A DNA stretch of 64,000 nucleotides from Orenia metallireducens (GTDB lineage: Bacteria > Bacillota > Halanaerobiia > Halobacteroidales > Halobacteroidaceae): NCBI RefSeq assembly GCF_003001995.1, contig NZ_PVNB01000001.1, positions 248,001 to 312,000 of the forward strand. The letters run 5' to 3'. Made by a program: the position numbers and the translations under genes. The notes under the pieces are model-generated. The model saw nothing but the letters and a program-made list of their open reading frames with translations, searched no databases and was not told the DNA's origin. Positions 1 through 64,000 of this stretch are shown here, piece by piece (the first letter of the stretch is position 1; the number at the start of each line of letters is the position of its first letter).

Positions 1-111
1 GTCAAAAAACAGAATACTTAAACCAGCATTTAAAATCATAGAAATAACAGCTAAAACTATTCTACCTTTATAGGGCTTTAAATATCTAAGTACACGTTTA
101 GCTAATTCCAT
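1..111 (-). CDS. msbA: Lipid A export ABC transporter MsbA, N-terminal fragment
   Basis: Only the first 37 codons are in the window; the gene runs off the left edge. The ATG at 111 follows directly after the lpxB stop codon. The product begins MELAKRVLRYLKPYKGRI and then enters a hydrophobic helix. This is the usual start of a type IV ABC exporter (TM-NBD half transporter) of the MsbA/MdlB type. MsbA flips lipid A-core across the inner membrane, and a position directly behind lpxB is a common arrangement. The assignment rests on this short N-terminus and on context. Another half-transporter of the family is possible because the ATPase domain is not visible. Confidence 0.7.
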   Translation of the reverse strand, partial: MELAKRVLRYLKPYKGRIVLAVISMILNAGLSILFFD

Positions 112-1248
112 TTAAATAATACCCCCTGTGCTTAGCACCAAACTAGCCACTCGTTTGGTTGCTCCGCTTTCTCCTAGTTTTACTACAACATCTCTTAACT
201 CTGCTTTAATTCTCTCTACTCTTTTTGGTGAATTTAGTATAGCAATTGCTTCTTTAGCTATTCGCTGACCAGTTACTTCATCTTGTAACAGCTCTGGTAC
301 TATCTCATCCTCAGCAATGATATTAGGCAGACCTATATAAGGCAACTTAACCAACAGCTTTCCTAACCAATATGTGGTCTTAGATGTTTTATAGACAATC
401 ACCATTGGAGTTTGAAAACAGGTTGCCTCCAAAGTTGCTGTTCCAGAAGCTACTAATAATAAATCCGCTATCTCCATTACCTCATAAGAATGACCAGCAA
501 TTAAATTAATATCAAGATTATAGCTTTCTATTCTCTCTTTAATATCTTCTCTAGATATACTATCTGCTAAGGGAAGTAGAAATTGAATATTTTCATAACT
601 CTTCTTAATCTCTTGAGCTGCTTCTAACATAGGAGTTAATAATCCTTCTATTTCCTGTTGACGACTTCCTGGTAATAACCCTATAATCCTATTATCAGAA
701 TTGATATCATAAGACTCTTGAAATTTATCTTTAGACAGTTCAGGCTCCACCAAGTCTAAAATAGGGTGACCCACAAACTCAACATCTGCACCAGCTTGAC
801 GGTACACCTTCTCTTCCATAGGAAAGACCGACGCAATCTTTACTTGGCGTTTAGCCATCGTTTTGGCTCTTCCTTTGCCCCAAACCCAAGCAGAAGGTGC
901 AAAATAATTAACAGCAGGAATTCTGTGTTTATGGGCTATTTTAGCCACTTTCATATTAAAGCCAGAGTAATCTACTAATAAGATCACATCTGGCTTCTCT
1001 TCTTTCATAGCTTTATCTAATTTATTCAAAATTTTATAGGCTAACTTTAAATGCTTAATTGCCTCAATAAAACCAATAGTACTTAATTTGGTAGGATCAT
1101 AAATTAATTCTACACCTTCTGACTCCATACGTCGACCGCCAATTCCAATAAACTCAAGGTTAGAATGAAGCTTCTTCATCTCTTTGATTACCTTAGCTGC
1201 GTGCATATCACCAGATACTTCACCAGCTATTACCATTATCTTTGGCAT
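112..1248 (-). CDS. lpxB: Lipid-A-disaccharide synthase
   Basis: LpxB joins UDP-2,3-diacylglucosamine to lipid X (2,3-diacylglucosamine 1-phosphate) to make the lipid A disaccharide at the inner face of the cytoplasmic membrane. The 378-residue length is normal. Family hallmarks are the N-terminal MIVAGEVSGDMHAA-type motif (here IMVIAGEVSGDMHAA), PSAWVWGKGRAK in the middle, LLPGSRQQEI around residue 190 and ASGTATLEATCF around residue 265, all typical of glycosyltransferase family 19. It follows lpxI and precedes msbA in the lipid A operon. The start is ATG, in line with family N-termini. Confidence 0.96.
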   Translation of the reverse strand: MPKIMVIAGEVSGDMHAAKVIKEMKKLHSNLEFIGIGGRRMESEGVELIYDPTKLSTIGFIEAIKHLKLAYKILNKLDKAMKEEKPDVILLVDYSGFNMKVAKIAHKHRIPAVNYFAPSAWVWGKGRAKTMAKRQVKIASVFPMEEKVYRQAGADVEFVGHPILDLVEPELSKDKFQESYDINSDNRIIGLLPGSRQQEIEGLLTPMLEAAQEIKKSYENIQFLLPLADSISREDIKERIESYNLDINLIAGHSYEVMEIADLLLVASGTATLEATCFQTPMVIVYKTSKTTYWLGKLLVKLPYIGLPNIIAEDEIVPELLQDEVTGQRIAKEAIAILNSPKRVERIKAELRDVVVKLGESGATKRVASLVLSTGGII

Positions 1249-1307
1249 TTAATCACCCACCTTATAAATCAATTAACAATTGATAGTTAATAATTAAAAA
1301 TAAAAAT

Positions 1308-2120
1308 TTATTCTTTACTCATTGCCATAATTGTAATTCCTGCTTGATTTGCCCTCTTAATAAACTCTTCTTGATCGACAATAAAGGTCTTTTTGGCTTC
1401 AATCACTAACCCTTTAGCCTTAACTTCAATCAGCTTCTCCAGAGTATCTAAGCCAACAGCAGGAATATCAAATCTAAAGTCTTGCTGAGGTTTACTTACC
1501 TTTGCTACGACCACTTCACCTCGCCCTAGCTTACCACCTCTTAAAATAGCTTGATCAGTTCCTTCGATAGCCTCTACAGCCATAATGGCATTATCCTTGA
1601 CAACAACAGTCTGTCCAATATCTAAACGACCTATCTCCTTTGCCATCTTAAATCCATACTCCATATCAGCTAATGTTGTAGCATCAGGCTTAAGTGCTGT
1701 TAAGAGACCTTTATTTGGTAATAGTTCTGTTATATACTTAGTCTGATCACTGATTTTAATTCCAGCAGACTCTAGCTCCTTAACAATTGCTAGCATAATT
1801 GAATCATCATTCTTCTCTTTTAGATTACTAAGTAAGAGCATAAATCTCTGATCTAGTTCTATCCCTTGATAAAGTAGCTCTTTAGTTACTTTACCTAACA
1901 TTATAACCTCACAAATTCCTTCTTCTTTGAGAATATTTATGATTTTATCCAATTGCCCAGCACTAATCTGATAGACCTTAGTTGCTACATTCTTTAGTTC
2001 ATCAACCTCTGCTTCTGGAGTGAGAGTAATAGCAATAACTTCATTTCCTGCTGCCACTGCAGCATAAGCAAATTTAACAGGTAAATTGCCATTGCCTGCT
2101 AGTAAACCTATTCTAGCCAT
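1308..2120 (-). CDS. lpxI: UDP-2,3-diacylglucosamine pyrophosphatase LpxI
   Basis: LpxI (DUF1009) hydrolyses UDP-2,3-diacylglucosamine to lipid X and UMP. It replaces the unrelated LpxH in many bacteria. The protein starts MARIGLLAGNGNLPV, the conserved N-terminus of the family, and carries the later segments DQAILRGG and KPQQDFRFDIPAVG. An upstream in-frame start at 2147 exists, but the ATG at 2120 has a GGGAGG ribosome site seven bases ahead and matches the family start, so it is preferred. The gene sits between lpxA and lpxB, which fits the pathway order. No lpxH is seen in the window. Confidence 0.95.
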   Translation of the reverse strand: MARIGLLAGNGNLPVKFAYAAVAAGNEVIAITLTPEAEVDELKNVATKVYQISAGQLDKIINILKEEGICEVIMLGKVTKELLYQGIELDQRFMLLLSNLKEKNDDSIMLAIVKELESAGIKISDQTKYITELLPNKGLLTALKPDATTLADMEYGFKMAKEIGRLDIGQTVVVKDNAIMAVEAIEGTDQAILRGGKLGRGEVVVAKVSKPQQDFRFDIPAVGLDTLEKLIEVKAKGLVIEAKKTFIVDQEEFIKRANQAGITIMAMSKE

Positions 2121-2160
2121 AATCAACCTCCCAATATAATCACCCAACTTTAGAATAGAA

Positions 2161-2256
2161 TATAAAATTAAGTTGAATGACAGTAACTATTAACAAGTAT
2201 GAGTGATAAGTAAACTCTTAAATAATTATTACCTATCACTCATAACTTATCATTAT
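2161..2256 (-). repeat. Intergenic inverted repeat, family R1 copy
   Basis: The lpxA-lpxI spacer contains GTATGAGTGATAAGT opposed by CTATCACTCATAACTTATC, which would fold into a long imperfect hairpin. Read on the minus strand it shares AATGATAAGTTAT exactly with 13226-13238 and a TTACTGTC end with the copies near 13.3 kb and 58.2 kb. It is non-coding. It may act as a processing or stability hairpin between cistrons, or be a miniature mobile element remnant. Confidence 0.55.
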
Positions 2257-2257
2257 A

Positions 2258-3070
2258 TTATTTACAAATTCCTCGTTGAGCATTTCTTAAGAACCTTAAG
2301 AAATGTTCGATTAAAGGATTACTATCTAGTTCTTGATCCATCTTCTCAATTGCTTGAGAGATATTTAAATTTGATCTATATAACAACTTATAAGCATCCT
2401 TAATCTGTGTTCTCAACTCAGGACTGATACCATTTCTTCTTAATCCTACAATATTAATCCCCTTAGCACAAGCAGGATGTCCATCTACCAATACATATGG
2501 CGGAACATCTTTAACCACTTTAGAGGCTGCCCCTATCATAGACATCTTTCCAACTCTAGCAAATTGATGTACTCCAGCCAAACCACCAAGCACTGCTGAA
2601 TCTTCTACAATAACATGTCCTGCTAAAGTAACAGCATTGGACATGATAATTCTATCACCTAATTGGCAATCATGGGCAACATGGCAATATGCCATGATTA
2701 AATTATTATCACCAATCTTAGTCAAACCTCCACCCTCTTCAGTACCACGGTGTATAGTAGCAAATTCACGAATTGTATTATTATCTCCAATCTCTAGAAA
2801 ACTCTTCTCACCATGGAACTTTAAATCCTGTGGTTCTTGACCAATAGATGCACCATTAAAAATCTTATTATTCTTACCTATTTTAGTCCACCCTTGAATG
2901 ACTACATGGGGCTCAATTTTAGTCTTATCACCAATCTCAACATTTTCCCCAATGATAGCATAGGGACCGATTTCCACACCTTCTCCTATTTTAGCACCTG
3001 GATGAACGACTGCTGTCTTATGAATTTTCTTATTCAAATGTACCACCTTATTATCCTTTGTCTTTTCCAT
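2258..3070 (-). CDS. lpxA: Acyl-ACP--UDP-N-acetylglucosamine O-acyltransferase
   Basis: LpxA carries out the first lipid A step, 3-O-acylation of UDP-GlcNAc, as a soluble trimer. The 270-residue product consists largely of hexapeptide repeats (IGEGVEIGPYAIIGENVEIG and onward) forming a left-handed beta-helix, followed by the helical C-terminal region. The catalytic His lies in VAHDCQLGD (His133 here, equivalent to His125 of E. coli). There are about 16 extra N-terminal residues relative to E. coli. A G-rich ribosome site lies just ahead of the ATG at 3070. It follows fabZ closely, as in many Gram-negative operons. Acyl-chain length preference cannot be read from the sequence. Confidence 0.96.
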   Translation of the reverse strand: MEKTKDNKVVHLNKKIHKTAVVHPGAKIGEGVEIGPYAIIGENVEIGDKTKIEPHVVIQGWTKIGKNNKIFNGASIGQEPQDLKFHGEKSFLEIGDNNTIREFATIHRGTEEGGGLTKIGDNNLIMAYCHVAHDCQLGDRIIMSNAVTLAGHVIVEDSAVLGGLAGVHQFARVGKMSMIGAASKVVKDVPPYVLVDGHPACAKGINIVGLRRNGISPELRTQIKDAYKLLYRSNLNISQAIEKMDQELDSNPLIEHFLRFLRNAQRGICK

Positions 3071-3091
3071 CTGGTCCCCCCCTTTGTCCTT

Positions 3092-3523
3092 TTATTTGTC
3101 TTGTATCGCACAAGTTAAAGTTGCCTCTGTTACTATTTCTCCATCTACTAAAGCCTTAGCCGCGACCTTACCAATTCCTCGTCTTAATTTAACTACTTCA
3201 ACTTCAAAGATCAATTGATCTCCTGGCTTAACTGGGTGCTTAAACCGTGCATCTTCAATACGTGCAAAATATGGTACTTTCTCCTCAGGGTTATCTACTG
3301 TAGTTAATAAGCCTACCCCTGCAACTTGAGCCATTGCTTCTATTATCAGTACTCCTGGCATAATTGGATGGCCTGGAAAATGCCCATTAAAAAATTGTTC
3401 ATTTGCAGTTACATTCTTTAAGCCTACAACCTTCTTTCCTGGCTGAACCTCTAAGATTCTATCCACCAATAAGAATGGATACCGATGTGGTAAAATTTTC
3501 TGAATTTCATTGATATCTAACAT
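3092..3523 (-). CDS. fabZ: 3-hydroxyacyl-ACP dehydratase FabZ
   Basis: FabZ dehydrates 3-hydroxyacyl-ACP in fatty acid elongation and so competes with LpxA/LpxD for 3-hydroxyacyl chains. The hot-dog fold signature is complete: LPHRYPFLLVDRI near the start and NGHFPGHPIMPGVLIIEAM in the middle, with catalytic His48 and Glu62. I chose the second ATG (3523), starting MLDINEIQ, because AGGAGG is seven bases ahead. The upstream ATG at 3529 is almost in contact with that ribosome site. It lies directly behind lpxC and ahead of lpxA, the classic lipid A arrangement. Confidence 0.96.
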   Translation of the reverse strand: MLDINEIQKILPHRYPFLLVDRILEVQPGKKVVGLKNVTANEQFFNGHFPGHPIMPGVLIIEAMAQVAGVGLLTTVDNPEEKVPYFARIEDARFKHPVKPGDQLIFEVEVVKLRRGIGKVAAKALVDGEIVTEATLTCAIQDK

Positions 3524-3534
3524 TTTCATTCCTC

Positions 3535-4365
3535 CTATTTCAATAATCTCTCTTTAAGCTTTCTAGACAAGATAGAATTTAACCTATGACCAGATCTAAT
3601 TCCAATAATATGACCTTTAAATTCTGGTGCTAATTTGATATCTCCCAAAATATCTAGAATCTTATGCCTTGCAAATTCATTATTAAATCTCAATTCATTA
3701 ATTGGACCATCTTCCCCAACTAAAATAGCATTGTCTAAACTGCCTCCTAATGCTAAACCAGACTCCTGTAATCTCTCAATCTCATGGGAAAAGCCAAAGG
3801 TTCTAGCAGCAGCTATTTCATTATAATAAGTATTCTCATCAATAGTGAATTCGGCAAATTGGTCTTGCAAAGAAGGATGGTTACTGACAAAGGTATAACT
3901 TATCTTTAAATTATCATCAGGTAACACTATCAAAGCCTGATCTCCTTCTTTGACATAGATTGCTTGATCAATTTTATAAACCTCTTTATCTTCCTTCTGC
4001 TTTTGAACTCCTGCTTCTTTTATTAGCTCATAAAAAATTTTGGCACTCCCATCAGTAACTGGAAGCTCATTTGCATCAATTTCAATTAATAAATTGTCTA
4101 TCTTTAATGCATTTAATGCCGACATCAAATGCTCAATAGTATTAACATCCCAACTGCTTTTACCAATAGTTGTACAACGCTGTGTTGATACTACATTGTC
4201 AATACCAGCCTTTATCTCTGGACAACCTTCCAAATCTATCCGTCTAAATCTGATACCCTGGTTAACACCTAAAGATTTACAATTAATAGTAACATTCTTG
4301 CCAGTATGGAGTCCAATACCTGTATAAGTAAACTCTTTCTTTATTGTATGTTGCTTCCTATCCAA
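3535..4365 (-). CDS. lpxC: UDP-3-O-acyl-N-acetylglucosamine deacetylase LpxC
   Basis: LpxC is the zinc deacetylase that commits the cell to lipid A synthesis. All ligands are present: His79 in NTIEHLMSAL, and His234 and Asp238 in FARHKILDILGD. His260 in IRSGHRLN is the likely acid residue. The 276-residue length suits the single-domain enzyme; it is not the LpxC-FabZ fusion found in Bacteroidetes. AAAGGAGG lies upstream of the ATG at 4365. It heads the run lpxC-fabZ-lpxA-lpxI-lpxB-msbA, after a spacer of about 130 bases from the ABC ATPase gene. Confidence 0.97.
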   Translation of the reverse strand: MDRKQHTIKKEFTYTGIGLHTGKNVTINCKSLGVNQGIRFRRIDLEGCPEIKAGIDNVVSTQRCTTIGKSSWDVNTIEHLMSALNALKIDNLLIEIDANELPVTDGSAKIFYELIKEAGVQKQKEDKEVYKIDQAIYVKEGDQALIVLPDDNLKISYTFVSNHPSLQDQFAEFTIDENTYYNEIAAARTFGFSHEIERLQESGLALGGSLDNAILVGEDGPINELRFNNEFARHKILDILGDIKLAPEFKGHIIGIRSGHRLNSILSRKLKERLLK

Positions 4366-4498
4366 ACTCTTACCTCCTTTAACCTTATATTAGTTCAACA
4401 AACAACAAAAACATCCTGCATAGCAATAAATCAAATCTAAATTAAGTTTAACTCTAAGAACAAAATTTAACCATTAAATCTTAAACCTAGACTAAAAC

Positions 4499-5230
4499 CT
4501 AATAATAATCTAACAATTCTTTATATCTTCTCCCAACCTCTGAAATTGGATTTTCAAATATATCCTCAGGAGTACCCCGCTCTACTACTACTCCATTATT
4601 CATCAATAAGATTATATCGGCAACCTTTAATGCAAAGGATACCTCATGGGTTACAATAATAACTATCTTATCCTTCTTTCTTGTTAAATCCTCAATCACT
4701 TCTAGTACCTCTTTAACTAAAATCGGATCTAAAGAAGCTGTAGGCTCATCTAATAGCATCAGACTTGGTTCAACTATTAAAGCTCTAGCAATACCAATTC
4801 TCTGTTTTTGTCCCCCACTCAATTCATTTGGGTAGCTATCTATCTCATCTTCCATTCTAACCTTCTTTAAAGATAAGATGGCCCTCTCTTTTAAGTCTTC
4901 TGCTTTAAGACCACTCTTAATCAAAGGTAACATTACATTCTCTAAAACCGTTAACCTATCAATTAAATTAAATTTCTGAAAGACAAAACCAACCTCTTTA
5001 CGCCAATTTAACAATCTATCCTCAGGCAGCTCCATAATGGATAATCCTTTAAAAATAACCTTTCCATCATCAGGCTCTGTCAGACGGTTTAAACAGCGGA
5101 TGGTAGTTGACTTACCACATCCACTAGGTCCCATAATAGCTACAGTCTCTCCTTGATTGATTTTAAAATTAACCCCTTTTAAAACCTCTTTATGACCATA
5201 TCTTTTAATCAAACCTTTAACTTCTAACAT
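4499..5230 (-). CDS. ABC transporter ATPase, polar-amino-acid (GlnQ/HisP) type
   Basis: This is a 243-residue nucleotide-binding subunit with Walker A GPSGCGKST (about 34-42), Q-loop VFQKFNLIDRLTVLENV, signature LSGGQKQRIGIARAL, Walker B LMLLDEPTASLD and the switch His in IVTHEVSFA. The Q-loop region and C-terminus resemble GlnQ/HisP-type importer ATPases rather than LptB, whose hallmarks (GPNGAGKTT, a QEASIF-like Q-loop, ITDHNVRET) are absent. GGGAGG precedes the ATG at 5230. It lies directly behind the permease-like gene at 5397-7790, which carries an EAA coupling loop, so the two probably form one transporter. Substrate is unknown; the setting between lptA and lpxC suggests an envelope role. 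Confidence 0.85.
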   Translation of the reverse strand: MLEVKGLIKRYGHKEVLKGVNFKINQGETVAIMGPSGCGKSTTIRCLNRLTEPDDGKVIFKGLSIMELPEDRLLNWRKEVGFVFQKFNLIDRLTVLENVMLPLIKSGLKAEDLKERAILSLKKVRMEDEIDSYPNELSGGQKQRIGIARALIVEPSLMLLDEPTASLDPILVKEVLEVIEDLTRKKDKIVIIVTHEVSFALKVADIILLMNNGVVVERGTPEDIFENPISEVGRRYKELLDYY

Positions 5231-5309
5231 TCTACCTCCCGATTGATTAGTCTGAGTTTAAGTAAATGATTAAAATAATAACTTTATAGCTTACTTAATC
5301 TTAGACTTA

Positions 5310-5357
5310 AAATGTCATAATATCCATAAAGACCCGTTTGAATTTGATTCTAAAGTT
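5310..5357 (-). repeat. Interspersed end element (family R2), solo copy
   Basis: The spacer behind the permease-like gene contains TGTCATAATATCCATAAA followed by GAATTTGATTCTAAAG on the plus strand. Related segments occur at 38131-38178 and, inverted, at 16414-16462. The first half also resembles the ends of the larger elements at about 7945-8105 and 16436-16570. The far end overlaps the -1 frame tail of the upstream gene. It is probably a decayed copy of a small inverted-repeat element. Confidence 0.45.
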
Positions 5358-5424
5358 TACTGACTATAAGTAAACTCAAGCTGACACCAACACTAATTAA
5401 AAATAAGTCTTCTTCCTGTTTAAA
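5350..5424 (-). other. Slippery heptamer T TTA AAC and -1 frame C-terminal extension
   Basis: In the 0 frame the last codons read TTT TTA AAC AGG and then stop at 5397-5399. The heptamer T-TTA-AAC (5424 to 5418) has the X XXY YYZ form and phase of known -1 frameshift sites. After a -1 slip, translation would continue with CAG and end at TAG (5350-5352). This adds 22 residues that end in LFLISVGVSLSLLIVSKL, a good membrane helix. An eight-base stem (5354-5361 with 5369-5376) lies about 40 bases downstream, farther than usual for a stimulator. A plain frameshift mutation is the alternative. Confidence 0.45.
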
Positions 5425-7790
5425 AACTTCAATATACCAGGCTTACCTGAAGGAACTATAATCTCTCTCATAATCTCACCATAAGTAAACCCCAAAGCCT
5501 GCCCTGCTCTAAATTCTTCATCAGATATCTTATTCATAACCTCAGCTTTATTGACAGTAAAGATCCCTAAAACCCCTCCAAATAAGAAGCTAGTATAGCT
5601 TGGTACATAGGGAATCCTTGCTTGACTTAAATAAAAGACAGTACCTAAAGTCAAAGCACCAACTATAAAACCATAATAATTAGCCTCATCAGAATACCAT
5701 TTCCTATCAAAGCTTCCCCCATGTATTTTAATGGAATTAATGATTAAGGTATGGTCAAAAATCAAGGAGGTTAAAGTTAAAATGATTGCTGTAAAGGCAG
5801 TCAATAAACCCTTAACTTCTCCTAATATTTGAGAGATTTGACCCCGCAAATCAGGGCTAATCAAACCTGCTTGAGAGCTATAAATAGTAATCTGATTAGA
5901 GATATAGTTCTTAATCTCATTCTTAAGCTGATTCAATTTAACTCCTTGACTAGGTAATAATAGTGTTATTTGAGTTCCTGGAATAACCTGCCCCTGAATA
6001 TGTTTATCAATTAAATCGATGCTATCTGTGATCTCCTCATCCTTTAGTTTTGGTAAAGAGTTGTCTATATATTCTATTTCTTTAATAATACTTGCTAAAT
6101 CTATTTTTTTTAATTCAGCAAGGTCTTCTCTTAAACCGACAATATCCTGCTGCAAGCTCTGGCTATTTAGCTCACCAACCTTATAGACCAGATCTCTATC
6201 AGTAATATTACCCAAAGTATCCTTTAAGCTTTCTCTATCAATTTCGGCAACCTTATTAATAAAATTATTGAACCCTCTCACATCCTCTTGCCATTTAACT
6301 AACTCTTCTAAGATAGGATTATATTGATTAATATAACGTATAATCTTAGTAGTATTAGTATCTAATCTATTTGAAAAATCAAGAATAGTCTTTTCTAGTT
6401 CAATTATATCTGCTCGATATAGATTGCTTGCTGAAATATCATCAGTTCTCTGACTGACACTCTCAGCCACTGCTTTTAATTTAAAATTAATATCTTGAAG
6501 TATCTCCTTAAAAAAGTTTAGCTCTCTAACTATTTTAACCAAACGGGTTAAAACCTTATCTAATCGACTAACAGCATCTCGTAAACTATCAAGTTCTATC
6601 TTATCTATATCCTTTTTGTAGACCTTTAACTGCTGGTTCAACCCCTGAAGCTCAAAGATAGAGTCTTCTAAATCTTTAAAGACTGCTAGGGTATTAATTA
6701 AATTGGTGACTGTGCCAGTAGCTGTTTGGAAGATAGAGTCCAATCTAGGCAATAATTTAGTAGTTTCGCTGACTGCATAGGCCAACTCTTGTCTAGGATT
6801 GTCAACTTGAATCTCTCCTACCAAATCTCCTAATTGATCATCCTTAAAGAAATAAGCTTCATTAGTCAGTATCTCTCTACTATCACCTTTTTCAACAACA
6901 GCCCTAGCTACTTGATTCTTTGCTGCTGTAACCCTTAAGATCACCTGCCTATCTCCCTTGGCTGGAACTATAAACCTCTGACCCTCTTCAGCCTCTATCC
7001 CTTCTTGAAGAGCAATCGTGACCTTAGTAGCATATCCTTCTAAGAATCTCTTCATCTCAGTCATAGTCTTGACCAAGGCATCTAAGTCACTTACACCTGT
7101 TGTAGTAATATTTTCAATCAAATTAGGATGGCTCTTATTAAGCTCTCTGACCAGTTCATCACTCAATTCTAGAATCTCATCCTCATTTTGAGTGATTGGA
7201 AATCGAATTGAAAGCACTTGATACTGATTTAATACATTTTGAACCTTTTTAGTCACAGACTCTATTAACTCTGCTTTCTTGATAATAATCTCCAATTTAT
7301 CGCCATCTGGAAAGCTAAAGTCAACCCCTGCTAAACCATCAACCTGATCCTCAATTAAATCTCTAACCTCTCTATTTAAACCTCTAATAGTTATTCGAGG
7401 TTCTGTCATAATAGATACACTATTAAGTCCTGAAACATTCTCAAAATAATCACCAATTTTTATGTAAATATCTCTATTTCTATATTTAGAAGCCAACTTA
7501 ATAAAAAAGTTTGTCTTTCCTACTACCTCAACACCTAAAATAAGCTCTGAACCAGGAAAATTATTCTCAATAATATCCTCTATCTCTTCACTAGCCCTCT
7601 CTTTAGCCTCTTTGTCCAAAATTAAAGCAAGGTCATATTCACCATATTCTCCTAATAGACCACTGATAGTATCACCAAAATAGTAATCTGCTAAATATCC
7701 GATTATAATCGAGGTTAAAGAGACCAAAAAGATTGTCACGACCAAAAGAAGCAAAATATCCTTTCTAAAATCAGAGTTTAGGAGAAACAT
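5397..7790 (-). CDS. ABC permease-like protein with very large extracytoplasmic domain
   Basis: I do not recognise a named family. The 797-residue product has one N-terminal membrane helix (about 10-32), then some 600 extracytoplasmic residues that are rich in predicted coiled coil from about residue 340 onward. Three membrane helices follow (about 662-687, 706-724, 729-747). Next comes a cytoplasmic loop reading RAGQALGFTYGEIMREIIVP, which fits the EAA---G---------I-LP spacing of binding-protein-dependent permeases exactly. The protein stops only 17 residues after this loop, although permeases normally have at least one more helix; see the -1 frame tail at 5350-5424. The ATG at 7790 is chosen because AGGAG is eight bases ahead; an in-frame GTG at 7799 overlaps that site. 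Its partner is probably the GlnQ-type ATPase downstream. A role in moving lipid or another envelope component is inference from context. Confidence 0.65.
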   Translation of the reverse strand: MFLLNSDFRKDILLLLVVTIFLVSLTSIIIGYLADYYFGDTISGLLGEYGEYDLALILDKEAKERASEEIEDIIENNFPGSELILGVEVVGKTNFFIKLASKYRNRDIYIKIGDYFENVSGLNSVSIMTEPRITIRGLNREVRDLIEDQVDGLAGVDFSFPDGDKLEIIIKKAELIESVTKKVQNVLNQYQVLSIRFPITQNEDEILELSDELVRELNKSHPNLIENITTTGVSDLDALVKTMTEMKRFLEGYATKVTIALQEGIEAEEGQRFIVPAKGDRQVILRVTAAKNQVARAVVEKGDSREILTNEAYFFKDDQLGDLVGEIQVDNPRQELAYAVSETTKLLPRLDSIFQTATGTVTNLINTLAVFKDLEDSIFELQGLNQQLKVYKKDIDKIELDSLRDAVSRLDKVLTRLVKIVRELNFFKEILQDINFKLKAVAESVSQRTDDISASNLYRADIIELEKTILDFSNRLDTNTTKIIRYINQYNPILEELVKWQEDVRGFNNFINKVAEIDRESLKDTLGNITDRDLVYKVGELNSQSLQQDIVGLREDLAELKKIDLASIIKEIEYIDNSLPKLKDEEITDSIDLIDKHIQGQVIPGTQITLLLPSQGVKLNQLKNEIKNYISNQITIYSSQAGLISPDLRGQISQILGEVKGLLTAFTAIILTLTSLIFDHTLIINSIKIHGGSFDRKWYSDEANYYGFIVGALTLGTVFYLSQARIPYVPSYTSFLFGGVLGIFTVNKAEVMNKISDEEFRAGQALGFTYGEIMREIIVPSGKPGILKFLNRKKTYF

Positions 7791-8173
7791 TATATTCACT
7801 CCTATTCTATCATTTTGTCTTTACTAAAAAGACAAGTTTGCATCTATCTACTATCATATTAGTTTCTCCTAATAACTCTATATTATTAAAATTATTGAAA
7901 TGACATGTTTTATTAATTAAATTTAGGCATAAATAGTATCTCTTTATGGGTATATTGCGACAGTTTTGCTACTAGCTTATAGCTACTGGTTATTAGCTAA
8001 GACCTTAAAAGCTAAAGGCTAGAAGCCAGCAACGGATTTATCACAAAGGGCTTGTTTTTAGCCCTGAAGGAGTAGCTAATAAAAAAGTGTCATAATCTCT
8101 CTCTATTGTATAACTACATCCTTAAATATTATAGCAAAAAAAGAAGATAAACTCAAAAATTTTGTATAAATCT
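7791..8173. other. Non-coding spacer between lptA and the permease-like gene
   Basis: About 380 bases with no convincing coding region. It holds the inverted-repeat element described at 7945-8105. Because lptA ends in its own terminator (8174-8209), the permease-like gene must have a promoter here or depend on read-through; no clear promoter could be singled out in this very AT-rich stretch. Confidence 0.5.
7945..8105 (+). repeat. Miniature inverted-repeat-like element, family R2 copy 1
   Basis: The left end is TATGGGTATATTGCGACAG. The right end is AAGTGTCATAATCTCTCTC, an approximate inversion of the left end. The interior folds on itself through words such as AGCTTATAGCTACTGG and CTAAAGGCTAGAAGCCAG and has no coding potential. 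A second element with nearly the same left end (in inverted orientation) lies at 16436-16570 but has a different interior. This is consistent with a small non-autonomous mobile element. Confidence 0.5.
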
Positions 8174-8209
8174 AAAAAAATATAGTAGAGTATGCTCCCT
8201 ACTATATCT
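8174..8209 (-). terminator. Rho-independent terminator after lptA
   Basis: On the minus strand TATAGTAGGG and CTCTACTATA form a stem around a short loop, followed by a run of seven T. It begins about 11 bases after the lptA stop and marks the end of the lpt transcript. Confidence 0.75.
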
Positions 8210-8219
8210 TTGCTTGTTA

Positions 8220-8858
8220 TTATATGTCAAATTCCATTTGAACATTTCCAGTAGCATCAAAATCTCCCTTTTTAATATAGATAATAATTTTATCACTCTT
8301 AAGCCACTGTCCGTCCTCCTTTAGCTCCACATCTTCTTTAACTAACATCTCATCTTTCTGCCCATCATAATTTAGACTCTCTCCTTGAATCTCTTGACCA
8401 TCATAGAGAACAAACACGTTCTGTTTTGCCTCCATGTTATCATTTTCAGTCCAGACCTTCAAATACTCACTACTTAGCTTTAAAGGCTTATTATCCTTTT
8501 TAGAATCAAGCTTTACATCATCTTCTGCTACTAAAATATCATTATCTATATCAAATTCTAACTTATCACTTTTAATTTTATCACCTGATTCTCGCTGTAA
8601 ATAAACATCTTCGCTAAAATAAGCTATATTATCATCACGCTCTAATCTCAATTTATTGGATGTAATCAGATTTCCATCATAGTCCAATCTGATATTACCA
8701 TTACCTATATATAGATTCTCATCCTTCTTATATCTCAATCTATCAGCTTTTAGCTTGGCTCTTTCGCTCTTTTCTACCCCTTCTTTTGCTTCTTCAGCAT
8801 TTATTGTAACAGAAAAAAGGAGCATCAGAGAAAGCAATATAACCAGTTTAATCCTCAT
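8220..8858 (-). CDS. lptA: Periplasmic LPS transport bridge protein LptA (OstA-like)
   Basis: The product has a signal peptide (MRIKLVILLSLMLLF... ending VTINA), then OstA/LptA beta-jellyroll repeats. These show the usual alternation of short strands, for example DRLRYKKDENLYIGNGNIRL and DKLEFDIDNDILVAEDDV. LptA polymerises between LptC and LptD to carry LPS across the periplasm. The ATG at 8858 overlaps the end of lptC by 11 bases and has AAAGGGG upstream. A TTG 24 bases further up is in frame but less likely. The gene follows lptC, and a terminator follows it. The assignment to LptA rather than a second LptC-like protein rests on domain type and order. Confidence 0.85.
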   Translation of the reverse strand: MRIKLVILLSLMLLFSVTINAEEAKEGVEKSERAKLKADRLRYKKDENLYIGNGNIRLDYDGNLITSNKLRLERDDNIAYFSEDVYLQRESGDKIKSDKLEFDIDNDILVAEDDVKLDSKKDNKPLKLSSEYLKVWTENDNMEAKQNVFVLYDGQEIQGESLNYDGQKDEMLVKEDVELKEDGQWLKSDKIIIYIKKGDFDATGNVQMEFDI

Positions 8859-9423
8859 CAGAGCCAACCCCTTTAAGCTCAAACTCCATCTCTACATTAC
8901 CAGAAAAGTCTATGATATCATTCTCTACATCCATTCTCATCTTTTTAGCAAATAGCTCTCCATCATCAAGGGTAACCTTGACATCATTATCAGTAACAAA
9001 TTCCTTTCTCTTATCAAGCCAGTCTAACTTTTCAGTTCTAATCTCTTCACCATCTACCTTATCTAATCTAATATTCCCCTTTAGCTTTATATCCTTACTT
9101 CCTTTAAAATAGACTATCTCCTCAGCATCTAAGGTATATTCAACCTCTCCCTTATTAAATAATTCTCCTTTTTGAATATCCTTTAAAATAACTTCAGTCT
9201 CCTTCTTTTTATCTTCATCTTTTGGAATCAGGATTTGATTAGCAGTAATATCCCAGCGCTTATCCCCATTATTATAGGTAATAACCCGGGGACTATCTAT
9301 TTGATATTGATAATTAGGGGAAGTATCATCTTCCTCTTGACTCTCATTAGAATAAAAGAAAGATAGACTAGCAAAGGTTAAACTTATAAATAATATAGCT
9401 AATATTATTTTAATTTTCTTCAT
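8848..9423 (-). CDS. lptC: LPS export system protein LptC
   Basis: This is a 191-residue bitopic protein with a single N-terminal membrane anchor (IKIILAILFISLTFASLSFF) followed by a periplasmic LptC/DUF1239 beta-jellyroll domain (strand pattern RVITYNNGDKRWDITANQ, then DAEEIVYFKGSKDIKLKGNI). LptC passes LPS from the LptFG complex to LptA. The ATG at 9423 lies inside the 3' end of the lptD gene (overlap of 14 bases) and has GAGGGG ahead. Overlaps at both ends point to translational coupling within lptD-lptC-lptA. Confidence 0.85.
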   Translation of the reverse strand: MKKIKIILAILFISLTFASLSFFYSNESQEEDDTSPNYQYQIDSPRVITYNNGDKRWDITANQILIPKDEDKKKETEVILKDIQKGELFNKGEVEYTLDAEEIVYFKGSKDIKLKGNIRLDKVDGEEIRTEKLDWLDKRKEFVTDNDVKVTLDDGELFAKKMRMDVENDIIDFSGNVEMEFELKGVGSDED

Positions 9424-12094
9424 CTAAAACCCCTCCTAAATTACCATCACCAACTGATACCTGCCCTTTTTCAGATTTAATTCCAAAAGCATGGTTTGGA
9501 AATGATAAGATTTGATATTTAAAAGCAATCTCCTCTTCCATATAATCATAACTGAATATTACCCTTCTACAATGTAACATCTTTTCAACACTGAAGTTGG
9601 CTTTATCATACTCTCCATCTTCAAAATCATAACTGCCTTCTAGCTTAATTGTCCATTCCCAATCTTTCTCACCAAATGTCCAATCTAACTCAGTATCCCA
9701 TTTTCCATTTAACTTGTCATCAACTTTATCATAATAATAATATAAATCCAATTGATAATCAAAATTAAGATAATCTACAATTATAGATGTATCAATCTTA
9801 TCAAAACGCATCTCATTTAAATCATATCTGATATTGTTCTTAATTGTATAATTATCATTCAATAGATAATCGAAGGTAACCTTTAAAGGATCATACTCTT
9901 CTCCTGCTTCAGCCAACAAATCATATCCTGTCTCAACTTTAAATCTACTTTGATTCTTTCTCCAATCCAACTCCCACTCTATATTATGTTCATCCTCTTC
10001 TGCCTCTTCAAAACCTTCCATTACCTCGCCTTGAGTCATCCGATAATTATGCTCTAGCCTATTCTCCCAATTTTTTAAGAAATTTGTCTGTAATACCAAC
10101 TGGCTATCATAACTAAAGCGTTGTTGGTTAGTACTATAAATATCTTGCTGTAATTGCTCTTTATATCTCAATCTATTACTATTATTAATCCTCCAATAAT
10201 CACTATAATCCAGCTTATAATATCCATGCTCTTTAATAGGATATGGGTCATCCTTCCATTTGTAATAATATCTCCTTACGCCTCCAGCACTGACTTCCAA
10301 AGGATCTAGTATCTTAGCATCCCAAATTCGACCAGGCTTAAGTGTGAATTCAGCCTTAGGGAGGTTATAGTGTTCTGTCTCGGTTAAGCTATCATTTATA
10401 TTATTACTCCTTGAAGGCTCTCTAATATCTCCTTCTTTCAATTCTGTTTCAATAAACCACTCATAAATCCTTTTATTTTCAGCAAGCTTCAAGGTAGTGA
10501 GATACTCAAAAGCATCTCCATCTCTTTGACTATCATCATAATCCACATATTGATAATATTTATAATCAAGATCATAATCTAAATATAAAGTATTAGTAAA
10601 GTATCTCTTATATTGTTTAAGGTCAATTTGATATTTTTGTAATCTATCATTGTAGGCATAATAGCTAGTCCAATTGCTTCTATCAATTCTATCATAACTC
10701 AAGTCTATATTATAATAATCATCCCTTATATTCTCTTTACGCTTAATGTATCCTCTATAATTGAAATTAGAGCCATATTCATTCTTAATTTCATCTTCTC
10801 CCTGATACCTATCCTTTTCTCGATTATAATCTAAATCTATCTTTAAAGTATCATCTGACTTCTCTTCTGATAAAAATTTATGCTGATAGTCAAAGTTAAT
10901 ATCAGCTTCAGAATCAAACCTACCACTCTCTTTATCATCTAGGTCATAATATACATCAAGACCTATATAATCATCAGTACTCTTATTTCTTAATTTATCA
11001 AAATATGAGTTTAAGATGATTCTATTATCATGGGTCTTATCTTTATTATAATCCAATCCAACCCTAGTATCCCAATTTTCTAAAGCTAAATCTTGGTCAA
11101 AATCATAATCTAAATAAAGACCCTGTTCTCTTCTTGTCCAAGAACTATTATAATAATTTCTGTACTCTAAGTTCTGTTCTCTCTTATCCCTACCACCATT
11201 AAATTTCTGTTCACGATTAAGCTCCATAGTAATCCAAGGGCTCTGCTCAGATCTTTGTTTATCTTGGTCTAGATAAAAATAGAGATAAGCATGGTCATCT
11301 TCTAAGGTACGATAAGCATGCTTAAAACCTCCAGCAAAACCTGACTTACTATAGCCATCAATATAATACTGTCCAAAATCTCCAGCTAACATATTTAATA
11401 CAGGGTTATCATAATGGGAGTTGAGATAGTAATGATGAGTAGTCTTAATAAACCATCCTCTATCCTTATTATTACCAACCTCAACCTCCATTGGTTTTTT
11501 ATCTTTAAAGGAATATACTACAATTGGAAAATAAAGAATAGGTACTTTTCCATTGAACTCCCATAGTACAACATTGTAAGCTATCAGCTTGTCCCCGGGA
11601 TAGATAACAGTACTTGTTGAACTCATATGATAATGGGGTTCTTCCAGATCACAAGTCGTAAATTCACTGTCTACAATCTTTGTCTGGTCATTACTATACT
11701 CTGTCTTAGCACTTTTTACATAGATTGGGTCTTGAGACTCTTCAGTTACAATAATTCCCTCAGATTCAATAAATATTCCTTCCTTAGTCTTAATGTTATA
11801 CTCTAGCTCTTTGCTATCAAATTCCCCATCCTCATTCTTAAGATGCACTTTTCCCTCTGCATTTAACATATTAGACTTTAAATCTATCTCCATACTACTA
11901 GAACTGATCTCTACATCATCAACTACTAGCTTGGCATGCCCTGTAGCTATTATTAGTTCTTGTTCACGATAATACTGGACTCTATCAGCTGTAAGCTTAC
12001 CCTTATTACTTTCTGCAAAAGAATGAGGAGTAAACAAAACGACAACTATAACTATTAATACAACTTTTAGGATATTTAGTTTGATTCTCCTCAC
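9410..12094 (-). CDS. lptD: LPS assembly outer-membrane protein LptD
   Basis: The 894-residue protein has a signal peptide ending near HSFA, an OstA/LptA-like N-terminal domain (about 30-200) and a long aromatic-rich beta-barrel of alternating strands to the C-terminus. The segment DSEFTTCDLEEPHYHMSS after the OstA domain matches the conserved LptD junction. Only two cysteines occur, Cys148 in that junction and Cys842 near the end of the barrel. They match the positions of one of the two long-range disulfides of E. coli LptD (inference from position). The start is GTG at 12094; an in-frame stop lies just upstream and the ribosome site is tight. It follows lptG by six bases. Confidence 0.9.
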   Translation of the reverse strand: MRRIKLNILKVVLIVIVVVLFTPHSFAESNKGKLTADRVQYYREQELIIATGHAKLVVDDVEISSSSMEIDLKSNMLNAEGKVHLKNEDGEFDSKELEYNIKTKEGIFIESEGIIVTEESQDPIYVKSAKTEYSNDQTKIVDSEFTTCDLEEPHYHMSSTSTVIYPGDKLIAYNVVLWEFNGKVPILYFPIVVYSFKDKKPMEVEVGNNKDRGWFIKTTHHYYLNSHYDNPVLNMLAGDFGQYYIDGYSKSGFAGGFKHAYRTLEDDHAYLYFYLDQDKQRSEQSPWITMELNREQKFNGGRDKREQNLEYRNYYNSSWTRREQGLYLDYDFDQDLALENWDTRVGLDYNKDKTHDNRIILNSYFDKLRNKSTDDYIGLDVYYDLDDKESGRFDSEADINFDYQHKFLSEEKSDDTLKIDLDYNREKDRYQGEDEIKNEYGSNFNYRGYIKRKENIRDDYYNIDLSYDRIDRSNWTSYYAYNDRLQKYQIDLKQYKRYFTNTLYLDYDLDYKYYQYVDYDDSQRDGDAFEYLTTLKLAENKRIYEWFIETELKEGDIREPSRSNNINDSLTETEHYNLPKAEFTLKPGRIWDAKILDPLEVSAGGVRRYYYKWKDDPYPIKEHGYYKLDYSDYWRINNSNRLRYKEQLQQDIYSTNQQRFSYDSQLVLQTNFLKNWENRLEHNYRMTQGEVMEGFEEAEEDEHNIEWELDWRKNQSRFKVETGYDLLAEAGEEYDPLKVTFDYLLNDNYTIKNNIRYDLNEMRFDKIDTSIIVDYLNFDYQLDLYYYYDKVDDKLNGKWDTELDWTFGEKDWEWTIKLEGSYDFEDGEYDKANFSVEKMLHCRRVIFSYDYMEEEIAFKYQILSFPNHAFGIKSEKGQVSVGDGNLGGVLDEEN

Positions 12095-12100
12095 TCCCTC

Positions 12101-13186
12101 TTATCTAATATTGATATAATCTTCTTTTAAGATTAGTATAAGTCCTATTACCGCAAAAATGATGTTTGGTAACCATGCTGCCAAAAAGGGAGGTAATATA
12201 CCATTTAACCCCAAAGAACGGCTAATTGATTGAATCACATAATAGACAAAAATAATAATTAAACTGGCTATAATACCAAAGATACGCCCCTTATTAGATT
12301 TAATACTCAATGGTGCTCCAATTAGAACAAAGATTAGAGATACTAGAGCCTCTGATAGGTTTAAGTGATATTCTACTAATAATTTACTTATATCCTTACC
12401 ACTAGCCTTAAATAATTCAATTCTTTCTTCTAACTCAGCTCTATTCATCTCATTACTCTTCTTCTCTTCACCATAGAACTCTTTTACATCCTTACCGATA
12501 TTAAATTCAAGATGAGCAAATTTATTCATCTCTTGACTATAATTATCTTCTCCTAGACTATAAACAATAGCATCCTTTAAGTATAAACGGCTTCCATCAA
12601 CATATCCTTCTATTGAGGTAGTTAATTTATTGCTTTCTTCTAGTTGTTCATAGACCACCACTTTATTTATCTGCTTATTCTGGTCATTGACCTCTCCAAG
12701 ATAGAAATATCTATTCTCCCACTTAAAGAATACATTCTTATGGAGTCTAGGGTCATCTTTTTTATGGATAGAATACTTGATAATATTATGATATTTAGTA
12801 TTAGACCATGGGACTAGCTCTTCATTCATTATATATGTCAGCCCACTAATTAAAAGTCCTAAAATTAATAGTGGAATAAGTAATCTCCAAAAGTTGATTC
12901 CAGCCATTCTCAATGCCGTAAACTCACTATCTTTAACCAAACGACTTAAAGATAAGATAGTAGAGAATAAAACCGCCATCGATAGACTATCTACCATTAC
13001 TTGGGGTACTCTATATAATAATAGATTTGCTACCACACTACTAGGTATCTTTTTAATTATTATAAAGTCAGTTAACTCAAATAAAAAGCTACTGATCATA
13101 ATTACAGTCAGAGCAAAGACCATAAAGAGAAAAGGTTTAACAAATTCTGCAATTAAATATTTATCAACTATCTTTATTATCTTCAT
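12101..13186 (-). CDS. lptG: LPS export permease LptG/LptF (YjgP/YjgQ family)
   Basis: This is a 361-residue inner-membrane permease subunit of LPS extraction. It has three helices at each end (for example VFALTVIMISSFLFELTDFI, then RLLIPLLILGLLISGLTYIM) flanking a periplasmic jellyroll domain, and it ends ILKEDYINIR. The sequence KDSEFTALRMAGI matches the cytoplasmic coupling region of the family. AGGTGG precedes the ATG at 13186. The neighbour at 13301-14401 is a close paralogue. Which of the two is LptF and which LptG cannot be decided from sequence alone; the symbols follow gene order only. Confidence 0.85.
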   Translation of the reverse strand: MKIIKIVDKYLIAEFVKPFLFMVFALTVIMISSFLFELTDFIIIKKIPSSVVANLLLYRVPQVMVDSLSMAVLFSTILSLSRLVKDSEFTALRMAGINFWRLLIPLLILGLLISGLTYIMNEELVPWSNTKYHNIIKYSIHKKDDPRLHKNVFFKWENRYFYLGEVNDQNKQINKVVVYEQLEESNKLTTSIEGYVDGSRLYLKDAIVYSLGEDNYSQEMNKFAHLEFNIGKDVKEFYGEEKKSNEMNRAELEERIELFKASGKDISKLLVEYHLNLSEALVSLIFVLIGAPLSIKSNKGRIFGIIASLIIIFVYYVIQSISRSLGLNGILPPFLAAWLPNIIFAVIGLILILKEDYINIR

Positions 13187-13207
13187 ATCTATCCACCTCT
13201 ATCTTAG

Positions 13208-13300
13208 AGCTAAAGCCTTTTAGTGACGAATGATAAGTTATTGCTAACAATTAATTTTTTCTCATCACTTCTTACTCATTACTAATTACTGTCTTAATAT
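13208..13300 (+). repeat. Intergenic inverted repeat, family R1 copy
   Basis: The spacer between the two lptF/G genes reads TAGTGACGAATGATAAGTTA and later TCATCACTTCTTACTCATTA, which can pair as an imperfect hairpin. Its right end, ATTACTGTCTTAATAT, is identical to that of the copy at 58156-58252. No coding potential is seen. Confidence 0.6.
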
Positions 13301-14401
13301 CTATCCTTTTAGTTTAAAATACTCTTCCTTTAATATTAAATATGTTCCCACTATTCCAAAGACGAGGTTGGGCAACCAAGCAGCGATTAAAGGAGTTAAT
13401 ATCTGATTTCTCCCTAAAGAACGGCAGAAGGATATAGAAATATAATAGCTAAAGATAATGACTATACTTATTATTAATCCAAAGGCCTTCCCTTTACTTG
13501 ATTTAATACTTAATGGTATTCCAATTAAGATGAAGATCACACTGGCAAATACCTTTGATAACTTAAGATGATAGTCTACCAGTAATGAATTAACACTGAT
13601 ACCACTATCCTGAAAGATTCTAATATCCTTCTTCAACTGCTCTCGGCTCATCTCTGAAGTAGTCCTTTGCTCACCATAAAAGTCCTTGATTTTTTCATTT
13701 ATATTCAATTTAAGTTCGTTAAAATCAGATTGCCCCACTAGATTTCCTTCCTCATCAAATTCATGCATAACCCCTTGCTTTAAGTTCCAGATTTTATCCC
13801 TAAATATACCTTTATTAGCAGTAATAATTAAAGGAAACTTATCCTCTTTATCGAGCTCATAGAGTATAATATTATTTAAATTACCAGTACTCTCCTCGAT
13901 ATCATCGATATAAAAATACCTATCATCTATCTTAAAGAATACACCTTCCTGTAGGTTAGGTAAACCTTTTTGTAAAATAGTTCTTCTAACTATATTCTCA
14001 GCCTCATGATTGGTCCAAGGAACGACCTTTTCGTTGATAAAGAAGGTTAAGCCACTGACTAACAGACCAATTATCAACACAGGAAAGATTAAACGGTGTA
14101 AAGAGATTCCTCCCATTCTTAAAGCCGTAAATTCGTTATTCTTTACAAATTGGCTCATAGATAATAGTGTAGAGAATAAGACAGAGATAGAAAAACTCTG
14201 TACCATCACATCAGGTAATTTATATAGCAATAGCTTTAATACTACATCTATTGGAACCTTCTTAATGATTATCAAATCTGTTAATTCAAATAAGAAACTA
14301 CTAATCATAATAATAGTTAAAGCAAAGATAAAGAAGATAAAAGGCTTTAAAAATTCACTGATCAGATATCTATCTACTAAAGTAATTCTAAACCTACTCA
14401 T
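13301..14401 (-). CDS. lptF: LPS export permease LptF/LptG (YjgP/YjgQ family)
   Basis: This is a 366-residue six-helix permease with the same layout as its downstream neighbour: two helical triplets around a periplasmic domain. The paralogues are strikingly alike, for example SSFLFELTDLIIIKKVP against SSFLFELTDFIIIKKIP, NNEFTALRMGGI against DSEFTALRMAGI, and LIAAWLPNLVFG against FLAAWLPNIIFA. With LptB these proteins would extract LPS from the inner membrane; no LptB-type ATPase is in the window. AAGGAG lies upstream of the ATG at 14401. It heads lptF-lptG-lptD-lptC-lptA. The spacer to the gene upstream ends in a terminator for that gene. Confidence 0.85.
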   Translation of the reverse strand: MSRFRITLVDRYLISEFLKPFIFFIFALTIIMISSFLFELTDLIIIKKVPIDVVLKLLLYKLPDVMVQSFSISVLFSTLLSMSQFVKNNEFTALRMGGISLHRLIFPVLIIGLLVSGLTFFINEKVVPWTNHEAENIVRRTILQKGLPNLQEGVFFKIDDRYFYIDDIEESTGNLNNIILYELDKEDKFPLIITANKGIFRDKIWNLKQGVMHEFDEEGNLVGQSDFNELKLNINEKIKDFYGEQRTTSEMSREQLKKDIRIFQDSGISVNSLLVDYHLKLSKVFASVIFILIGIPLSIKSSKGKAFGLIISIVIIFSYYISISFCRSLGRNQILTPLIAAWLPNLVFGIVGTYLILKEEYFKLKG

Positions 14402-14589
14402 ACATTGATTCTCCTTATACCTTTAATTATTCATAATTTTTTCAAAATTTTAACTTTATTAAAGAAAAAAATGAAAACTTATTATATATATTAGATATGA
14501 CTTCGACTTTTACCTTCTCTTGTTAATAGGTAAAAATCAACAAGTACTAATTTATTTAAAAGAATCCTTTTAAGACACTATATCTTTAA

Positions 14590-14635
14590 TAAAAATAAGG
14601 CTACTCTCTCTAAAGTCCAATAAAGAGAAATAACC
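14590..14635 (-). terminator. Rho-independent terminator after the subtilase gene
   Basis: On the minus strand GGGTTATTTCTCTTTA pairs with TAGAGAGAGTAGCC around a short loop, followed by a T-rich tract. It lies about 30 bases behind the stop codon of the lipoprotein subtilase and separates it from lptF. Confidence 0.7.
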
Positions 14636-14663
14636 CTACCCAATAAATTTTCTTAATCCCAAA

Positions 14664-16349
14664 CTAATCAATAACCTTTAATTCTTTAAAATCAGCTTCA
14701 GTAATTAAGTTAAGCTCTAAATTAGTATTATTTCCTGAACCTAGTAGGCTTGAAGTTTTAGCAAAATAATCTCCTTTATCTATCTTATTATAACCCTCTT
14801 CTCCTTCTTGATCTAAATCTATCCAACAGTATACATAGTAATTTCCTTCATCATTATTCTTTAATTCATAGGTACCATTTTCACTTACATTTATTATATC
14901 ACTCTTTAATTTGATTTGATAATTGAGATAATCAATTTCTTCACCTGTGAAGACCTTAGCTTTAGTAATCCTAGCATCGGCTAGAGCAGCATGGGCATTG
15001 ATTAAACCATAGCCAAACTGATCATCTCTGCCTTTATCCCCTAGATCCTGTGCAGTTAACCTCAGCTCTTCTTTTAATTGCTCTGGGGTCAAATTATTCC
15101 CTTCTGCTCTAGCCTGAGCCAAAAGCAGAGCAGCTACACCTGTTACATGGGGAGTAGCCATAGAAGTACCACTAAAAATTGCATAATAGCCCGAAGAACT
15201 TGTATCAGTATACTTATCGTAATAATTTCCATTTGGAACAGTTGAATAAATCCCTCCTCCTGGAGCCACAAAATCCAGTTCTAATCCATAATTAGAAAAC
15301 TTGGATAAGTCTAAGGAAGAGTCTATTGAACCTACAGCAATTGTATTTTCATAAGCGGCAGGATAACGTAAGTAATCCTCCTCCCCGTCATTACCTGAAG
15401 CAGCAATAACAGTTACCTCTTTGTCATGAGCATAATCTATAGCGTCTTTCAATATCTGAGAATCAAAATCTCCACCAACACTTAAATTAATCATATCAAC
15501 CCCATGGTCTACTGCCCATTCAATACCAGCTGCTATATTATCAATACTTCCGTTTCCATAATAATCTAAAACCTTTATAGGTATAATACTTACTTTCCAA
15601 TTGATTCCTGCTATCCCCTCTTGATTATTGGTGGTAGCTCCAATAATTCCAGCTACATGAGTCCCATGACCATTATCATCATCGCTATTAGTATCAATTA
15701 TACCCTTTTCAGGATCTGAATTAAGAATATTGATACTATTCTCTAAATCTAACTGTCCCTGTAAATCAGGATGGTCTAAATCAATCCCTGTGTCGATTAC
15801 CGCTACTGTCACCTCTGTACTACCAGTACTAATCTCCCAAGCTTTAGGGAGACTAATTGCTGAGTAATTCCATTGTTGATTACTATAATCGGGGTCATTA
15901 ACTCCTATTCCCATAATGCTAACTATTCTATTCAACTCTGCATAAGCAACTTCTGGCTCATTATTAAGCTCTTTTATTAAGGCATTAATATCCCTTTCTC
16001 CCACTCCAATTAAGGTCTTAGTACCTAACCTCTTGATACTCTTCTTTACACTCAATCTATATTTCTTTAATATCTTCTTAATGTCTGCTGACTTACTAAA
16101 AGAGACTATAATCTCATCTGCAACATAATTATTCTTTTGAGTGCTCCCTCTTAATCCTTTGATATTATTCTTAGACTTTTCAACTGAAGATTGAGTAGCT
16201 ACAGACTCTATTGGGGTATTGGCTAGAGTGATATGCCCTCTAATATAACCATAATCATCACCTAAATCTGTAGAATCACTACACCCAGCAATAACTAATG
16301 ATAACAATAACAAGATTAATAAGATTATCTCTCTGCAATATGATCTCAT
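14664..16349 (-). CDS. Subtilisin-like (S8) serine protease, predicted lipoprotein
   Basis: The N-terminus has a lipobox, SLVIAGC, so the mature protein should be lipidated and membrane-anchored. An I9-type inhibitory propeptide follows (about 78-145, starting DEIIVSFSKSADIKKILKKY). The S8 catalytic domain then has Asp in VIDTGIDLDHPD (187), His in GHGTHVAG (229), oxyanion Asn in AASGND (321) and Ser in SGTSMATPH (397), numbered from the TTG at 16352. About 100 C-terminal residues form an extra domain. I take the ATG at 16349; the TTG one codon upstream is also possible. All catalytic residues are intact. It lies within the outer-membrane cluster between a YjbH-like gene and lptF, with its own terminator. 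Its substrate is unknown. Confidence 0.88.
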   Translation of the reverse strand: MRSYCREIILLILLLLSLVIAGCSDSTDLGDDYGYIRGHITLANTPIESVATQSSVEKSKNNIKGLRGSTQKNNYVADEIIVSFSKSADIKKILKKYRLSVKKSIKRLGTKTLIGVGERDINALIKELNNEPEVAYAELNRIVSIMGIGVNDPDYSNQQWNYSAISLPKAWEISTGSTEVTVAVIDTGIDLDHPDLQGQLDLENSINILNSDPEKGIIDTNSDDDNGHGTHVAGIIGATTNNQEGIAGINWKVSIIPIKVLDYYGNGSIDNIAAGIEWAVDHGVDMINLSVGGDFDSQILKDAIDYAHDKEVTVIAASGNDGEEDYLRYPAAYENTIAVGSIDSSLDLSKFSNYGLELDFVAPGGGIYSTVPNGNYYDKYTDTSSSGYYAIFSGTSMATPHVTGVAALLLAQARAEGNNLTPEQLKEELRLTAQDLGDKGRDDQFGYGLINAHAALADARITKAKVFTGEEIDYLNYQIKLKSDIINVSENGTYELKNNDEGNYYVYCWIDLDQEGEEGYNKIDKGDYFAKTSSLLGSGNNTNLELNLITEADFKELKVID

Positions 16350-16659
16350 CAATATCTTCTCTCCTATTCTCAGCAGTAAATTTCATAAGTCAGTTGTAAA
16401 AGCTCAATATTCTGTCATCTTTAGAATCAAATTTAAATATAAGGTTATATAGAGACAGTGCGACACTTTGTTCTTTGGTAATTGGGTAGTTAGGGGTTAA
16501 GTAGTTAGGTTTAACCCACCTACCAAACCATCTATCCACCTAATATCGAGCTGTCGCAATATCCCTATTAAATCCATCTCCAATTATATCTAAAGGCAAT
16601 CATATAATATATTATTCCCGACAAATACCTATATCCCCTTTTAGCAAATTAGGGAAAGA
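16350..16659. other. Non-coding spacer upstream of the subtilase gene
   Basis: About 310 bases without a credible gene. It holds the R2-family inverted-repeat element and the AAATTTGATTCTAAAG word (inverted, near 16415-16435). The subtilase promoter should lie here, because a terminator closes the preceding gene. Confidence 0.5.
16436..16570 (-). repeat. Miniature inverted-repeat-like element, family R2 copy 2
   Basis: Read on the minus strand, the element begins TAGGGATATTGCGACAG and ends CTGTCTCTATA preceded by AAGTGTCGCA, so its two ends are imperfect inverted repeats of about 17 bases. The interior contains opposed words (GGTTTGGTAGGTGGGTTAAA against TTAACCCCTAACTACCCAA) that fold into a hairpin. 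The ends closely resemble those of the element at 7945-8105 while the interiors differ. Confidence 0.5.
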
Positions 16660-16692
16660 CAAAAAGCCTTCAACCAAAGGTTAAAGGCTTTC
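16660..16692 (-). terminator. Rho-independent terminator after the YjbH-like gene
   Basis: On the minus strand AAAGCCTTTAACC and GGTTGAAGGCTTT form a 13-base stem with one mismatch and a short loop, followed by TTGTC. It starts five bases after the stop codon at 16697. Confidence 0.8.
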
Positions 16693-16696
16693 AAGA

Positions 16697-17335
16697 CTAA
16701 AATTTATTTTTAAAATTGATTCCAAAAATAAAGTCATCAAAGTCCAATACCCCTAAATTAGCAGAGATTCCTGAACCAAAATCAAAATTTGCACCTAAAT
16801 TAAACCCATCATTATATTCAAGTGCTACTGTAGTTGTAGGTACATTAAAGGAGCCATCTCCACTAGAAATAGTGACTGGATTTAAGACCTTATTTATCCC
16901 TACAAAGACCCTATCTTTAATCATATCCTTATCAGCTACCCCTAAGTGAGCCCTAATCCCGTAAAAATCAGTTGATTTACTAGCAACTAAATAGAGATTT
17001 CGGTCAACTATTCCTAAAGACATCTCTGGCATATAATTAGCATCTTCTTTTAGCACATTCACCTTAACTAACAGATAATTTTCACCATCATCATCAAGTC
17101 CATTAGGCCACTGAGCTGCTCCACCTATCTCTAAACCATCTTTCAGCCCATAGCTACCTAATATTAAATCACCATCTCCAATATGCTGGTAAGTCAGATT
17201 TAATTCAGTAGAATCAAGCATATTAGCTGTTGGAACAGTCACCAATCCATTAACACCAAAGGTGCTAGCATTAGCTATAGGAGTCGCCATCAAAGAAACC
17301 ATTACTACTAAAGTTAATAATCCTATTCTTTTCAA
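16697..17335 (-). CDS. YjbH-like outer-membrane beta-barrel protein
   Basis: The 212-residue precursor has a clear signal peptide (ending ANAST). The mature start FGVNGLVTVPTANMLD resembles the conserved GxxGLxxxPTAxxL motif of YjbH-type outer-membrane proteins. The rest alternates hydrophobic and polar residues like beta-strands and ends in ...GINFKNKF, with the C-terminal Phe typical of Bam substrates. It is shorter than E. coli YjbH and probably a small barrel. The start codon lies two bases before the lpxD stop-side boundary, so it is likely co-transcribed behind lpxD. The function of YjbH proteins is poorly defined (linked to exopolysaccharide in E. coli). Confidence 0.6.
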   Translation of the reverse strand: MKRIGLLTLVVMVSLMATPIANASTFGVNGLVTVPTANMLDSTELNLTYQHIGDGDLILGSYGLKDGLEIGGAAQWPNGLDDDGENYLLVKVNVLKEDANYMPEMSLGIVDRNLYLVASKSTDFYGIRAHLGVADKDMIKDRVFVGINKVLNPVTISSGDGSFNVPTTTVALEYNDGFNLGANFDFGSGISANLGVLDFDDFIFGINFKNKF

Positions 17336-17337
17336 CC

Positions 17338-18381
17338 TTATCTCTCCTCTTCTAATTTTTCTTCTAAACTCTTAATATCTTCTTCCAATTTTCTAACCTT
17401 TTTAAGTAAATCAGGTAATTTCTTCCGCGCCACCTTAATCCTTCTCTCCAAGCGATGGTCATGGGCTGGATATCCTGAAATAACAGAGTTTGGCGGGACA
17501 TCATTGGTAATAACACTATTGGAGATTAATGTAGTATTATCACCTACAGTCAAGTGCCCTACTACACCACTCTTACCTGCTAAAGTTACCCTATTTCCAA
17601 TCTTAGCACTTCCTGCAATGCCAACTTGGGCTACTATTAAGCAATCAGAACCAATCTCTACATTATGGGCTATATGAACTAAATTATCTATCTTAGTCCC
17701 TTTTCCCACAATCGTAGATGCTGTTGCTGCCCTATCTATAGTAACATTGGAACCAATCTCTACATCATCCTCTATAACCACATTACCAAATTGAGGAATC
17801 TTCACATAACCATCATTAGCTGGTTCAAATCCATAACCTTCAGAACCAATTACAGTATTAGGGTGAATCTCAACCCCCTTTCCTATTTGGGAATCATACT
17901 CTACCACCACATTGGGATGGATGATACTATCTTGACCAATAATAACATTATGGCCTATATATACACCATGAGCTAAAACTACATTATCACCAACCTTTGC
18001 CCCTGACTCCACTGTCACACCTGCATGAATAGATACATTCTCTCCTATATCAGCATTATCGTCGATATAAGCATTTTTACTTATCCCAGGGTGATAGTAA
18101 GGCTTAAAAGCAAATAACTTAGCAACTTTTGCAAAAGCCAATCTGGGGTTATCAACAATAATTAAAGGCTTAGAACTCCTCTGAACAGCCAAGCTCTCTA
18201 CTACAAAAATTGCCCCCGCCTTCTGTTGAGCTAATTGGAGAAACTCTTCATTTAAAGCAAAGGTTATATCAGTAGAATTGGCATTCTCTGCCCCTCCAAC
18301 CCCATCTATCTCTATATCTTCATCTCCAATAACTCTTCCTTTAACTAATTTTGCAATCTCTCTTAAAGTTCTCTTCATCAT
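17338..18381 (-). CDS. lpxD: UDP-3-O-acylglucosamine N-acyltransferase LpxD
   Basis: LpxD adds the N-linked 3-hydroxyacyl chain to UDP-3-O-acylglucosamine, the step after LpxC. The product has the N-terminal uridine-binding domain (about 1-100), a left-handed beta-helix of hexapeptide repeats (about 103-310) and a charged C-terminal coiled coil (RRIKVARKKLPDLLKKVRKL). The catalytic His is His239 in VHIAHNVEIG. AGGAGG precedes two adjacent ATG codons (18381 and 18378), and either could be used. It sits behind the ompH genes, the common bamA-skp-lpxD order of Gram-negative bacteria, away from lpxC and lpxA. Confidence 0.95.
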   Translation of the reverse strand: MMKRTLREIAKLVKGRVIGDEDIEIDGVGGAENANSTDITFALNEEFLQLAQQKAGAIFVVESLAVQRSSKPLIIVDNPRLAFAKVAKLFAFKPYYHPGISKNAYIDDNADIGENVSIHAGVTVESGAKVGDNVVLAHGVYIGHNVIIGQDSIIHPNVVVEYDSQIGKGVEIHPNTVIGSEGYGFEPANDGYVKIPQFGNVVIEDDVEIGSNVTIDRAATASTIVGKGTKIDNLVHIAHNVEIGSDCLIVAQVGIAGSAKIGNRVTLAGKSGVVGHLTVGDNTTLISNSVITNDVPPNSVISGYPAHDHRLERRIKVARKKLPDLLKKVRKLEEDIKSLEEKLEEER

Positions 18382-18507
18382 ATGCCCCTCCTAAACAAAG
18401 CATCTATAAAAATAATCTTTACTATGATTTTTGGCTCAATTTATATCTTTGTTGATATAAGTTTATTATAACTCGATTTCTGCTAGACTACAAAAATATT
18501 TATGTAA

Positions 18508-18547
18508 AAATAATATCAGCCCTAAGAGAAAAAGGACTGATATTATA
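18508..18547 (-). terminator. Rho-independent terminator after the ompH lipoprotein gene
   Basis: On the minus strand AATATCAGTCC pairs with GGGCTGATATT around an 11-base loop, followed by ATTTTT. It starts about four bases behind the stop codon at 18551 and closes the bamA-ompH unit ahead of lpxD. Confidence 0.8.
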
Positions 18548-18550
18548 GTT

Positions 18551-18994
18551 TTATTCTAAATTTTTAATTACCTTATCAGTGAGATCAATCCCACCATGCT
18601 TAACATCTTGTTTATTCAAGACGACATCTATTTCTTGCTCTTTAATAATTTCTTCTATTACAACTTTAACTTCATTTTGAAACTTCTCTTTTAATTCATC
18701 CCTTAAATCATTGATCTCTTGATAAGTTTCTTGATATTTATTTACCTGTTCTTCCTGGCTTAAACCCTCTATCTCCTTTTGATATCTCTGTTGAACCTCT
18801 TCAATCTTAGCATTTAGCTCTTGTTGATATTGCTTAGCCTTTGCACTTTCAGTCCAAACTCTATCTTGGTCAATGATCCCAACCTTTAATTTTACCAATT
18901 CCTTTTCTATCTTTACCTCAGGCTCTTGAGCACAAGCTGTTATTAAAAGCATAACCATCAATAGAAGGCTAGAAGCTAGAACTATCTTCTTCAA
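18551..18994 (-). CDS. OmpH/Skp-family protein, predicted lipoprotein
   Basis: The 147-residue product has a lipobox, LLITAC, so it should be a lipid-anchored relative of the periplasmic chaperone Skp (OmpH). The family core is present: KVGIIDQDRVWTESAKAKQ at the start, a long charged coiled coil (about 60-115), and the closing strand segment DVVLNKQDVKHGGIDLTDKV. Skp trimers hold unfolded outer-membrane proteins in their coiled-coil arms. The start is TTG at 18994 with GGGGAGG eight bases ahead. It is the last of three ompH paralogues and lies five bases behind the long one. Confidence 0.85.
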   Translation of the reverse strand: MKKIVLASSLLLMVMLLITACAQEPEVKIEKELVKLKVGIIDQDRVWTESAKAKQYQQELNAKIEEVQQRYQKEIEGLSQEEQVNKYQETYQEINDLRDELKEKFQNEVKVVIEEIIKEQEIDVVLNKQDVKHGGIDLTDKVIKNLE

Positions 18995-18999
18995 TCACT

Positions 19000-20136
19000 T
19001 CACCTCCCCAGTTTTATCTCTTCTAATACTTTATCTGTTATGTCAGTTCCATCTACATTTTGTAAAGAATCTGCTATAACCAATCTAACCTTATTGCTTT
19101 TAGCAACCTCTTTAATAATTTTATCAATATCCTTAGAACGCTTTTCCATCAATTCTTCTTTATTTTCTTCCAAACTATCTAGTTCATCTTTTAAATGATT
19201 AATCTTATTCTGTACTTTAGAGATTAATCTATTCTCAGCTGAGACTAAATTTTGCTCCATATCTTCTCTTAATAGCTCTTCTCTTTCTTTTAAGTCATTC
19301 TCCAAATTATCTTCGATAGTACTTAAATAATCAGCTAACTCTGCTCTTATCGCTTCTTCTCTTTGCTTATACTTCTTTTCAGCCTCTTCTTTTAGCTTCT
19401 TTTGATATTCTTTAATCTCATTTGCAAACTCCAACTCTTTCTCTTGCACAACCTTCTTTAACCTTTCATTATAATAATTTTCTTTCTCTGCTAATTTATT
19501 ATTCTTCTCTGCCATTAGCTCTTCTAATTCTGCTGAATATTGATTGTGCTCTGCTTCAGATAAGCTATTGAACTTTAACTTTAATCTTAAATTAATGATT
19601 CTATCATTATATTCTTGGTTTAAAGCTTCCTTATGCTTATCCAATTCTTTCTGATAACTATCATTTAGAGAAGAAATTTCGCCTTGTAATTTCTTCTCTA
19701 AAGATTCCTTTTTAGCCATTAATTTATTAGAAAGATCAGTATTAAGTTGTTGATGGTAACTCTTTAACTTATTATTTAGTTCTTCCCTTTTATTGGCTAT
19801 TTCTTTCATGGAATTATCTTTAATTAATTCTAGTCTCTTATTCAATTGAGAGTTGAAATCTCCTAAATAATCTTCTGTATCTGTTTTTAAATTTTCTAGA
19901 TTTTCATTCTCATTATTCAAAGTTGCTTGATAGTTAGCAATTTGCTTTGTTAATTGATTAATCTGCTCAGTTAATGGATGTCCTTGAGTTAATTTATCCA
20001 TATTCACCAATCCTATATCAGATTGAGCTGAGCCTTTAGGTCTCTCGCCTTCAACAGCCTGACCAGCCAAAACAGCTAAGCATACTAAAACCATTAAAAA
20101 AGTTAGTCCAGCATTTCTCAAGTTCTGTCGAGACAC
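19000..20136 (-). CDS. Long OmpH/Skp-family coiled-coil protein
   Basis: The 378-residue precursor is more than twice the usual Skp length. After a signal peptide (LTFLMVLVCLAVLAGQA) it begins DIGLVNMDKLTQGHPLTEQI, the OmpH body strand, and ends with the matching segment VRLVIADSLQNVDGTDITDKV. Between them lie about 250 residues of nearly uninterrupted, Glu/Lys-rich coiled coil, as if the tentacle helices of Skp had been extended. It could reach further across a wide periplasm or act as a tether; both are inference. The start is GTG at 20136. A perfect 46-base palindrome lies upstream and the lipoprotein paralogue five bases downstream. Confidence 0.75.
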   Translation of the reverse strand: MSRQNLRNAGLTFLMVLVCLAVLAGQAVEGERPKGSAQSDIGLVNMDKLTQGHPLTEQINQLTKQIANYQATLNNENENLENLKTDTEDYLGDFNSQLNKRLELIKDNSMKEIANKREELNNKLKSYHQQLNTDLSNKLMAKKESLEKKLQGEISSLNDSYQKELDKHKEALNQEYNDRIINLRLKLKFNSLSEAEHNQYSAELEELMAEKNNKLAEKENYYNERLKKVVQEKELEFANEIKEYQKKLKEEAEKKYKQREEAIRAELADYLSTIEDNLENDLKEREELLREDMEQNLVSAENRLISKVQNKINHLKDELDSLEENKEELMEKRSKDIDKIIKEVAKSNKVRLVIADSLQNVDGTDITDKVLEEIKLGR

Positions 20137-20176
20137 CTAAAACACCTACTTTCTAAATATTATATTTAAAGTTAAC

Positions 20177-20222
20177 GAGTAAACAAGAAACTATAATATA
20201 TATTATAGTTTCTTGTTTACTC
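20177..20222. repeat. Perfect 46-base palindrome between two ompH genes
   Basis: The left half, starting GAGTAAACAAGAAACTATAA, and the right half (ending TTTCTTGTTTACTC) are exact reverse complements over 23 bases each. It starts two bases behind the stop codon of the first ompH gene. There is no T-run on the minus strand after the stem, so an mRNA processing or stabilising hairpin is as likely as a terminator. Confidence 0.9.
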
Positions 20223-20224
20223 TA

Positions 20225-20692
20225 TTATTCTTCTGTATTATCTTCAGTCTTTTCAGTAGCTGTTAAGCTTGCTAAGACCTCATCAGTCAAATCATAACCA
20301 CCATAAATAACTACTGGCTTTTCAACCACTACAGTAATACCCTTATCTTTAGCTATCTTTATTATTCTGTCATTGATATCCTTCATTACTTCAGCCACTA
20401 AATCTCTTTCCAAAGTATTAAGCTGTTGTTGGTACTTCTCTAATACTTCTTGTCTCTCTTCTTTGGTCATATTCTTAGCTTCTTCTTCTAATTCCTTCTG
20501 TAATCGCTTTGCTTCTTCATTCAACTTCTCTTCTGAAGCAGCTTTATCTGGATGATTAGCAAAGAGCTGTTGCATATCCACATAGGCAATCTGTGTGGCT
20601 TTATCATTTTGAGCACCTACTGGATTATCGATCATAATTATAACACCTAATATAGCAAATATTAATAGACCAAAAATTAAATTCTTCTTCAT
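20225..20692 (-). CDS. ompH: Periplasmic chaperone OmpH/Skp
   Basis: This is a standard-sized OmpH/Skp protein with a cleavable signal peptide (ending PVGAQ). It has the family start TQIAYVDMQQLFANHP, a coiled-coil middle (about 55-110) and the closing segment ITVVVEKPVVIYGGYDLTDEV. Skp escorts unfolded barrel proteins from Sec to BamA. The second in-frame ATG (20692) is preferred because AAAGGGG is ten bases ahead; the first ATG (20698) is only about two bases from that site. It lies directly behind bamA, as in Gram-negative bacteria. Confidence 0.9.
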   Translation of the reverse strand: MKKNLIFGLLIFAILGVIIMIDNPVGAQNDKATQIAYVDMQQLFANHPDKAASEEKLNEEAKRLQKELEEEAKNMTKEERQEVLEKYQQQLNTLERDLVAEVMKDINDRIIKIAKDKGITVVVEKPVVIYGGYDLTDEVLASLTATEKTEDNTEE

Positions 20693-20707
20693 AAACATAT
20701 CCCCTTT

Positions 20708-22411
20708 CTAGAATATACTACCTATTCTAAAACTAAAGCTACTCTTATCACCGTCATCCCCTTCTGGAGCATAACCATAATCTAAGCCTAATTGACCGAT
20801 TGGAGTATTAAATCTAACTCCAACTCCAGTAGAATATTTAATATCATTTAGACTAAATTGATTGTCATCAAAGGTTCTTCCTGCATCAGCAAAGACTACT
20901 CCAGTTATACTCTCTGCAATACCGATTCTATATTCTAAATTAGTCAAGAAGATAGAATCTCCTTCAAATCCGTCTTGATCTTTATAATGGTCATAAGAAT
21001 AACCTCTTACCCCATCTAATAAGCTCTCTCTTAAATAAAATTCTCTAGTTTCAGGTAAATCGCCATTACTTCCTCCTAGCTTTAGACGGAAAGCCCAGTT
21101 ATTATCCTCTCCAGAAGGAATATACTTACGAATATCAGTATAATACTTAGCGAAATCTGCATCTCCTCCTAAAATATTCCCAGCACCCTCAATAGATAAC
21201 TCTTGGCGCCCTCCATTTTTAGGAGTTAAGAAGTTATCTCTAGTATCACGAATTGTCTTTAAAGTTAAACTTCGGATATTTTCATCAACCTCATAGAACT
21301 CTCCAGTATCATCAATTTCTTCTAAATATTCACTATCCTCATAATTATACTTCAAGTATGCCTTTGTATCTAGAGCAATAGTTCTTCCTATTGTGATACT
21401 ACCACCCTTTTCTTTAACATCATTATCATTTTTATCTTCTCTAACAGTATTATATAAGTTAAAGTTAAGGCTGTTTTCTGTCCCAAATACCCAAGGTTGA
21501 TAAAAACCTACCTCATAGGTATTTGTACTACCACCAAATTCCCAATTTAACTTAACACTCTGTCCACGACCAAAAAGATTATCCTTCTTTAAATCAATCA
21601 GACCTGTCAATCCAGATGCTGAGCTATATCCACCACCAATACTAAAGGTACCAGTCTTTCCTTCTTTAAGGTTGATTACTAAATCAACAGCTTGATGATC
21701 ACCCTCAACTGCTTGATAATCAGGCTTTACTTCCTCAAAGAAGCCCAAATTATAAATACTTCTTAAATCCTTCCAAACCTGATCAATATTAAAGACTTGC
21801 CCCTCTTCAATAGAGAGCTCTCTTCTAATAATATACTCCTTAGTTTGACCATCAGTATTAATAACTATATTATTAAGTCTACCTTCATTTATAGTAATAT
21901 ATAATTGGTCTTTTTCTTTAATTGTTAAATCTACAACTTTAGCCAAAATATATCCTTCTTCTCGATAGTACTTTTCAATCTCTTGCTTAGCATTTTCTAA
22001 TTCATTTAAATTTAACAGTTGACCTGATCTAATTCCAATGATCTCTTTTAACTTCTCAGTAGAAATTTTAGTGTTTCCATCAATCTTTATCTGAGATAAC
22101 TTTGGATTTTCAATCACCTCAAAGATTAACATTACTCCACCTTCATGATTTTTAAAAGAAACCTGTATATCAAAGAAATATCCCAAATCAAAGATAGCCT
22201 TCATATCTTCTTGTAATTGTTGATTAGATATCTCATCACCAACCTTTGTAGTCACCTTCTCCAAAATCTCTTCATCTTTAATCTCTTTATTACCTACTAC
22301 TTTAATGGCAGTAATAACATTCTTATTATCTATAGTTTCTGCCATCAATAAACCACTGTTTAATATTATCATGATTAAAGATAAGGTTATTACTCCTATC
22401 TTTTTATACAT
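20708..22411 (-). CDS. bamA: Outer-membrane protein assembly factor BamA (Omp85)
   Basis: The 567-residue precursor has a signal peptide, three POTRA domains (about 28-100, 101-175 and 176-252, each with a GNxxI-type strand and helix pair) and a 16-strand-type barrel domain that begins GTFSIGGGYSSASGLTG. The barrel carries the conserved loop 6 motif in LLDGVRGYSYDH and ends in SFRIGSIF with a terminal Phe. E. coli BamA has five POTRA domains; three are typical of short Omp85 proteins. BamA folds and inserts outer-membrane barrels, including LptD. It follows tamB and precedes the ompH genes. Confidence 0.93.
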   Translation of the reverse strand: MYKKIGVITLSLIMIILNSGLLMAETIDNKNVITAIKVVGNKEIKDEEILEKVTTKVGDEISNQQLQEDMKAIFDLGYFFDIQVSFKNHEGGVMLIFEVIENPKLSQIKIDGNTKISTEKLKEIIGIRSGQLLNLNELENAKQEIEKYYREEGYILAKVVDLTIKEKDQLYITINEGRLNNIVINTDGQTKEYIIRRELSIEEGQVFNIDQVWKDLRSIYNLGFFEEVKPDYQAVEGDHQAVDLVINLKEGKTGTFSIGGGYSSASGLTGLIDLKKDNLFGRGQSVKLNWEFGGSTNTYEVGFYQPWVFGTENSLNFNLYNTVREDKNDNDVKEKGGSITIGRTIALDTKAYLKYNYEDSEYLEEIDDTGEFYEVDENIRSLTLKTIRDTRDNFLTPKNGGRQELSIEGAGNILGGDADFAKYYTDIRKYIPSGEDNNWAFRLKLGGSNGDLPETREFYLRESLLDGVRGYSYDHYKDQDGFEGDSIFLTNLEYRIGIAESITGVVFADAGRTFDDNQFSLNDIKYSTGVGVRFNTPIGQLGLDYGYAPEGDDGDKSSFSFRIGSIF

Positions 22412-22534
22412 AAGAAACTCCCCCTTGCTTTAATTTTATCATAAATAATTAATTAATCAGAAAATCAGCGAGTTTCATAGCTATAAGAGTTATAATACAA
22501 TAATCTCTTTAATAAATGAAACCCACTAAAATCT

Positions 22535-25500
22535 TTAGAAATTAAAACTTGCTTCTAATCCTAATTGATATTCTTCTTCACTATCATACTGACCATTAAT
22601 TCTTAAAGTATCGAATCCTAAAGGAAAATGATATTCAAAACCATAAGTGTGCTCTTCTTCTATGCCAAAAACATGTTCATATTTTAACATTAAATTATCT
22701 GTAAGAAACTTAGATAATTGGATTCTCACATCACCACTTAAAACCGATTTAATTCTAAATTGATCTAAATCTAAAGACTTCTCAAAAGATTTTTCTAATT
22801 TGGAGATTAATTCTAGCTGGAGATTCTCATCAATAAGTCTCCACATTTCAGTTTTTAACGCTCCCTCATAGTCTTTCTCTAAGAAACTCCCAATTCCTCC
22901 TTGGCTAGTCAATAAAAGAATTATTTCTTCCTGTGCCAAATCTGGCTTAGAGTAAAGATCAGGCTCCATCTGAGTAGCCATTCCATTTAAATCTAGATAG
23001 ATTTTAACATTATTAAATCCAGTTCTAGCCTTTATCTCTGGAGTAGCTTCAACCTCTGTAGTAGCTCTTACTTGGAGATTAGGAATCAAGTCATATTTAT
23101 TAAAACTAGCAGTACCTTTCTCTAGTTCAAAATCTGTATTATAATAACTGACTTGACCATTGGTAGATTCCAATCTACCAATTAGCTCTAATCCTTGCTC
23201 TCCATTTCTTAAATTCAAATTCCCAGATTGGATTAAAATATCTATATTGTCATTACCTACCCTTACATTCTTTCCTGGAATAAGCTCTAAATCAAAGCTT
23301 GGTTGAACTAATGGTTCTTGATTCTCCTTCTTAGAAGTTGGCCAATCAAAGCCTAAATCAATATGACTATCATGAACTAATAATGATCCTTTGATTAAAG
23401 GCTTAGCAAAAGAACTTGTAATTGATATATCTCCATTACCCACTGCTTTTACAAATCCATGTTCAAAGGCTATATTATTTCCAGAGAACTTAATATTATA
23501 ATCTGATGGTTTAATACCATCTAGAGCTATATCACCTTTAATATCAAAGCTTCCTTCGCCATAATCACCTTTAACCCCCTTAATGATAATCTTATCACCA
23601 GTCAAATCAACCTTTCCAGATAGGTTACTTATATCTCTATCTAATACCTCTGGATAAGAGATATTACCAGAAACAACCTCTGCACTACCAGTGAATTTAG
23701 GTGCTTTCCAATTACCTGATAAGTGTATATCAGCCCTTCCCTTGCCAGTTGCTGATTTAATATCAGATAATGCTAAGGGTAATAGACTTAGATTTCCTTC
23801 TTTTAGACTTAAATCAAAATTGATCTGCTCAGTTGAATTCAATGGAATCTCACCTTCAGCCCTTACTACATTATTTCCTTTAATCTGTAAAGTCTGATTT
23901 AGACTAATCCTGTTACCATCTATTAAATTAACTTGACCAAGAAGTTGTTCATAAGAAAATTGATTGACCTTACCATCAGTTACCTTAATATTAGAGTTAA
24001 GACTCAATTTATCTAAAGTTCCAGTAAGCTGACCTGTCAAGTTAATCTTACCTTCTAGTTGGTAAGGGATTAATCCTAAACTATTAATTGGAGAAAAGTC
24101 AAACTCTTTAGCTAATAATTCAATATCAACATCATTATTAACTATATAATCTCCTTTTATATCTAAATAACCTACATTATTGTTATCAGATACAGATAAA
24201 TCTAAATTAAATACTGGCTCTTTAATAGAGCCTGATGCTCTAACTTGACCTACAAACTTATAAGGCAAGTTTAAATCATAAGGTATAAATTTATTTAAAT
24301 AACTAATATCCCCTTGTTCAACACTTAGCAATATACTATCAATCTTTTTCTCTTCCATATCCAAGCTTCCACTCATCTTATACACATTATCTAAACTCTC
24401 TAATAATAAATCTGTTAGATATAGATGTTGATCTTTATAACTAATCTTTGCTGAAACGTCACCTAAATTAGCATCACTAACCTTAATATTGCTACTCTCA
24501 ACCTTAGCTATTACCTTTAAATCAGAAAGATCTCCATATACCCTACCTCTTATTTCACCATCTCCTGTTATACCAATCTCTTTTAAATCATAATAATTTA
24601 TATCCTCTAAGTTAAGTTTATCACTGATAAAATTGATTTCCAAATGATTATTTATATAATTTCCATCAGTCACTAAAATAGAGTCATTATATTTAGTCTC
24701 TAGCTTATCAATAATAAACTTACCATCACTATAAGCATAATCTAAAGTAGCAGTATCAAAGTTCTGACCATAAATCCTACCATCACTTAATGATACTTCT
24801 CCCTTTAAAGCAAAGTGTGGATAAATAGATTCAATTATAGTCCTACCTTTAGCAGTACCTGAAAAAGGTACGTCAAGGTTTAAAATATCTAATATCCTCT
24901 CTACTCCAACCTCTTTTGTATCTAAAATGATATTAGAGGTATTGTCTGTAAAGTCTATACTTCCTGATATCTCACTTGCTAAGGTGAGCAATCGAACATC
25001 TTCTAACCTCAATTTATCATCATTAAAACCTAAATCACCAAAGACACTACCTATATTATAGCTATCATAGCTTAGGCTATTAATCATAAACTTACCTTTA
25101 AAATCAGGTTTTGTAACTGTTCCTCTTACCTCACCACTTAAATCAATAATTCCAGCTAACTCTTTTACCTGATGAAACTTATTTAATTCCTTTAAGTTGA
25201 TATTATTCCCTCTTAAAGATAAATTTAGCTTCCCATCCAAAGTAACCAGTCCTTCTAGGTTAACTTTAGTATCATTTGAGATCAACTCTGTATGGTTTAA
25301 GAATAATTTACCCTCAGTCAACCAGAAATTACTTTCTAAGCTATTTATGAGATATTCTTTAACAGAGCCGTCTCTTAAAGTGATATTACCTAGAATATTT
25401 AATTGCTCCTTATCAAAGCCTGCACCTGAGACCATAGCATTAGCATTAATAATACCTGACCCATCTAATTGATAATCAAAAAGCTTCTCCAAATCAGATA

Positions 25501-26806
25501 ACTCTATATCATTAATATCAGTAGATAAAATATAGTTTAGCCCTTCATCTACAGCTATGGTTCCTCTCCCATCAATACTACCCTTTCCATATTTAAAGCT
25601 TAATTGCTCTAAATTAATTACCTTATCCTTGTAATAAAATTCACTATTAAATTCAGTCAAAGCAGAACCATTAATTGATAATTTATCCATCGTAACCTTA
25701 GCAGTTATACTAGGATTTATCAGCTCTCCTTTAACAATACCTGAAACCTTCGCATTACCCTCTACTTCTAGATCATTATTATAGGGTAATAATTCTGCCA
25801 ACTCTTCTAATGGGATATCAGTTAAATCATATTCTAAGTTTAGCTGAGAATTCTTCCAATTAAAGACTTCACCAGCCACTTCAATTGGAAAATCTTTATA
25901 CTTAGCAGCTAATCTATTGACCTTAATCCCATACTTATTAATTCCAAAATAACCTTCTATCTCTGTTAGATCAATTTTATCCTTAGAGATAGCTCCATTA
26001 TTTAAATATAAAGTAACAAAATAATTAGGGACATTACCTAACACCCCTTTAATCTCGGCCTTACCTGTTATATCACCACTTAAGCTGGTATCTGCTAATT
26101 GTGAAATATCCAGTTTATCTTTTATCCTAGATAGCTTGACCCTATCAAAAGTAAGCTCTCCTTGATAATTATCACCTGCTAATCTCCCTTGTAGCTCTAA
26201 ATCTTCTTCTGATATGGAATTTAATCTAGCTTTTAAGTTAAATTTAATCTCTTCAGCTAAATATACTTGTCCAGAAATCCTGGTCAAGCTATCCTGCAAT
26301 TGAGGAGTATTATATTCAAGCTCCCCTTGCTCAATATAAATAGGAAAATCAAGTCCTAAGCTGCTATTCTTCTCTGTATTATCTGCAGAAGCAAATTGAT
26401 CAGTTAAAGAACTGAAATTCCACTCTTCTTTCTTTGCAATCATAATATCAGGATGAATAATTCTCAGGGCTGTAATACTCTTTAAAGGATTGAAGGGTTT
26501 AAAGATAAGGTCTTTAATACTATAACTAATCTCTATCTCTTCAACCTCTAATAACTTACTAGCATCATCGCCCTTAATAATAACCCCCTCAATTACAATC
26601 TTATTTATTCCTTTAATTTTTATATCTTCAATTTTTGTATCCAGTTCTAATTTCTTATCTAAAAGATTTATAACTTTAAGCTTCACCTTATCAGATAACA
26701 GATTACTATTGGTATATAACAGATATAATGAAGTTGACAATACAAAGAATAAGATCGCCAACATTATAACCTTTACCTTGTTAGACTGCAAAATCTTCAA
26801 CTTCAT
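22535..26806 (-). CDS. tamB: TamB/AsmA-like translocation and assembly protein (DUF490)
   Basis: The 1423-residue product has an N-terminal membrane anchor (VIMLAILFFVLSTSLYLLY) and a very long repetitive beta-rich body, with recurring units such as ITGKAEIKG, GTAKGRTIIES and KGRADIHLSGNW. It ends in a DUF490 domain (about 1090-1423). TamB-like proteins form hydrophobic grooved filaments spanning the periplasm and are implicated in phospholipid transport to the outer membrane and in barrel assembly. GGAGG lies ahead of the ATG at 26806. The gene is next to bamA, and no separate tamA is present, so it may work with BamA. The family is certain; whether it moves protein or lipid here is not. Confidence 0.88.
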   Translation of the reverse strand: MKLKILQSNKVKVIMLAILFFVLSTSLYLLYTNSNLLSDKVKLKVINLLDKKLELDTKIEDIKIKGINKIVIEGVIIKGDDASKLLEVEEIEISYSIKDLIFKPFNPLKSITALRIIHPDIMIAKKEEWNFSSLTDQFASADNTEKNSSLGLDFPIYIEQGELEYNTPQLQDSLTRISGQVYLAEEIKFNLKARLNSISEEDLELQGRLAGDNYQGELTFDRVKLSRIKDKLDISQLADTSLSGDITGKAEIKGVLGNVPNYFVTLYLNNGAISKDKIDLTEIEGYFGINKYGIKVNRLAAKYKDFPIEVAGEVFNWKNSQLNLEYDLTDIPLEELAELLPYNNDLEVEGNAKVSGIVKGELINPSITAKVTMDKLSINGSALTEFNSEFYYKDKVINLEQLSFKYGKGSIDGRGTIAVDEGLNYILSTDINDIELSDLEKLFDYQLDGSGIINANAMVSGAGFDKEQLNILGNITLRDGSVKEYLINSLESNFWLTEGKLFLNHTELISNDTKVNLEGLVTLDGKLNLSLRGNNINLKELNKFHQVKELAGIIDLSGEVRGTVTKPDFKGKFMINSLSYDSYNIGSVFGDLGFNDDKLRLEDVRLLTLASEISGSIDFTDNTSNIILDTKEVGVERILDILNLDVPFSGTAKGRTIIESIYPHFALKGEVSLSDGRIYGQNFDTATLDYAYSDGKFIIDKLETKYNDSILVTDGNYINNHLEINFISDKLNLEDINYYDLKEIGITGDGEIRGRVYGDLSDLKVIAKVESSNIKVSDANLGDVSAKISYKDQHLYLTDLLLESLDNVYKMSGSLDMEEKKIDSILLSVEQGDISYLNKFIPYDLNLPYKFVGQVRASGSIKEPVFNLDLSVSDNNNVGYLDIKGDYIVNNDVDIELLAKEFDFSPINSLGLIPYQLEGKINLTGQLTGTLDKLSLNSNIKVTDGKVNQFSYEQLLGQVNLIDGNRISLNQTLQIKGNNVVRAEGEIPLNSTEQINFDLSLKEGNLSLLPLALSDIKSATGKGRADIHLSGNWKAPKFTGSAEVVSGNISYPEVLDRDISNLSGKVDLTGDKIIIKGVKGDYGEGSFDIKGDIALDGIKPSDYNIKFSGNNIAFEHGFVKAVGNGDISITSSFAKPLIKGSLLVHDSHIDLGFDWPTSKKENQEPLVQPSFDLELIPGKNVRVGNDNIDILIQSGNLNLRNGEQGLELIGRLESTNGQVSYYNTDFELEKGTASFNKYDLIPNLQVRATTEVEATPEIKARTGFNNVKIYLDLNGMATQMEPDLYSKPDLAQEEIILLLTSQGGIGSFLEKDYEGALKTEMWRLIDENLQLELISKLEKSFEKSLDLDQFRIKSVLSGDVRIQLSKFLTDNLMLKYEHVFGIEEEHTYGFEYHFPLGFDTLRINGQYDSEEEYQLGLEASFNF

Positions 26807-26917
26807 TATTATCTTCCTCCAGTCTAATCCAAACTAATTTAATAATATTACATTTTAATAACTCTTGCAATAGAATCTGCCAGTTATTTATTGATATAGC
26901 TAAAACATCTTACCATA

Positions 26918-26951
26918 TTAAAAAAACTCCTCTAATCGAGGAGCTTTTTTA
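26918..26951 (-). terminator. Rho-independent terminator after the S55-type gene
   Basis: On the minus strand GCTCCTC and GAGGAGT form a stem around a short loop, preceded by A-run and followed by TTTTTTT. It starts five bases behind the stop codon at 26956 and separates this gene from tamB. Confidence 0.85.
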
Positions 26952-26955
26952 GCAA

Positions 26956-28761
26956 TTATTCAGTTTCTTCTTTAGTTATAACTTCTATTTTTTCCATTAA
27001 TGTCCCTTCTAACACATAATCTGTCTCAACAGCTTTCTCTACAAACTCGAAGGATTTTTCTTTAACGTCTTCTGCTTCTTGAACCTCTTCATCTTTAGCC
27101 TTCTCTTCAGAGTTCTCTAAATGGCTATTGCTTGGTGGTGTGTATGAAGGTCTTAACTCAATTACAAATTGATTATTCTTATTATGCTTTTGATAAACCT
27201 CTATCAGTTCATCTAAACTTTTAACAAGATTAGATTTTGAGCTCTTTTCTTCTTCTTGTGGTGTAAAGCGATTCAAATTAGCTTCTTGCCCACTGAAGAC
27301 ATGTACCTCAAATTTTCCTGCTTTAATATCATCTGGTATCTCTAATTTAACCTTTTTAGTTATTAAATTATCACGGTAAGGTCTTAATGTTATCTCAGCT
27401 TCTACCTCTTCACCAGGCGCTACCTTCTCTTTATCTAATTTAATCTCTTCTATCAAAGCAACCTTAGCCCTTTTCTCGATATCAACATTAAATTTAATAT
27501 TGGCTAAATTGACCTTTGTGAAAGGATTATGAAGAATTAGACTTAGAGATTGTAGAAAATCACTTAAAGATGTCGCCGCAATATCATTAGGACTATAGTA
27601 TAAATTCTCTAAATTAATAATATTATCAGGTAATTTATTACCCAAAATTTCTATACTTACTTTGGCCGTTCCTTCACCTGTTCGATCTATGGTACTATCA
27701 ATTGCTTGTAATACTGCCGAAGAAGCCAAGCCCTCTATTAAATCTTCGTTCTGTACTATTTGTAAATTATATTTCTCTTTTTTATTCAAATTATGATCAA
27801 AAACATTAACTTCCAAAGGAACAACATTAGGAAATTCATTCACCTTACCTGCTATACCAGCAGTTCTATCTTGAGTAATAATTCCCTTAAGCTCTCCTGG
27901 TGAACCAAGCTTAAAAGGCATCTTGATACTAGTTACCATCTGATGGATATAAGCTGAAGATAATAGATAGTTCACACTACCTTTAGACAAAAAAGGATGT
28001 CCAAAGGCCAAAATCTTATTCCCTTCGCGATAAGTGACCGTTCCAATAGCCGATACATTAATATCTCCCCTAACCAATTGTACAGCCACAGCACTTCCTG
28101 GCTCTAAATCAGTGTCTTCTACTGATGGTGATAGTCCTCCTCCATTAACAGGGACTAGCTTATAATCATCTAAACTTTCAGCTAATCTATCTTTAGCTCT
28201 TCCTTTAATTCCACTAACCATCAAGGGAGTAGACACAGCAGTAGCTAACATAGTATCCTTATCGACTACTTCTTGAGAATCTTCACTAAAGTATATTCTC
28301 TTATATTCTCTGTCACCTATTTTAATTGGCTCTTTTAAATTTATAACGTCTTCACTCTCTATCTTTTTATCCAACTCAAAAATATCTAACATACTTTCTA
28401 TTGGGGTTACCATACCAATCTTATGGTCAGCTAATTGCCATCCATAACCTACTGCCCCAATTAATTTCCCATCGATATAAACTGGACTTCCGCTCATTCC
28501 CGAAGCAATCCCACCAGTCCTATCGATTACATCCCCACTTGTCTTGACTAAAATTAAATCCTGACCAGGCTGATCTGTTAGTACACTAACAACCTCTACA
28601 TCAAATTCTTCAATTTTGTTACCTTTTAATACTGTTCTTCCTGTACCCTTCATCCCAGATCTAACCTCTGATAACGACATGATCTCTGTTTTAGCTATAG
28701 CTATATTTGATAAAGCAATACATAGTAGCAATATAGCAATTACCTTTAAGGTTATTCGCAA
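26956..28761 (-). CDS. SpoIVB-type (S55) peptidase-domain protein, exported
   Basis: The 601-residue precursor has a signal peptide (ending NIAIAKT). Residues about 28-130 hold EVRSGMKGTGRTVLKG and then RTGGIASGMSGSPVYIDG, the hallmark of S55 (SpoIVB) serine peptidases, with the candidate nucleophile Ser92. A second conserved block with His255 (ILAFGHPFLSKG) lies after it, whereas in SpoIVB a GH-containing block precedes the Ser motif. The C-terminal 170 residues carry a beta-sandwich-like region (EVAPGEEVEAEITLRPYR type) and a charged tail. No PDZ domain is obvious. It lies between the flagellar genes and tamB with its own terminator. Its substrate is unknown; a sporulation role is not implied. 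Confidence 0.7.
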   Translation of the reverse strand: MRITLKVIAILLLCIALSNIAIAKTEIMSLSEVRSGMKGTGRTVLKGNKIEEFDVEVVSVLTDQPGQDLILVKTSGDVIDRTGGIASGMSGSPVYIDGKLIGAVGYGWQLADHKIGMVTPIESMLDIFELDKKIESEDVINLKEPIKIGDREYKRIYFSEDSQEVVDKDTMLATAVSTPLMVSGIKGRAKDRLAESLDDYKLVPVNGGGLSPSVEDTDLEPGSAVAVQLVRGDINVSAIGTVTYREGNKILAFGHPFLSKGSVNYLLSSAYIHQMVTSIKMPFKLGSPGELKGIITQDRTAGIAGKVNEFPNVVPLEVNVFDHNLNKKEKYNLQIVQNEDLIEGLASSAVLQAIDSTIDRTGEGTAKVSIEILGNKLPDNIINLENLYYSPNDIAATSLSDFLQSLSLILHNPFTKVNLANIKFNVDIEKRAKVALIEEIKLDKEKVAPGEEVEAEITLRPYRDNLITKKVKLEIPDDIKAGKFEVHVFSGQEANLNRFTPQEEEKSSKSNLVKSLDELIEVYQKHNKNNQFVIELRPSYTPPSNSHLENSEEKAKDEEVQEAEDVKEKSFEFVEKAVETDYVLEGTLMEKIEVITKEETE

Positions 28762-28811
28762 TAAAATCCCATCCCTTCTTATAAGACCAGTACCTTACTA
28801 TCTAGTTTCAC

Positions 28812-28831
28812 CTATATTTATATAAATATAG
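28812..28831. repeat. Short perfect AT palindrome
   Basis: CTATATTTATATAAATATAG is a perfect 20-base palindrome in the flgJ to S55-gene spacer. It has no T-run and may be a processing hairpin or chance in AT-rich DNA. Confidence 0.4.
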
Positions 28832-28838
28832 CTATTAG

Positions 28839-29201
28839 TCATGATTTATTACTTAGTTGCTGATAAATCACCTCTGCTATTCCTAATTCATTACTTTCCG
28901 CAGCAGATTTGGAGACTTCATTATAGTACATATCTTCAAAAATCTCTCTACTCATTCCACCATCTAATAAACCTGATTTAAAGACAGAGCTTCTCATCTG
29001 CTTAAACATCATATTTACAAAGATAGCCTCAAATTCTTGGCTGACCTTTTTTAGCTCTTTGTCTTCTTCTGTTTCTTTATTTTCTTTCTCAGACTCATTT
29101 GTTTTTTTAGCTAATAGATTCTTAAATTTATTCTCTGCATCAGTTAGGTTATTCTGCTTTATCTGCAATTGATTGATAGAGAAATCAGAATTTATTTTCA
29201 T
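28839..29201 (-). CDS. flgJ: Flagellar rod-binding protein FlgJ, N-terminal domain only
   Basis: The 120-residue protein matches only the rod-binding half of FlgJ: LKKVSQEFEAIFVNMMFKQM and GMSREIFEDMYYNEVSK are the conserved blocks. The muramidase domain found in enteric FlgJ is absent, as in many other phyla, so a separate hydrolase would have to open the peptidoglycan for the rod. The first 45 residues are variable and charged. It follows flgI by 14 bases at the end of the flagellar run flgF-flgG-flgA-flgH-flgI-flgJ. Confidence 0.85.
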   Translation of the reverse strand: MKINSDFSINQLQIKQNNLTDAENKFKNLLAKKTNESEKENKETEEDKELKKVSQEFEAIFVNMMFKQMRSSVFKSGLLDGGMSREIFEDMYYNEVSKSAAESNELGIAEVIYQQLSNKS

Positions 29202-29215
29202 AGATAATCACAACC

Positions 29216-30370
29216 TTACATAATTTCTAATTCTGCATGTAATGCACCAGATTGTTTAATTGCTTGCAAAATAGCAATAATATCTCTAGGGCTTGCACCT
29301 ACAGCATTCAACCCCTTAACTACATCAGCAATACTTGATCCCTTTGGTAAGACCATCAACCTACTATTTTCTTCTGATACATCAATATCAGTCTCTTCAG
29401 TAACCTCAGTTTGACCATCTGTAAATGGATCAGGCTGACTTACATTCTCTTGAGTTGCAATCGTTACTGTTAAATTACCATGGGCTACTGACACCTTTGA
29501 TAAGCGGACATTATGACCCATAACAATTGTTCCTGTTCTCTCATTAATAACGACTTTGGCCTCTGTATCTGGTCTAACCTCCAATTGCTCAAGTCTAGAG
29601 ATGAAGTTAACGACTTTATTCTCATAATAATTAGGCACCTTGATCTCAACTTGACCAGCATCAATAGCTTGAGCATAATAGCCACCTTGTGGTGTGTAGC
29701 CAAAGGTTCCATTAATTACATCAGAAATTCTTTGTGCAGTAGCAAAATTAGGGTTAGCTAAAACCAAAGTAACATGCTCATTGCTTGTAAAGCTCATAGG
29801 AACTTCCTTTTCAATCAAAGCACCATTAGGAACTCTACCTACTGTTGTATGATTCTGCCTTACTTGATTTCCGCCTCCACCTTCATTAAAACCACCAATA
29901 GAGACAGAACCTTGTGCTACTGCATAGACTTCATTACCTGCTGGTCCATATAATGGAGTCATTAATAAGGTTCCACCTTGTAAACTATCAGCATCCCCAA
30001 TAGAAGATAAGGTAACATCAATCTCACTTCCTTCATGAACAAAAGGAGGTAATTTAGCTGTTACCATAACTGCTGCAACGTTATCCATACCTAATTCTTC
30101 AGGATCTACTATTACTCCAAAATTCCTTAACATATTGGCTACTGACTGTACTGTGAATTGACTATTATTACCATCACCAGTTCCATTTAGCCCAACTACT
30201 AAACCATAACCTAGTAATTGATTATCCCTAACCCCTTTAATTCTAGTAATATCCTTAATCCTTACTAGTGGGTCATTAAGACTTTCCTGGTCAGGAGTTA
30301 GGGCTAAAACAGAACCACTAAGAAAACATATAATTAATATTATATAAAAAAAGCTTTTTATCTTCTCCAT
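29216..30370 (-). CDS. flgI: Flagellar P-ring protein FlgI
   Basis: FlgI forms the ring around the rod in the peptidoglycan layer. The protein has a signal peptide (SFFYIILIICFLSGSVLA), then the highly conserved RIKDITRIKGVRDNQLLGYG and LVVGLNGTGDG motifs. It ends with the conserved AVGASPRDIIAILQAIKQSG. I chose the ATG at 30370 because GAGGGG lies five bases ahead; the start at 30397 adds nine residues without a good ribosome site. Monoderm Firmicutes lack FlgI, so its presence supports a true outer membrane. Confidence 0.95.
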   Translation of the reverse strand: MEKIKSFFYIILIICFLSGSVLALTPDQESLNDPLVRIKDITRIKGVRDNQLLGYGLVVGLNGTGDGNNSQFTVQSVANMLRNFGVIVDPEELGMDNVAAVMVTAKLPPFVHEGSEIDVTLSSIGDADSLQGGTLLMTPLYGPAGNEVYAVAQGSVSIGGFNEGGGGNQVRQNHTTVGRVPNGALIEKEVPMSFTSNEHVTLVLANPNFATAQRISDVINGTFGYTPQGGYYAQAIDAGQVEIKVPNYYENKVVNFISRLEQLEVRPDTEAKVVINERTGTIVMGHNVRLSKVSVAHGNLTVTIATQENVSQPDPFTDGQTEVTEETDIDVSEENSRLMVLPKGSSIADVVKGLNAVGASPRDIIAILQAIKQSGALHAELEIM

Positions 30371-30384
30371 CTTATCCCCTCTCC

Positions 30385-30978
30385 CTAGAAGAACCAATCT
30401 AAAATCCGATTGATAATACCTGGTTTTTGCTTGTCACCAATTGCTCCTTTACCTTGGTAGTTAATAGTAACATCAGCAACATAAGTTGAATCAATTGTAT
30501 TATCAGCTGTAATATCAGTTGGTCTAACAATCCCTGTCATCTCTACTTCTTGCTTTTCATTATTTATAGTAATATGTTTTTTACCACTAATCTTGAAGTT
30601 ACCATTAGGTAAGACTTCTACAATCTGTACCGTTATCTTAGTATCTAAACTACCACTACGACTTGTTGTACCAGTAGCACTATTAGTATCACTTTGATTG
30701 ACACCAAAAGCTCTGATAAAGTTTAAGATACCAGTTCCAGCACCTACATTAGCCTGACTACTCTGAGAAGCATCAGTACTTGCTTGTTGACTGGCAGTAG
30801 TACTTTCTTGAATAATTATAGTTAATAGATCTCCAACTTCATTTGCTTTATCATCTGTAAATAATGATTCAGAATTATCATTCCATAAAGAGTTAGCTTG
30901 AACATTATTATTTAGTAGGAGCAAAGAACTTAATAACATAACTAATATACCTTTAACTAACCATCCCCGTTTAAACAT
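30385..30978 (-). CDS. flgH: Flagellar L-ring protein FlgH
   Basis: FlgH forms the outer-membrane bushing of the flagellar rod. Conserved parts are NEVGDLLTIIIQESTTASQ near the start, KITVQIVEVLPNGNFKISG, then GIVRPTDITADNTI and YQGKGAIGDKQKPGI. The N-terminus is a signal peptide ending near NVQANS, and no cysteine occurs in it. E. coli FlgH is lipidated at a lipobox Cys, so this protein is apparently not. Two adjacent ATG codons occur (30981, 30978); the second has better spacing from GAGGAG. It lies between flgA and flgI and ends just before the flgI start. Confidence 0.93.
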   Translation of the reverse strand: MFKRGWLVKGILVMLLSSLLLLNNNVQANSLWNDNSESLFTDDKANEVGDLLTIIIQESTTASQQASTDASQSSQANVGAGTGILNFIRAFGVNQSDTNSATGTTSRSGSLDTKITVQIVEVLPNGNFKISGKKHITINNEKQEVEMTGIVRPTDITADNTIDSTYVADVTINYQGKGAIGDKQKPGIINRILDWFF

Positions 30979-30992
30979 CATTTCACTCCTCT

Positions 30993-31961
30993 TTAATTAA
31001 TCAAAACCTCTACTGTATTCTTAGCAATAACCTTAGCCTTGATTGTCTTTCTACTATTTATGTTCTGAACTTTAATCATATCTCCAATATTCCCCTCTTG
31101 TAGGGACTTACCTACAGTAGTCACCTCGACACCACCAACTCTAGCAACAATAGTTATCTCTTTCCATCTCTCTACCAATGGTGGCATCTCCACCATACTC
31201 TTTAATAAAGGTCTTCCAATATCTAAAGATATCTTCATTTTCTTGCCCTTTAAATCGGCATTAACATCAACAAATTGGTGATTTAATGTATTAATCAGTC
31301 TCTTCTTTATTTCAAATAAATCTTTACTAACAAATTGACCTTTTTGAATCTGTTCTTTTGCAACAAAGACCTTCTGTAAAATACCTACTTTATACTGTAT
31401 ATAGACCCTTCTATAAACCCTATCATCGATTATTATTTCAACAGGAATAGTACTAGTACCTACTAAATTCCTCTGATAAAATTCACCTATCTCTAATCTC
31501 AAATCCCCATAAGGAACCATTACGTCTTGAGGAGGATTTATTACATCCACCTCAAGTTCTTTTTGATTATAGGGTAAAGAATCATAGATATAATCCTTGC
31601 CTAAATCAATTAGCTTATCAATAGATAGCTGTCTATAATCAGATATAACAGTAAACTGATAGGGAATATTTAAGTTTAACTGAGTTAAATTAATCTTTAA
31701 GGCCTTTAGAGCATAAATTACCTCATCTCGATAAACAATTCTCTGATATCCAGGTAGAGGTGCTTGTCCTAAAATAATATTCTTTACCTTATTTTTAAAG
31801 GTAGCATCTCCATCTATAGAGGCAATATCACTTAATTTAATATCTACTCCCCTGACCCTAACACTATTAGGGATAACTATCCCATTATTAGCAGCTAAAG
31901 CACCTGTAGTCATTATCAAAAGTAATAAGCACAAGCTTAAAATCCTTATCCTATTTCTCAT
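30993..31961 (-). CDS. flgA: Flagellar P-ring assembly chaperone FlgA
   Basis: The 322-residue exported protein carries a C-terminal SAF/FlgA region: VFVAKEQIQKGQFVSKDLFE, then DIGRPLLKSMVEMPPLVERW and SLQEGNIGDMIKVQN. FlgA is the periplasmic chaperone needed to assemble FlgI into the P ring. The signal peptide is LSLCLLLLIMTTGALAAN. At 322 residues it is longer than enteric FlgA (about 220), with the extra length in the N-terminal half. It lies between flgG and flgH in one run, consistent with ring assembly. Confidence 0.9.
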   Translation of the reverse strand: MRNRIRILSLCLLLLIMTTGALAANNGIVIPNSVRVRGVDIKLSDIASIDGDATFKNKVKNIILGQAPLPGYQRIVYRDEVIYALKALKINLTQLNLNIPYQFTVISDYRQLSIDKLIDLGKDYIYDSLPYNQKELEVDVINPPQDVMVPYGDLRLEIGEFYQRNLVGTSTIPVEIIIDDRVYRRVYIQYKVGILQKVFVAKEQIQKGQFVSKDLFEIKKRLINTLNHQFVDVNADLKGKKMKISLDIGRPLLKSMVEMPPLVERWKEITIVARVGGVEVTTVGKSLQEGNIGDMIKVQNINSRKTIKAKVIAKNTVEVLIN

Positions 31962-31971
31962 TATTTAACCC

Positions 31972-32760
31972 CTATCTTCTTAGTGAGTTAGCTTGTTGAA
32001 GCATCTCATCAGATGCTTTAATGGCTTTAGAATTAATTTCATAAGCCCGTTGCGCAGCAATCATATCTACCATCTCTTCTACAACCTTAACATTTGAACC
32101 CTCTAAAAATCTTTGAGCAATAGAACCATAACCATCTTGAGCTGGTATCCCAAGCATAGCCTGACCTGAAGCAGCAGTTGGTTTAAAGATATTCTGTCCC
32201 ATACTTGTTAGTCCAGCTGGATTTGAAAAATTAACCAATTCGATCTGTCCAGCATCCTGAGGTTCATCATTCCCTGGTTCTAGAAATGAAACCATCCCCT
32301 CTTCATTGATCATAATCTCTTTAGCATTGGCTGGAATAGTAATTACAGGCTGTAATAGATAACCATCAGAAGTTACTACTTGACCATTACTATCTAATTT
32401 AAAAGAACCATCTCTGGTATAGCCAGTACTTCCATCTGGCAAACTCACCTGAAAAAAGCCATTTCCTTCTATAGCTAAATCTAAGGGATTTTCTGTAGAT
32501 TGTAATGGTCCTTGTCCAAATAACTTTTGAGTAGCTGCTGGACGGACACCATGACCAATCTCTATAGATGTAGGTACTTGTGAACCCTGACTATTTGGTG
32601 TTCCCGCTTGGCGTAAAGTTTGATACATTAAATCTTGAAAACTTACTCTAGATTTTTTAAATCCACTAGTATTAACATTTGCTAAATTGTTAGAAATTGT
32701 ATCCATATTGAGCTGTTGAGCTCTCATTCCTGATGAGGCACTCCATAATGATCTAAGCAT
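31972..32760 (-). CDS. flgG: Flagellar distal rod protein FlgG (FlhP-like)
   Basis: This is a rod/hook-family protein with the N-terminal signature MLRSLWSASSGMRAQQLNMD followed by SNNLANVNTSGFKK. It has the internal ENPLDLAIEGNGFF block and the C-terminal MVDMIAAQRAYEINSKAIKA. At 262 residues it is the usual FlgG size. I prefer the ATG at 32760: AGGAG lies 11 bases ahead, and the GTG at 32772 overlaps that site. In B. subtilis the equivalent pair is flhO-flhP next to spoIIID-mbl, and the same order (without mbl) is seen here. Confidence 0.95.
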   Translation of the reverse strand: MLRSLWSASSGMRAQQLNMDTISNNLANVNTSGFKKSRVSFQDLMYQTLRQAGTPNSQGSQVPTSIEIGHGVRPAATQKLFGQGPLQSTENPLDLAIEGNGFFQVSLPDGSTGYTRDGSFKLDSNGQVVTSDGYLLQPVITIPANAKEIMINEEGMVSFLEPGNDEPQDAGQIELVNFSNPAGLTSMGQNIFKPTAASGQAMLGIPAQDGYGSIAQRFLEGSNVKVVEEMVDMIAAQRAYEINSKAIKASDEMLQQANSLRR

Positions 32761-32846
32761 CTTCTTACCCACTCCTTAATAATAATTTAATATATTTTTT
32801 TTAACCTTAATTCAAAAATAATTTTTAATATCTCGACTAATAGTTA

Positions 32847-33587
32847 TTATACCTTACCTACATCATTGACAGCTTTACCTAAAGTATCATTATGAGCTTG
32901 AATTACCTTCTGATCAGCCTCATATAATCTACTATTGTCGATCATTCTAACCATCTCTTGAATAGCATTGACATTAGAATCTTCTAAATACCCCTGTACT
33001 ACCTCTCCTGTAGCTCTAAAGGTACCACCAACTTCTGGTCCTCTCCTAAATAAGGTATCGCCTTCTTTAATTAAGCCTGATTTATTTGCAAAGCTTACAA
33101 TTTGAATTCTACCTAAGACTCTTCCATCAACTACTAAGTTATTGGCATCTATATTGACTTTAGTACCACTAGGAATCTGTAATATACCACCTTCTCCCAT
33201 AACTAAATGTCCATTTTGAGTAACAACTTGTCCTTGATTATTTACTGTGAAGTTACCATTACGGGTATATCTAATTCCTTGTGGAGTCTGAACTGCAAAG
33301 AAACCATCACCTTTTATTGCCCAATCAAAAGTATTTTCAGTCTCTGTAAAAGCACCTTCATCAAAATCATTAGATATTCTATCTACTCCTACTCCAGTAC
33401 CGACTTTTCCTATAGTAGTGACATTATTATAAATTTTATTTAATAGTTTATTAGAAAAAGATTTTTCAATTGTTGTCTGCTTCTTATATCCCGTTGTGTT
33501 GATATTAGCTAGATTGTTAGAAATAGTGTTGTTCTTTATTAAAGCATTCTCCATACCTGCTGTAGCTGTGTATAGACCTCTAATCAC
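32847..33587 (-). CDS. flgF: Flagellar proximal rod protein FlgF (FlhO-like)
   Basis: This is a rod-family protein of 246 residues with N-terminal MIRGLYTATAGMENALIKNN and ISNNLANINTTGYKKQ, the internal ENTFDWAIKGDGFFAVQ block and C-terminal IQEMVRMIDNSRLYEADQKV. FlgF precedes FlgG in the rod. A ribosome site (AAAGGGGGGC) lies ahead of the ATG at 33587. It begins about 120 bases behind spoIIID, with the spoIIID terminator in between, so the flagellar run should have its own promoter in that spacer. Confidence 0.92.
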   Translation of the reverse strand: MIRGLYTATAGMENALIKNNTISNNLANINTTGYKKQTTIEKSFSNKLLNKIYNNVTTIGKVGTGVGVDRISNDFDEGAFTETENTFDWAIKGDGFFAVQTPQGIRYTRNGNFTVNNQGQVVTQNGHLVMGEGGILQIPSGTKVNIDANNLVVDGRVLGRIQIVSFANKSGLIKEGDTLFRRGPEVGGTFRATGEVVQGYLEDSNVNAIQEMVRMIDNSRLYEADQKVIQAHNDTLGKAVNDVGKV

Positions 33588-33667
33588 ATAAAGCCCCCCT
33601 TTCTCGATTAACCTTATTTAATGAATTATACATTTAAAGCAAAAATCCTTTATATTAATTTAATTTT

Positions 33668-33703
33668 AAAAAAAAAGAGATTGGTATGATTACCAACCTC
33701 TCT
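33668..33703 (-). terminator. Rho-independent terminator after spoIIID
   Basis: On the minus strand GAGAGGTTGGTA and TACCAATCTCTT form a strong stem with a four-base loop, followed by nine T. It starts four bases after the spoIIID stop codon. Confidence 0.9.
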
Positions 33704-33706
33704 GTA

Positions 33707-33967
33707 TTAGTTAGAAATTTTCTCTTTTAAGTATTTTTTTCTAGTGGCCTCTCCACCTCTAAAATGTCTTTCCGATTTATTATACTCTAAAATTTCTTTG
33801 ATTTCATTAGCCAATTGAGGATTAATCTTATCCAATCTCTCAGTAATATCCTTATGAATTGTACTTTTACTGACTCCAAATACTTTTGCAGCCTGTCTTA
33901 CTGTTGCTTTAGTTTCAATTATATACTCACTAACTTCCATTACTCGACGATAAATATAATCTTTCAT
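33707..33967 (-). CDS. spoIIID: Sporulation transcription factor SpoIIID
   Basis: SpoIIID is the mother-cell DNA-binding protein that tunes the sigma-E regulon and helps turn on sigK. The 86-residue product has the family helix-turn-helix in TVRQAAKVFGVSKSTIHKDI (about 22-41) and the conserved basic tail HFRGGEATRKKYL. AAGGAGG lies eight bases ahead of the ATG at 33967, and that site is the right arm (in transcript order) of a 13-base inverted repeat. It follows the spoIIQ-like gene and precedes flgF, close to the B. subtilis spoIIID-mbl-flhO-flhP order but without mbl. Confidence 0.95.
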   Translation of the reverse strand: MKDYIYRRVMEVSEYIIETKATVRQAAKVFGVSKSTIHKDITERLDKINPQLANEIKEILEYNKSERHFRGGEATRKKYLKEKISN

Positions 33968-33971
33968 TAAC

Positions 33972-34027
33972 TTGTCCTCCTTAAAAGTTCAAATCTTAAT
34001 ATATACATATGATATTAAGGAGGACAA
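33972..34027 (-). promoter_or_regulatory. Inverted repeat that would sequester the spoIIID ribosome site
   Basis: TTGTCCTCCTTAA (minus strand, 34027-34015) is an exact complement of TTAAGGAGGACAA (33984-33972), which contains the spoIIID Shine-Dalgarno sequence. The loop is 30 bases. A transcript reading through from the spoIIQ-like gene, whose stop is only about 20 bases away, would fold and hide the ribosome site. A transcript starting inside the loop would not. Confidence 0.65.
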
Positions 34028-34046
34028 ATATTCTAAAAAAAGTAAA

Positions 34047-34838
34047 TTATTTTAAATATTGTAACGGAGAGATTCTATTTTCTTCCCCACCCTCTACTTT
34101 GATTACTTCAAAGTGAAGCTTACTCTCATCAGTTAATCCACTATCTCCTACTTCCCCTAGTGCTTGGCCTGTATTGATTTTCTCCCCTTCTTCTAAGTAA
34201 GAACTCTGTAGATTTCCATATAGGGTTTTGAAAGTATCATTGTGTTTAATGATAACAGTTGTTCCTTGATAATCATCTTTAATAACATCCTCTACTATCC
34301 CAGCTTGGACTGCTTTAATTTTAGTACCTATTTCTGCTTTAAAATCTACCCCACCATTAAATTTCCAAGCATCTAGAACTCTATCTTTATAGGGTTCATT
34401 CCAAGATAAGCTAATCTCACTATCAATAGGTCTAATTAAATTACCAAAAGCTTTAACATTTGCTGCTTTAGCTGTAACCTTGATAGCAGGAACATCTTCT
34501 TCGCTTTGAACACTACTTTTTTTAGTCTGATTTAGAGTTGAAGGGATAACAATCTCTTGCCTATTTAACTTATAATTATCTAAGTCATCTTCAGTATTTA
34601 TTATCTCTACACTCTTTTCCTTCTCACTACTACTTGTTCTTTCAAAGTGGGGCTCCTCTGTTAAGGAGAAATAATTTTGCTGATAGAAAGCATAAATACC
34701 TCCTAAGACCATAAAAAAGATAATTACAAATAGATAAACCCACTTCCAGGACTTTAAGCCTTTAATCTGATCCTTCAATTTACTCTTCTTTTTGTCCAAA
34801 ATAACAGAAAAGGGCCATTTTTCAAATTTTTTACTCAT
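34047..34838 (-). CDS. spoIIQ: SpoIIQ-like membrane-anchored LytM/M23 protein
   Basis: The 263-residue product has a cytoplasmic N-terminus, one membrane helix (about 34-51: YLFVIIFFMVLGGIYAFY), a linker and a C-terminal LytM/M23 domain (about 135-263). In B. subtilis SpoIIQ in the forespore membrane binds SpoIIIAH across the septum. Active M23 enzymes have HxGxD and HxH; here they read NGGVD (Asn161 for His) and KLH (Lys240 for His), so metal binding and catalysis are probably lost. The ATG at 34838 has GGAGGTG seven bases ahead; an earlier TTG lies inside that site. It follows spoIID behind murA, the B. subtilis order. Confidence 0.85.
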   Translation of the reverse strand: MSKKFEKWPFSVILDKKKSKLKDQIKGLKSWKWVYLFVIIFFMVLGGIYAFYQQNYFSLTEEPHFERTSSSEKEKSVEIINTEDDLDNYKLNRQEIVIPSTLNQTKKSSVQSEEDVPAIKVTAKAANVKAFGNLIRPIDSEISLSWNEPYKDRVLDAWKFNGGVDFKAEIGTKIKAVQAGIVEDVIKDDYQGTTVIIKHNDTFKTLYGNLQSSYLEEGEKINTGQALGEVGDSGLTDESKLHFEVIKVEGGEENRISPLQYLK

Positions 34839-34860
34839 TAAACTCACCTCCAAAGTTATG

Positions 34861-34885
34861 GTATCCAGAAGTGAGTTCTTTATAC
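34861..34885 (-). promoter_or_regulatory. Possible sigma-F promoter for the spoIIQ-like gene
   Basis: On the minus strand GTATA (34885-34881) is followed after 14 bases by GGATACCAT (from 34866). This loosely resembles the sigma-F pattern (GYATA, then GG-rich -10). B. subtilis spoIIQ is sigma-F dependent. The -10 match is weak. Confidence 0.25.
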
Positions 34886-34899
34886 ATATGATTAATAAA

Positions 34900-35799
34900 T
34901 TACCAGAATATTTTTAGTTGTGTGTGTGGATAGTAATGTGATAATATCTCTTTAAAATTATATCGATTCTTAGCCATGCCATTAGCACCATACTGGCTCA
35001 TACCTACCCCATGACCATATCCAGAGGTTTTAAACTTTAGAAATTCACCTTCTTTTTTAATAATAAAGTTGGTTGATGGTAATCCTAATTTTTGCCTTAA
35101 TTCTCTTCCAGTAAATACCCTGCTTCCTATCTTTAATTTTAAAACCCTCTTGCTAGAACTCCTCTCTATTATCTCAATATTATTTATATCACTTCTTTGA
35201 ACATCTAAGACGCGGCAAACATCCTTAATAGAATAAAACTTATCTTTACTATAATAAGGTGATAACTGCTCATAATTACTAGGTACACTCTTCAAATAAG
35301 GTACAGAATTACCCCAGACAGCTACTGCATCTTCTGTATAATCCCCACTACTTGAATGATATACTGCACTAATCAATTTATTGTCATACATTAATACCAA
35401 ACCTTTAGTCTCTTCAACTGCTGCTGATATTTTTGCCCAATAGAAGATATATCTATTCCCCCACCTCTTCTTTAACTCCTCTTTAGACAGCCAAGCCTGG
35501 TCACGATTACTATTGGTAGTTAAATTATTGGACTTTAATTTTTTTAAAGTATAAGTTCTAGCTGCTACAGCTTGAGCCTTTAAGGCCTCTATCTCAAATC
35601 CGGCTGGCATCTCAGCAGCAACTACCCCTTTAAGATACTCATCTAAATCTAAGTTCATATACTCTTCTGTATTAATATTATAGATATCTATTTTATATTG
35701 ATTAGACTTGAATATATTCAAAGATATCATAATACCACTTGGTATAATAATTATAGATATTAAATTTAAAATCACAATAAACACTATTACTCTTTTCAA
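34900..35799 (-). CDS. spoIID: Stage II sporulation protein D (lytic transglycosylase)
   Basis: SpoIID cuts glycan strands during engulfment together with SpoIIM and SpoIIP. The 299-residue protein has an N-terminal membrane anchor (about 4-28) and a SpoIID/LytB domain with the catalytic-Glu region VVAAEMPAGFEIEALKAQAV. It also has VYHSSSGDYTEDAVAVWG and the C-terminal GYGHGVGMSQYGANGMA. The start is TTG at 35799, behind GGAGGAGGGGG. It lies between murA and the spoIIQ-like gene, as in B. subtilis. The murA terminator upstream and a possible sigma-E promoter suggest its own sporulation-specific expression. Confidence 0.95.
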   Translation of the reverse strand: MKRVIVFIVILNLISIIIIPSGIMISLNIFKSNQYKIDIYNINTEEYMNLDLDEYLKGVVAAEMPAGFEIEALKAQAVAARTYTLKKLKSNNLTTNSNRDQAWLSKEELKKRWGNRYIFYWAKISAAVEETKGLVLMYDNKLISAVYHSSSGDYTEDAVAVWGNSVPYLKSVPSNYEQLSPYYSKDKFYSIKDVCRVLDVQRSDINNIEIIERSSSKRVLKLKIGSRVFTGRELRQKLGLPSTNFIIKKEGEFLKFKTSGYGHGVGMSQYGANGMAKNRYNFKEILSHYYPHTQLKIFW

Positions 35800-35830
35800 T
35801 CCCCCTCCTCCTAATAAGCTAATTACTAAT

Positions 35831-35860
35831 ATTTATGTAAGAAGAGTATTAGGATATTAT
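35831..35860 (-). promoter_or_regulatory. Possible sigma-E promoter for spoIID
   Basis: On the minus strand ATAATATC (35860-35853) and CATAAAT (35837-35831) are separated by 15 bases. They resemble the sigma-E -35 and -10 elements, and lie about 32 bases ahead of the spoIID start. B. subtilis spoIID is a sigma-E gene. In AT-rich DNA such matches also arise by chance. Confidence 0.35.
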
Positions 35861-35932
35861 AGAATTAATTTACAGTTAACTAATTATACTTTGCTTAATA
35901 GCTTTAGAGAATACCAACTCATATCTTCCATC

Positions 35933-35968
35933 TAAAAAAGCAACCATAAATTTATGGTTGCTTTTTTA
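35933..35968 (-). terminator. Rho-independent terminator after murA
   Basis: AAAAGCAACCATAAA and TTTATGGTTGCTTTT form a perfect stem, with A-runs and T-runs on both sides, so it would work in either direction. It lies about 20 bases behind the murA stop and separates murA from spoIID. Confidence 0.9.
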
Positions 35969-35986
35969 ATACTATTAAGTTAAACT

Positions 35987-37237
35987 TCAACAATCAACTT
36001 TTCTAATATTTACACCAATACTACTTAGCTTACCTAATATATTTTCATATCCACGCTCAATATGGTATATATCTCCAATCTCAGTCTCCCCTTCTGCTAC
36101 CAATCCTGCTATAATTAAAGCAGCTCCCGCTCTTAAGTCAGTTGCCTTAACTTTAGCTCCTGTCAAATTCGATTTTTTAACAATAGCAGACCTACCATCT
36201 ATCTTGATATCTGCTCCCATCCTCTTTAATTCATCAACATGACCAAACCTATTCTCAAAGACGGTCTCTATTACCATACTAGCTCCCTCAGCTTGGGTCA
36301 ACAAAGCCATAAACTGTGCTTGCATATCTGTAGGAAATCCAGGATAAGGTAAAGTCTTCATATCAACAGCCTTTAATTTACCTTCTGATATTATTCTAAC
36401 ACTATTGACATCTTCCTTTACTATAACTCCCATCTCTCTTAATTTAGCAATCAATGGCTTGACATGCTCTACCAGTACATTGTCTATATACAAATCACTT
36501 TCTATGATAGCAGCCGCCATCATATAAGTTCCTGCTTCAATTCGATCAGGAATAATAGTATATTCCCTTCCTTCTAATTTATCAGCACCCTCAATCTTGA
36601 TAATATCTGTCCCAGCACCTTTAATTTTAGCTCCCATTACATTTAAATAATTGGCTAAATCTATAATCTCTGGTTCTCTAGCAGCATTTTCAATGATAGT
36701 CTGCCCTTCTGCCTTAACCGCTGCCATCATAATATTTGATGTAGCACCTACACTAGGATAATCCAAATAAATCTTAGCTCCAATTAATTTATCTGCCTTA
36801 ACTTCTACTACACCATGCTCTATATTTACCTTAGCACCTAATGCTTTAAAACCCTTAAGATGTAAATCAATAGGTCTACTTCCTATCTCGCAACCACCTG
36901 GCAATGAAGTAGCAGCCTGTCCACAACGCGCCAATAATGCACCAAGAACATAATAAGAAGCACGCATCTTCCTTGCCAAATCATAAGGAATATCTAGACG
37001 ATTAATAGTATCTGTATTAATCTTTAGTCTATTATTACTATACTCAGTCTTAGCTCCCAAAGAATTTAATATCTTAATTAAGTTATTTATATCTCTTAAA
37101 TTAGGAATATTCTCTAAAATACTTTCTCCTTCTCCTATTAATGCCGCCATAACGATTGGTAAGGCAGCATTTTTGGCACCACTAATACTGAGCCTACCTT
37201 CTAGTCTATTTACTCTATCTACTATTAGAAAACTCAT
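35987..37237 (-). CDS. murA: UDP-N-acetylglucosamine 1-carboxyvinyltransferase MurA
   Basis: MurA transfers enolpyruvate from PEP to UDP-GlcNAc, the first committed step of peptidoglycan synthesis. The protein has the SGAKNAALP substrate motif near residue 20 and the active-site loop SLPGGCEIGSRPIDLH with Cys116. A Cys rather than Asp at this position predicts fosfomycin sensitivity. The full 416-residue length is normal. I prefer the ATG at 37237 with AGGAGG six bases ahead over the ORF start at 37264. It precedes spoIID, matching the B. subtilis murAA-spoIID order. Confidence 0.95.
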   Translation of the reverse strand: MSFLIVDRVNRLEGRLSISGAKNAALPIVMAALIGEGESILENIPNLRDINNLIKILNSLGAKTEYSNNRLKINTDTINRLDIPYDLARKMRASYYVLGALLARCGQAATSLPGGCEIGSRPIDLHLKGFKALGAKVNIEHGVVEVKADKLIGAKIYLDYPSVGATSNIMMAAVKAEGQTIIENAAREPEIIDLANYLNVMGAKIKGAGTDIIKIEGADKLEGREYTIIPDRIEAGTYMMAAAIIESDLYIDNVLVEHVKPLIAKLREMGVIVKEDVNSVRIISEGKLKAVDMKTLPYPGFPTDMQAQFMALLTQAEGASMVIETVFENRFGHVDELKRMGADIKIDGRSAIVKKSNLTGAKVKATDLRAGAALIIAGLVAEGETEIGDIYHIERGYENILGKLSSIGVNIRKVDC

Positions 37238-37332
37238 CCTATTCCTCCTAATTAAATTTATCACAAATCAATAATTATCTTCTTGGTTCTTTACTTAAGT
37301 TCCTTCTTTAATAATAAAATTTGATTAAGTAA

Positions 37333-37923
37333 TTAATGATTAGCAGGACATTTTTTTCCTATAATCTTATCTAACCAGTTCATTTTTCGATAATTTTCCA
37401 ATTCTTCTGGTGCTTTTTCCTTAATCATCTGGTAGCACTCTTCACATACCTTCTCCCCTGTAGCATTAATAAGTTCTATTGGTAGCCCTTGTTCTTTCAA
37501 ACTAGTTACTCTATCCTTAATAATAATATCACTCTGATTAACAGCATGGTCACTTACCACAACTAGACCTATATCACCTTTGAAATCAGGTGAATCTACT
37601 TTTTTAAAGGATAAATCATGTTCTCTAGCTAATCTAATATAATCCTTGGCTCTATCCATATCTACCTTTCGATTAATTATCAGCTTCTTTGCTTCATTAT
37701 TCTTAATAGCTTCTAAAACTTCTGGATATGTTCCTGGTTCTTCGACCTGTTCAAAGGTTAACGCCTTTAAAACCCTTTCTCTAAACTCACCTAAAAATCT
37801 ATTCTTCTCACCTTTTTTTAGCTCAAAGCCACCATTAATTCCGGCACTAACCCTCTGTTCTAAGTCACTTTTACCCTGATTTTCCATTATAGCCTCTTGC
37901 TGAATATCTTTATCTTCACTCAT
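37333..37923 (-). CDS. YueI family protein (DUF1694) with Cys-rich C-terminal tail
   Basis: The middle of this 196-residue protein matches the YueI family: GEKNRFLGEFRERVLKALTF, then EAIKNNEAKKLIINRKVDMD and LVVVSDHAVNQ. The family has an L7Ae-like alpha/beta fold and no established function. The C-terminal 45 residues add VCEECYQMIKEKAP and KKCPANH, a possible C-x2-C...C-x3-H metal site that I do not recall as typical of the family. It is cytoplasmic, with no signal or membrane helix. It lies between the ATP synthase operon and murA, where B. subtilis has ywmB. Confidence 0.75.
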   Translation of the reverse strand: MSEDKDIQQEAIMENQGKSDLEQRVSAGINGGFELKKGEKNRFLGEFRERVLKALTFEQVEEPGTYPEVLEAIKNNEAKKLIINRKVDMDRAKDYIRLAREHDLSFKKVDSPDFKGDIGLVVVSDHAVNQSDIIIKDRVTSLKEQGLPIELINATGEKVCEECYQMIKEKAPEELENYRKMNWLDKIIGKKCPANH

Positions 37924-38214
37924 GACTTCACCCCGTTGAATTTCTTTTTTTCATTTATCATTATTCCGTAAGTATTGATATTATAATCATACAACTTTGG
38001 AATAAAACTTAAATATAACACTGTATGAGTGACACTTATTAAATATTAAGATTAAATCTAAGTATAAGTAAGAAATTATTCTAATGTTCTATTATTTAAT
38101 CAAACTTAAATTTAATCTTAGACTTAGTCTCAAAGTATCACAATATCTATAACAATATATTCAAATTTAATTATAAAGTTTTATCAAATCTCTTACAGTA
38201 TAATTTACCACTTA
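37924..38214. other. Non-coding spacer between atpC and yueI
   Basis: About 290 bases without a credible gene. Plus-strand position 38113-38178 carries TTAATCTTAGACTTA, then TCACAATATCTATAA and CAAATTTAATTATAAAG, related to the repeat unit at 5296-5355. The yueI promoter is expected here but no single candidate stands out. Confidence 0.5.
38113..38178. repeat. Interspersed end element (family R2), solo copy
   Basis: TTAATCTTAGACTTA is shared exactly with 5296-5310. The following AT-rich unit resembles the same stretch at 5312-5355 with several substitutions. It looks like a diverged copy of the element end seen near 5.3, 8.1 and 16.4 kb. Confidence 0.4.
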
Positions 38215-38250
38215 AATAAAAAAAGAGCAAGAGATTTTACTCTCTTACTC
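38215..38250 (-). terminator. Rho-independent terminator of the atp operon
   Basis: On the minus strand GAGTAAGAGA and TCTCTTGCTC pair around a six-base loop, followed by seven T. The stem includes the atpC stop codon. Confidence 0.85.
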
Positions 38251-38655
38251 AAAGTTTTTGCCCTTACTGACTTTTAATCTATTCATAGCCTTCTTTAAAG
38301 CGATTTCAGCCCTTTTAGAATTAATTGAGCTATTATCTTTAGACAATCGCTTTTCCGCTCTTTCTTTAGCAGATTTGGCTCGGTCCACATCAATCTCATC
38401 AGAATATTCAGCAGTATCAACCAAGATACTAATCTCTTCAGGTCTTACCTCAATATAACCTGTACTAGATGCTAGTATCCTTTCCTGGTCATTATTCTTA
38501 ATTTTAATCTGACCGATATCTAGACCTGTAACTAGAGGTTGATGTTCTGCTAAAAATCCTCTATCACCATCTATAGTCCTTACAGTTACCATAGATGCTT
38601 CTCCATCATAGACCACCTTTTCTGGTGTAATGATACTAAGTTTCACTGTGGACAT
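38245..38655 (-). CDS. atpC: ATP synthase F1 epsilon subunit
   Basis: The epsilon subunit is part of the central stalk and can inhibit ATP hydrolysis. The 136-residue protein has the N-terminal beta-sandwich (MSTVKLSIITPEKVVYDGEA, DRGFLAEHQPLVTGL) and a C-terminal helical hairpin (DVDRAKSAKERAEKRLSKD). It starts two bases behind the atpD stop and is the last gene of the operon, followed directly by a terminator. Length and domain order are normal. Confidence 0.95.
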   Translation of the reverse strand: MSTVKLSIITPEKVVYDGEASMVTVRTIDGDRGFLAEHQPLVTGLDIGQIKIKNNDQERILASSTGYIEVRPEEISILVDTAEYSDEIDVDRAKSAKERAEKRLSKDNSSINSKRAEIALKKAMNRLKVSKGKNFE

Positions 38656-38657
38656 GA

Positions 38658-40118
<1,461 letters not shown>

Positions 40119-40985
40119 CTATTCTAGTGCTTCTGCCCCTCCAACAATCTCTGATAATTCTTGAGTAATCGCCGCTTGACGAGCACGGTTATAAGATAAC
40201 TTGAGTTTATCAATCATATCTTCAGCATTATCAGTAGCTGAGTCCATTGCTGTCATTCGAGAAGCAAACTCACTAGCTTTTGACTGTATTAATGCACCAA
40301 AGATAACATTCTTTAAATACTGTGGCAATACAGCAGATAGAACCTCTTCTGCTGATGGGTCATAAAGATAGCTTTCTTCCGAGTCATTGACCTCTGCTGA
40401 TTCTGGTGGCTCAATCGGTAATAGTTGTAATCTCTCTACTTTCTGACTAACTACAGAATTAAATTCAGTATAAACTAAATGAACTTCATCTAAAATACCT
40501 TCTGTATATAGCTCTACCAGTTCATTAGATATGTTGGTGGCTGTAGAGAAACCAGGACTATCTTCAATTTCAATATATTCAGAGATAATCTCTGCTTTAT
40601 TCTTAAAGTAATCCCTTCCTTTTTTACCAATAGTTATTAAAGCAGTCTCTTTTTCAGTCTCTTTTTCAGTCTCTTTTAAACCTTTTTCAACCTCTTTAAT
40701 CACACGACTATTGTACGCACCACATAATCCGCGGTCACCAGTAATAAATACATACCCTACCTTCTTCACATCACGCTTCTCAAGGAGAGGATGTAAATCA
40801 TCATCTATTCTAGCTGTAATATCAGCTAAAGTTTCCTTAGTTTTATCAAAAAAAGGCTTAGCATTTTCTGCTCTTTCTTGGGATTTTCTCAACTTAGCAG
40901 CAGCAACCATCTTCATAGCTCTAGTTATCTTTTTAGTACTCTCAACACTAGTAATCTGCCGCTTAATATCCCGCATACTTGCCAT
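40119..40985 (-). CDS. atpG: ATP synthase F1 gamma subunit
   Basis: Gamma is the rotating central shaft. The 288-residue product begins MASMRDIKRQITSVESTKKI, continues with TRAMKMVAAAKLRKSQ, and ends with the conserved MDSATDNAEDMIDKLKLSYN and RARQAAITQELSEIVGGAEA. A short repetitive stretch, LKETEKETEKETAL (about 105-118), comes from a GAAAAAGAGACT-type tandem repeat and sits in a surface region that varies in length. GAGGTGA precedes the ATG at 40985. It is in canonical order between atpA and atpD. Confidence 0.96.
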   Translation of the reverse strand: MASMRDIKRQITSVESTKKITRAMKMVAAAKLRKSQERAENAKPFFDKTKETLADITARIDDDLHPLLEKRDVKKVGYVFITGDRGLCGAYNSRVIKEVEKGLKETEKETEKETALITIGKKGRDYFKNKAEIISEYIEIEDSPGFSTATNISNELVELYTEGILDEVHLVYTEFNSVVSQKVERLQLLPIEPPESAEVNDSEESYLYDPSAEEVLSAVLPQYLKNVIFGALIQSKASEFASRMTAMDSATDNAEDMIDKLKLSYNRARQAAITQELSEIVGGAEALE

Positions 40986-41023
40986 CGTTAAATCACCTCA
41001 CTTTCCTAGCAAAAGAAGATTAA

Positions 41024-42553
41024 TTAAGCAGTAGCTCTATCTTTGCTAGTAGCAAAAGTATCTTTAAATTCTTTAATTGCAGCTTTTAAATTCTCTTCTG
41101 TATCCTCTTCTAGTTTACCACTTTCTACAATAGCTTCTCCAACTTCTGGGTGAGTAGCCTGCATAAACTTAATAAACTCTCTCTCAAATCTTGTGATATC
41201 TTCAACAGGAATATCATCTAAATATCCTTTAGTTACAGCATAAATAATAATAACTTGATCTTCTACTTCTAATGGACTAGTTTCATCCTGTTTTAATACC
41301 TCTACTATTCTCTCTCCACGAGATAATTTCTTCTGAGTAGATTCATCTAAATCAGAACCAAATTGAGCAAAGGCTTCTAATTCACGATATTGAGACATAT
41401 CTAATTTTAATGTTCCTGCAACAGATTTCATCGCTTTAATCTGTGCATTACCACCTACACGAGATACAGATAATCCTACATTAACCGCTGGTCTAACACC
41501 AGAGAAGAACAATTCACTTTCTAAGAATATCTGCCCATCTGTAATAGAGATTACATTTGTAGGGATATATGCCGAAATATCTCCTGCTTGTGTTTCAATG
41601 ATAGGTAGAGCTGTTAAAGAACCAGCACCTAACTCATCATTTAACTTAGCAGCACGCTCTAATAATCTAGAATGTAAGTAGAATACATCCCCTGGATAAG
41701 CTTCGCGTCCTGGTGGTCTTCTTAAAAGTAATGACATCTCACGATAAGCAACAGCATGCTTAGATAAATCATCATAAACAACTAGTACGTCTTCTCCTTC
41801 ATACATAAACCCTTCTCCAATAGTACAACCAGCATAAGGAGCTAAGTATTGTAATGAAGCAGGCTCACTAGCAGAAGCTGACACTACTGTTGTATATTCC
41901 ATGGCACCTGCTTCCTCTAATTTGTTTACAATTTGAGCAACTGTAGAAGATTTCTGTCCAATTGCTACATAGATACACGCTACATCTTTACCTTTTTGGT
42001 TAATAATTGTATCAATTCCGATAGCTGTCTTACCAGTCTGACGGTCACCGATAATCAATTCACGTTGTCCCTTACCAATAGGTACCATAGAGTCAATTGC
42101 CTTAATACCTGTTTGTAATGGCTGTTTTACTGGTTGACGATCTACTATTCCAGGTGCTTCAGACTCAATTGGTCTAGTTTCATTACTATTAATTGGTCCT
42201 TTACCATCAATAGGTTCACCTAAGGCATTAACAACACGCCCCTTTAACTCTTGACCAATAGGAACCTCAACAATTTTATTAGTTCTATTAACAGTATCGC
42301 CCTCTTCAATCTTAGACTCATCACCTAAGATAACGCAACCTATACTATCCTCTTCTAAGTTAAGTGCCATTCCATAAACACCACTATCAAATTCTAATAA
42401 TTCACCAGCCATAGCATCTTCTAAACCATGGATTCTGGCAATTCCGTCACCAACATTAAGTACAGTTCCTACACCTTTTACTTCTAGTTCTACATTATAA
42501 TTTTTTATCTGTTCTTTAATTATAGAACTAATCTCTTCAGGTCTAAGATTCAT
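41024..42553 (-). CDS. atpA: ATP synthase F1 alpha subunit
   Basis: Alpha is the non-catalytic, nucleotide-binding subunit of the F1 head. The 509-residue protein has [19 protein letters not shown] at the start, the P-loop GDRQTGKT (169-176) and the conserved [20 protein letters not shown] and [14 protein letters not shown] motifs. Its start overlaps the end of atpH by 11 bases, indicating translational coupling. All features are standard. Confidence 0.98.
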
Positions 42554-43118
42554 CTATTTTCACCCCTAACTTGCTTACTTCTAAACCTTTTAATTTATTT
42601 TCAAGCTTTTTAAGATGATTTAATAAACTTCCATCAATTATCTTATCACCAATCTTTAAAACCAATCCACCTAATAACTCTGGTTGAACCTTTAATTTTA
42701 AGGCAACCTCTTTTTTAGTGGTATCTTCTAATTTTAACTTTAATTTATCTTGATATTTTGCTGATAATTCAATTGGTGAAATAACTTGAACTTCTAATCG
42801 ACCTTCTTGAATATCAACTAATTTCTTAAATTGTTGATAGATTGCTTGTAGATAATCTACTCTACCCTTATCTACCAATATTTTGATAAAGTTCATTAGA
42901 TAATTTGATAAGTTTTTTTCAAATACCTTTGTTAATGTTTCTTTCTTTTGACCATTACTAAGCTTAGGATGGCTAAGTAATTGCTTAAGTTCATCATTGC
43001 TATCAATGGCACCAACAATTCCATGAAATTGAGTTTGAGTCTCTTCTAAAGCTTTCTCTTCCATTGCCAAATCAAATAAAGCTTGAGCATATCTTTCAGC
43101 AATTTGGTTTCTTAACAT
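42543..43118 (-). CDS. atpH: ATP synthase delta subunit
   Basis: Delta (OSCP) joins the peripheral stalk to the top of F1. The 191-residue protein begins [18 protein letters not shown], the family start, and ends with the conserved [20 protein letters not shown] followed by a short helix. Both ends overlap neighbours (atpF by seven bases, atpA by 11). Sequence conservation is low outside the ends, as usual for this subunit. Confidence 0.95.
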
Positions 43119-43618
43119 CCTAGCTCACCCAACTTATCTTTATCTATTCCTTCAATATAGCTTTCAATTGTCTTCTCTTGTAATTCTGTATTAATAGATT
43201 TCTCTAATAATTGCTTAGTCATTTGGATTGAAATATTTGTCACTTCATCCTTTAAGCTTTCAACAGCTTGTTGTTTAGCACGAGAAATCTCTTGCTCTGC
43301 TCTTTCAATCTTCTGGTTAGCTTCAGATTTTGCTTCATTAATAAGATCTTCTTTATTTCTCTGAGCTCTACGACGACTATCTTCAATTATATCTTGAGCT
43401 TCAGCCTTAGCATCTTGTAACCTTTGTTGATATTCAGCTTTTAACTGTTCTGCTTCATTTTCACGCTCAATAGCCTGATCTATCTGGTCTGAAATTTTTT
43501 CAGAACGATCATTCATAAGATTAGTTATTGGTCCGAATAAGAAGCGTTTTAACACAAAATATAATACCATAAAGTTAATTAGTTGAAGAACAAATGTAGT
43601 TAAATCTAAAGAAATCAA
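43112..43618 (-). CDS. atpF: ATP synthase Fo b subunit
   Basis: The b subunit forms the peripheral stalk. The 168-residue protein has one N-terminal membrane helix (TTFVLQLINFMVLYFVLKRF) and a long charged coiled coil (about 28-140), with the hinge FLFGPITNLMNDRSEKI typical of the family. A single b gene is seen, so the stalk is probably a homodimer. It lies between the small c gene and atpH, with the ATG at 43618 after a GGGGG-rich ribosome site. Confidence 0.95.
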   Translation of the reverse strand: MISLDLTTFVLQLINFMVLYFVLKRFLFGPITNLMNDRSEKISDQIDQAIERENEAEQLKAEYQQRLQDAKAEAQDIIEDSRRRAQRNKEDLINEAKSEANQKIERAEQEISRAKQQAVESLKDEVTNISIQMTKQLLEKSINTELQEKTIESYIEGIDKDKLGELGC

Positions 43619-43716
43619 TTATTGTTACCCCCTTTCACGACCACTATGTAACAAAAAATAAATCTCCAAAATAATTAAAGGAAGATGAATAAATATTTAT
43701 TCATCTTCAAATATTC

Positions 43717-43983
<267 letters not shown>

Positions 43984-44003
43984 TTATAATATTTATTTTA
44001 TAA

Positions 44004-44576
<573 letters not shown>

Positions 44577-44587
44577 CTATGGAGAGA

Positions 44588-45310
44588 TTAGTCAACTTCT
44601 GTTGCAATATAAGTCATTGTCAACATTGTAAAGATAAAAGCCTGCAATACACCAGCAAAAACATCGAAGTAAAGGCTTGCTATACCTGGAATAAGTATAC
44701 CAACTACACTATATAGCAATCCCATAATTACTACTCCACCTAACATATTACCAAATAGACGGAAGGATAAAGATACTGGGTCTGCTATTGCTCCAATTAT
44801 GTTTAATGGGACTAAAAAGGGCATTGGTTCAAAATAATCTTTTATGTAACCACCAATACCTTTGGCTCTAATTCCAGAGACATGAACAGCAATGAATGTA
44901 ATTAATGCTAAAGCAAAAGTAGTATTTAAATCTGCTGTTGGTGTGTATAAATTGAATAAGTCTCTACCTGGAACAATGCCTATTAGATTAGCAAAGGCTA
45001 GAAACAATATTAATGTACCTATATAAGGGACATACTTCTGTTTTCCAGAGCCCATTGCACTATCTACTAAACCTTGAATTGAATCAACTATAAATTCAGC
45101 AAAATTCTGTAAACTCAAAGCTTTTGGCTTCTCTTTTAAGTTTCTAGTTGATAACCAAGCGAATATAGCTAAAATAGCCATGATTACCCAAGTGGTTATA
45201 ACAGTAGATTTAATTGGAAGACCAGCAACTTCATATACTTTAGGAGCAAAAGCCTCAGGGTTTACGTCTTCAAGAAACATCTTATCAATCAAATTATTGA
45301 TAAATCCCAT
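44588..45310 (-). CDS. atpB: ATP synthase Fo a subunit
   Basis: The a subunit forms the ion half-channels against the c ring. The 240-residue protein has five to six membrane helices and the essential Arg in LSFRLFGNMLGG, with the conserved C-terminal QAFIFTMLTMTYIATEVD. It follows the two small atp genes and precedes the fused c gene. The length is normal. Whether it is tuned to Na+ cannot be read with certainty, but both c genes suggest this. Confidence 0.96.
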   Translation of the reverse strand: MGFINNLIDKMFLEDVNPEAFAPKVYEVAGLPIKSTVITTWVIMAILAIFAWLSTRNLKEKPKALSLQNFAEFIVDSIQGLVDSAMGSGKQKYVPYIGTLILFLAFANLIGIVPGRDLFNLYTPTADLNTTFALALITFIAVHVSGIRAKGIGGYIKDYFEPMPFLVPLNIIGAIADPVSLSFRLFGNMLGGVVIMGLLYSVVGILIPGIASLYFDVFAGVLQAFIFTMLTMTYIATEVD

Positions 45311-45314
45311 CTAA

Positions 45315-45713
45315 TTAACTCCCCTCCTTTCTAGTTAACTCTTGATTCTGTGGAAAAACCTTAAAGATATTACTTACTAAAATAACAAACTTGATAGTTA
45401 ACATACCAATAATTGTTGTCAACAAATTGACATCTGGTCTTTTTAAAGCTATATAAAAAACAGTAAACCAGAGTATATATCTAAATATGTATTGTACCAC
45501 CATATATGCTTGGGCTTTAGTAGGTGTAAAGCTTACTGATTTTTGTAGAGAAATAGCTAATAAATGAAAGTTAACAATCCCCATTACCGATCCTACTAAT
45601 AATCCAAAAGCAGTTCTTTTGTCAAAAAAAATCAATGATATTACCGCTAAAAACAGATTCAATATAATAGTGTATTTTATCACAAAAAACTCAGTTTTTC
45701 TTAATTCCTTCAC
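45315..45713 (-). CDS. atpI: AtpI-like small membrane protein
   Basis: This 132-residue protein has four predicted membrane helices (for example YTIILNLFLAVISLIFF and YIFRYILWFTVFYIALKR) and matches the ATP synthase I family found at the head of atp operons. AtpI is implicated in c-ring assembly or in Mg2+/Ca2+ handling. It starts three bases behind the upstream AtpZ-like gene and lies five bases ahead of atpB. Sequence conservation is weak, so the call rests on size, topology and position. Confidence 0.8.
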   Translation of the reverse strand: MKELRKTEFFVIKYTIILNLFLAVISLIFFDKRTAFGLLVGSVMGIVNFHLLAISLQKSVSFTPTKAQAYMVVQYIFRYILWFTVFYIALKRPDVNLLTTIIGMLTIKFVILVSNIFKVFPQNQELTRKEGS

Positions 45714-45716
45714 AAC

Positions 45717-45941
45717 TTATCCCTTCCTATCCTTCTCAGTAGACATAAGTAATCTATAAGCACTTCTAAATCCAGTTATAACACCTAAAATAGTAAAGAT
45801 GATTAAAAAAATAGCATTAGTACCTAGCCATTGATCTAATTTATTACCAAACCAAACACAAATAATTATAGGTATTATAATACTGATACCTACTTGAGAT
45901 AATAAGGCTAAAGCTTTAAGAATACCTATATTTTCTTTCAT
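45717..45941 (-). CDS. AtpZ-like small membrane protein (F0F1-ATPase gene 1)
   Basis: The 74-residue product has two membrane helices, LLSQVGISIIIPIIICVWFG and AIFLIIFTILGVITGFRSAY, joined by NKLDQWLGTN. This is the pattern of the AtpZ/AtpQ family, where G-x-LDxxLGT-like loops link two helices. It is the first gene of the atp operon, behind AGGAGAATTGTA at its ATG. The c-di-AMP riboswitch leader ends about 90 bases upstream. Function is thought to be related to that of AtpI; no catalytic residues can be assigned. Confidence 0.8.
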   Translation of the reverse strand: MKENIGILKALALLSQVGISIIIPIIICVWFGNKLDQWLGTNAIFLIIFTILGVITGFRSAYRLLMSTEKDRKG

Positions 45942-46028
45942 TACAATTCTCCTATGTACTTAATAATGAGTATGTAAAAATCAAAATTATCCCTTTCTAG
46001 TTTACACAATATATCTCTAAATATACAT

Positions 46029-46060
46029 AAAACCACAGGAACATATAGTAATACCTGTGG
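46029..46060 (-). terminator. Leader hairpin after the c-di-AMP aptamer, likely attenuator
   Basis: On the minus strand CCACAGG and CCTGTGG form a stem with a 14-base loop, followed by TTTTATG. It lies immediately behind the riboswitch aptamer and before the first atp gene, as expected for a transcription-attenuating expression platform. The T-run is short, so its strength is uncertain. Confidence 0.65.
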
Positions 46061-46062
46061 AG

Positions 46063-46258
46063 AAGTATGCCCCTCTTTTCATATGCCTACGAGGTTAGCT
46101 GTCGGATTCGGGTAGAGGATACCCTACTAAATAAAAAATTTAAGATTAAGGACAAAGATAAGTTACAAACACTTAACATTTACTTAACCTCACACTTAAA
46201 TTTATCGTTAGATTCACCCCAAAAATGGTTCCCCCGCTCTTTATAGATTAGGCACTTT
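46063..46258 (-). ncRNA. c-di-AMP riboswitch (ydaO/yuaA type)
   Basis: The minus strand carries the conserved blocks in order: CCTAATCT, then GAGCGGGGGAACCA (46239-46226), GGGGTGAATC (46220-46211), a variable AT-rich insert, a GGGTA...TACCC hairpin, CCGAATCC (46111-46104) and GACAGCTAACCTCGTAGGC (46103-46085), followed by GAGGGGCAT. These are the hallmark segments of the ydaO motif, a c-di-AMP-binding RNA that usually turns genes off through a terminator. A sigma-A promoter lies just upstream and the atp operon downstream. The motif is commonly found on K+ transport, osmolyte and cell-wall genes. Confidence 0.92.
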
Positions 46259-46272
46259 TTAATTCATTTCTC

Positions 46273-46301
46273 ATTATACTACAAAAATATAATATTGTAA
46301 A
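46273..46301 (-). promoter_or_regulatory. Sigma-A promoter of the atp operon
   Basis: On the minus strand TTTACA (46301-46296) and TATAAT (46278-46273) are separated by exactly 17 bases. The predicted start near 46266 lies a few bases ahead of the riboswitch aptamer. This gives an untranslated leader of about 320 bases. Confidence 0.8.
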
Positions 46302-46606
46302 GTTTCTTTAAGTAAGTAAACTTTACTTAAAATTGTCATATAAAACGAACCTACTTTAATAAATATTAGCAACTAAGACTTAGCACTACTTTAACAATTA
46401 CTTGACATGAGTATCCTTATATTAACTAGTTGAATCTCTATTATTCACTTATAACTAATACAAAAATAAACTATAAGATAATAAAACTGACTAGTCAGTT
46501 TTATTATCTTATTATAAAAAATTATATCATAAATGTCAAGTTTTTTTATAATAAGATACTTATTCAATAAAATATTTCATCTATGGGTATTATAGAGAAT
46601 GAATCA
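46302..46606. other. Non-coding spacer between tagO and the atp promoter
   Basis: About 300 bases with no coding region. Apart from the palindromes at 46473-46555 it contains AAGTAAACTTTACTT near 46313-46330, a small palindrome just upstream of the atp -35 box that could be an operator. It also holds CTATGGGTATTATAG near 46580, which resembles the ends of the R2 elements. Confidence 0.45.
46473..46555. repeat. Perfect 40-base palindrome overlapping a second inverted repeat
   Basis: 46473-46512 is an exact palindrome whose centre is AACTGACTAGTCAGTT and whose arms are ATAAGATAAT and its complement. Its right arm runs into TATCTTATTATAAAAAA, which is opposed by TTTTTTTATAATAAGATA at about 46538-46555. 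The two hairpins share an arm and so exclude one another. Confidence 0.8.
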
Positions 46607-46607
46607 C

Positions 46608-46646
46608 AAAAAAATCTAGGTATTTATCTAAATACCTAGATTTTTG
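46608..46646 (-). terminator. Rho-independent terminator after tagO
   Basis: AAAATCTAGGTATTTA and TAAATACCTAGATTTT form a perfect stem around a tiny loop, with T-runs on either strand. It lies about 45 bases behind the tagO stop codon and closes the upstream housekeeping unit. Confidence 0.85.
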
Positions 46647-46690
46647 ACTAGAAATTATATTAAATTATTAATCCTATGCTTTAATTTTGC

Positions 46691-47734
46691 TTAATTGCTT
46701 AAATTGATGTCATTTATATAGTTAGATTTTACATTAAATATCCCTAATTTAATAGCTCCTAGTAAAATAAATCCTACAGAGCTAGCAGTTAAGAATATCA
46801 ATTGATTTAAATCTGCCTCACTAACACCAATCGCAATCATAGCTAAAAAGATACTGATTAAATAAATTATTGTAACAGCTTGAATTTGGCTTAATCCCAA
46901 TTCTAATAATTTATGGTGTAAGTGCCCTTTATCGGCTTTAAAGATAGGCTGTCCACTTAATTTACGGCGTAAAATAGCAAATAAAGTATCCAAGATAGGA
47001 ACACCTAAAACTAATATAGGAATCAATAATGTTATAGCAGTTACACTCTTTAAGGTACCTACTATTGAGATCGCTCCTAACATAAAACCTAAGAACATAC
47101 TTCCTGTATCACCCATAAAGATTTCAGCAGGATTGAAATTATACTTTAGAAATCCTAAAGTAGCTCCAATAACTGATAGAGCCAGGATAACAGTCAATAC
47201 TTGCCCTTGCTGATATGCAAAGATAGCTAATGTTGCTGTAGCAATCACTGTCACTCCTCCTGCTAAACCATCCATCCCATCAATTAAATTGATAGTATTC
47301 ATCACACCTACAATCCAGATTAATGTCATTGGTACTCCTAACAATCCCAAATAATAGATACCACCAAAAGGATTGCTGATAAATTCAATTCTAGTTCCAA
47401 ATCCAATTAGTACTAATCCTGCTACAATCTGACCCAATAATTTAACAAATGCAGATAACTCATACAAGTCATCTAAAATACCTAAAATAACAATTAAAGT
47501 TCCTCCAGCGATAATCCCTAAAAATTCAGAGCTGAATCCTGTCAAGATTAAGGCGAATAATACGCCCAAATAGATAGCAATCCCTCCCAAACTAGGAATA
47601 GGCTTAACATTGATTCTACGCTTGTTAGGCTTATCTACTGCTCCTAAGCTAAAGGCTAAACGCTTTACTTGAGGAACCATTAAATAGCTAATTAATAATG
47701 CTACTAGTAATGGATAAATGAACATATTATCCAC
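46691..47734 (-). CDS. tagO: Undecaprenyl-phosphate N-acetylhexosamine-1-phosphate transferase (TagO/WecA type)
   Basis: This polytopic enzyme (about ten helices, 347 residues) moves a sugar phosphate from its UDP donor to undecaprenyl phosphate, starting surface polysaccharide synthesis. Motifs are VDKPNKRRINVKPIPSLGG near the start, the catalytic NTINLIDGMDGLAGG, FMGDTGSMFLGF and the UDP-sugar loop HLHHKLLELGLS. In a diderm it might begin O-antigen or another envelope glycan, so the symbol marks family only. GAGAGGGG precedes the ATG. A hairpin lies upstream and a terminator downstream. Confidence 0.88.
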   Translation of the reverse strand: MDNMFIYPLLVALLISYLMVPQVKRLAFSLGAVDKPNKRRINVKPIPSLGGIAIYLGVLFALILTGFSSEFLGIIAGGTLIVILGILDDLYELSAFVKLLGQIVAGLVLIGFGTRIEFISNPFGGIYYLGLLGVPMTLIWIVGVMNTINLIDGMDGLAGGVTVIATATLAIFAYQQGQVLTVILALSVIGATLGFLKYNFNPAEIFMGDTGSMFLGFMLGAISIVGTLKSVTAITLLIPILVLGVPILDTLFAILRRKLSGQPIFKADKGHLHHKLLELGLSQIQAVTIIYLISIFLAMIAIGVSEADLNQLIFLTASSVGFILLGAIKLGIFNVKSNYINDINLSN

Positions 47735-47781
47735 CCCTCTCTAATTTAAATTTATTTTTTAATGAAAATAATTAACATTAA

Positions 47782-47809
47782 TAGAGGAGCATAATAAATT
47801 ATGCCCCTC
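47782..47809. repeat. Hairpin in the tagO leader region
   Basis: AGAGGAGCATAAT and ATTATGCCCCTCT (plus strand) form a 13-base stem with one mismatch. There is no T-run behind it on the minus strand. It may be a leader structure of tagO or a weak barrier behind the dCMP deaminase gene. Confidence 0.5.
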
Positions 47810-47900
47810 TAAAATTAAGCCTAAAACTTTTGCTATTAATCAAGTCTAACCTTATTTTATGAAATTTTAACCTAATTTTCAATTATAAATTTATGGAAAA

Positions 47901-48341
47901 CTATTTAATCTCTTCTATTTTAATTCCTGCTTCCTTCATCATCTCTAAAGCCAATTTATCTGGATAGGCTCCCTTAAATACCACTTGCTTGATTCCTGCA
48001 TTAATAATCATTTTTGTACAGAGGATACAAGGCTGGTGGGTACAGTATAAAGTTGCCTCATTAATCGAGCTTCCATGTAAGGCAGCCTGAATGATCGCAT
48101 TCTGTTCTGCATGCAAGCCTCGACATAGCTCATGACGCTCTCCTGATGGTACATTATTCTGCTCACGTAAACATCCTGTCTCTGCACAATGCTTTAAACC
48201 ACTAGGGGCTCCATTATACCCTGTAGCGAGCACACGCTTATCTTTAACAATTAATGCTCCTACCTTTCGTCTTAAACAAGTAGACCGCTTTGCTACAACT
48301 TCAGTCATCTCCATAAAATAATTATCCCATGATGGACGCAT
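47901..48341 (-). CDS. comEB: dCMP deaminase (ComEB family)
   Basis: The enzyme turns dCMP into dUMP for thymidylate synthesis. The zinc-binding motifs are complete: GLHAEQNAI with His77 and Glu79, and HQPCILC with Cys105 and Cys108. The insert with [10 protein letters not shown] and GERHELC is typical of dCMP deaminases of the ComEB/phage type. I prefer the ATG at 48341, starting MRPSWDNYF, because AAGGGG lies eight bases ahead; the ORF start at 48386 has no such support. It lies between upp and tagO, close to other nucleotide genes. Confidence 0.92.
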
Positions 48342-48433
48342 AAAAATAACCCCTTTCTTTATTAAGTCTAAATTTAAACAAATCAAAATAATTATAAACT
48401 TTTATCCCTAATGCTAATACTTAAGCTTAAACT

Positions 48434-48463
48434 AATAAAAACAGGGCAAAAGCCCTGTTTTTA
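48434..48463 (-). terminator. Rho-independent terminator after upp
   Basis: AAAACAGGGC and GCCCTGTTTT form a perfect stem with a three- to four-base loop. It lies directly behind the upp stop and has T-runs in both directions. Confidence 0.9.
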
Positions 48464-49093
48464 TTACTTAGTTCCAAATAATCTATCTCCTGCATCTCCT
48501 AAACCAGGCTCAATATAAGCATGATCATTTAATCTATCATCTAAAGCAGCAGTATAAATCTCTACATCTGGATGTGCTTCCTGTAGCTTTTTAACACCCT
48601 CTGGAGCCGCTACTAAACACATAAACTTAATACTTTCAGCACCTCTATCCTTAACAAATTGAATTGCTGCAGCTGCTGATCCTCCTGTTGCTAACATTGG
48701 GTCAACTACAATCAACTCCCTTGATTCAATATCAGTTGGCATCTTGCAGTAGTATTCAACTGGCTCTAAAGTCTCAGGATCACGATACAACCCAATATGC
48801 CCAACTTTAGCTGCTGGGATTAGATTGAACATACCATCTACCATTCCTAAGCCTGCTCTTAAGATAGGTACAACAGCCAATTTCTTTCCAGCTATCACCT
48901 TGGCTGTTGTCTCCATAACTGGAGTTTTAATTTTAACATCTTCCAAAGGTAAATCTCTAGTTACTTCATAAGCCATTAAAGTTGCAATCTCATTAGCTAA
49001 CTCTCTAAACTCCTTTGGTCCAGTCTCTTCTTTCCTTAAGTGTGTCAATTTGTGTTGAATTAATGGGTGATCAATAATATGTACTTTACTCAT
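48464..49093 (-). CDS. upp: Uracil phosphoribosyltransferase
   Basis: Upp salvages uracil with PRPP to give UMP. The 209-residue protein has the family blocks [16 protein letters not shown], the PRPP loop [15 protein letters not shown] and the C-terminal uracil-binding [20 protein letters not shown]. It starts 12 bases behind glyA and is closed by a strong terminator. In B. subtilis upp lies directly between glyA and the atp operon; here the dCMP deaminase and tagO genes lie between upp and atp. Confidence 0.97.
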
Positions 49094-49105
49094 TAAAATT
49101 TCCTC

Positions 49106-50344
49106 CTATTTTTGATGTAATAATGGATATTCTTCAACCAACTCCTCGACTTCTCTTCTTACTTCGGCTTTAATCTCTTCATTATCAATATTTAATAATA
49201 ATTTAGTTATCATCTTAGCTACTTTCTTCATCTCTTCTTCCTTCATCCCTCTAGTTGTTAAAGATGGAGTTCCTATACGAATTCCACTTGTCACAAAAGG
49301 GCTTCTGGTTTCAAAAGGAATAGTATTCTTATTCACAGTGATATTTACCTCATCTAATGTATGCTCTGCTTTCTTTCCAGTAATATCATGCTCTGTTAAG
49401 TCTACTAACATTAAATGGTTATCTGTACCATCAGAGACTATCCTAAACTCTTGGCTTAAGGCTTTAGCTAAAACCTTAGCATTCTTTACAACCTGCTTTT
49501 GATACTCTTTAAACTCATCACTTAATGCCTCTTTAAAGCAGACAGCTTTAGCTGCAATAATATGCATCAAAGGACCACCTTGAATCCCAGGAAAGATTGC
49601 TTTATCAATCTGCTTGGCAAACTCCTCTTTACATAAGATCATCCCACCACGAGGTCCACGTAAAGTCTTATGGGTAGTAGTAGTTACTATCTGGGCATGC
49701 TCTACTGGATTTTGGTGTAATCCTGCTGCTATCAATCCTGCAATATGAGCCATATCGACCATCAAATAAGCCCCTACCTCATCAGCTATCTCTCTAAACT
49801 TCTTAAAATCTATCTCCCTTGAGTAAGCACTTGCACCAGTTACAATCATCTTAGGCTTATTTTCTAGTGCCAATTCTCTTAATAAATCATAATCGATTCT
49901 TTCATTATCTTGGTTTACTCCATATGGCACAAAGTTATAGTAATTACCTGACATATTAACAGGACTACCATGGGTTAGATGACCACCATGAGTTAAGTCC
50001 ATTCCCAGTACAGTATCTCCCGGTTCTAACAGAGCAAAATAGACAGCTGCATTGGCTTGAGAACCTGAATGGGGTTGTACATTAGCATGTTCTGCTCCAA
50101 ATAATTCTTTTGCTCGCTCAATAGCTAGCTTTTCAGCGATATCAACATACTCACATCCACCATAATATCTCTTATCTGGATATCCTTCAGCATACTTGTT
50201 AGTCAATACCGTCCCCATAGCTTCTAAAACTGCTTCACTAACGAAGTTCTCTGAAGCAATTAACTCCAAATTCCCCTTCTGCCTACTCTCTTCTTTTTTG
50301 ATTACTTCAAATAATTCAGGGTCAATCTTCATTAAATTCTTCAT
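49106..50344 (-). CDS. glyA: Serine hydroxymethyltransferase
   Basis: GlyA converts serine and tetrahydrofolate to glycine and methylene-tetrahydrofolate with PLP. The 412-residue protein has the PLP-binding Lys226 in [33 protein letters not shown] near the start, [15 protein letters not shown] and the conserved [13 protein letters not shown]. The start codon is preceded by GGAGAGTGATCTA. It overlaps nothing and follows rpiB by 14 bases, the B. subtilis order apart from a missing ywlG. Confidence 0.97.
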
Positions 50345-50358
50345 TAGATCACTCTCCT

Positions 50359-50796
50359 CTAATCCTCTAATTGACTAATCTTATCAATCCTTCTTTGGTG
50401 CCTCTCACCTTCAAACCCAGTATCTAACCAAGTTCTAGCAATCTCTAAAGCTAACTCACTACCAACAACTCTCTCTCCCATAGTTAAGATATTAGAATTA
50501 TTATGTAATCTAGTTGCCTTAGCCGAGAATACATCATGGCATAAAGCAGCTCTAATTCCTTTTACCTTGTTTGCTGCAATTGACATACCAATTCCAGTAC
50601 CACAGATTAAAATACCTCTATCATATTCTCCATTAGTTACACTATAAGCTACTTCTTTAGCAAAATCAGGATAATCTACAGAATCAGTACTATCTGGGCC
50701 AAAATCATGGTACTCTATTCCCTTTTCATCTAATAACTCTTTAATCTTACTCTTTAAATTTATTCCTCCGTGATCACTACCTAATGCAATCTTCAT
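50359..50796 (-). CDS. rpiB: Ribose-5-phosphate isomerase B
   Basis: RpiB interconverts ribose 5-phosphate and ribulose 5-phosphate. The 145-residue product starts [18 protein letters not shown] and has the catalytic-Cys region [20 protein letters not shown] and [16 protein letters not shown] few LacA/RpiB relatives act on other sugars, but the closely matched motifs favour RpiB. It precedes glyA and matches B. subtilis ywlF in position. Confidence 0.95.
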
Positions 50797-50874
50797 TTCT
50801 ATACCTCCAGTTATGAACTCTTAGCTGTTAACTCTCTAATAACTATTCTCTAATTCATAGTATTATCCTGCTTA

Positions 50875-51564
50875 TTATTCTAGATTTTCGACAATCTTCT
50901 CCAATTCAGCCTTAATCTCCTGAGCACAATCTCTATAAATTGAGATAGGTTGTCCAAAAGGGTCAGAGATATCTAAATTCCCTATCCTCTCTTTTAATCT
51001 AGCCAACTCCCTCTTTTCAGCTAAAACCCTCTGGTTTAACTCATCCTCTAATTCAGCAATCCTTCCTTCTATCCCCTCAAGTTCACTAAGCAACTCTTCT
51101 CTTTTATCTTCTAGCTCTTCGATCTCATCTTGATACTCTAAGATAAATTCTTCTCTCTTCTTATCTATTATCTGGTGTAGCTCTTCTATCTGTTTGGTCT
51201 CATTCTCAATATCCTCAACCCTAGCTGCATATTCCTTTAATGTATAGACCTTCTCTCTAGAATCAGGATAATCATCTAAAATAACCAGTTTATGCCTTTG
51301 AGTCATTGTTAAGATTAAATCGGATTCTTCTATTAATTGCTGTGACAATAGTGTAGTTTGGTGATTACTTAAATCTATTCCTTCCTCTTTCATAACCCTA
51401 ATTGCCTGATAAGCTGCATCTCCACCTTCAAAGGCAGAGATACCTGCTGATTTAATCTTATAATTGCCCTTGCCATACCTAGTTAATAAGTCCCTAAGTA
51501 GTGCTTCTGCCATACTGCTTCTACAGGTATTTCCAGTACATACCAATAAAATAGTCTTCTTCAA
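50875..51564 (-). CDS. ywlE: YwlE-like protein arginine phosphatase with coiled-coil insertion
   Basis: The low-molecular-weight phosphatase core is complete: CTGNTCRS (Cys9 to Ser16) at the N-terminus and the acid Asp201 in DISDPFGQP. Thr13 in the P-loop, where tyrosine phosphatases have Ile, marks YwlE-type arginine phosphatases (family knowledge). The protein is 229 residues instead of about 150. The extra residues (about 116-197) form a Glu/Lys-rich coiled coil placed between the core and the DPFGQP loop. The start is TTG at 51564 with GGGAGG upstream. Neighbours mntP and rpiB match B. subtilis ywlD and ywlF, which supports orthology. Confidence 0.85.
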   Translation of the reverse strand: MKKTILLVCTGNTCRSSMAEALLRDLLTRYGKGNYKIKSAGISAFEGGDAAYQAIRVMKEEGIDLSNHQTTLLSQQLIEESDLILTMTQRHKLVILDDYPDSREKVYTLKEYAARVEDIENETKQIEELHQIIDKKREEFILEYQDEIEELEDKREELLSELEGIEGRIAELEDELNQRVLAEKRELARLKERIGNLDISDPFGQPISIYRDCAQEIKAELEKIVENLE

Positions 51565-51597
51565 AAGATCACCTCCCTGTTAATTAATAAATTTAAC

Positions 51598-52164
51598 CTA
51601 AGATAATAAAAAGTGGATTCCTAATAAAATCAAGGCAACTCCTCCTAAGACTTCAGCATTACCACTGACTAAACTACCTATCTTATCTCCTAAAGTCAAA
51701 CCACAGATAACCATCACAGTAGCAATAAAACCTAAAATCATACAACTAAAAACTATATTGGCATCCAACATACCTAAACTAAATCCAACAGATAAGGCAT
51801 CAATACTGACACTTAAAGCCACGATAATTAAAGACCAGCCATATAGATCAAAGTTGCTATCGACTTGATCACTTTTAAAATTCTCATAAATCATTATCAT
51901 ACCTAAAATCATCAATACCCCAGAACCGATAGTTGTAGTAATCTTATCTATTGTACCCTCAAAATAATAATTACCAAAAAGATTATGTAAAAAGAGCCCT
52001 AATTCTACCCCTACTAAAGGCATAATAACATGAAATATACCTATAATCAGACTAAATTTTAATAATAATAGTAATCTCAATCTTTTGGTACCAATAGCTA
52101 CAGAAACAGAAAAAGCATCTGTTCCTAAAGCCACTCCCAAAGCAACTACCTCTATAATATTCAC
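51598..52164 (-). CDS. mntP: Putative manganese efflux pump MntP
   Basis: This six-helix membrane protein has the DUF204/MntP signature: two repeats each with an Asp in a helix, ALGTDAFSVSVAIG near the start and LSVSIDALSVGFSLG in the middle. MntP exports Mn2+. I chose the GTG at 52164 (starting V/MNIIEVVALGVALG) because GGGGAGGG lies five bases ahead. The ATG at 52179 overlaps that site. It lies between sua5 and ywlE, as B. subtilis ywlD does. Confidence 0.88.
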   Translation of the reverse strand: MNIIEVVALGVALGTDAFSVSVAIGTKRLRLLLLLKFSLIIGIFHVIMPLVGVELGLFLHNLFGNYYFEGTIDKITTTIGSGVLMILGMIMIYENFKSDQVDSNFDLYGWSLIIVALSVSIDALSVGFSLGMLDANIVFSCMILGFIATVMVICGLTLGDKIGSLVSGNAEVLGGVALILLGIHFLLS

Positions 52165-52290
52165 TATAACCCTCCCCATTAAGCAGACGATATATAATTT
52201 AAAACATTATATATATATTCTAATAGGAAAGAAGTTATATCTAAATTTTAATAGTACTAAATACTATAAGCTATAATGACCTATCAATAA

Positions 52291-53334
52291 TCAGACTTCA
52301 ATAATCTGATAGGCAGCCGACTTTCTCAATCTATTCATAATCGCTAAACCTAAACCTTTCAACTCTAGACCCTCTATCAAAATTCTCTCAATTCCCTCTT
52401 CATCAAACTCTCTTAATAACTTGAAGATACTCTGACTAATCTCTATTAGGTTATCTTTACTCCCCATGATTTTGACATTAACACCTGAGTAATAATCTTC
52501 TAGTTCTTTACTTACCATTACTCCAATCTTCTTATCTTCATTTGCATTGATTAATTTTTTAATCTTATCCTTAATTTTATCCTCTTTGCCTTCAATTAAT
52601 ATGACCTCTGCTTGGGGGGCATAATGTCTATACTTCATTCCTGGAGAGATTGCTGCTTTAGATTCATTTGCAAATTTACTCTTAACTACAGGATCTATCT
52701 GCACTTGACCTAACTCTGCTAATAGTTCTTCATAAGTTACTCCACCAGGTCTTAGCAGGATAGGTACTTCTCTAGATAAATCAACTACTGTCGATTCTAC
52801 CCCAAGACCAGTCTGACCACCATCTATAATCCCAGCAACTCTACCAGCCAAATCCTCAATCACATGTTCAGCCAAAGTAGGACTGGGTTTTCCCGATAAA
52901 TTAGCACTCGGTGCTGCTAAAGGTAATCCTGTCTCCTTGATTAACTTCAGCGCTATCGGGTGATCTGGCATTCTAACCGCTACTGTATTCAAGCCTCCTG
53001 TAGTAACCTCTGGCACTTTCTGTGATTTTGGTAGAATAAGAGTTAAAGGACCTGGCCAAAACTTATCCATTAATTTTTTAGCAAGTTGAGGTACTCCTTC
53101 ACTTATTAAATTCTCTATATCCTTCTCTTCTCCAATATGTATAATCAAAGGATTATCCGATGGCCTTCCTTTAGCAGTAAAAATCGATTTTACTGCTCTT
53201 TCATCAAGAGCATTAGCCCCTAAACCATATACTGTTTCAGTAGGAAACGCCACTAACTCTCCTGCTCTTAATAATTCTGTTGCATCTTTAATCTCTTTTT
53301 CTGAGAACACCTTAGTTCCTTTAATGCTTCTCAT
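52291..53334 (-). CDS. sua5: Threonylcarbamoyl-AMP synthase (Sua5/YwlC)
   Basis: The enzyme makes threonylcarbamoyl-AMP for the t6A modification of tRNAs that read ANN codons. The 347-residue protein has the N-terminal YrdC-like domain (about 1-205) with FPTETVYGLGANAL, KGRPSDNPLIIHI and LAAPSANLSGKPSPT. A C-terminal Sua5 domain (about 230-347) follows the linker SPGMKYRHYAPQAEVI. This long form is typical of Firmicutes and archaea. It follows the pectate lyase gene after a spacer of about 500 bases and precedes mntP. Confidence 0.95.
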   Translation of the reverse strand: MRSIKGTKVFSEKEIKDATELLRAGELVAFPTETVYGLGANALDERAVKSIFTAKGRPSDNPLIIHIGEEKDIENLISEGVPQLAKKLMDKFWPGPLTLILPKSQKVPEVTTGGLNTVAVRMPDHPIALKLIKETGLPLAAPSANLSGKPSPTLAEHVIEDLAGRVAGIIDGGQTGLGVESTVVDLSREVPILLRPGGVTYEELLAELGQVQIDPVVKSKFANESKAAISPGMKYRHYAPQAEVILIEGKEDKIKDKIKKLINANEDKKIGVMVSKELEDYYSGVNVKIMGSKDNLIEISQSIFKLLREFDEEGIERILIEGLELKGLGLAIMNRLRKSAAYQIIEV

Positions 53335-53755
53335 TATAATATACCCTCTTTCATACTTCTATTAATACTACAATTGTCAGTATAAGTGAAGCAAAGACCG
53401 AATCTTTTTGGATCAATCTACACTCAACACTAATTGCTAATAGTATAAAAACTGGAGCTCAGTTTTTATTATAGTATATAATATTTCTAAAGATTTGTTA
53501 AGAGGGATTAGATTATAGTTACTATTACCTACTAAATTTAATTTTATTCAAAGGAAGTATAATCCCAACTATATTTATTCTAGCTCTCTTCTTAAGAATT
53601 AAGGAAACTGCTTTGACTAATCTTATATAAGGAGAATATAATTTTGATTTGCTGACCTCCTGTTGTTGGCTATAAGTTCAAAAGTAAACTCTTAATACAA
53701 CTTCACCATTGCTCCTACTAATCTCAAAAAAGCTCTTTATACCTATCATCTTAAA
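53335..53755. other. Non-coding spacer upstream of sua5
   Basis: About 420 bases with no credible gene. At 53446-53469 AAAAACTG and CAGTTTTT form a small perfect hairpin around GAGCT. A promoter for sua5 is expected here because the preceding gene ends in a terminator. I see no remnant of the spoIIR or ywlA/ywlB genes found in this position in B. subtilis. Confidence 0.5.
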
Positions 53756-53807
53756 TAAAAAAGCTGAGAAATCCTTGCCTATTGATATAGGCTAGAATTC
53801 CTCAGCT
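53756..53807 (-). terminator. Rho-independent terminator after the pectate lyase gene
   Basis: On the minus strand AGCTGAGGAATTCTAGCCTA pairs with TAGGCAAGGATTTCTCAGCT around a short loop, followed by TTTTTT. It lies about 30 bases behind the stop codon. Confidence 0.8.
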
Positions 53808-53838
53808 AAATTCATTAATAATATGCTACAATGAATAA

Positions 53839-55536
53839 TTAATCTGATTCAATTGCACCTAAATCTGGAGCTGAACCATTATATTCAATACCATCTGCTA
53901 AAACACCTACATCAATCAAATCACTACCAGACTTAAGATGTAGAAATCCATTACTAGTAGGATCAGAATCTATACCAGGTGTTAATGTGATAAAGTCCGA
54001 TTCATCTGCTGTATAATACCAATAAATATCGTCTTCTGTAAGCGCATTTGGAGCAGAGATATCTCCTACTATTCTATCATTATGCCCTCCAGCAAAAGAA
54101 ATATTATTGATAAATACATGGCTAGCACCATCACGCGTATGGAAATTATGATCACCATTATTATAAGCAGTATTATTTATAAACTTAATACTACCGGTGT
54201 TCCCATTATCTGTAAAACCATGCTTCCCATTATTAAAAGCAATGCTACGACGAACAATGTGGTTCACATAGATACCAGAACTACCGAGTTTAAAGCCATT
54301 CTTATCTCCATTTCCTGATGTATTACCATCACTCAACAATCCATTATCATGAGCAATACAATCTTCTATTGTTACTACCCCAATTGGACCTGTTGCCGAC
54401 TTAGCATATAAATCCCAACCATCATCAATATTATGATGTGATACGCATCCTCGGAATATATTACCTTCTCCAACTGTTAATTTAGGTGCAAATCCATCAG
54501 CATCTTCATGATCACTATCAGCATTATCATGGGATTCAGAGTTAAGAATCAAATTATTCGATGGCCATTCACTAATATCATCATAATTACTATTAATTCT
54601 GCTAACTTGAAGACCTGAATCTCTATTATATCTAAAAACACACTCTTCTATTATATTATTATTACCAGCAAGTAACATCCCGTTATCACCGGCATTTTGG
54701 ATAATAACACCTTTAATGTGCCAGTAATCACCAGAAAGAACAATACCACGATTAGATGAATCTTCTGCCATAGCTGAAAAATCTAGAACAGGCGTTGCAT
54801 TGTTATAAGCAACTATCTTCTTTCTAGCACCAGAGGCTCCATCATTGCCCTCTGCTATAATAACTGTCTGTGAAAGAGCGTAAGTACCATCCTCTAAATA
54901 GATAGTATTGCCTGCTTGAATTGATTCAATTGCTTCCTGTAATGTCATAGAATCATTGGGCGCAAGTAATATGTCCCCTTCTTCTAGTTCAATAGAAGCT
55001 TGGTCACCGTTACCTGCTGATGGTTGATTTCCAGTAATCTCAATCCAATCAATATTAGCTAAACCATCATCAGTTTTAGCAACTAATCGAATACTATTAT
55101 CCCCAGCCTGGAGATTTACACTTACCAAAGAAGTTGTTGACCAACTAGACCAACCCCCTGTTGCTGAAAAATCAATATCAGAAATCTGCTTACTATCATT
55201 AACTAAGACTTCAGCTGCACGGTTAGCTGAACCACCATTAGCAAATCTCCACTGAAGTTCATAACTACCAGCAGAAGGTACATTAATCACCCATTCTATA
55301 TAACTTCCAAGGTAATTTAGAGTATTGGCATAACCATTACCTGTATAACTAGAATGTTCTGATTCAATAGAACCATCGACTTCTACAAAACCAGTTTCAT
55401 TTTCTTGAATCTCTAAAGTACTTTCTGCAGCCAAAACTTTTGATGAAGTCCATCCTCCAAAAAAACTGGTTATACAAAAAACCAACAAGAAAATAGTACC
55501 AACTGATTTTAATTTTTCCCCTAAATTATTCTTCAA
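53839..55536 (-). CDS. Secreted pectate lyase, polysaccharide lyase family 9, with CBM
   Basis: The 565-residue precursor has a signal peptide (ending KVLAAE), an N-terminal carbohydrate-binding module of CBM6/35 type (about 40-170: GYANTLNYLGSYIEWVINVP, then DNSIRLVAKTDDGLANIDWI) and a right-handed beta-helix (about 190-565). The block DADGFAPKLTVGEGNIFRG and NIDDGWDLYAKSATGPIG carries the Asp cluster and Lys region of PL9 pectate lyases, which cut polygalacturonate by beta-elimination with Ca2+. The start is TTG with AAGGAGG eight bases ahead. It sits alone between conserved housekeeping genes, flanked by non-coding DNA, and looks like a local acquisition. Its mature form is probably exported beyond the outer membrane. 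Confidence 0.85.
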   Translation of the reverse strand: MKNNLGEKLKSVGTIFLLVFCITSFFGGWTSSKVLAAESTLEIQENETGFVEVDGSIESEHSSYTGNGYANTLNYLGSYIEWVINVPSAGSYELQWRFANGGSANRAAEVLVNDSKQISDIDFSATGGWSSWSTTSLVSVNLQAGDNSIRLVAKTDDGLANIDWIEITGNQPSAGNGDQASIELEEGDILLAPNDSMTLQEAIESIQAGNTIYLEDGTYALSQTVIIAEGNDGASGARKKIVAYNNATPVLDFSAMAEDSSNRGIVLSGDYWHIKGVIIQNAGDNGMLLAGNNNIIEECVFRYNRDSGLQVSRINSNYDDISEWPSNNLILNSESHDNADSDHEDADGFAPKLTVGEGNIFRGCVSHHNIDDGWDLYAKSATGPIGVVTIEDCIAHDNGLLSDGNTSGNGDKNGFKLGSSGIYVNHIVRRSIAFNNGKHGFTDNGNTGSIKFINNTAYNNGDHNFHTRDGASHVFINNISFAGGHNDRIVGDISAPNALTEDDIYWYYTADESDFITLTPGIDSDPTSNGFLHLKSGSDLIDVGVLADGIEYNGSAPDLGAIESD

Positions 55537-55615
55537 AATAATTTCCTCCTTAATATATTTATAAGCCTTATTCCACTATGTCTTTCGCTTTACCTAGAGC
55601 CTCTAATTTAATTAT

Positions 55616-55642
55616 CAACAATCAATTTAATCACCTCCTTAT
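55616..55642 (-). other. Orphan ribosome site with five-codon minicistron
   Basis: On the minus strand AAGGAGGTGATTAAA is followed by TTG ATT GTT GAT AAT TAA. It is an excellent ribosome site leading into five codons and a stop, about 85 bases ahead of the pectate lyase start. It may be a leader peptide, a relic of a lost gene or chance. Confidence 0.3.
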
Positions 55643-55718
55643 AAAAATTTATATCTCTTATAACACATGTAAATATTTGACTTTTGTGAAAATTATAATT
55701 ATTGAACCGAACTACTTT

Positions 55719-55732
55719 GGAAATCGTTTTCC
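55719..55732. promoter_or_regulatory. LacI-family-type operator upstream of the pectate lyase gene
   Basis: GGAAATCGTTTTCC is a near-perfect palindrome with one mismatch and a central CG, the form bound by LacI-family regulators such as CcpA or pectin/uronate repressors. It lies about 190 bases ahead of the gene. Which regulator binds cannot be read. Confidence 0.55.
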
Positions 55733-56107
55733 TAAGTCTCTAATAGATATAACATTAAATAAAAAACTAATATACTCAATTATTATATTAGAATAATAGG
55801 TCACTATTAGGTATTTCCGGTGGTTTTTTCGAAAAAATACCCTTGAATAAGGATAAATTTGAAAGTTTATAGTTTAAAATATAGATATTATATTCCATAT
55901 ATTAAGCAAGACAGTATAAATCAAAAGTTTACTTCAATCTTTACTATAAATAACAGAATAATTATTGACTATATTACTATAAATTGATTTTATTTTCTTT
56001 TATTACTTTTTTTGTTATCTAAGTATTTTATTTCTTCACGCCTGAATATTATCCTTCTTTTTATATTGAATAGATTAAATTAATTTAAAATTTGTAGTCT
56101 TAAGGAT

Positions 56108-56138
56108 AAAAAAAGTAGACCTCAAAATTGAGATCTAC
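56108..56138 (-). terminator. Rho-independent terminator after prmC
   Basis: On the minus strand GTAGATCTCAA and TTGAGGTCTAC form a stem with a very short loop, followed by seven T. The stem begins inside the prmC stop region. Confidence 0.88.
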
Positions 56139-56992
56139 TCCTTAGTAGCTAAAACCACTCTCTCGATTCCAGCATAATCTTTAATTATCTTTATATTATC
56201 AAAGTTATTATTCTCTAATAAAGATGCTACATCATCAGCTTGATTAATCCCTATTTCAAAAGCAATCAATCCACCTGTATTCAACTTAGTTAATGATTGA
56301 TTAATAATCTCTCGATAAAAATCTAATCCATCCTGCCCACCATCTAGAGCTGTTATTGGTTCATTTTTGACTTCCCTCTGTAAATCCTTTATATCAGACG
56401 TAGGGATATAGGGTGGGTTAGAGACTATAATATCTACCATTTCACTAACAGGTTCTAATAAACTACCTAATCTAAAATCTATCTTATCTAAGAGTTCATA
56501 ATTATCAGCATTCTCTTTAGCCACATCTAAAGCATCAGCAGATATATCAACCGCTATCGCTTCTATCTCTTTTTCTGCTAGCTTAGTCAAACTAACTATA
56601 ATTGCTCCACTTCCTGTTCCTACATCAACAACCTTAACTCTATCTAAGCCTACAGCTTTAATCTTATCTAAAATAACCTCCACCAAATGCTCTGTCTCTG
56701 GTCGTGGAATCAAGGTAGCCTCAGTAACCTTAAAATTTAAAGACATAAACTCTTGCTTAGCAATAATATAAGCAACAGGGGTACCTTTACTACGCGCAAT
56801 TACAAACTGACGATATTTATCTACTTCCCCTTTAGTCAAAGGCTTATCAAAATTGACATAGAGATTTATTCTCTCCATATCCAATACCTCTGATAATAAA
56901 ATCTCAGCATCTAAACGAGCACTAGCAATTTCATAATTTTGAAAATGTTTAACAGTTCTATCAAGTATCTCCTTAACCGTTAGAAGTTCCAA
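56135..56992 (-). CDS. prmC: Release factor glutamine methyltransferase PrmC
   Basis: PrmC methylates the Gln of the GGQ motif in release factors. The 285-residue protein has an N-terminal helical domain and a SAM-binding Rossmann domain with VVDVGTGSGAIIVSL and the catalytic NPPYIPTSDI motif. It starts one base behind the prfA stop, and the two functions belong together. Its end is marked by a strong terminator, so prfA-prmC closes a transcription unit. Confidence 0.96.
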   Translation of the reverse strand: MELLTVKEILDRTVKHFQNYEIASARLDAEILLSEVLDMERINLYVNFDKPLTKGEVDKYRQFVIARSKGTPVAYIIAKQEFMSLNFKVTEATLIPRPETEHLVEVILDKIKAVGLDRVKVVDVGTGSGAIIVSLTKLAEKEIEAIAVDISADALDVAKENADNYELLDKIDFRLGSLLEPVSEMVDIIVSNPPYIPTSDIKDLQREVKNEPITALDGGQDGLDFYREIINQSLTKLNTGGLIAFEIGINQADDVASLLENNNFDNIKIIKDYAGIERVVLATKE

Positions 56993-56993
56993 C

Positions 56994-58070
56994 TTAGTCC
57001 ACCAGCTTCAATTTCTCTATTTGGTCTGCTGTAGTTAAGGCTTCAATTACCTCATTTAAATCACCATCTAGGATAGCATCTAATTGATGCATTGTTAGAT
57101 TAATTCGATGATCAGTCACCCTTCCTTGTGGGAAGTTGTATGTTCTAATTCTTTCACTTCTATCACCAGTACCGACTTGGCTCTTTCTTGCTTCAGCAAC
57201 TTCAGCTTGTTGCTCTGCTTCTATCTTTTCCTGCAACCTTGCTCTAAGAATTCTCATTGCCTTATCTCTATTCTTATGTTGAGATTTTTCATCTTGACAG
57301 GATACTACTAACCCCGTAGGTAAATGGGTAATTCTAACAGCAGAGTCGGTAGTATTAACACTCTGACCACCTGGACCACTAGAGCGATAAGTATCAATCT
57401 TTAGGTCATTGGCATTGATCTCAATATCAACTTCTTCTGCTTCAGGCAATACCGCAACTGTAGAAGTTGATGTATGGATACGACCACTAGACTCTGTATT
57501 AGGTACTCTTTGTACTCTGTGAACTCCACTCTCATACTTTAAACGGCTATAAGCTCCCTTACCTTCAATCATAAATACAATCTCTTTATAGCCTCCCATT
57601 TCAGAGGGACTAGAGCTCATTACTTCAGTCTTCCAGCCTGCCCTCTCAGCATAACGGCTATACATTCTGTATAAGTCACCAGCAAAGATATTTGCCTCAT
57701 CACCACCAGCACCACCACGTATCTCAACAATAACGTTCTTATCATCATTAGGATCTTTAGGAATTAACATTAATGGTAATTTTTCTTCTAATTTTTCCAT
57801 CTTTGGCTGTGCTTCATCTAACTGCATCTTAGCCAATTCAATCATCTCTTCATCATCAGCAATCTCTAAAACCTCTTCTGCCTCTTCTACATTTTCCTCT
57901 AACTCTTTATATTCCTTATATTTTCCAACTATATCTCTTAAATCAGCATATTCCATAGATAACTTCTGGAACTTTTCTTGGTCATTAATAACCTCTGGAT
58001 CGCTTAATAACTTTTCTATCTCTTTATAACGCTTCACAACACCTTCTAATTTGTCAATCCAATTCTTCAT
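56994..58070 (-). CDS. prfA: Peptide chain release factor 1
   Basis: RF1 reads UAA and UAG and triggers peptide release. The 358-residue protein has a helical domain 1, the codon-recognition domain and the catalytic [17 protein letters not shown] loop with GGQ (around residue 235). It also has the conserved [19 protein letters not shown] segment. AGGAGG lies ahead of the ATG. It is followed directly by prmC, which modifies it. Confidence 0.97.
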
Positions 58071-58155
58071 TAATAAACCTCCTCAATACATTTCCACAAT
58101 AATTCTATCTTATTATACCACAAATCTTATCGAAGTGAAGTAGAACAATAGATAG

Positions 58156-58252
58156 ATATTAAGACACTTTAGTAATGAGTGACGAGTGACGGGTAACGAG
58201 TAAAAATCTCCTCTCGTCACTTGTTACTCATCACTCATTACTGTCTTAATAT
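58156..58252 (+). repeat. Long inverted repeat, family R1, best-preserved copy
   Basis: ATATTAAGACACTTTAGTAA followed by TGAGTGACGAGTGACGGG is opposed by CTCGTCACTTGTTACTCATC and ACTCATTACTGTCTTAATAT, giving a hairpin of about 40 base pairs with few mismatches. The outer ends (ATATTAAGACA and TGTCTTAATAT) are exact inverted repeats. The right end is shared with 13208-13300. It has the shape of a small non-autonomous element and no coding potential. Confidence 0.7.
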
Positions 58253-58304
58253 TCCCCTATTCTAATACTTCCTAAAATATCTTCTTTTATCGCAAAACTT
58301 AAGT

Positions 58305-59177
58305 CTAAACCACTTCCCGTTCTTCCTCTAATACTGTCTCTAAAGATTTAATAGCTACTTCTAACTGCTCTAAAGATGGTTCCTTAGTAGTTAATTTTTG
58401 TAGATATAGACCAGGTAGAGCTACTAATTTAAATAATCTATTTACCTTCTTCTTTCCTGCCTGTTTAATCAATTCATAAGAGAGACCAGCCACAACTGGT
58501 AATAAAGCAATATGAATTAAAATTCTATTGACTAAAGTCGGTTTTCCAAAAAATGAGAACAATAGTACACTCATCATCATTACAATTAGTAAGAAGTTAG
58601 TTCCACATCTTGGATGAAGAGTAGAGAATTTTTGGGCATTCTCTGGTGTTAAAGGCAACTTGGATTCATAATTATGGATGACTTTATGCTCTGCTCCATG
58701 ATATTGAAAGACCCTCTTAATATCCTCTAACCTAGATATAGCTACTATATATATCAAAAAGAAAGAAATCTTAATAATACCTTCACTTAAATTCAATAAT
58801 AAAACCGAAGTAATATTATTCTCTAAAAAAGATACCAATAGTGCCGGTAATGCCACAAAAAGTCCTATTGCCAGACCAAAAGAAACCCCCATAGAACTTA
58901 TTAATTCCCAAAATGTTAACTCTTCTTCCTCTTCACTGAACTGATTTGCAGAAAAGGTTAAAGCCTGTAGACCTAAAATTAATGATTGGAATAAGGCTAC
59001 TACCCCTCTAATGATAGGCCATTTTAAAAATTTAAATTTATCACTTAGTACTTTCAGCTTTCTTCTATCTAAGACTATCTGTCCATCTTCTTTACGGACT
59101 GCTATAGCTACATGGCTTTTACCTCTCATCATAACACCTTCAATAACAGCCTGACCACCATATTGAGTTTTAGACAT
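58305..59177 (-). CDS. DUF1385 membrane protein (YqhQ family)
   Basis: This 290-residue membrane protein begins MSKTQYGGQAVIEGVMMRG, the DUF1385 signature. It has about four membrane helices and the conserved FQYHGAEHKVIHNYE and LHPRCGTNFLLIVMMMSVLL blocks, with His, Glu and Cys residues that could bind a metal. The family is common in Firmicutes and Thermotogae, usually next to rpmE and prfA as here. Its role is not established. A C-terminal charged tail (LEQLEVAIKSLETVLEEERE) is likely helical. Confidence 0.8.
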   Translation of the reverse strand: MSKTQYGGQAVIEGVMMRGKSHVAIAVRKEDGQIVLDRRKLKVLSDKFKFLKWPIIRGVVALFQSLILGLQALTFSANQFSEEEEELTFWELISSMGVSFGLAIGLFVALPALLVSFLENNITSVLLLNLSEGIIKISFFLIYIVAISRLEDIKRVFQYHGAEHKVIHNYESKLPLTPENAQKFSTLHPRCGTNFLLIVMMMSVLLFSFFGKPTLVNRILIHIALLPVVAGLSYELIKQAGKKKVNRLFKLVALPGLYLQKLTTKEPSLEQLEVAIKSLETVLEEEREVV

Positions 59178-59399
59178 CTATTTCCCCCCTATACTGAATT
59201 TTTTATCTTCTAAATATAATTCTATCACTTTATTACATGATTTAAAAGTTAGAATAAATAAGGGATTATAATTATTAGTCAACTATATAAACTATGCTTA
59301 TGGCTAATTAGCAGATTCTCAACAAAGGGTACAGTAAATATGAACTAAGAACTCACTTTACATTTATCACTCCATATAAACTAATTACATTGAATATAA

Positions 59400-59430
59400 A
59401 AAATAGCAGAGCATTTAGCCCTGCTACCTT
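59400..59430 (-). terminator. Rho-independent terminator after rpmE
   Basis: On the minus strand GTAGCAGGGC and GCTCTGCTAT form a stem around TAAAT, followed by TTTTT. It lies just behind the rpmE stop codon. Confidence 0.85.
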
Positions 59431-59432
59431 TA

Positions 59433-59636
59433 TTATTCGCCAATTCCATATTTCTCTTTGAATCTTGCGATTCTTCCACCTTTAGCAGATGTCTTCTGCT
59501 TACCTGTATAGAATGGATGACAGTTGGAACAAATCTCCACCTTCATGTCACCTGTTGTAGTTTTAGTTTCAAAAACTTCCCCACAAGCACATGTTATAGT
59601 TGCATCTGTATATTCTGGATGGATTTCTTTTTTCAT
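59433..59636 (-). CDS. rpmE: 50S ribosomal protein L31, zinc-binding form
   Basis: The 67-residue protein starts MKKEIHPEYTDATITCACGE and has the zinc ribbon CxC...CxxC (TCAC and ICSNC), the form used under zinc-replete conditions. The conserved HPFYTGKQKTSAKGGRIARF segment follows. I chose the ATG at 59636 because AGAGGTGA lies seven bases ahead and the length is then normal; the ORF start at 59681 adds 15 unlikely residues. The B. subtilis rho-rpmE order is kept apart from one inserted peptidase gene. Confidence 0.96.
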   Translation of the reverse strand: MKKEIHPEYTDATITCACGEVFETKTTTGDMKVEICSNCHPFYTGKQKTSAKGGRIARFKEKYGIGE

Positions 59637-59726
59637 TTTGCTCACCTCTTTCCTTTGCCATCTTAATAAGTACTCGGTCAATATTTCAACTTTTACATTA
59701 TAACATAGTTAAAAAACTATTGCAAC

Positions 59727-60578
59727 CTAATCTAAATAAGTCAATGGATTTATAGCTTTATCTTTGATTCTAATTTCAAAGTGTAAATGAGGTCCTGTAC
59801 TACGACCAGTACTACCAGAATAAGCAATTATCTGCCCTTGATAAACTTTCTCTCCTGCTCTTACTAATAATCTAGAATTATGAGCATAACGGGTGGAAAT
59901 TCCATTACCATGGTCAATATAGATTGCTTTACCATATCCTGAAAGATATCTACTTTGTGTGACCACTCCACTTTTAGCAGCTCTAACTAAAGACCCCCTT
60001 GGAGCAGCAATGTCTATACCCTTATGCATTCTTCCCCACCGTCTACCAAAGGGAGAAGTAATTCTTCTATATTTTGTTGGCCAGATAAATCCTAATCTCT
60101 TATTGGTACTACTTTCCTTTGAGTAATAGGCCCCTTTAGCAGAATAACCCTTATCTCTAGACTTGTCAATTGGGACAATTAATAAATCGCCAACTTTAAT
60201 CAAATTAGGATGTTTGAGATTATTGGCTTTAACCAACTCATAGCTACTAGTATTATGTGCCTGGGCAATACTCCAAATTGTCTCTCCTGCTTTTATCCTA
60301 TGAATGATAACGTTACCACGGGGGACTTTTAATTTCTGTCCAACTACAATCATATTTTTATTAGCAAGATCAGGATTAAGATTTAGAAGAAGAGATAAAT
60401 CAACATTAAACTTCTTACTTATCTTCCAAAGCGTATCTCCTACCTTTACCTTGTATCTAAAAAAAGTTAATTGCTTATTGACCCTGTCAGAATTTAAGTC
60501 TAAGTTCGTCCTTGCTTCAACATCTGGTAGTGGTGCTATCAGCAAAAATAGGCTGATAACAATTAAAATTTTCTTCAT
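59727..60578 (-). CDS. Secreted LysM and M23 metalloendopeptidase
   Basis: The 283-residue precursor has a signal peptide (ending PDVEA), two LysM peptidoglycan-binding domains (about 44-90: YKVKVGDTLWKISKKFNV; about 92-137: HRIKAGETIWSIAQAHNT) and a C-terminal M23 domain (about 170-283). The zinc site is complete: MHKGIDIAAP gives HxGxD and PHLHFEI gives HxH. It should cut peptidoglycan cross-links in the periplasm. AGAGGTG precedes the ATG. It lies between rho and rpmE. Unlike the SpoIIQ-like protein at 34 kb, its active site is intact. Confidence 0.92.
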   Translation of the reverse strand: MKKILIVISLFLLIAPLPDVEARTNLDLNSDRVNKQLTFFRYKVKVGDTLWKISKKFNVDLSLLLNLNPDLANKNMIVVGQKLKVPRGNVIIHRIKAGETIWSIAQAHNTSSYELVKANNLKHPNLIKVGDLLIVPIDKSRDKGYSAKGAYYSKESSTNKRLGFIWPTKYRRITSPFGRRWGRMHKGIDIAAPRGSLVRAAKSGVVTQSRYLSGYGKAIYIDHGNGISTRYAHNSRLLVRAGEKVYQGQIIAYSGSTGRSTGPHLHFEIRIKDKAINPLTYLD

Positions 60579-60645
60579 TTTTTCACCTCTAAAATTATCT
60601 CAAGTAGCTATAATTTAGAACTACAAGTTATCACAAATCTAAGAT

Positions 60646-61890
60646 TTAAAATATCTTCTGTAGAGACTTTAACATTGCCTTATTATTTTTACTTGCTTTT
60701 AATTGTTTGATGAAGGAATCAATAATCTCAGTCGGATTATTATTCATATTCCGTCTTATCTTCCACATTGTATCAAGTTCTGCCTCTGATAATAATAGCT
60801 CTTCCTTTCTAGTACCCGAAAGATTAACATCGATTGCAGGAAATAACCTCTTCTGTGCTAAATTACGACTTAAATGTAGCTCCATATTTCCTGTACCTTT
60901 AAATTCTTCATAAATCACATCATCCATTCTACTTCCTGTCTCTACTAAGGCAGTAGCCAAGATAGTTAAACTTCCACCCTCTTCAATATTTCTAGCTGCT
61001 CCAAAGAACCTTTTGGGTTTATGAAGTGCTGTTGGGTCTAATCCTCCTGATAAAGTACGACCACTTGATGGAATAGTTACATTGTAAGCTCTAGCCAGCC
61101 TAGTTATACTATCTAATAAAATAATAACATTCTGCTTCTGTTCTACTAATCTTTTAGCTTTCTCTAAGACAAGTTCTGATACATTAATATGATTTTGCGG
61201 TGGTTCATCAAAAGTAGAGCAGATTACCTCTGCATCAACAGAACGGCGCATATCAGTGACCTCTTCAGGTCGTTCATCGATTAATAGAATCATCAGTTTC
61301 GATTCTGGAAAGTTAGTAGTAATACTATTAGCTATCTTTTTTAATAATACAGTCTTACCTGCTTTTGGTGGAGCAACAATCAATCCCCGTTGTCCCATTC
61401 CAATTGGAGCTATTAAATCTATTAAACGACTAGAAATCTCACTAGAATCATGCTCTAGAGTTATTCTCTTTTGTGGATATAAAGGGGTTAAATCTTCAAA
61501 ATGGGGTCGTTGTTGAGCTAATTCAGGATTTTGATAATTAACAGCCTCTATTCTAAGTAAAGCAAAATAACGCTCATTCTCTTTAGGCTGTCGCACTTGT
61601 CCAGAGACTACGTCTCCATTTCTTAAATCAAAACGCCGTATTTGAGAAGCTGATATGTAGATATCATCGGTACTAGGAACATACTTAGATGGTCTTAAAA
61701 ATCCATATCCATCAGGAAGTATCTCTAATACCCCTTCAGCAAAGATTAAACCTCCCTTCTCAGTTTCAGACTTCAATATTTCAAAAATTAATTCTTTTTT
61801 CTTTAATCTAGTGTAACCTGTGATTCCTAAAGTTTTTGCAATTTCATATAATTCTGTTATAGTCTTCCCTTCCAACTCAGTAATATTCAT
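60646..61890 (-). CDS. rho: Transcription termination factor Rho
   Basis: Rho is a hexameric RNA helicase that ends transcription. The 414-residue protein has an N-terminal helical Rho_N region ([20 protein letters not shown]), an RNA-binding cold-shock-like domain ([14 protein letters not shown]) and the ATPase domain with Walker [18 protein letters not shown]. Walker [17 protein letters not shown] and [20 protein letters not shown] follow. No large N-terminal insertion is present. It lies between a CaCA exchanger gene and the LysM/M23 gene; glpX-rho is also the B. subtilis order. Confidence 0.97.
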
Positions 61891-61907
61891 TAAGAATAAC
61901 TCCCTCT

Positions 61908-62918
61908 CTAAAAATTAATTCCCAATTTAAAAAGCAAATATACTCCAAAAAGATAAACTCCTGTTATTGCAATAGAGTCCCAACCTACCGTTAAGAAAGT
62001 CTTTTTGGAACGATAAAAGAGACCAATTACTGCAATTCCACTCAATATTAGCCCTAAAGTAGCTGTTATAGTATGGTTTAAAGATACCACAGACAATATA
62101 GAGCCTTCCTTATAAAATATATCTGCTACTAAAATGATTACCATATTAAATATATTACTTCCAAAAACATTTCCTACAGCAATATCATAAGCATTGATTC
62201 TAATTGCTGATATAGAAGCAACTACTTCAGGCAATGAAGTTGCTGCTGCAACTAAAATACTACCCATAAAGGTTGCATCAAGTCCACTTATCTTAGCAAT
62301 TTTATCTGCTGAGGATGATAGATATATACCAGAAATTATTATAAATATAGCGGCAACAGCAAAACCTATTATCGCCTTCTTCAATGATGTACCATCTTCT
62401 ATTAACTCTTCTTCAAGCTCATCCTCTAACCTATTCTTCTTCTCATAACGGAATATTAAACGTGCTCCAATTATATAAGTCAAAAAAATTACAATAGCAC
62501 CTAAACCTACTCCAAATAACTCTACATGAAAATCACTTAATTTATTAACTAAGATAAACAAAGTAGCAAATCCAGCTAATAACATTCCTAATAATGCAGA
62601 TAAGATATGTTTAGAATGAACCCTAAGCATAAATGGGCCTGCCCCATGTATTAAATCTACTAAAGCCAGAATCATTAGATTAAAGGTATTACTTCCAAAA
62701 ACATTTCCTATTGCAATATCAGGAGCACCTATAAAAGATGCCGTACCACTACTAACCACCTCAGGCAAAGATGTGGCACCTGCTACTAAAATACTTCCTA
62801 CTAAAGCTTGCCCTAATCCTGTTTTATCAGCAATAACATCACCATAATCTGATAATTTAGTTCCAGCAATTATTATGACTGTTGCTGATATTAAAAAGAT
62901 AATCCATAATTCTAACAA
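61908..62918 (-). CDS. CaCA-family Na+/Ca2+ exchanger-like protein
   Basis: This 336-residue membrane protein has about ten helices in two inverted repeats. Each carries an alpha motif: [11 protein letters not shown] with [14 protein letters not shown] in the first half and [14 protein letters not shown] with [14 protein letters not shown] in the second. These Glu and Asn/Asp residues form the ion sites of NCX-type exchangers. A charged cytoplasmic stretch ([16 protein letters not shown]) links the halves. In a high-salt organism it may use the Na+ gradient to export Ca2+; the actual ion is not determined by sequence. It lies between glpX and rho. Confidence 0.85.
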
Positions 62919-63009
62919 CTCTACTCCTCCTATTTGTCAATAAGTTACTGTTTTTCATTATCTAAGAAATTCACCATTAATTATATCATTTTATCTATCA
63001 ATCAGTCAA

Positions 63010-63996
63010 TTAAAATTCCTGATCAAAGGGTAAAGGCTTTTGGTCTAAACAGTGAATTGCTTCAACCAATCTCATAGTTCCTGTCTTAGAACGCATAACT
63101 AAAGAGTGAGTAATAGCATTATTTTCTTGGAATCTAACCCCTTTTAGCATCTCACCATCAGTAACTCCAGTAGCTGAAAAGATAATCTCATCACCAGCAG
63201 CCAAGTCTTCTAACCTCAAAGCCTCATTCACATTATCAATTCCCATCTCCTTAGCCCGCTCTATCTCTTCATCATTTCTAGGAATCAATCTAGCCTGCAT
63301 ATCTCCACCTATACATTTTAATCCAGCAGCTGCTAATACCCCCTCAGGAGCACCACCAATCCCCATCATTATATCTACCCCTGTATCAGGTAATGCAGTA
63401 GCTAAAGCACCAGCTACATCTCCATCTTTAATTAACTTAATTCTAGCTCCAACCCTCCTTACCTGCTCTATCAATCCATCCTCTACACGGTGACGAGGCT
63501 TATCTAAAATTACTACTGTAATATCTTCAATAGCCTTACCCTTTGCCTTAGCAACAGCTTTAATATTTTCTTCTACAGAAGCATCGATATCAATTGCTCC
63601 TTTAGCATCTGGACCTACAGCAATCTTATCCATATACATATCTGGAGCATGTAAAAGAGATCCATGTGAAGCTACTGCTAAAACTGACAAGGCATTAGGT
63701 CGCCCTTCTGCAATAATAGTTGTTCCTTCTAAAGGATCTACTGCTATATCAACTTTAGGAACCTCCCCCGCTCTAGTTCCAATCTTCTCACCAATGTATA
63801 GCATAGGAGCCTCATCAATCTCTCCTTCTCCAATAACTACCTCTCCATCTATATCTATAGTATCAAACATTCCTCGCATAGCATCTACTGCTGCTTGGTC
63901 TGCAGAGTCTTTATCTCCTCTGCCCATCCATCTTGCTGAAGCAAGGGCTGCTGCCTCTGTTACTCTAACAAATTCAATTGCCAATTCTCTTTGCAT
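63010..63996 (-). CDS. glpX: Fructose-1,6-bisphosphatase class II
   Basis: GlpX removes the 1-phosphate of fructose 1,6-bisphosphate in gluconeogenesis. The 328-residue protein begins [20 protein letters not shown] and has the metal-binding [37 protein letters not shown] and [20 protein letters not shown] blocks of the family. The ATG lies four bases inside the right edge, so its ribosome site is outside the window, but the N-terminus matches the family start and the gene looks complete. Confidence 0.96.
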
Positions 63997-64000
63997 TATC

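Follow-up and report, generated by a model that had tools for sequence, protein, structure and literature searches.

The 64-kb stretch of DNA analyzed here (the window) carries a complete ATP synthase operon, atpZ-I-B-E1-E2-F-H-A-G-D-C, which lies entirely on the minus strand and extends down to atpC at 38245. The first gene, atpZ (45941-45717; ATPase_gene1, PF09527), is preceded by a ribosome binding site, AGGAG, read from the sequence at 45949-45953, and is followed by atpI (45315-45713; PF03899) and by atpB, encoding subunit a (44588-45310; PF00119); all three genes were assigned by Pfam. Two genes for subunit c follow. The atpE1 gene (44004-44555), assigned by Pfam and alignment, encodes a 183-aa double-hairpin protein (c1) with the build of 4bem_J, and atpE2 (43717-43968), assigned by Pfam and by comparison with 4bem c2 and 1yce, encodes an 83-aa protein (c2) with the residues of a Na+ site. 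The genes atpF, H, A, G, D and C occupy 38245-43618, with F, H and A identified by Pfam and G, D and C by reading the translated open reading frames. Upstream of atpZ lies a leader composed of a promoter, a c-di-AMP aptamer and a terminator-like hairpin, and no other gene separates the terminator from atpZ. The original prediction had described a complete atp operon with no gene in between, and this organization was borne out; we add that the promoter, aptamer, terminator and operon all share the minus strand.

The covariance search proposed as a check on the original prediction, which had recognized the characteristic blocks of a ydaO aptamer, gave a strong pass. Positions 46264-46068 of the minus strand matched the Rfam family RF00379 (c-di-AMP, ydaO/yuaA) with 96.6 bits (E-value 1.4e-21; gathering score 38), and the alignment was full length (1-134) with no broken pairs. 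RF00379 was the sole Rfam match at gathering score within the window. A permissive Rfam scan of the leader revealed nothing of note besides this aptamer; two miRNA-like hits on a palindrome upstream of the leader were at chance level and were rejected. The Rfam alignment and the sequence place the 5' strand of P1 (UGCCUA) at 46249-46254 and its 3' strand (UAGGCA) at 46084-46089. A loop strand, CCUCU (46114-46118), is complementary to AGAGG in the 3' tail (46072-46076), and the two presumably form a pseudoknot. Loop and tail letters co-vary, reading CCCUUA/UAAGGG in Halanaerobacter jeridensis (G006), CCCUU/AAGGG in a relative with a single-contig genome (G007) and CCUUUA/UAAAGG in G145, a genome from another family. 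When loops and tails were swapped among 28 RNAs, own partners paired slightly better than swapped ones (means of -11.3 versus -9.8 kcal/mol). Judged by its sequence, the element genuinely belongs to the ydaO class of c-di-AMP riboswitches and would bind c-di-AMP. Watson and Fedor reportedly claimed in 2012 that ydaO senses ATP; this reading was set aside in view of the agreement with the c-di-AMP model along the whole aptamer.

The leader promoter, TTTACA-17-TATAAT (46273-46301, minus strand), agrees with the consensus at 11 of 12 positions and corresponds to the sigma-A promoter with a 17-base spacer described previously. The string match alone is weak, because shuffled sequences yielded about as many matches as the real sequence. 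All eight family genomes, among them the two without the riboswitch, have the same promoter at the same position. Further upstream, the region 46473-46539 contains a perfect promoter, TTGACA-17-TATAAT (46539-46511, minus strand), followed by a 40-base palindrome with the core ACTGACTAGTCAGT. The two other species of the genus also have both elements, and there the palindrome arms change on both sides. The palindrome looks like an RNA hairpin or like the operator of a TetR-like repressor, and the promoter would provide an additional transcription start 5' of the riboswitch. The palindrome core has one other copy in the genome, which also follows a similar promoter (L109, C19:66519).

The putative expression platform (46029-46060, minus strand) consists of the hairpin CCACAGG-14 nt-CCUGUGG at 46060-46033, followed by UUUUAU. 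As a terminator it is weak, with 7 bp, a 14-nt loop, 4 U and a predicted energy of -10.7 kcal/mol, and it fell below the threshold of a strict terminator scan. A terminator-like hairpin with a T-rich tract was found 3' of the aptamer in 7/7 of the atp leaders identified, so that the stem-loop with a short T-run noted earlier stands as a weak element with a counterpart in every such leader. The arms CCACAGG/CCUGUGG are common to the genus of the window and Halonatronum saccharophilum (G008), and are replaced by GACUACGGC/GCUGUAGUC in H. jeridensis and GACUAUGGC/GCUGUAGUC in G007; arm sequences thus differ among the leaders and the pairing is kept. The G145 terminator, ATACACTACAG-TTTT-CTGTAGTGTAT, is unrelated in sequence.

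Before the 3' arm of the terminator is made, its 5' arm was predicted to pair with the 5' strand of P1 in G007 and H. jeridensis, and with the 3' strand of P1 in H. saccharophilum. Comparison with 500 dinucleotide shuffles revealed pairings as good in 1/500, 12/500 and 13/500 cases, respectively. In the genus of the window the candidate antiterminator was no better than shuffles (226/500 and 153/500 in the window genome, G000), and the same was true of the candidate pairing in G145. In this genus and in G145, the 'off' direction is accordingly assigned from the relatives and from the riboswitch class. The minimum free energy fold of the window leader, in which P1 and the terminator coexist, was also no better than shuffles. 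A promoter-like TTGTTA-17-TATAAT lies between terminator and atpZ in H. jeridensis (L038 8726-8880, minus strand) and a TTTAAA-16-TATAAT lies in the same interval in G145 (L095 8655-8682, minus strand); either could allow transcription of atp independent of the riboswitch. No promoter-like site was present between terminator and atpZ in the window, its congeners G011 and G012, G007 or H. saccharophilum. Past the terminator, at about 45988-46032 (minus strand), the genus shares a conserved leader block, TTTTATGTATATTTAGAGATATATTGTGTAAACTAGAAAGG, with Natroniella, which has no atp riboswitch.

Thirteen genomes of the order were searched for RF00379 and subunit a. A c-di-AMP aptamer was located directly before atp in 6 of the 8 family genomes, representing four genera (G000, G011 and G012 from the window's genus, H. 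jeridensis, G007 and H. saccharophilum). The order wecA-like gene, leader, atpZ, atpI, atpB was found in all 8, and the arrangement promoter-aptamer-terminator-atpZIB is kept in the 6. Between genera, AtpB shares 64-67% identity with the AtpB of the window; the core bases, the loop-tail pairing and the terminator are maintained across the four genera while the surrounding sequence diverges. A class-level search of 59 genomes identified one further case, G145 (82.3 bits), in a different family, and none in the remaining genomes of this set. The motif seen in the window is therefore shared by related atp leaders, as the original prediction had invited one to look for: six in the family plus one beyond it. 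The G145 aptamer lies 243 bases upstream of atpZ, with a gene for a TPR protein upstream in place of the wecA-like gene. These different surroundings suggest that G145 acquired its atp riboswitch independently; alternatively, it may share ancestry with those of the family and have changed later. Outside the class, no ydaO RNA before atp was seen among the matches listed for a 119-genome sample of the phylum, in which the ydaO and atp searches were joined by eye. The atp leaders without ydaO contained no Na+ or other riboswitches at gathering scores.

The c-subunit residues suggest that the regulated enzyme is of the Na+ type. We took as the Na+ site of subunit c the residues Gln, Val-x-Glu-Ser/Thr-Thr and Tyr, and atpE2 carries Gln, Val-x-Glu-Thr-Thr and Tyr when aligned to 4bem and 1yce. 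Its closest solved structures are the c subunits of Acetobacterium woodii (4bem; E-value of 1.4e-39 for c2) and the Na+-specific c ring 1yce. In atpE1, hairpin 1 keeps the ion-site Glu and hairpin 2 has Gln instead, within a motif (AVGQTTGIY) present in 6/6 family genomes with c1. The Na+ F1Fo ATP synthase of A. woodii has a hybrid c1/c2 rotor (4bem) with the same combination of an 83-aa c2 and a 183-aa double-hairpin c1, the latter likewise with one ion-site carboxylate per two hairpins. Within the family, c1 and the atp riboswitch occur together in six genomes and both are missing from Natroniella; a sister-family genome (G001) has c1 and no atp riboswitch. This co-occurrence is a lead only, because it concerns one clade and few independent events.

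The wider genome offers company for a c-di-AMP switch. Of the other two c-di-AMP riboswitches of the window genome, one stands before a histidine kinase-regulator-TrkA-TrkH cluster and one before a KtrB-KtrA-KtrB cluster, arrangements also present in relatives. In the single-contig genome G007, no c-di-AMP riboswitch was found besides that of atp. Diadenylate cyclase (DAC) domains (PF02457) gave three matches in the window genome and were detected in 13/13 genomes of the order. Classified by length alone, the window's family has a short (about 250-260 aa, CdaA-like) and a long (about 360 aa, DisA-like) cyclase, and the sister family has the long, DisA-like kind only. The suggested tie to K+ and osmotic status is strengthened by the sister riboswitches before Trk and Ktr genes, the presence of diadenylate cyclase and the Na+ site of the rotor. 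The third cyclase-domain protein of the window genome (G000:C10:1233-1580; 462 aa, 45 bits) is divergent and was not found in relatives.

The best explanation of the locus, to which we assign a probability of roughly 0.8, is an 'off' switch that acts by early termination in the atp leader and is joined to the control of K+ uptake. Transcription would start a few nucleotides past the promoter (46301-46273). With c-di-AMP high and K+ plentiful, folding of the aptamer would lock both P1 and the loop-tail pairing; the hairpin (46060-46033) would then form and end transcription before atpZ. When c-di-AMP is low, during K+ shortage or osmotic stress, the 5' arm of the hairpin would be captured by the strands of P1 or by the tail, and polymerase would read the operon. 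In this way atp and the K+ uptake operons would share one kind of switch. An 'off' switch by termination is the best supported mechanism, and experiments have demonstrated it for the ydaO switch of kdpFABC in Bacillus thuringiensis: termination is promoted by c-di-AMP, whose level drops when K+ is limiting (PMC6488665). With regard to physiology, in an anaerobe a Na+-coupled ATPase would set the Na+ gradient and membrane potential needed for K+ uptake and Na+ export, and because both processes depend on it the ATPase would be raised together with K+ uptake. The analysis shows the identity, position and conservation of the aptamer, the terminator, the K+ uptake genes behind the sister switches and the Na+-type c subunits; we infer the direction of the switch, ligand binding and this physiology, and grade the last as less certain than the mechanism; cells probably set the amount of their Na+-type ATP synthase by their K+ and salt state.

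The main rival concerns purpose. It accepts a real 'off' switch and reads it as energy feedback, in which abundant ATP would push c-di-AMP up and ATP synthase down irrespective of K+. The older claim of ATP sensing by ydaO would favor such a loop. The loop is also conceivable because c-di-AMP is synthesized from two ATP (PMC6488665). However, riboswitches of the same class precede K+ uptake genes in the window genome, pointing to ion status, and ydaO elsewhere follows K+ (PMC6488665); overall, we regard energy feedback as unlikely. We similarly doubt that the riboswitch governs only part of atp expression, with riboswitch-independent promoters providing basal ATP synthase. The promoter-like sites 3' of the terminator in H. 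jeridensis and G145 could bypass the switch as this would demand, but the other five leaders, including that of the window, have no such site. It is very improbable that the element is an 'on' switch or has changed its ligand, with atp escaping repression by c-di-AMP. Doubt about the direction arises in the window's genus, whose candidate antiterminator is no better than shuffles; against an 'on' switch or a changed ligand stand the full RF00379 match with intact pairs, a terminator directly 3' of the aptamer in the usual 'off' design, and P1-terminator competition of the 'off' type in three relatives. Least probable of all is a relic or passenger aptamer with no control over atp: two family genomes do live without it, but its core bases, loop-tail pairing and terminator are kept over four genera amid diverging surroundings, a further instance occurs in another family, and in G007 it is the only c-di-AMP riboswitch found.

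The termination 'off' switch tied to K+ uptake can be extended to a broader and tentative reading, which we consider possible and rather less likely than not to hold in full. Here c-di-AMP would run one K+/Na+ bioenergetic regulon, in which Ktr, Trk and the Na+-translocating F-ATPase rise as c-di-AMP falls, and the ATPase, with its hybrid V-type-like rotor, would serve mainly as an ATP-driven Na+ pump. If so, these halophilic fermenters would treat ATP synthase as a machine for osmoadaptation.

The common view of ATP synthase is that of a housekeeping complex controlled at the level of activity. We know of no c-di-AMP riboswitch at the ATP synthase operon of A. woodii. The RNA class described here is long known and its ATP synthase target appears to be new. 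The ydaO/yuaA (RF00379) RNAs before ktr, trk and kdp share the aptamer class and the promoter-aptamer-intrinsic terminator layout of the window, but the window target is an ATP synthase operon rather than a transporter, osmolyte or cell wall gene; these usual K+, osmolyte and cell wall targets are a common feature of the class and do not define it. No link between ydaO and an ATP synthase target was found in 5.39 million open papers, a scope that left aside the original ydaO gene surveys and supplementary tables, and within the same scope we agree with the earlier remark that ATP synthase is not a typical ydaO target. The nearest precedent is provided by Na+-I riboswitches (DUF1646 motif), ion-homeostasis riboswitches that likewise precede ATP synthase genes (PMC9337991, PMC9971707). 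These have their own aptamer and ligand and act as 'on' switches for Na+, whereas the window has a c-di-AMP aptamer, and an Rfam search revealed no Na+ riboswitch in the atp leaders examined. In Dehalobacter sp. CF, a tandem Na+/c-di-AMP riboswitch is associated with a lysine 2,3-aminomutase gene (PMC9337991). It likewise includes a c-di-AMP terminator switch that tunes a salt-stress gene, but there two switches follow one another ahead of an osmolyte gene, unlike the single c-di-AMP switch before atp in the window. A conserved c-di-AMP switch at this position would put a central ion-driven machine under K+ or osmotic control, add a target to those of a well-studied riboswitch class and give c-di-AMP a direct route to bioenergetics.

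The two Natroniella genomes, N. acetigena (G009) and N. sulfidigena (G010), retain TTTACA-17-TATAAT and have neither the aptamer nor the terminator. The stretch that follows the terminator in the window could still be aligned, with a score of 60 for N. acetigena (best of 500 shuffles, 42) and 47 for N. sulfidigena (1/500 shuffles as good); the corresponding support was weaker for G011, and there was none for H. saccharophilum. A tree of subunit a and the wecA-like protein placed Natroniella inside the riboswitch-bearing genera, with bootstrap values of 79-83 on the relevant branches. This nesting makes loss the likelier direction, and Natroniella would then have lost its atp riboswitch. Natroniella are acetogens, in which the enzyme would have to make ATP, and loss of the switch would therefore fit the regulon reading. 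With the same promoter and no switch, they offer a natural comparison for what the control is for. Each Natroniella genome has two c-di-AMP riboswitches elsewhere, one of them ahead of the Trk-cluster histidine kinase; the second in N. sulfidigena precedes an amino acid permease gene. Riboswitches directly before amino acid permease genes were observed at L022 1501-1790 in N. sulfidigena and at L105 2017-2300 in G145, where the permease ends in a universal-stress-protein domain.
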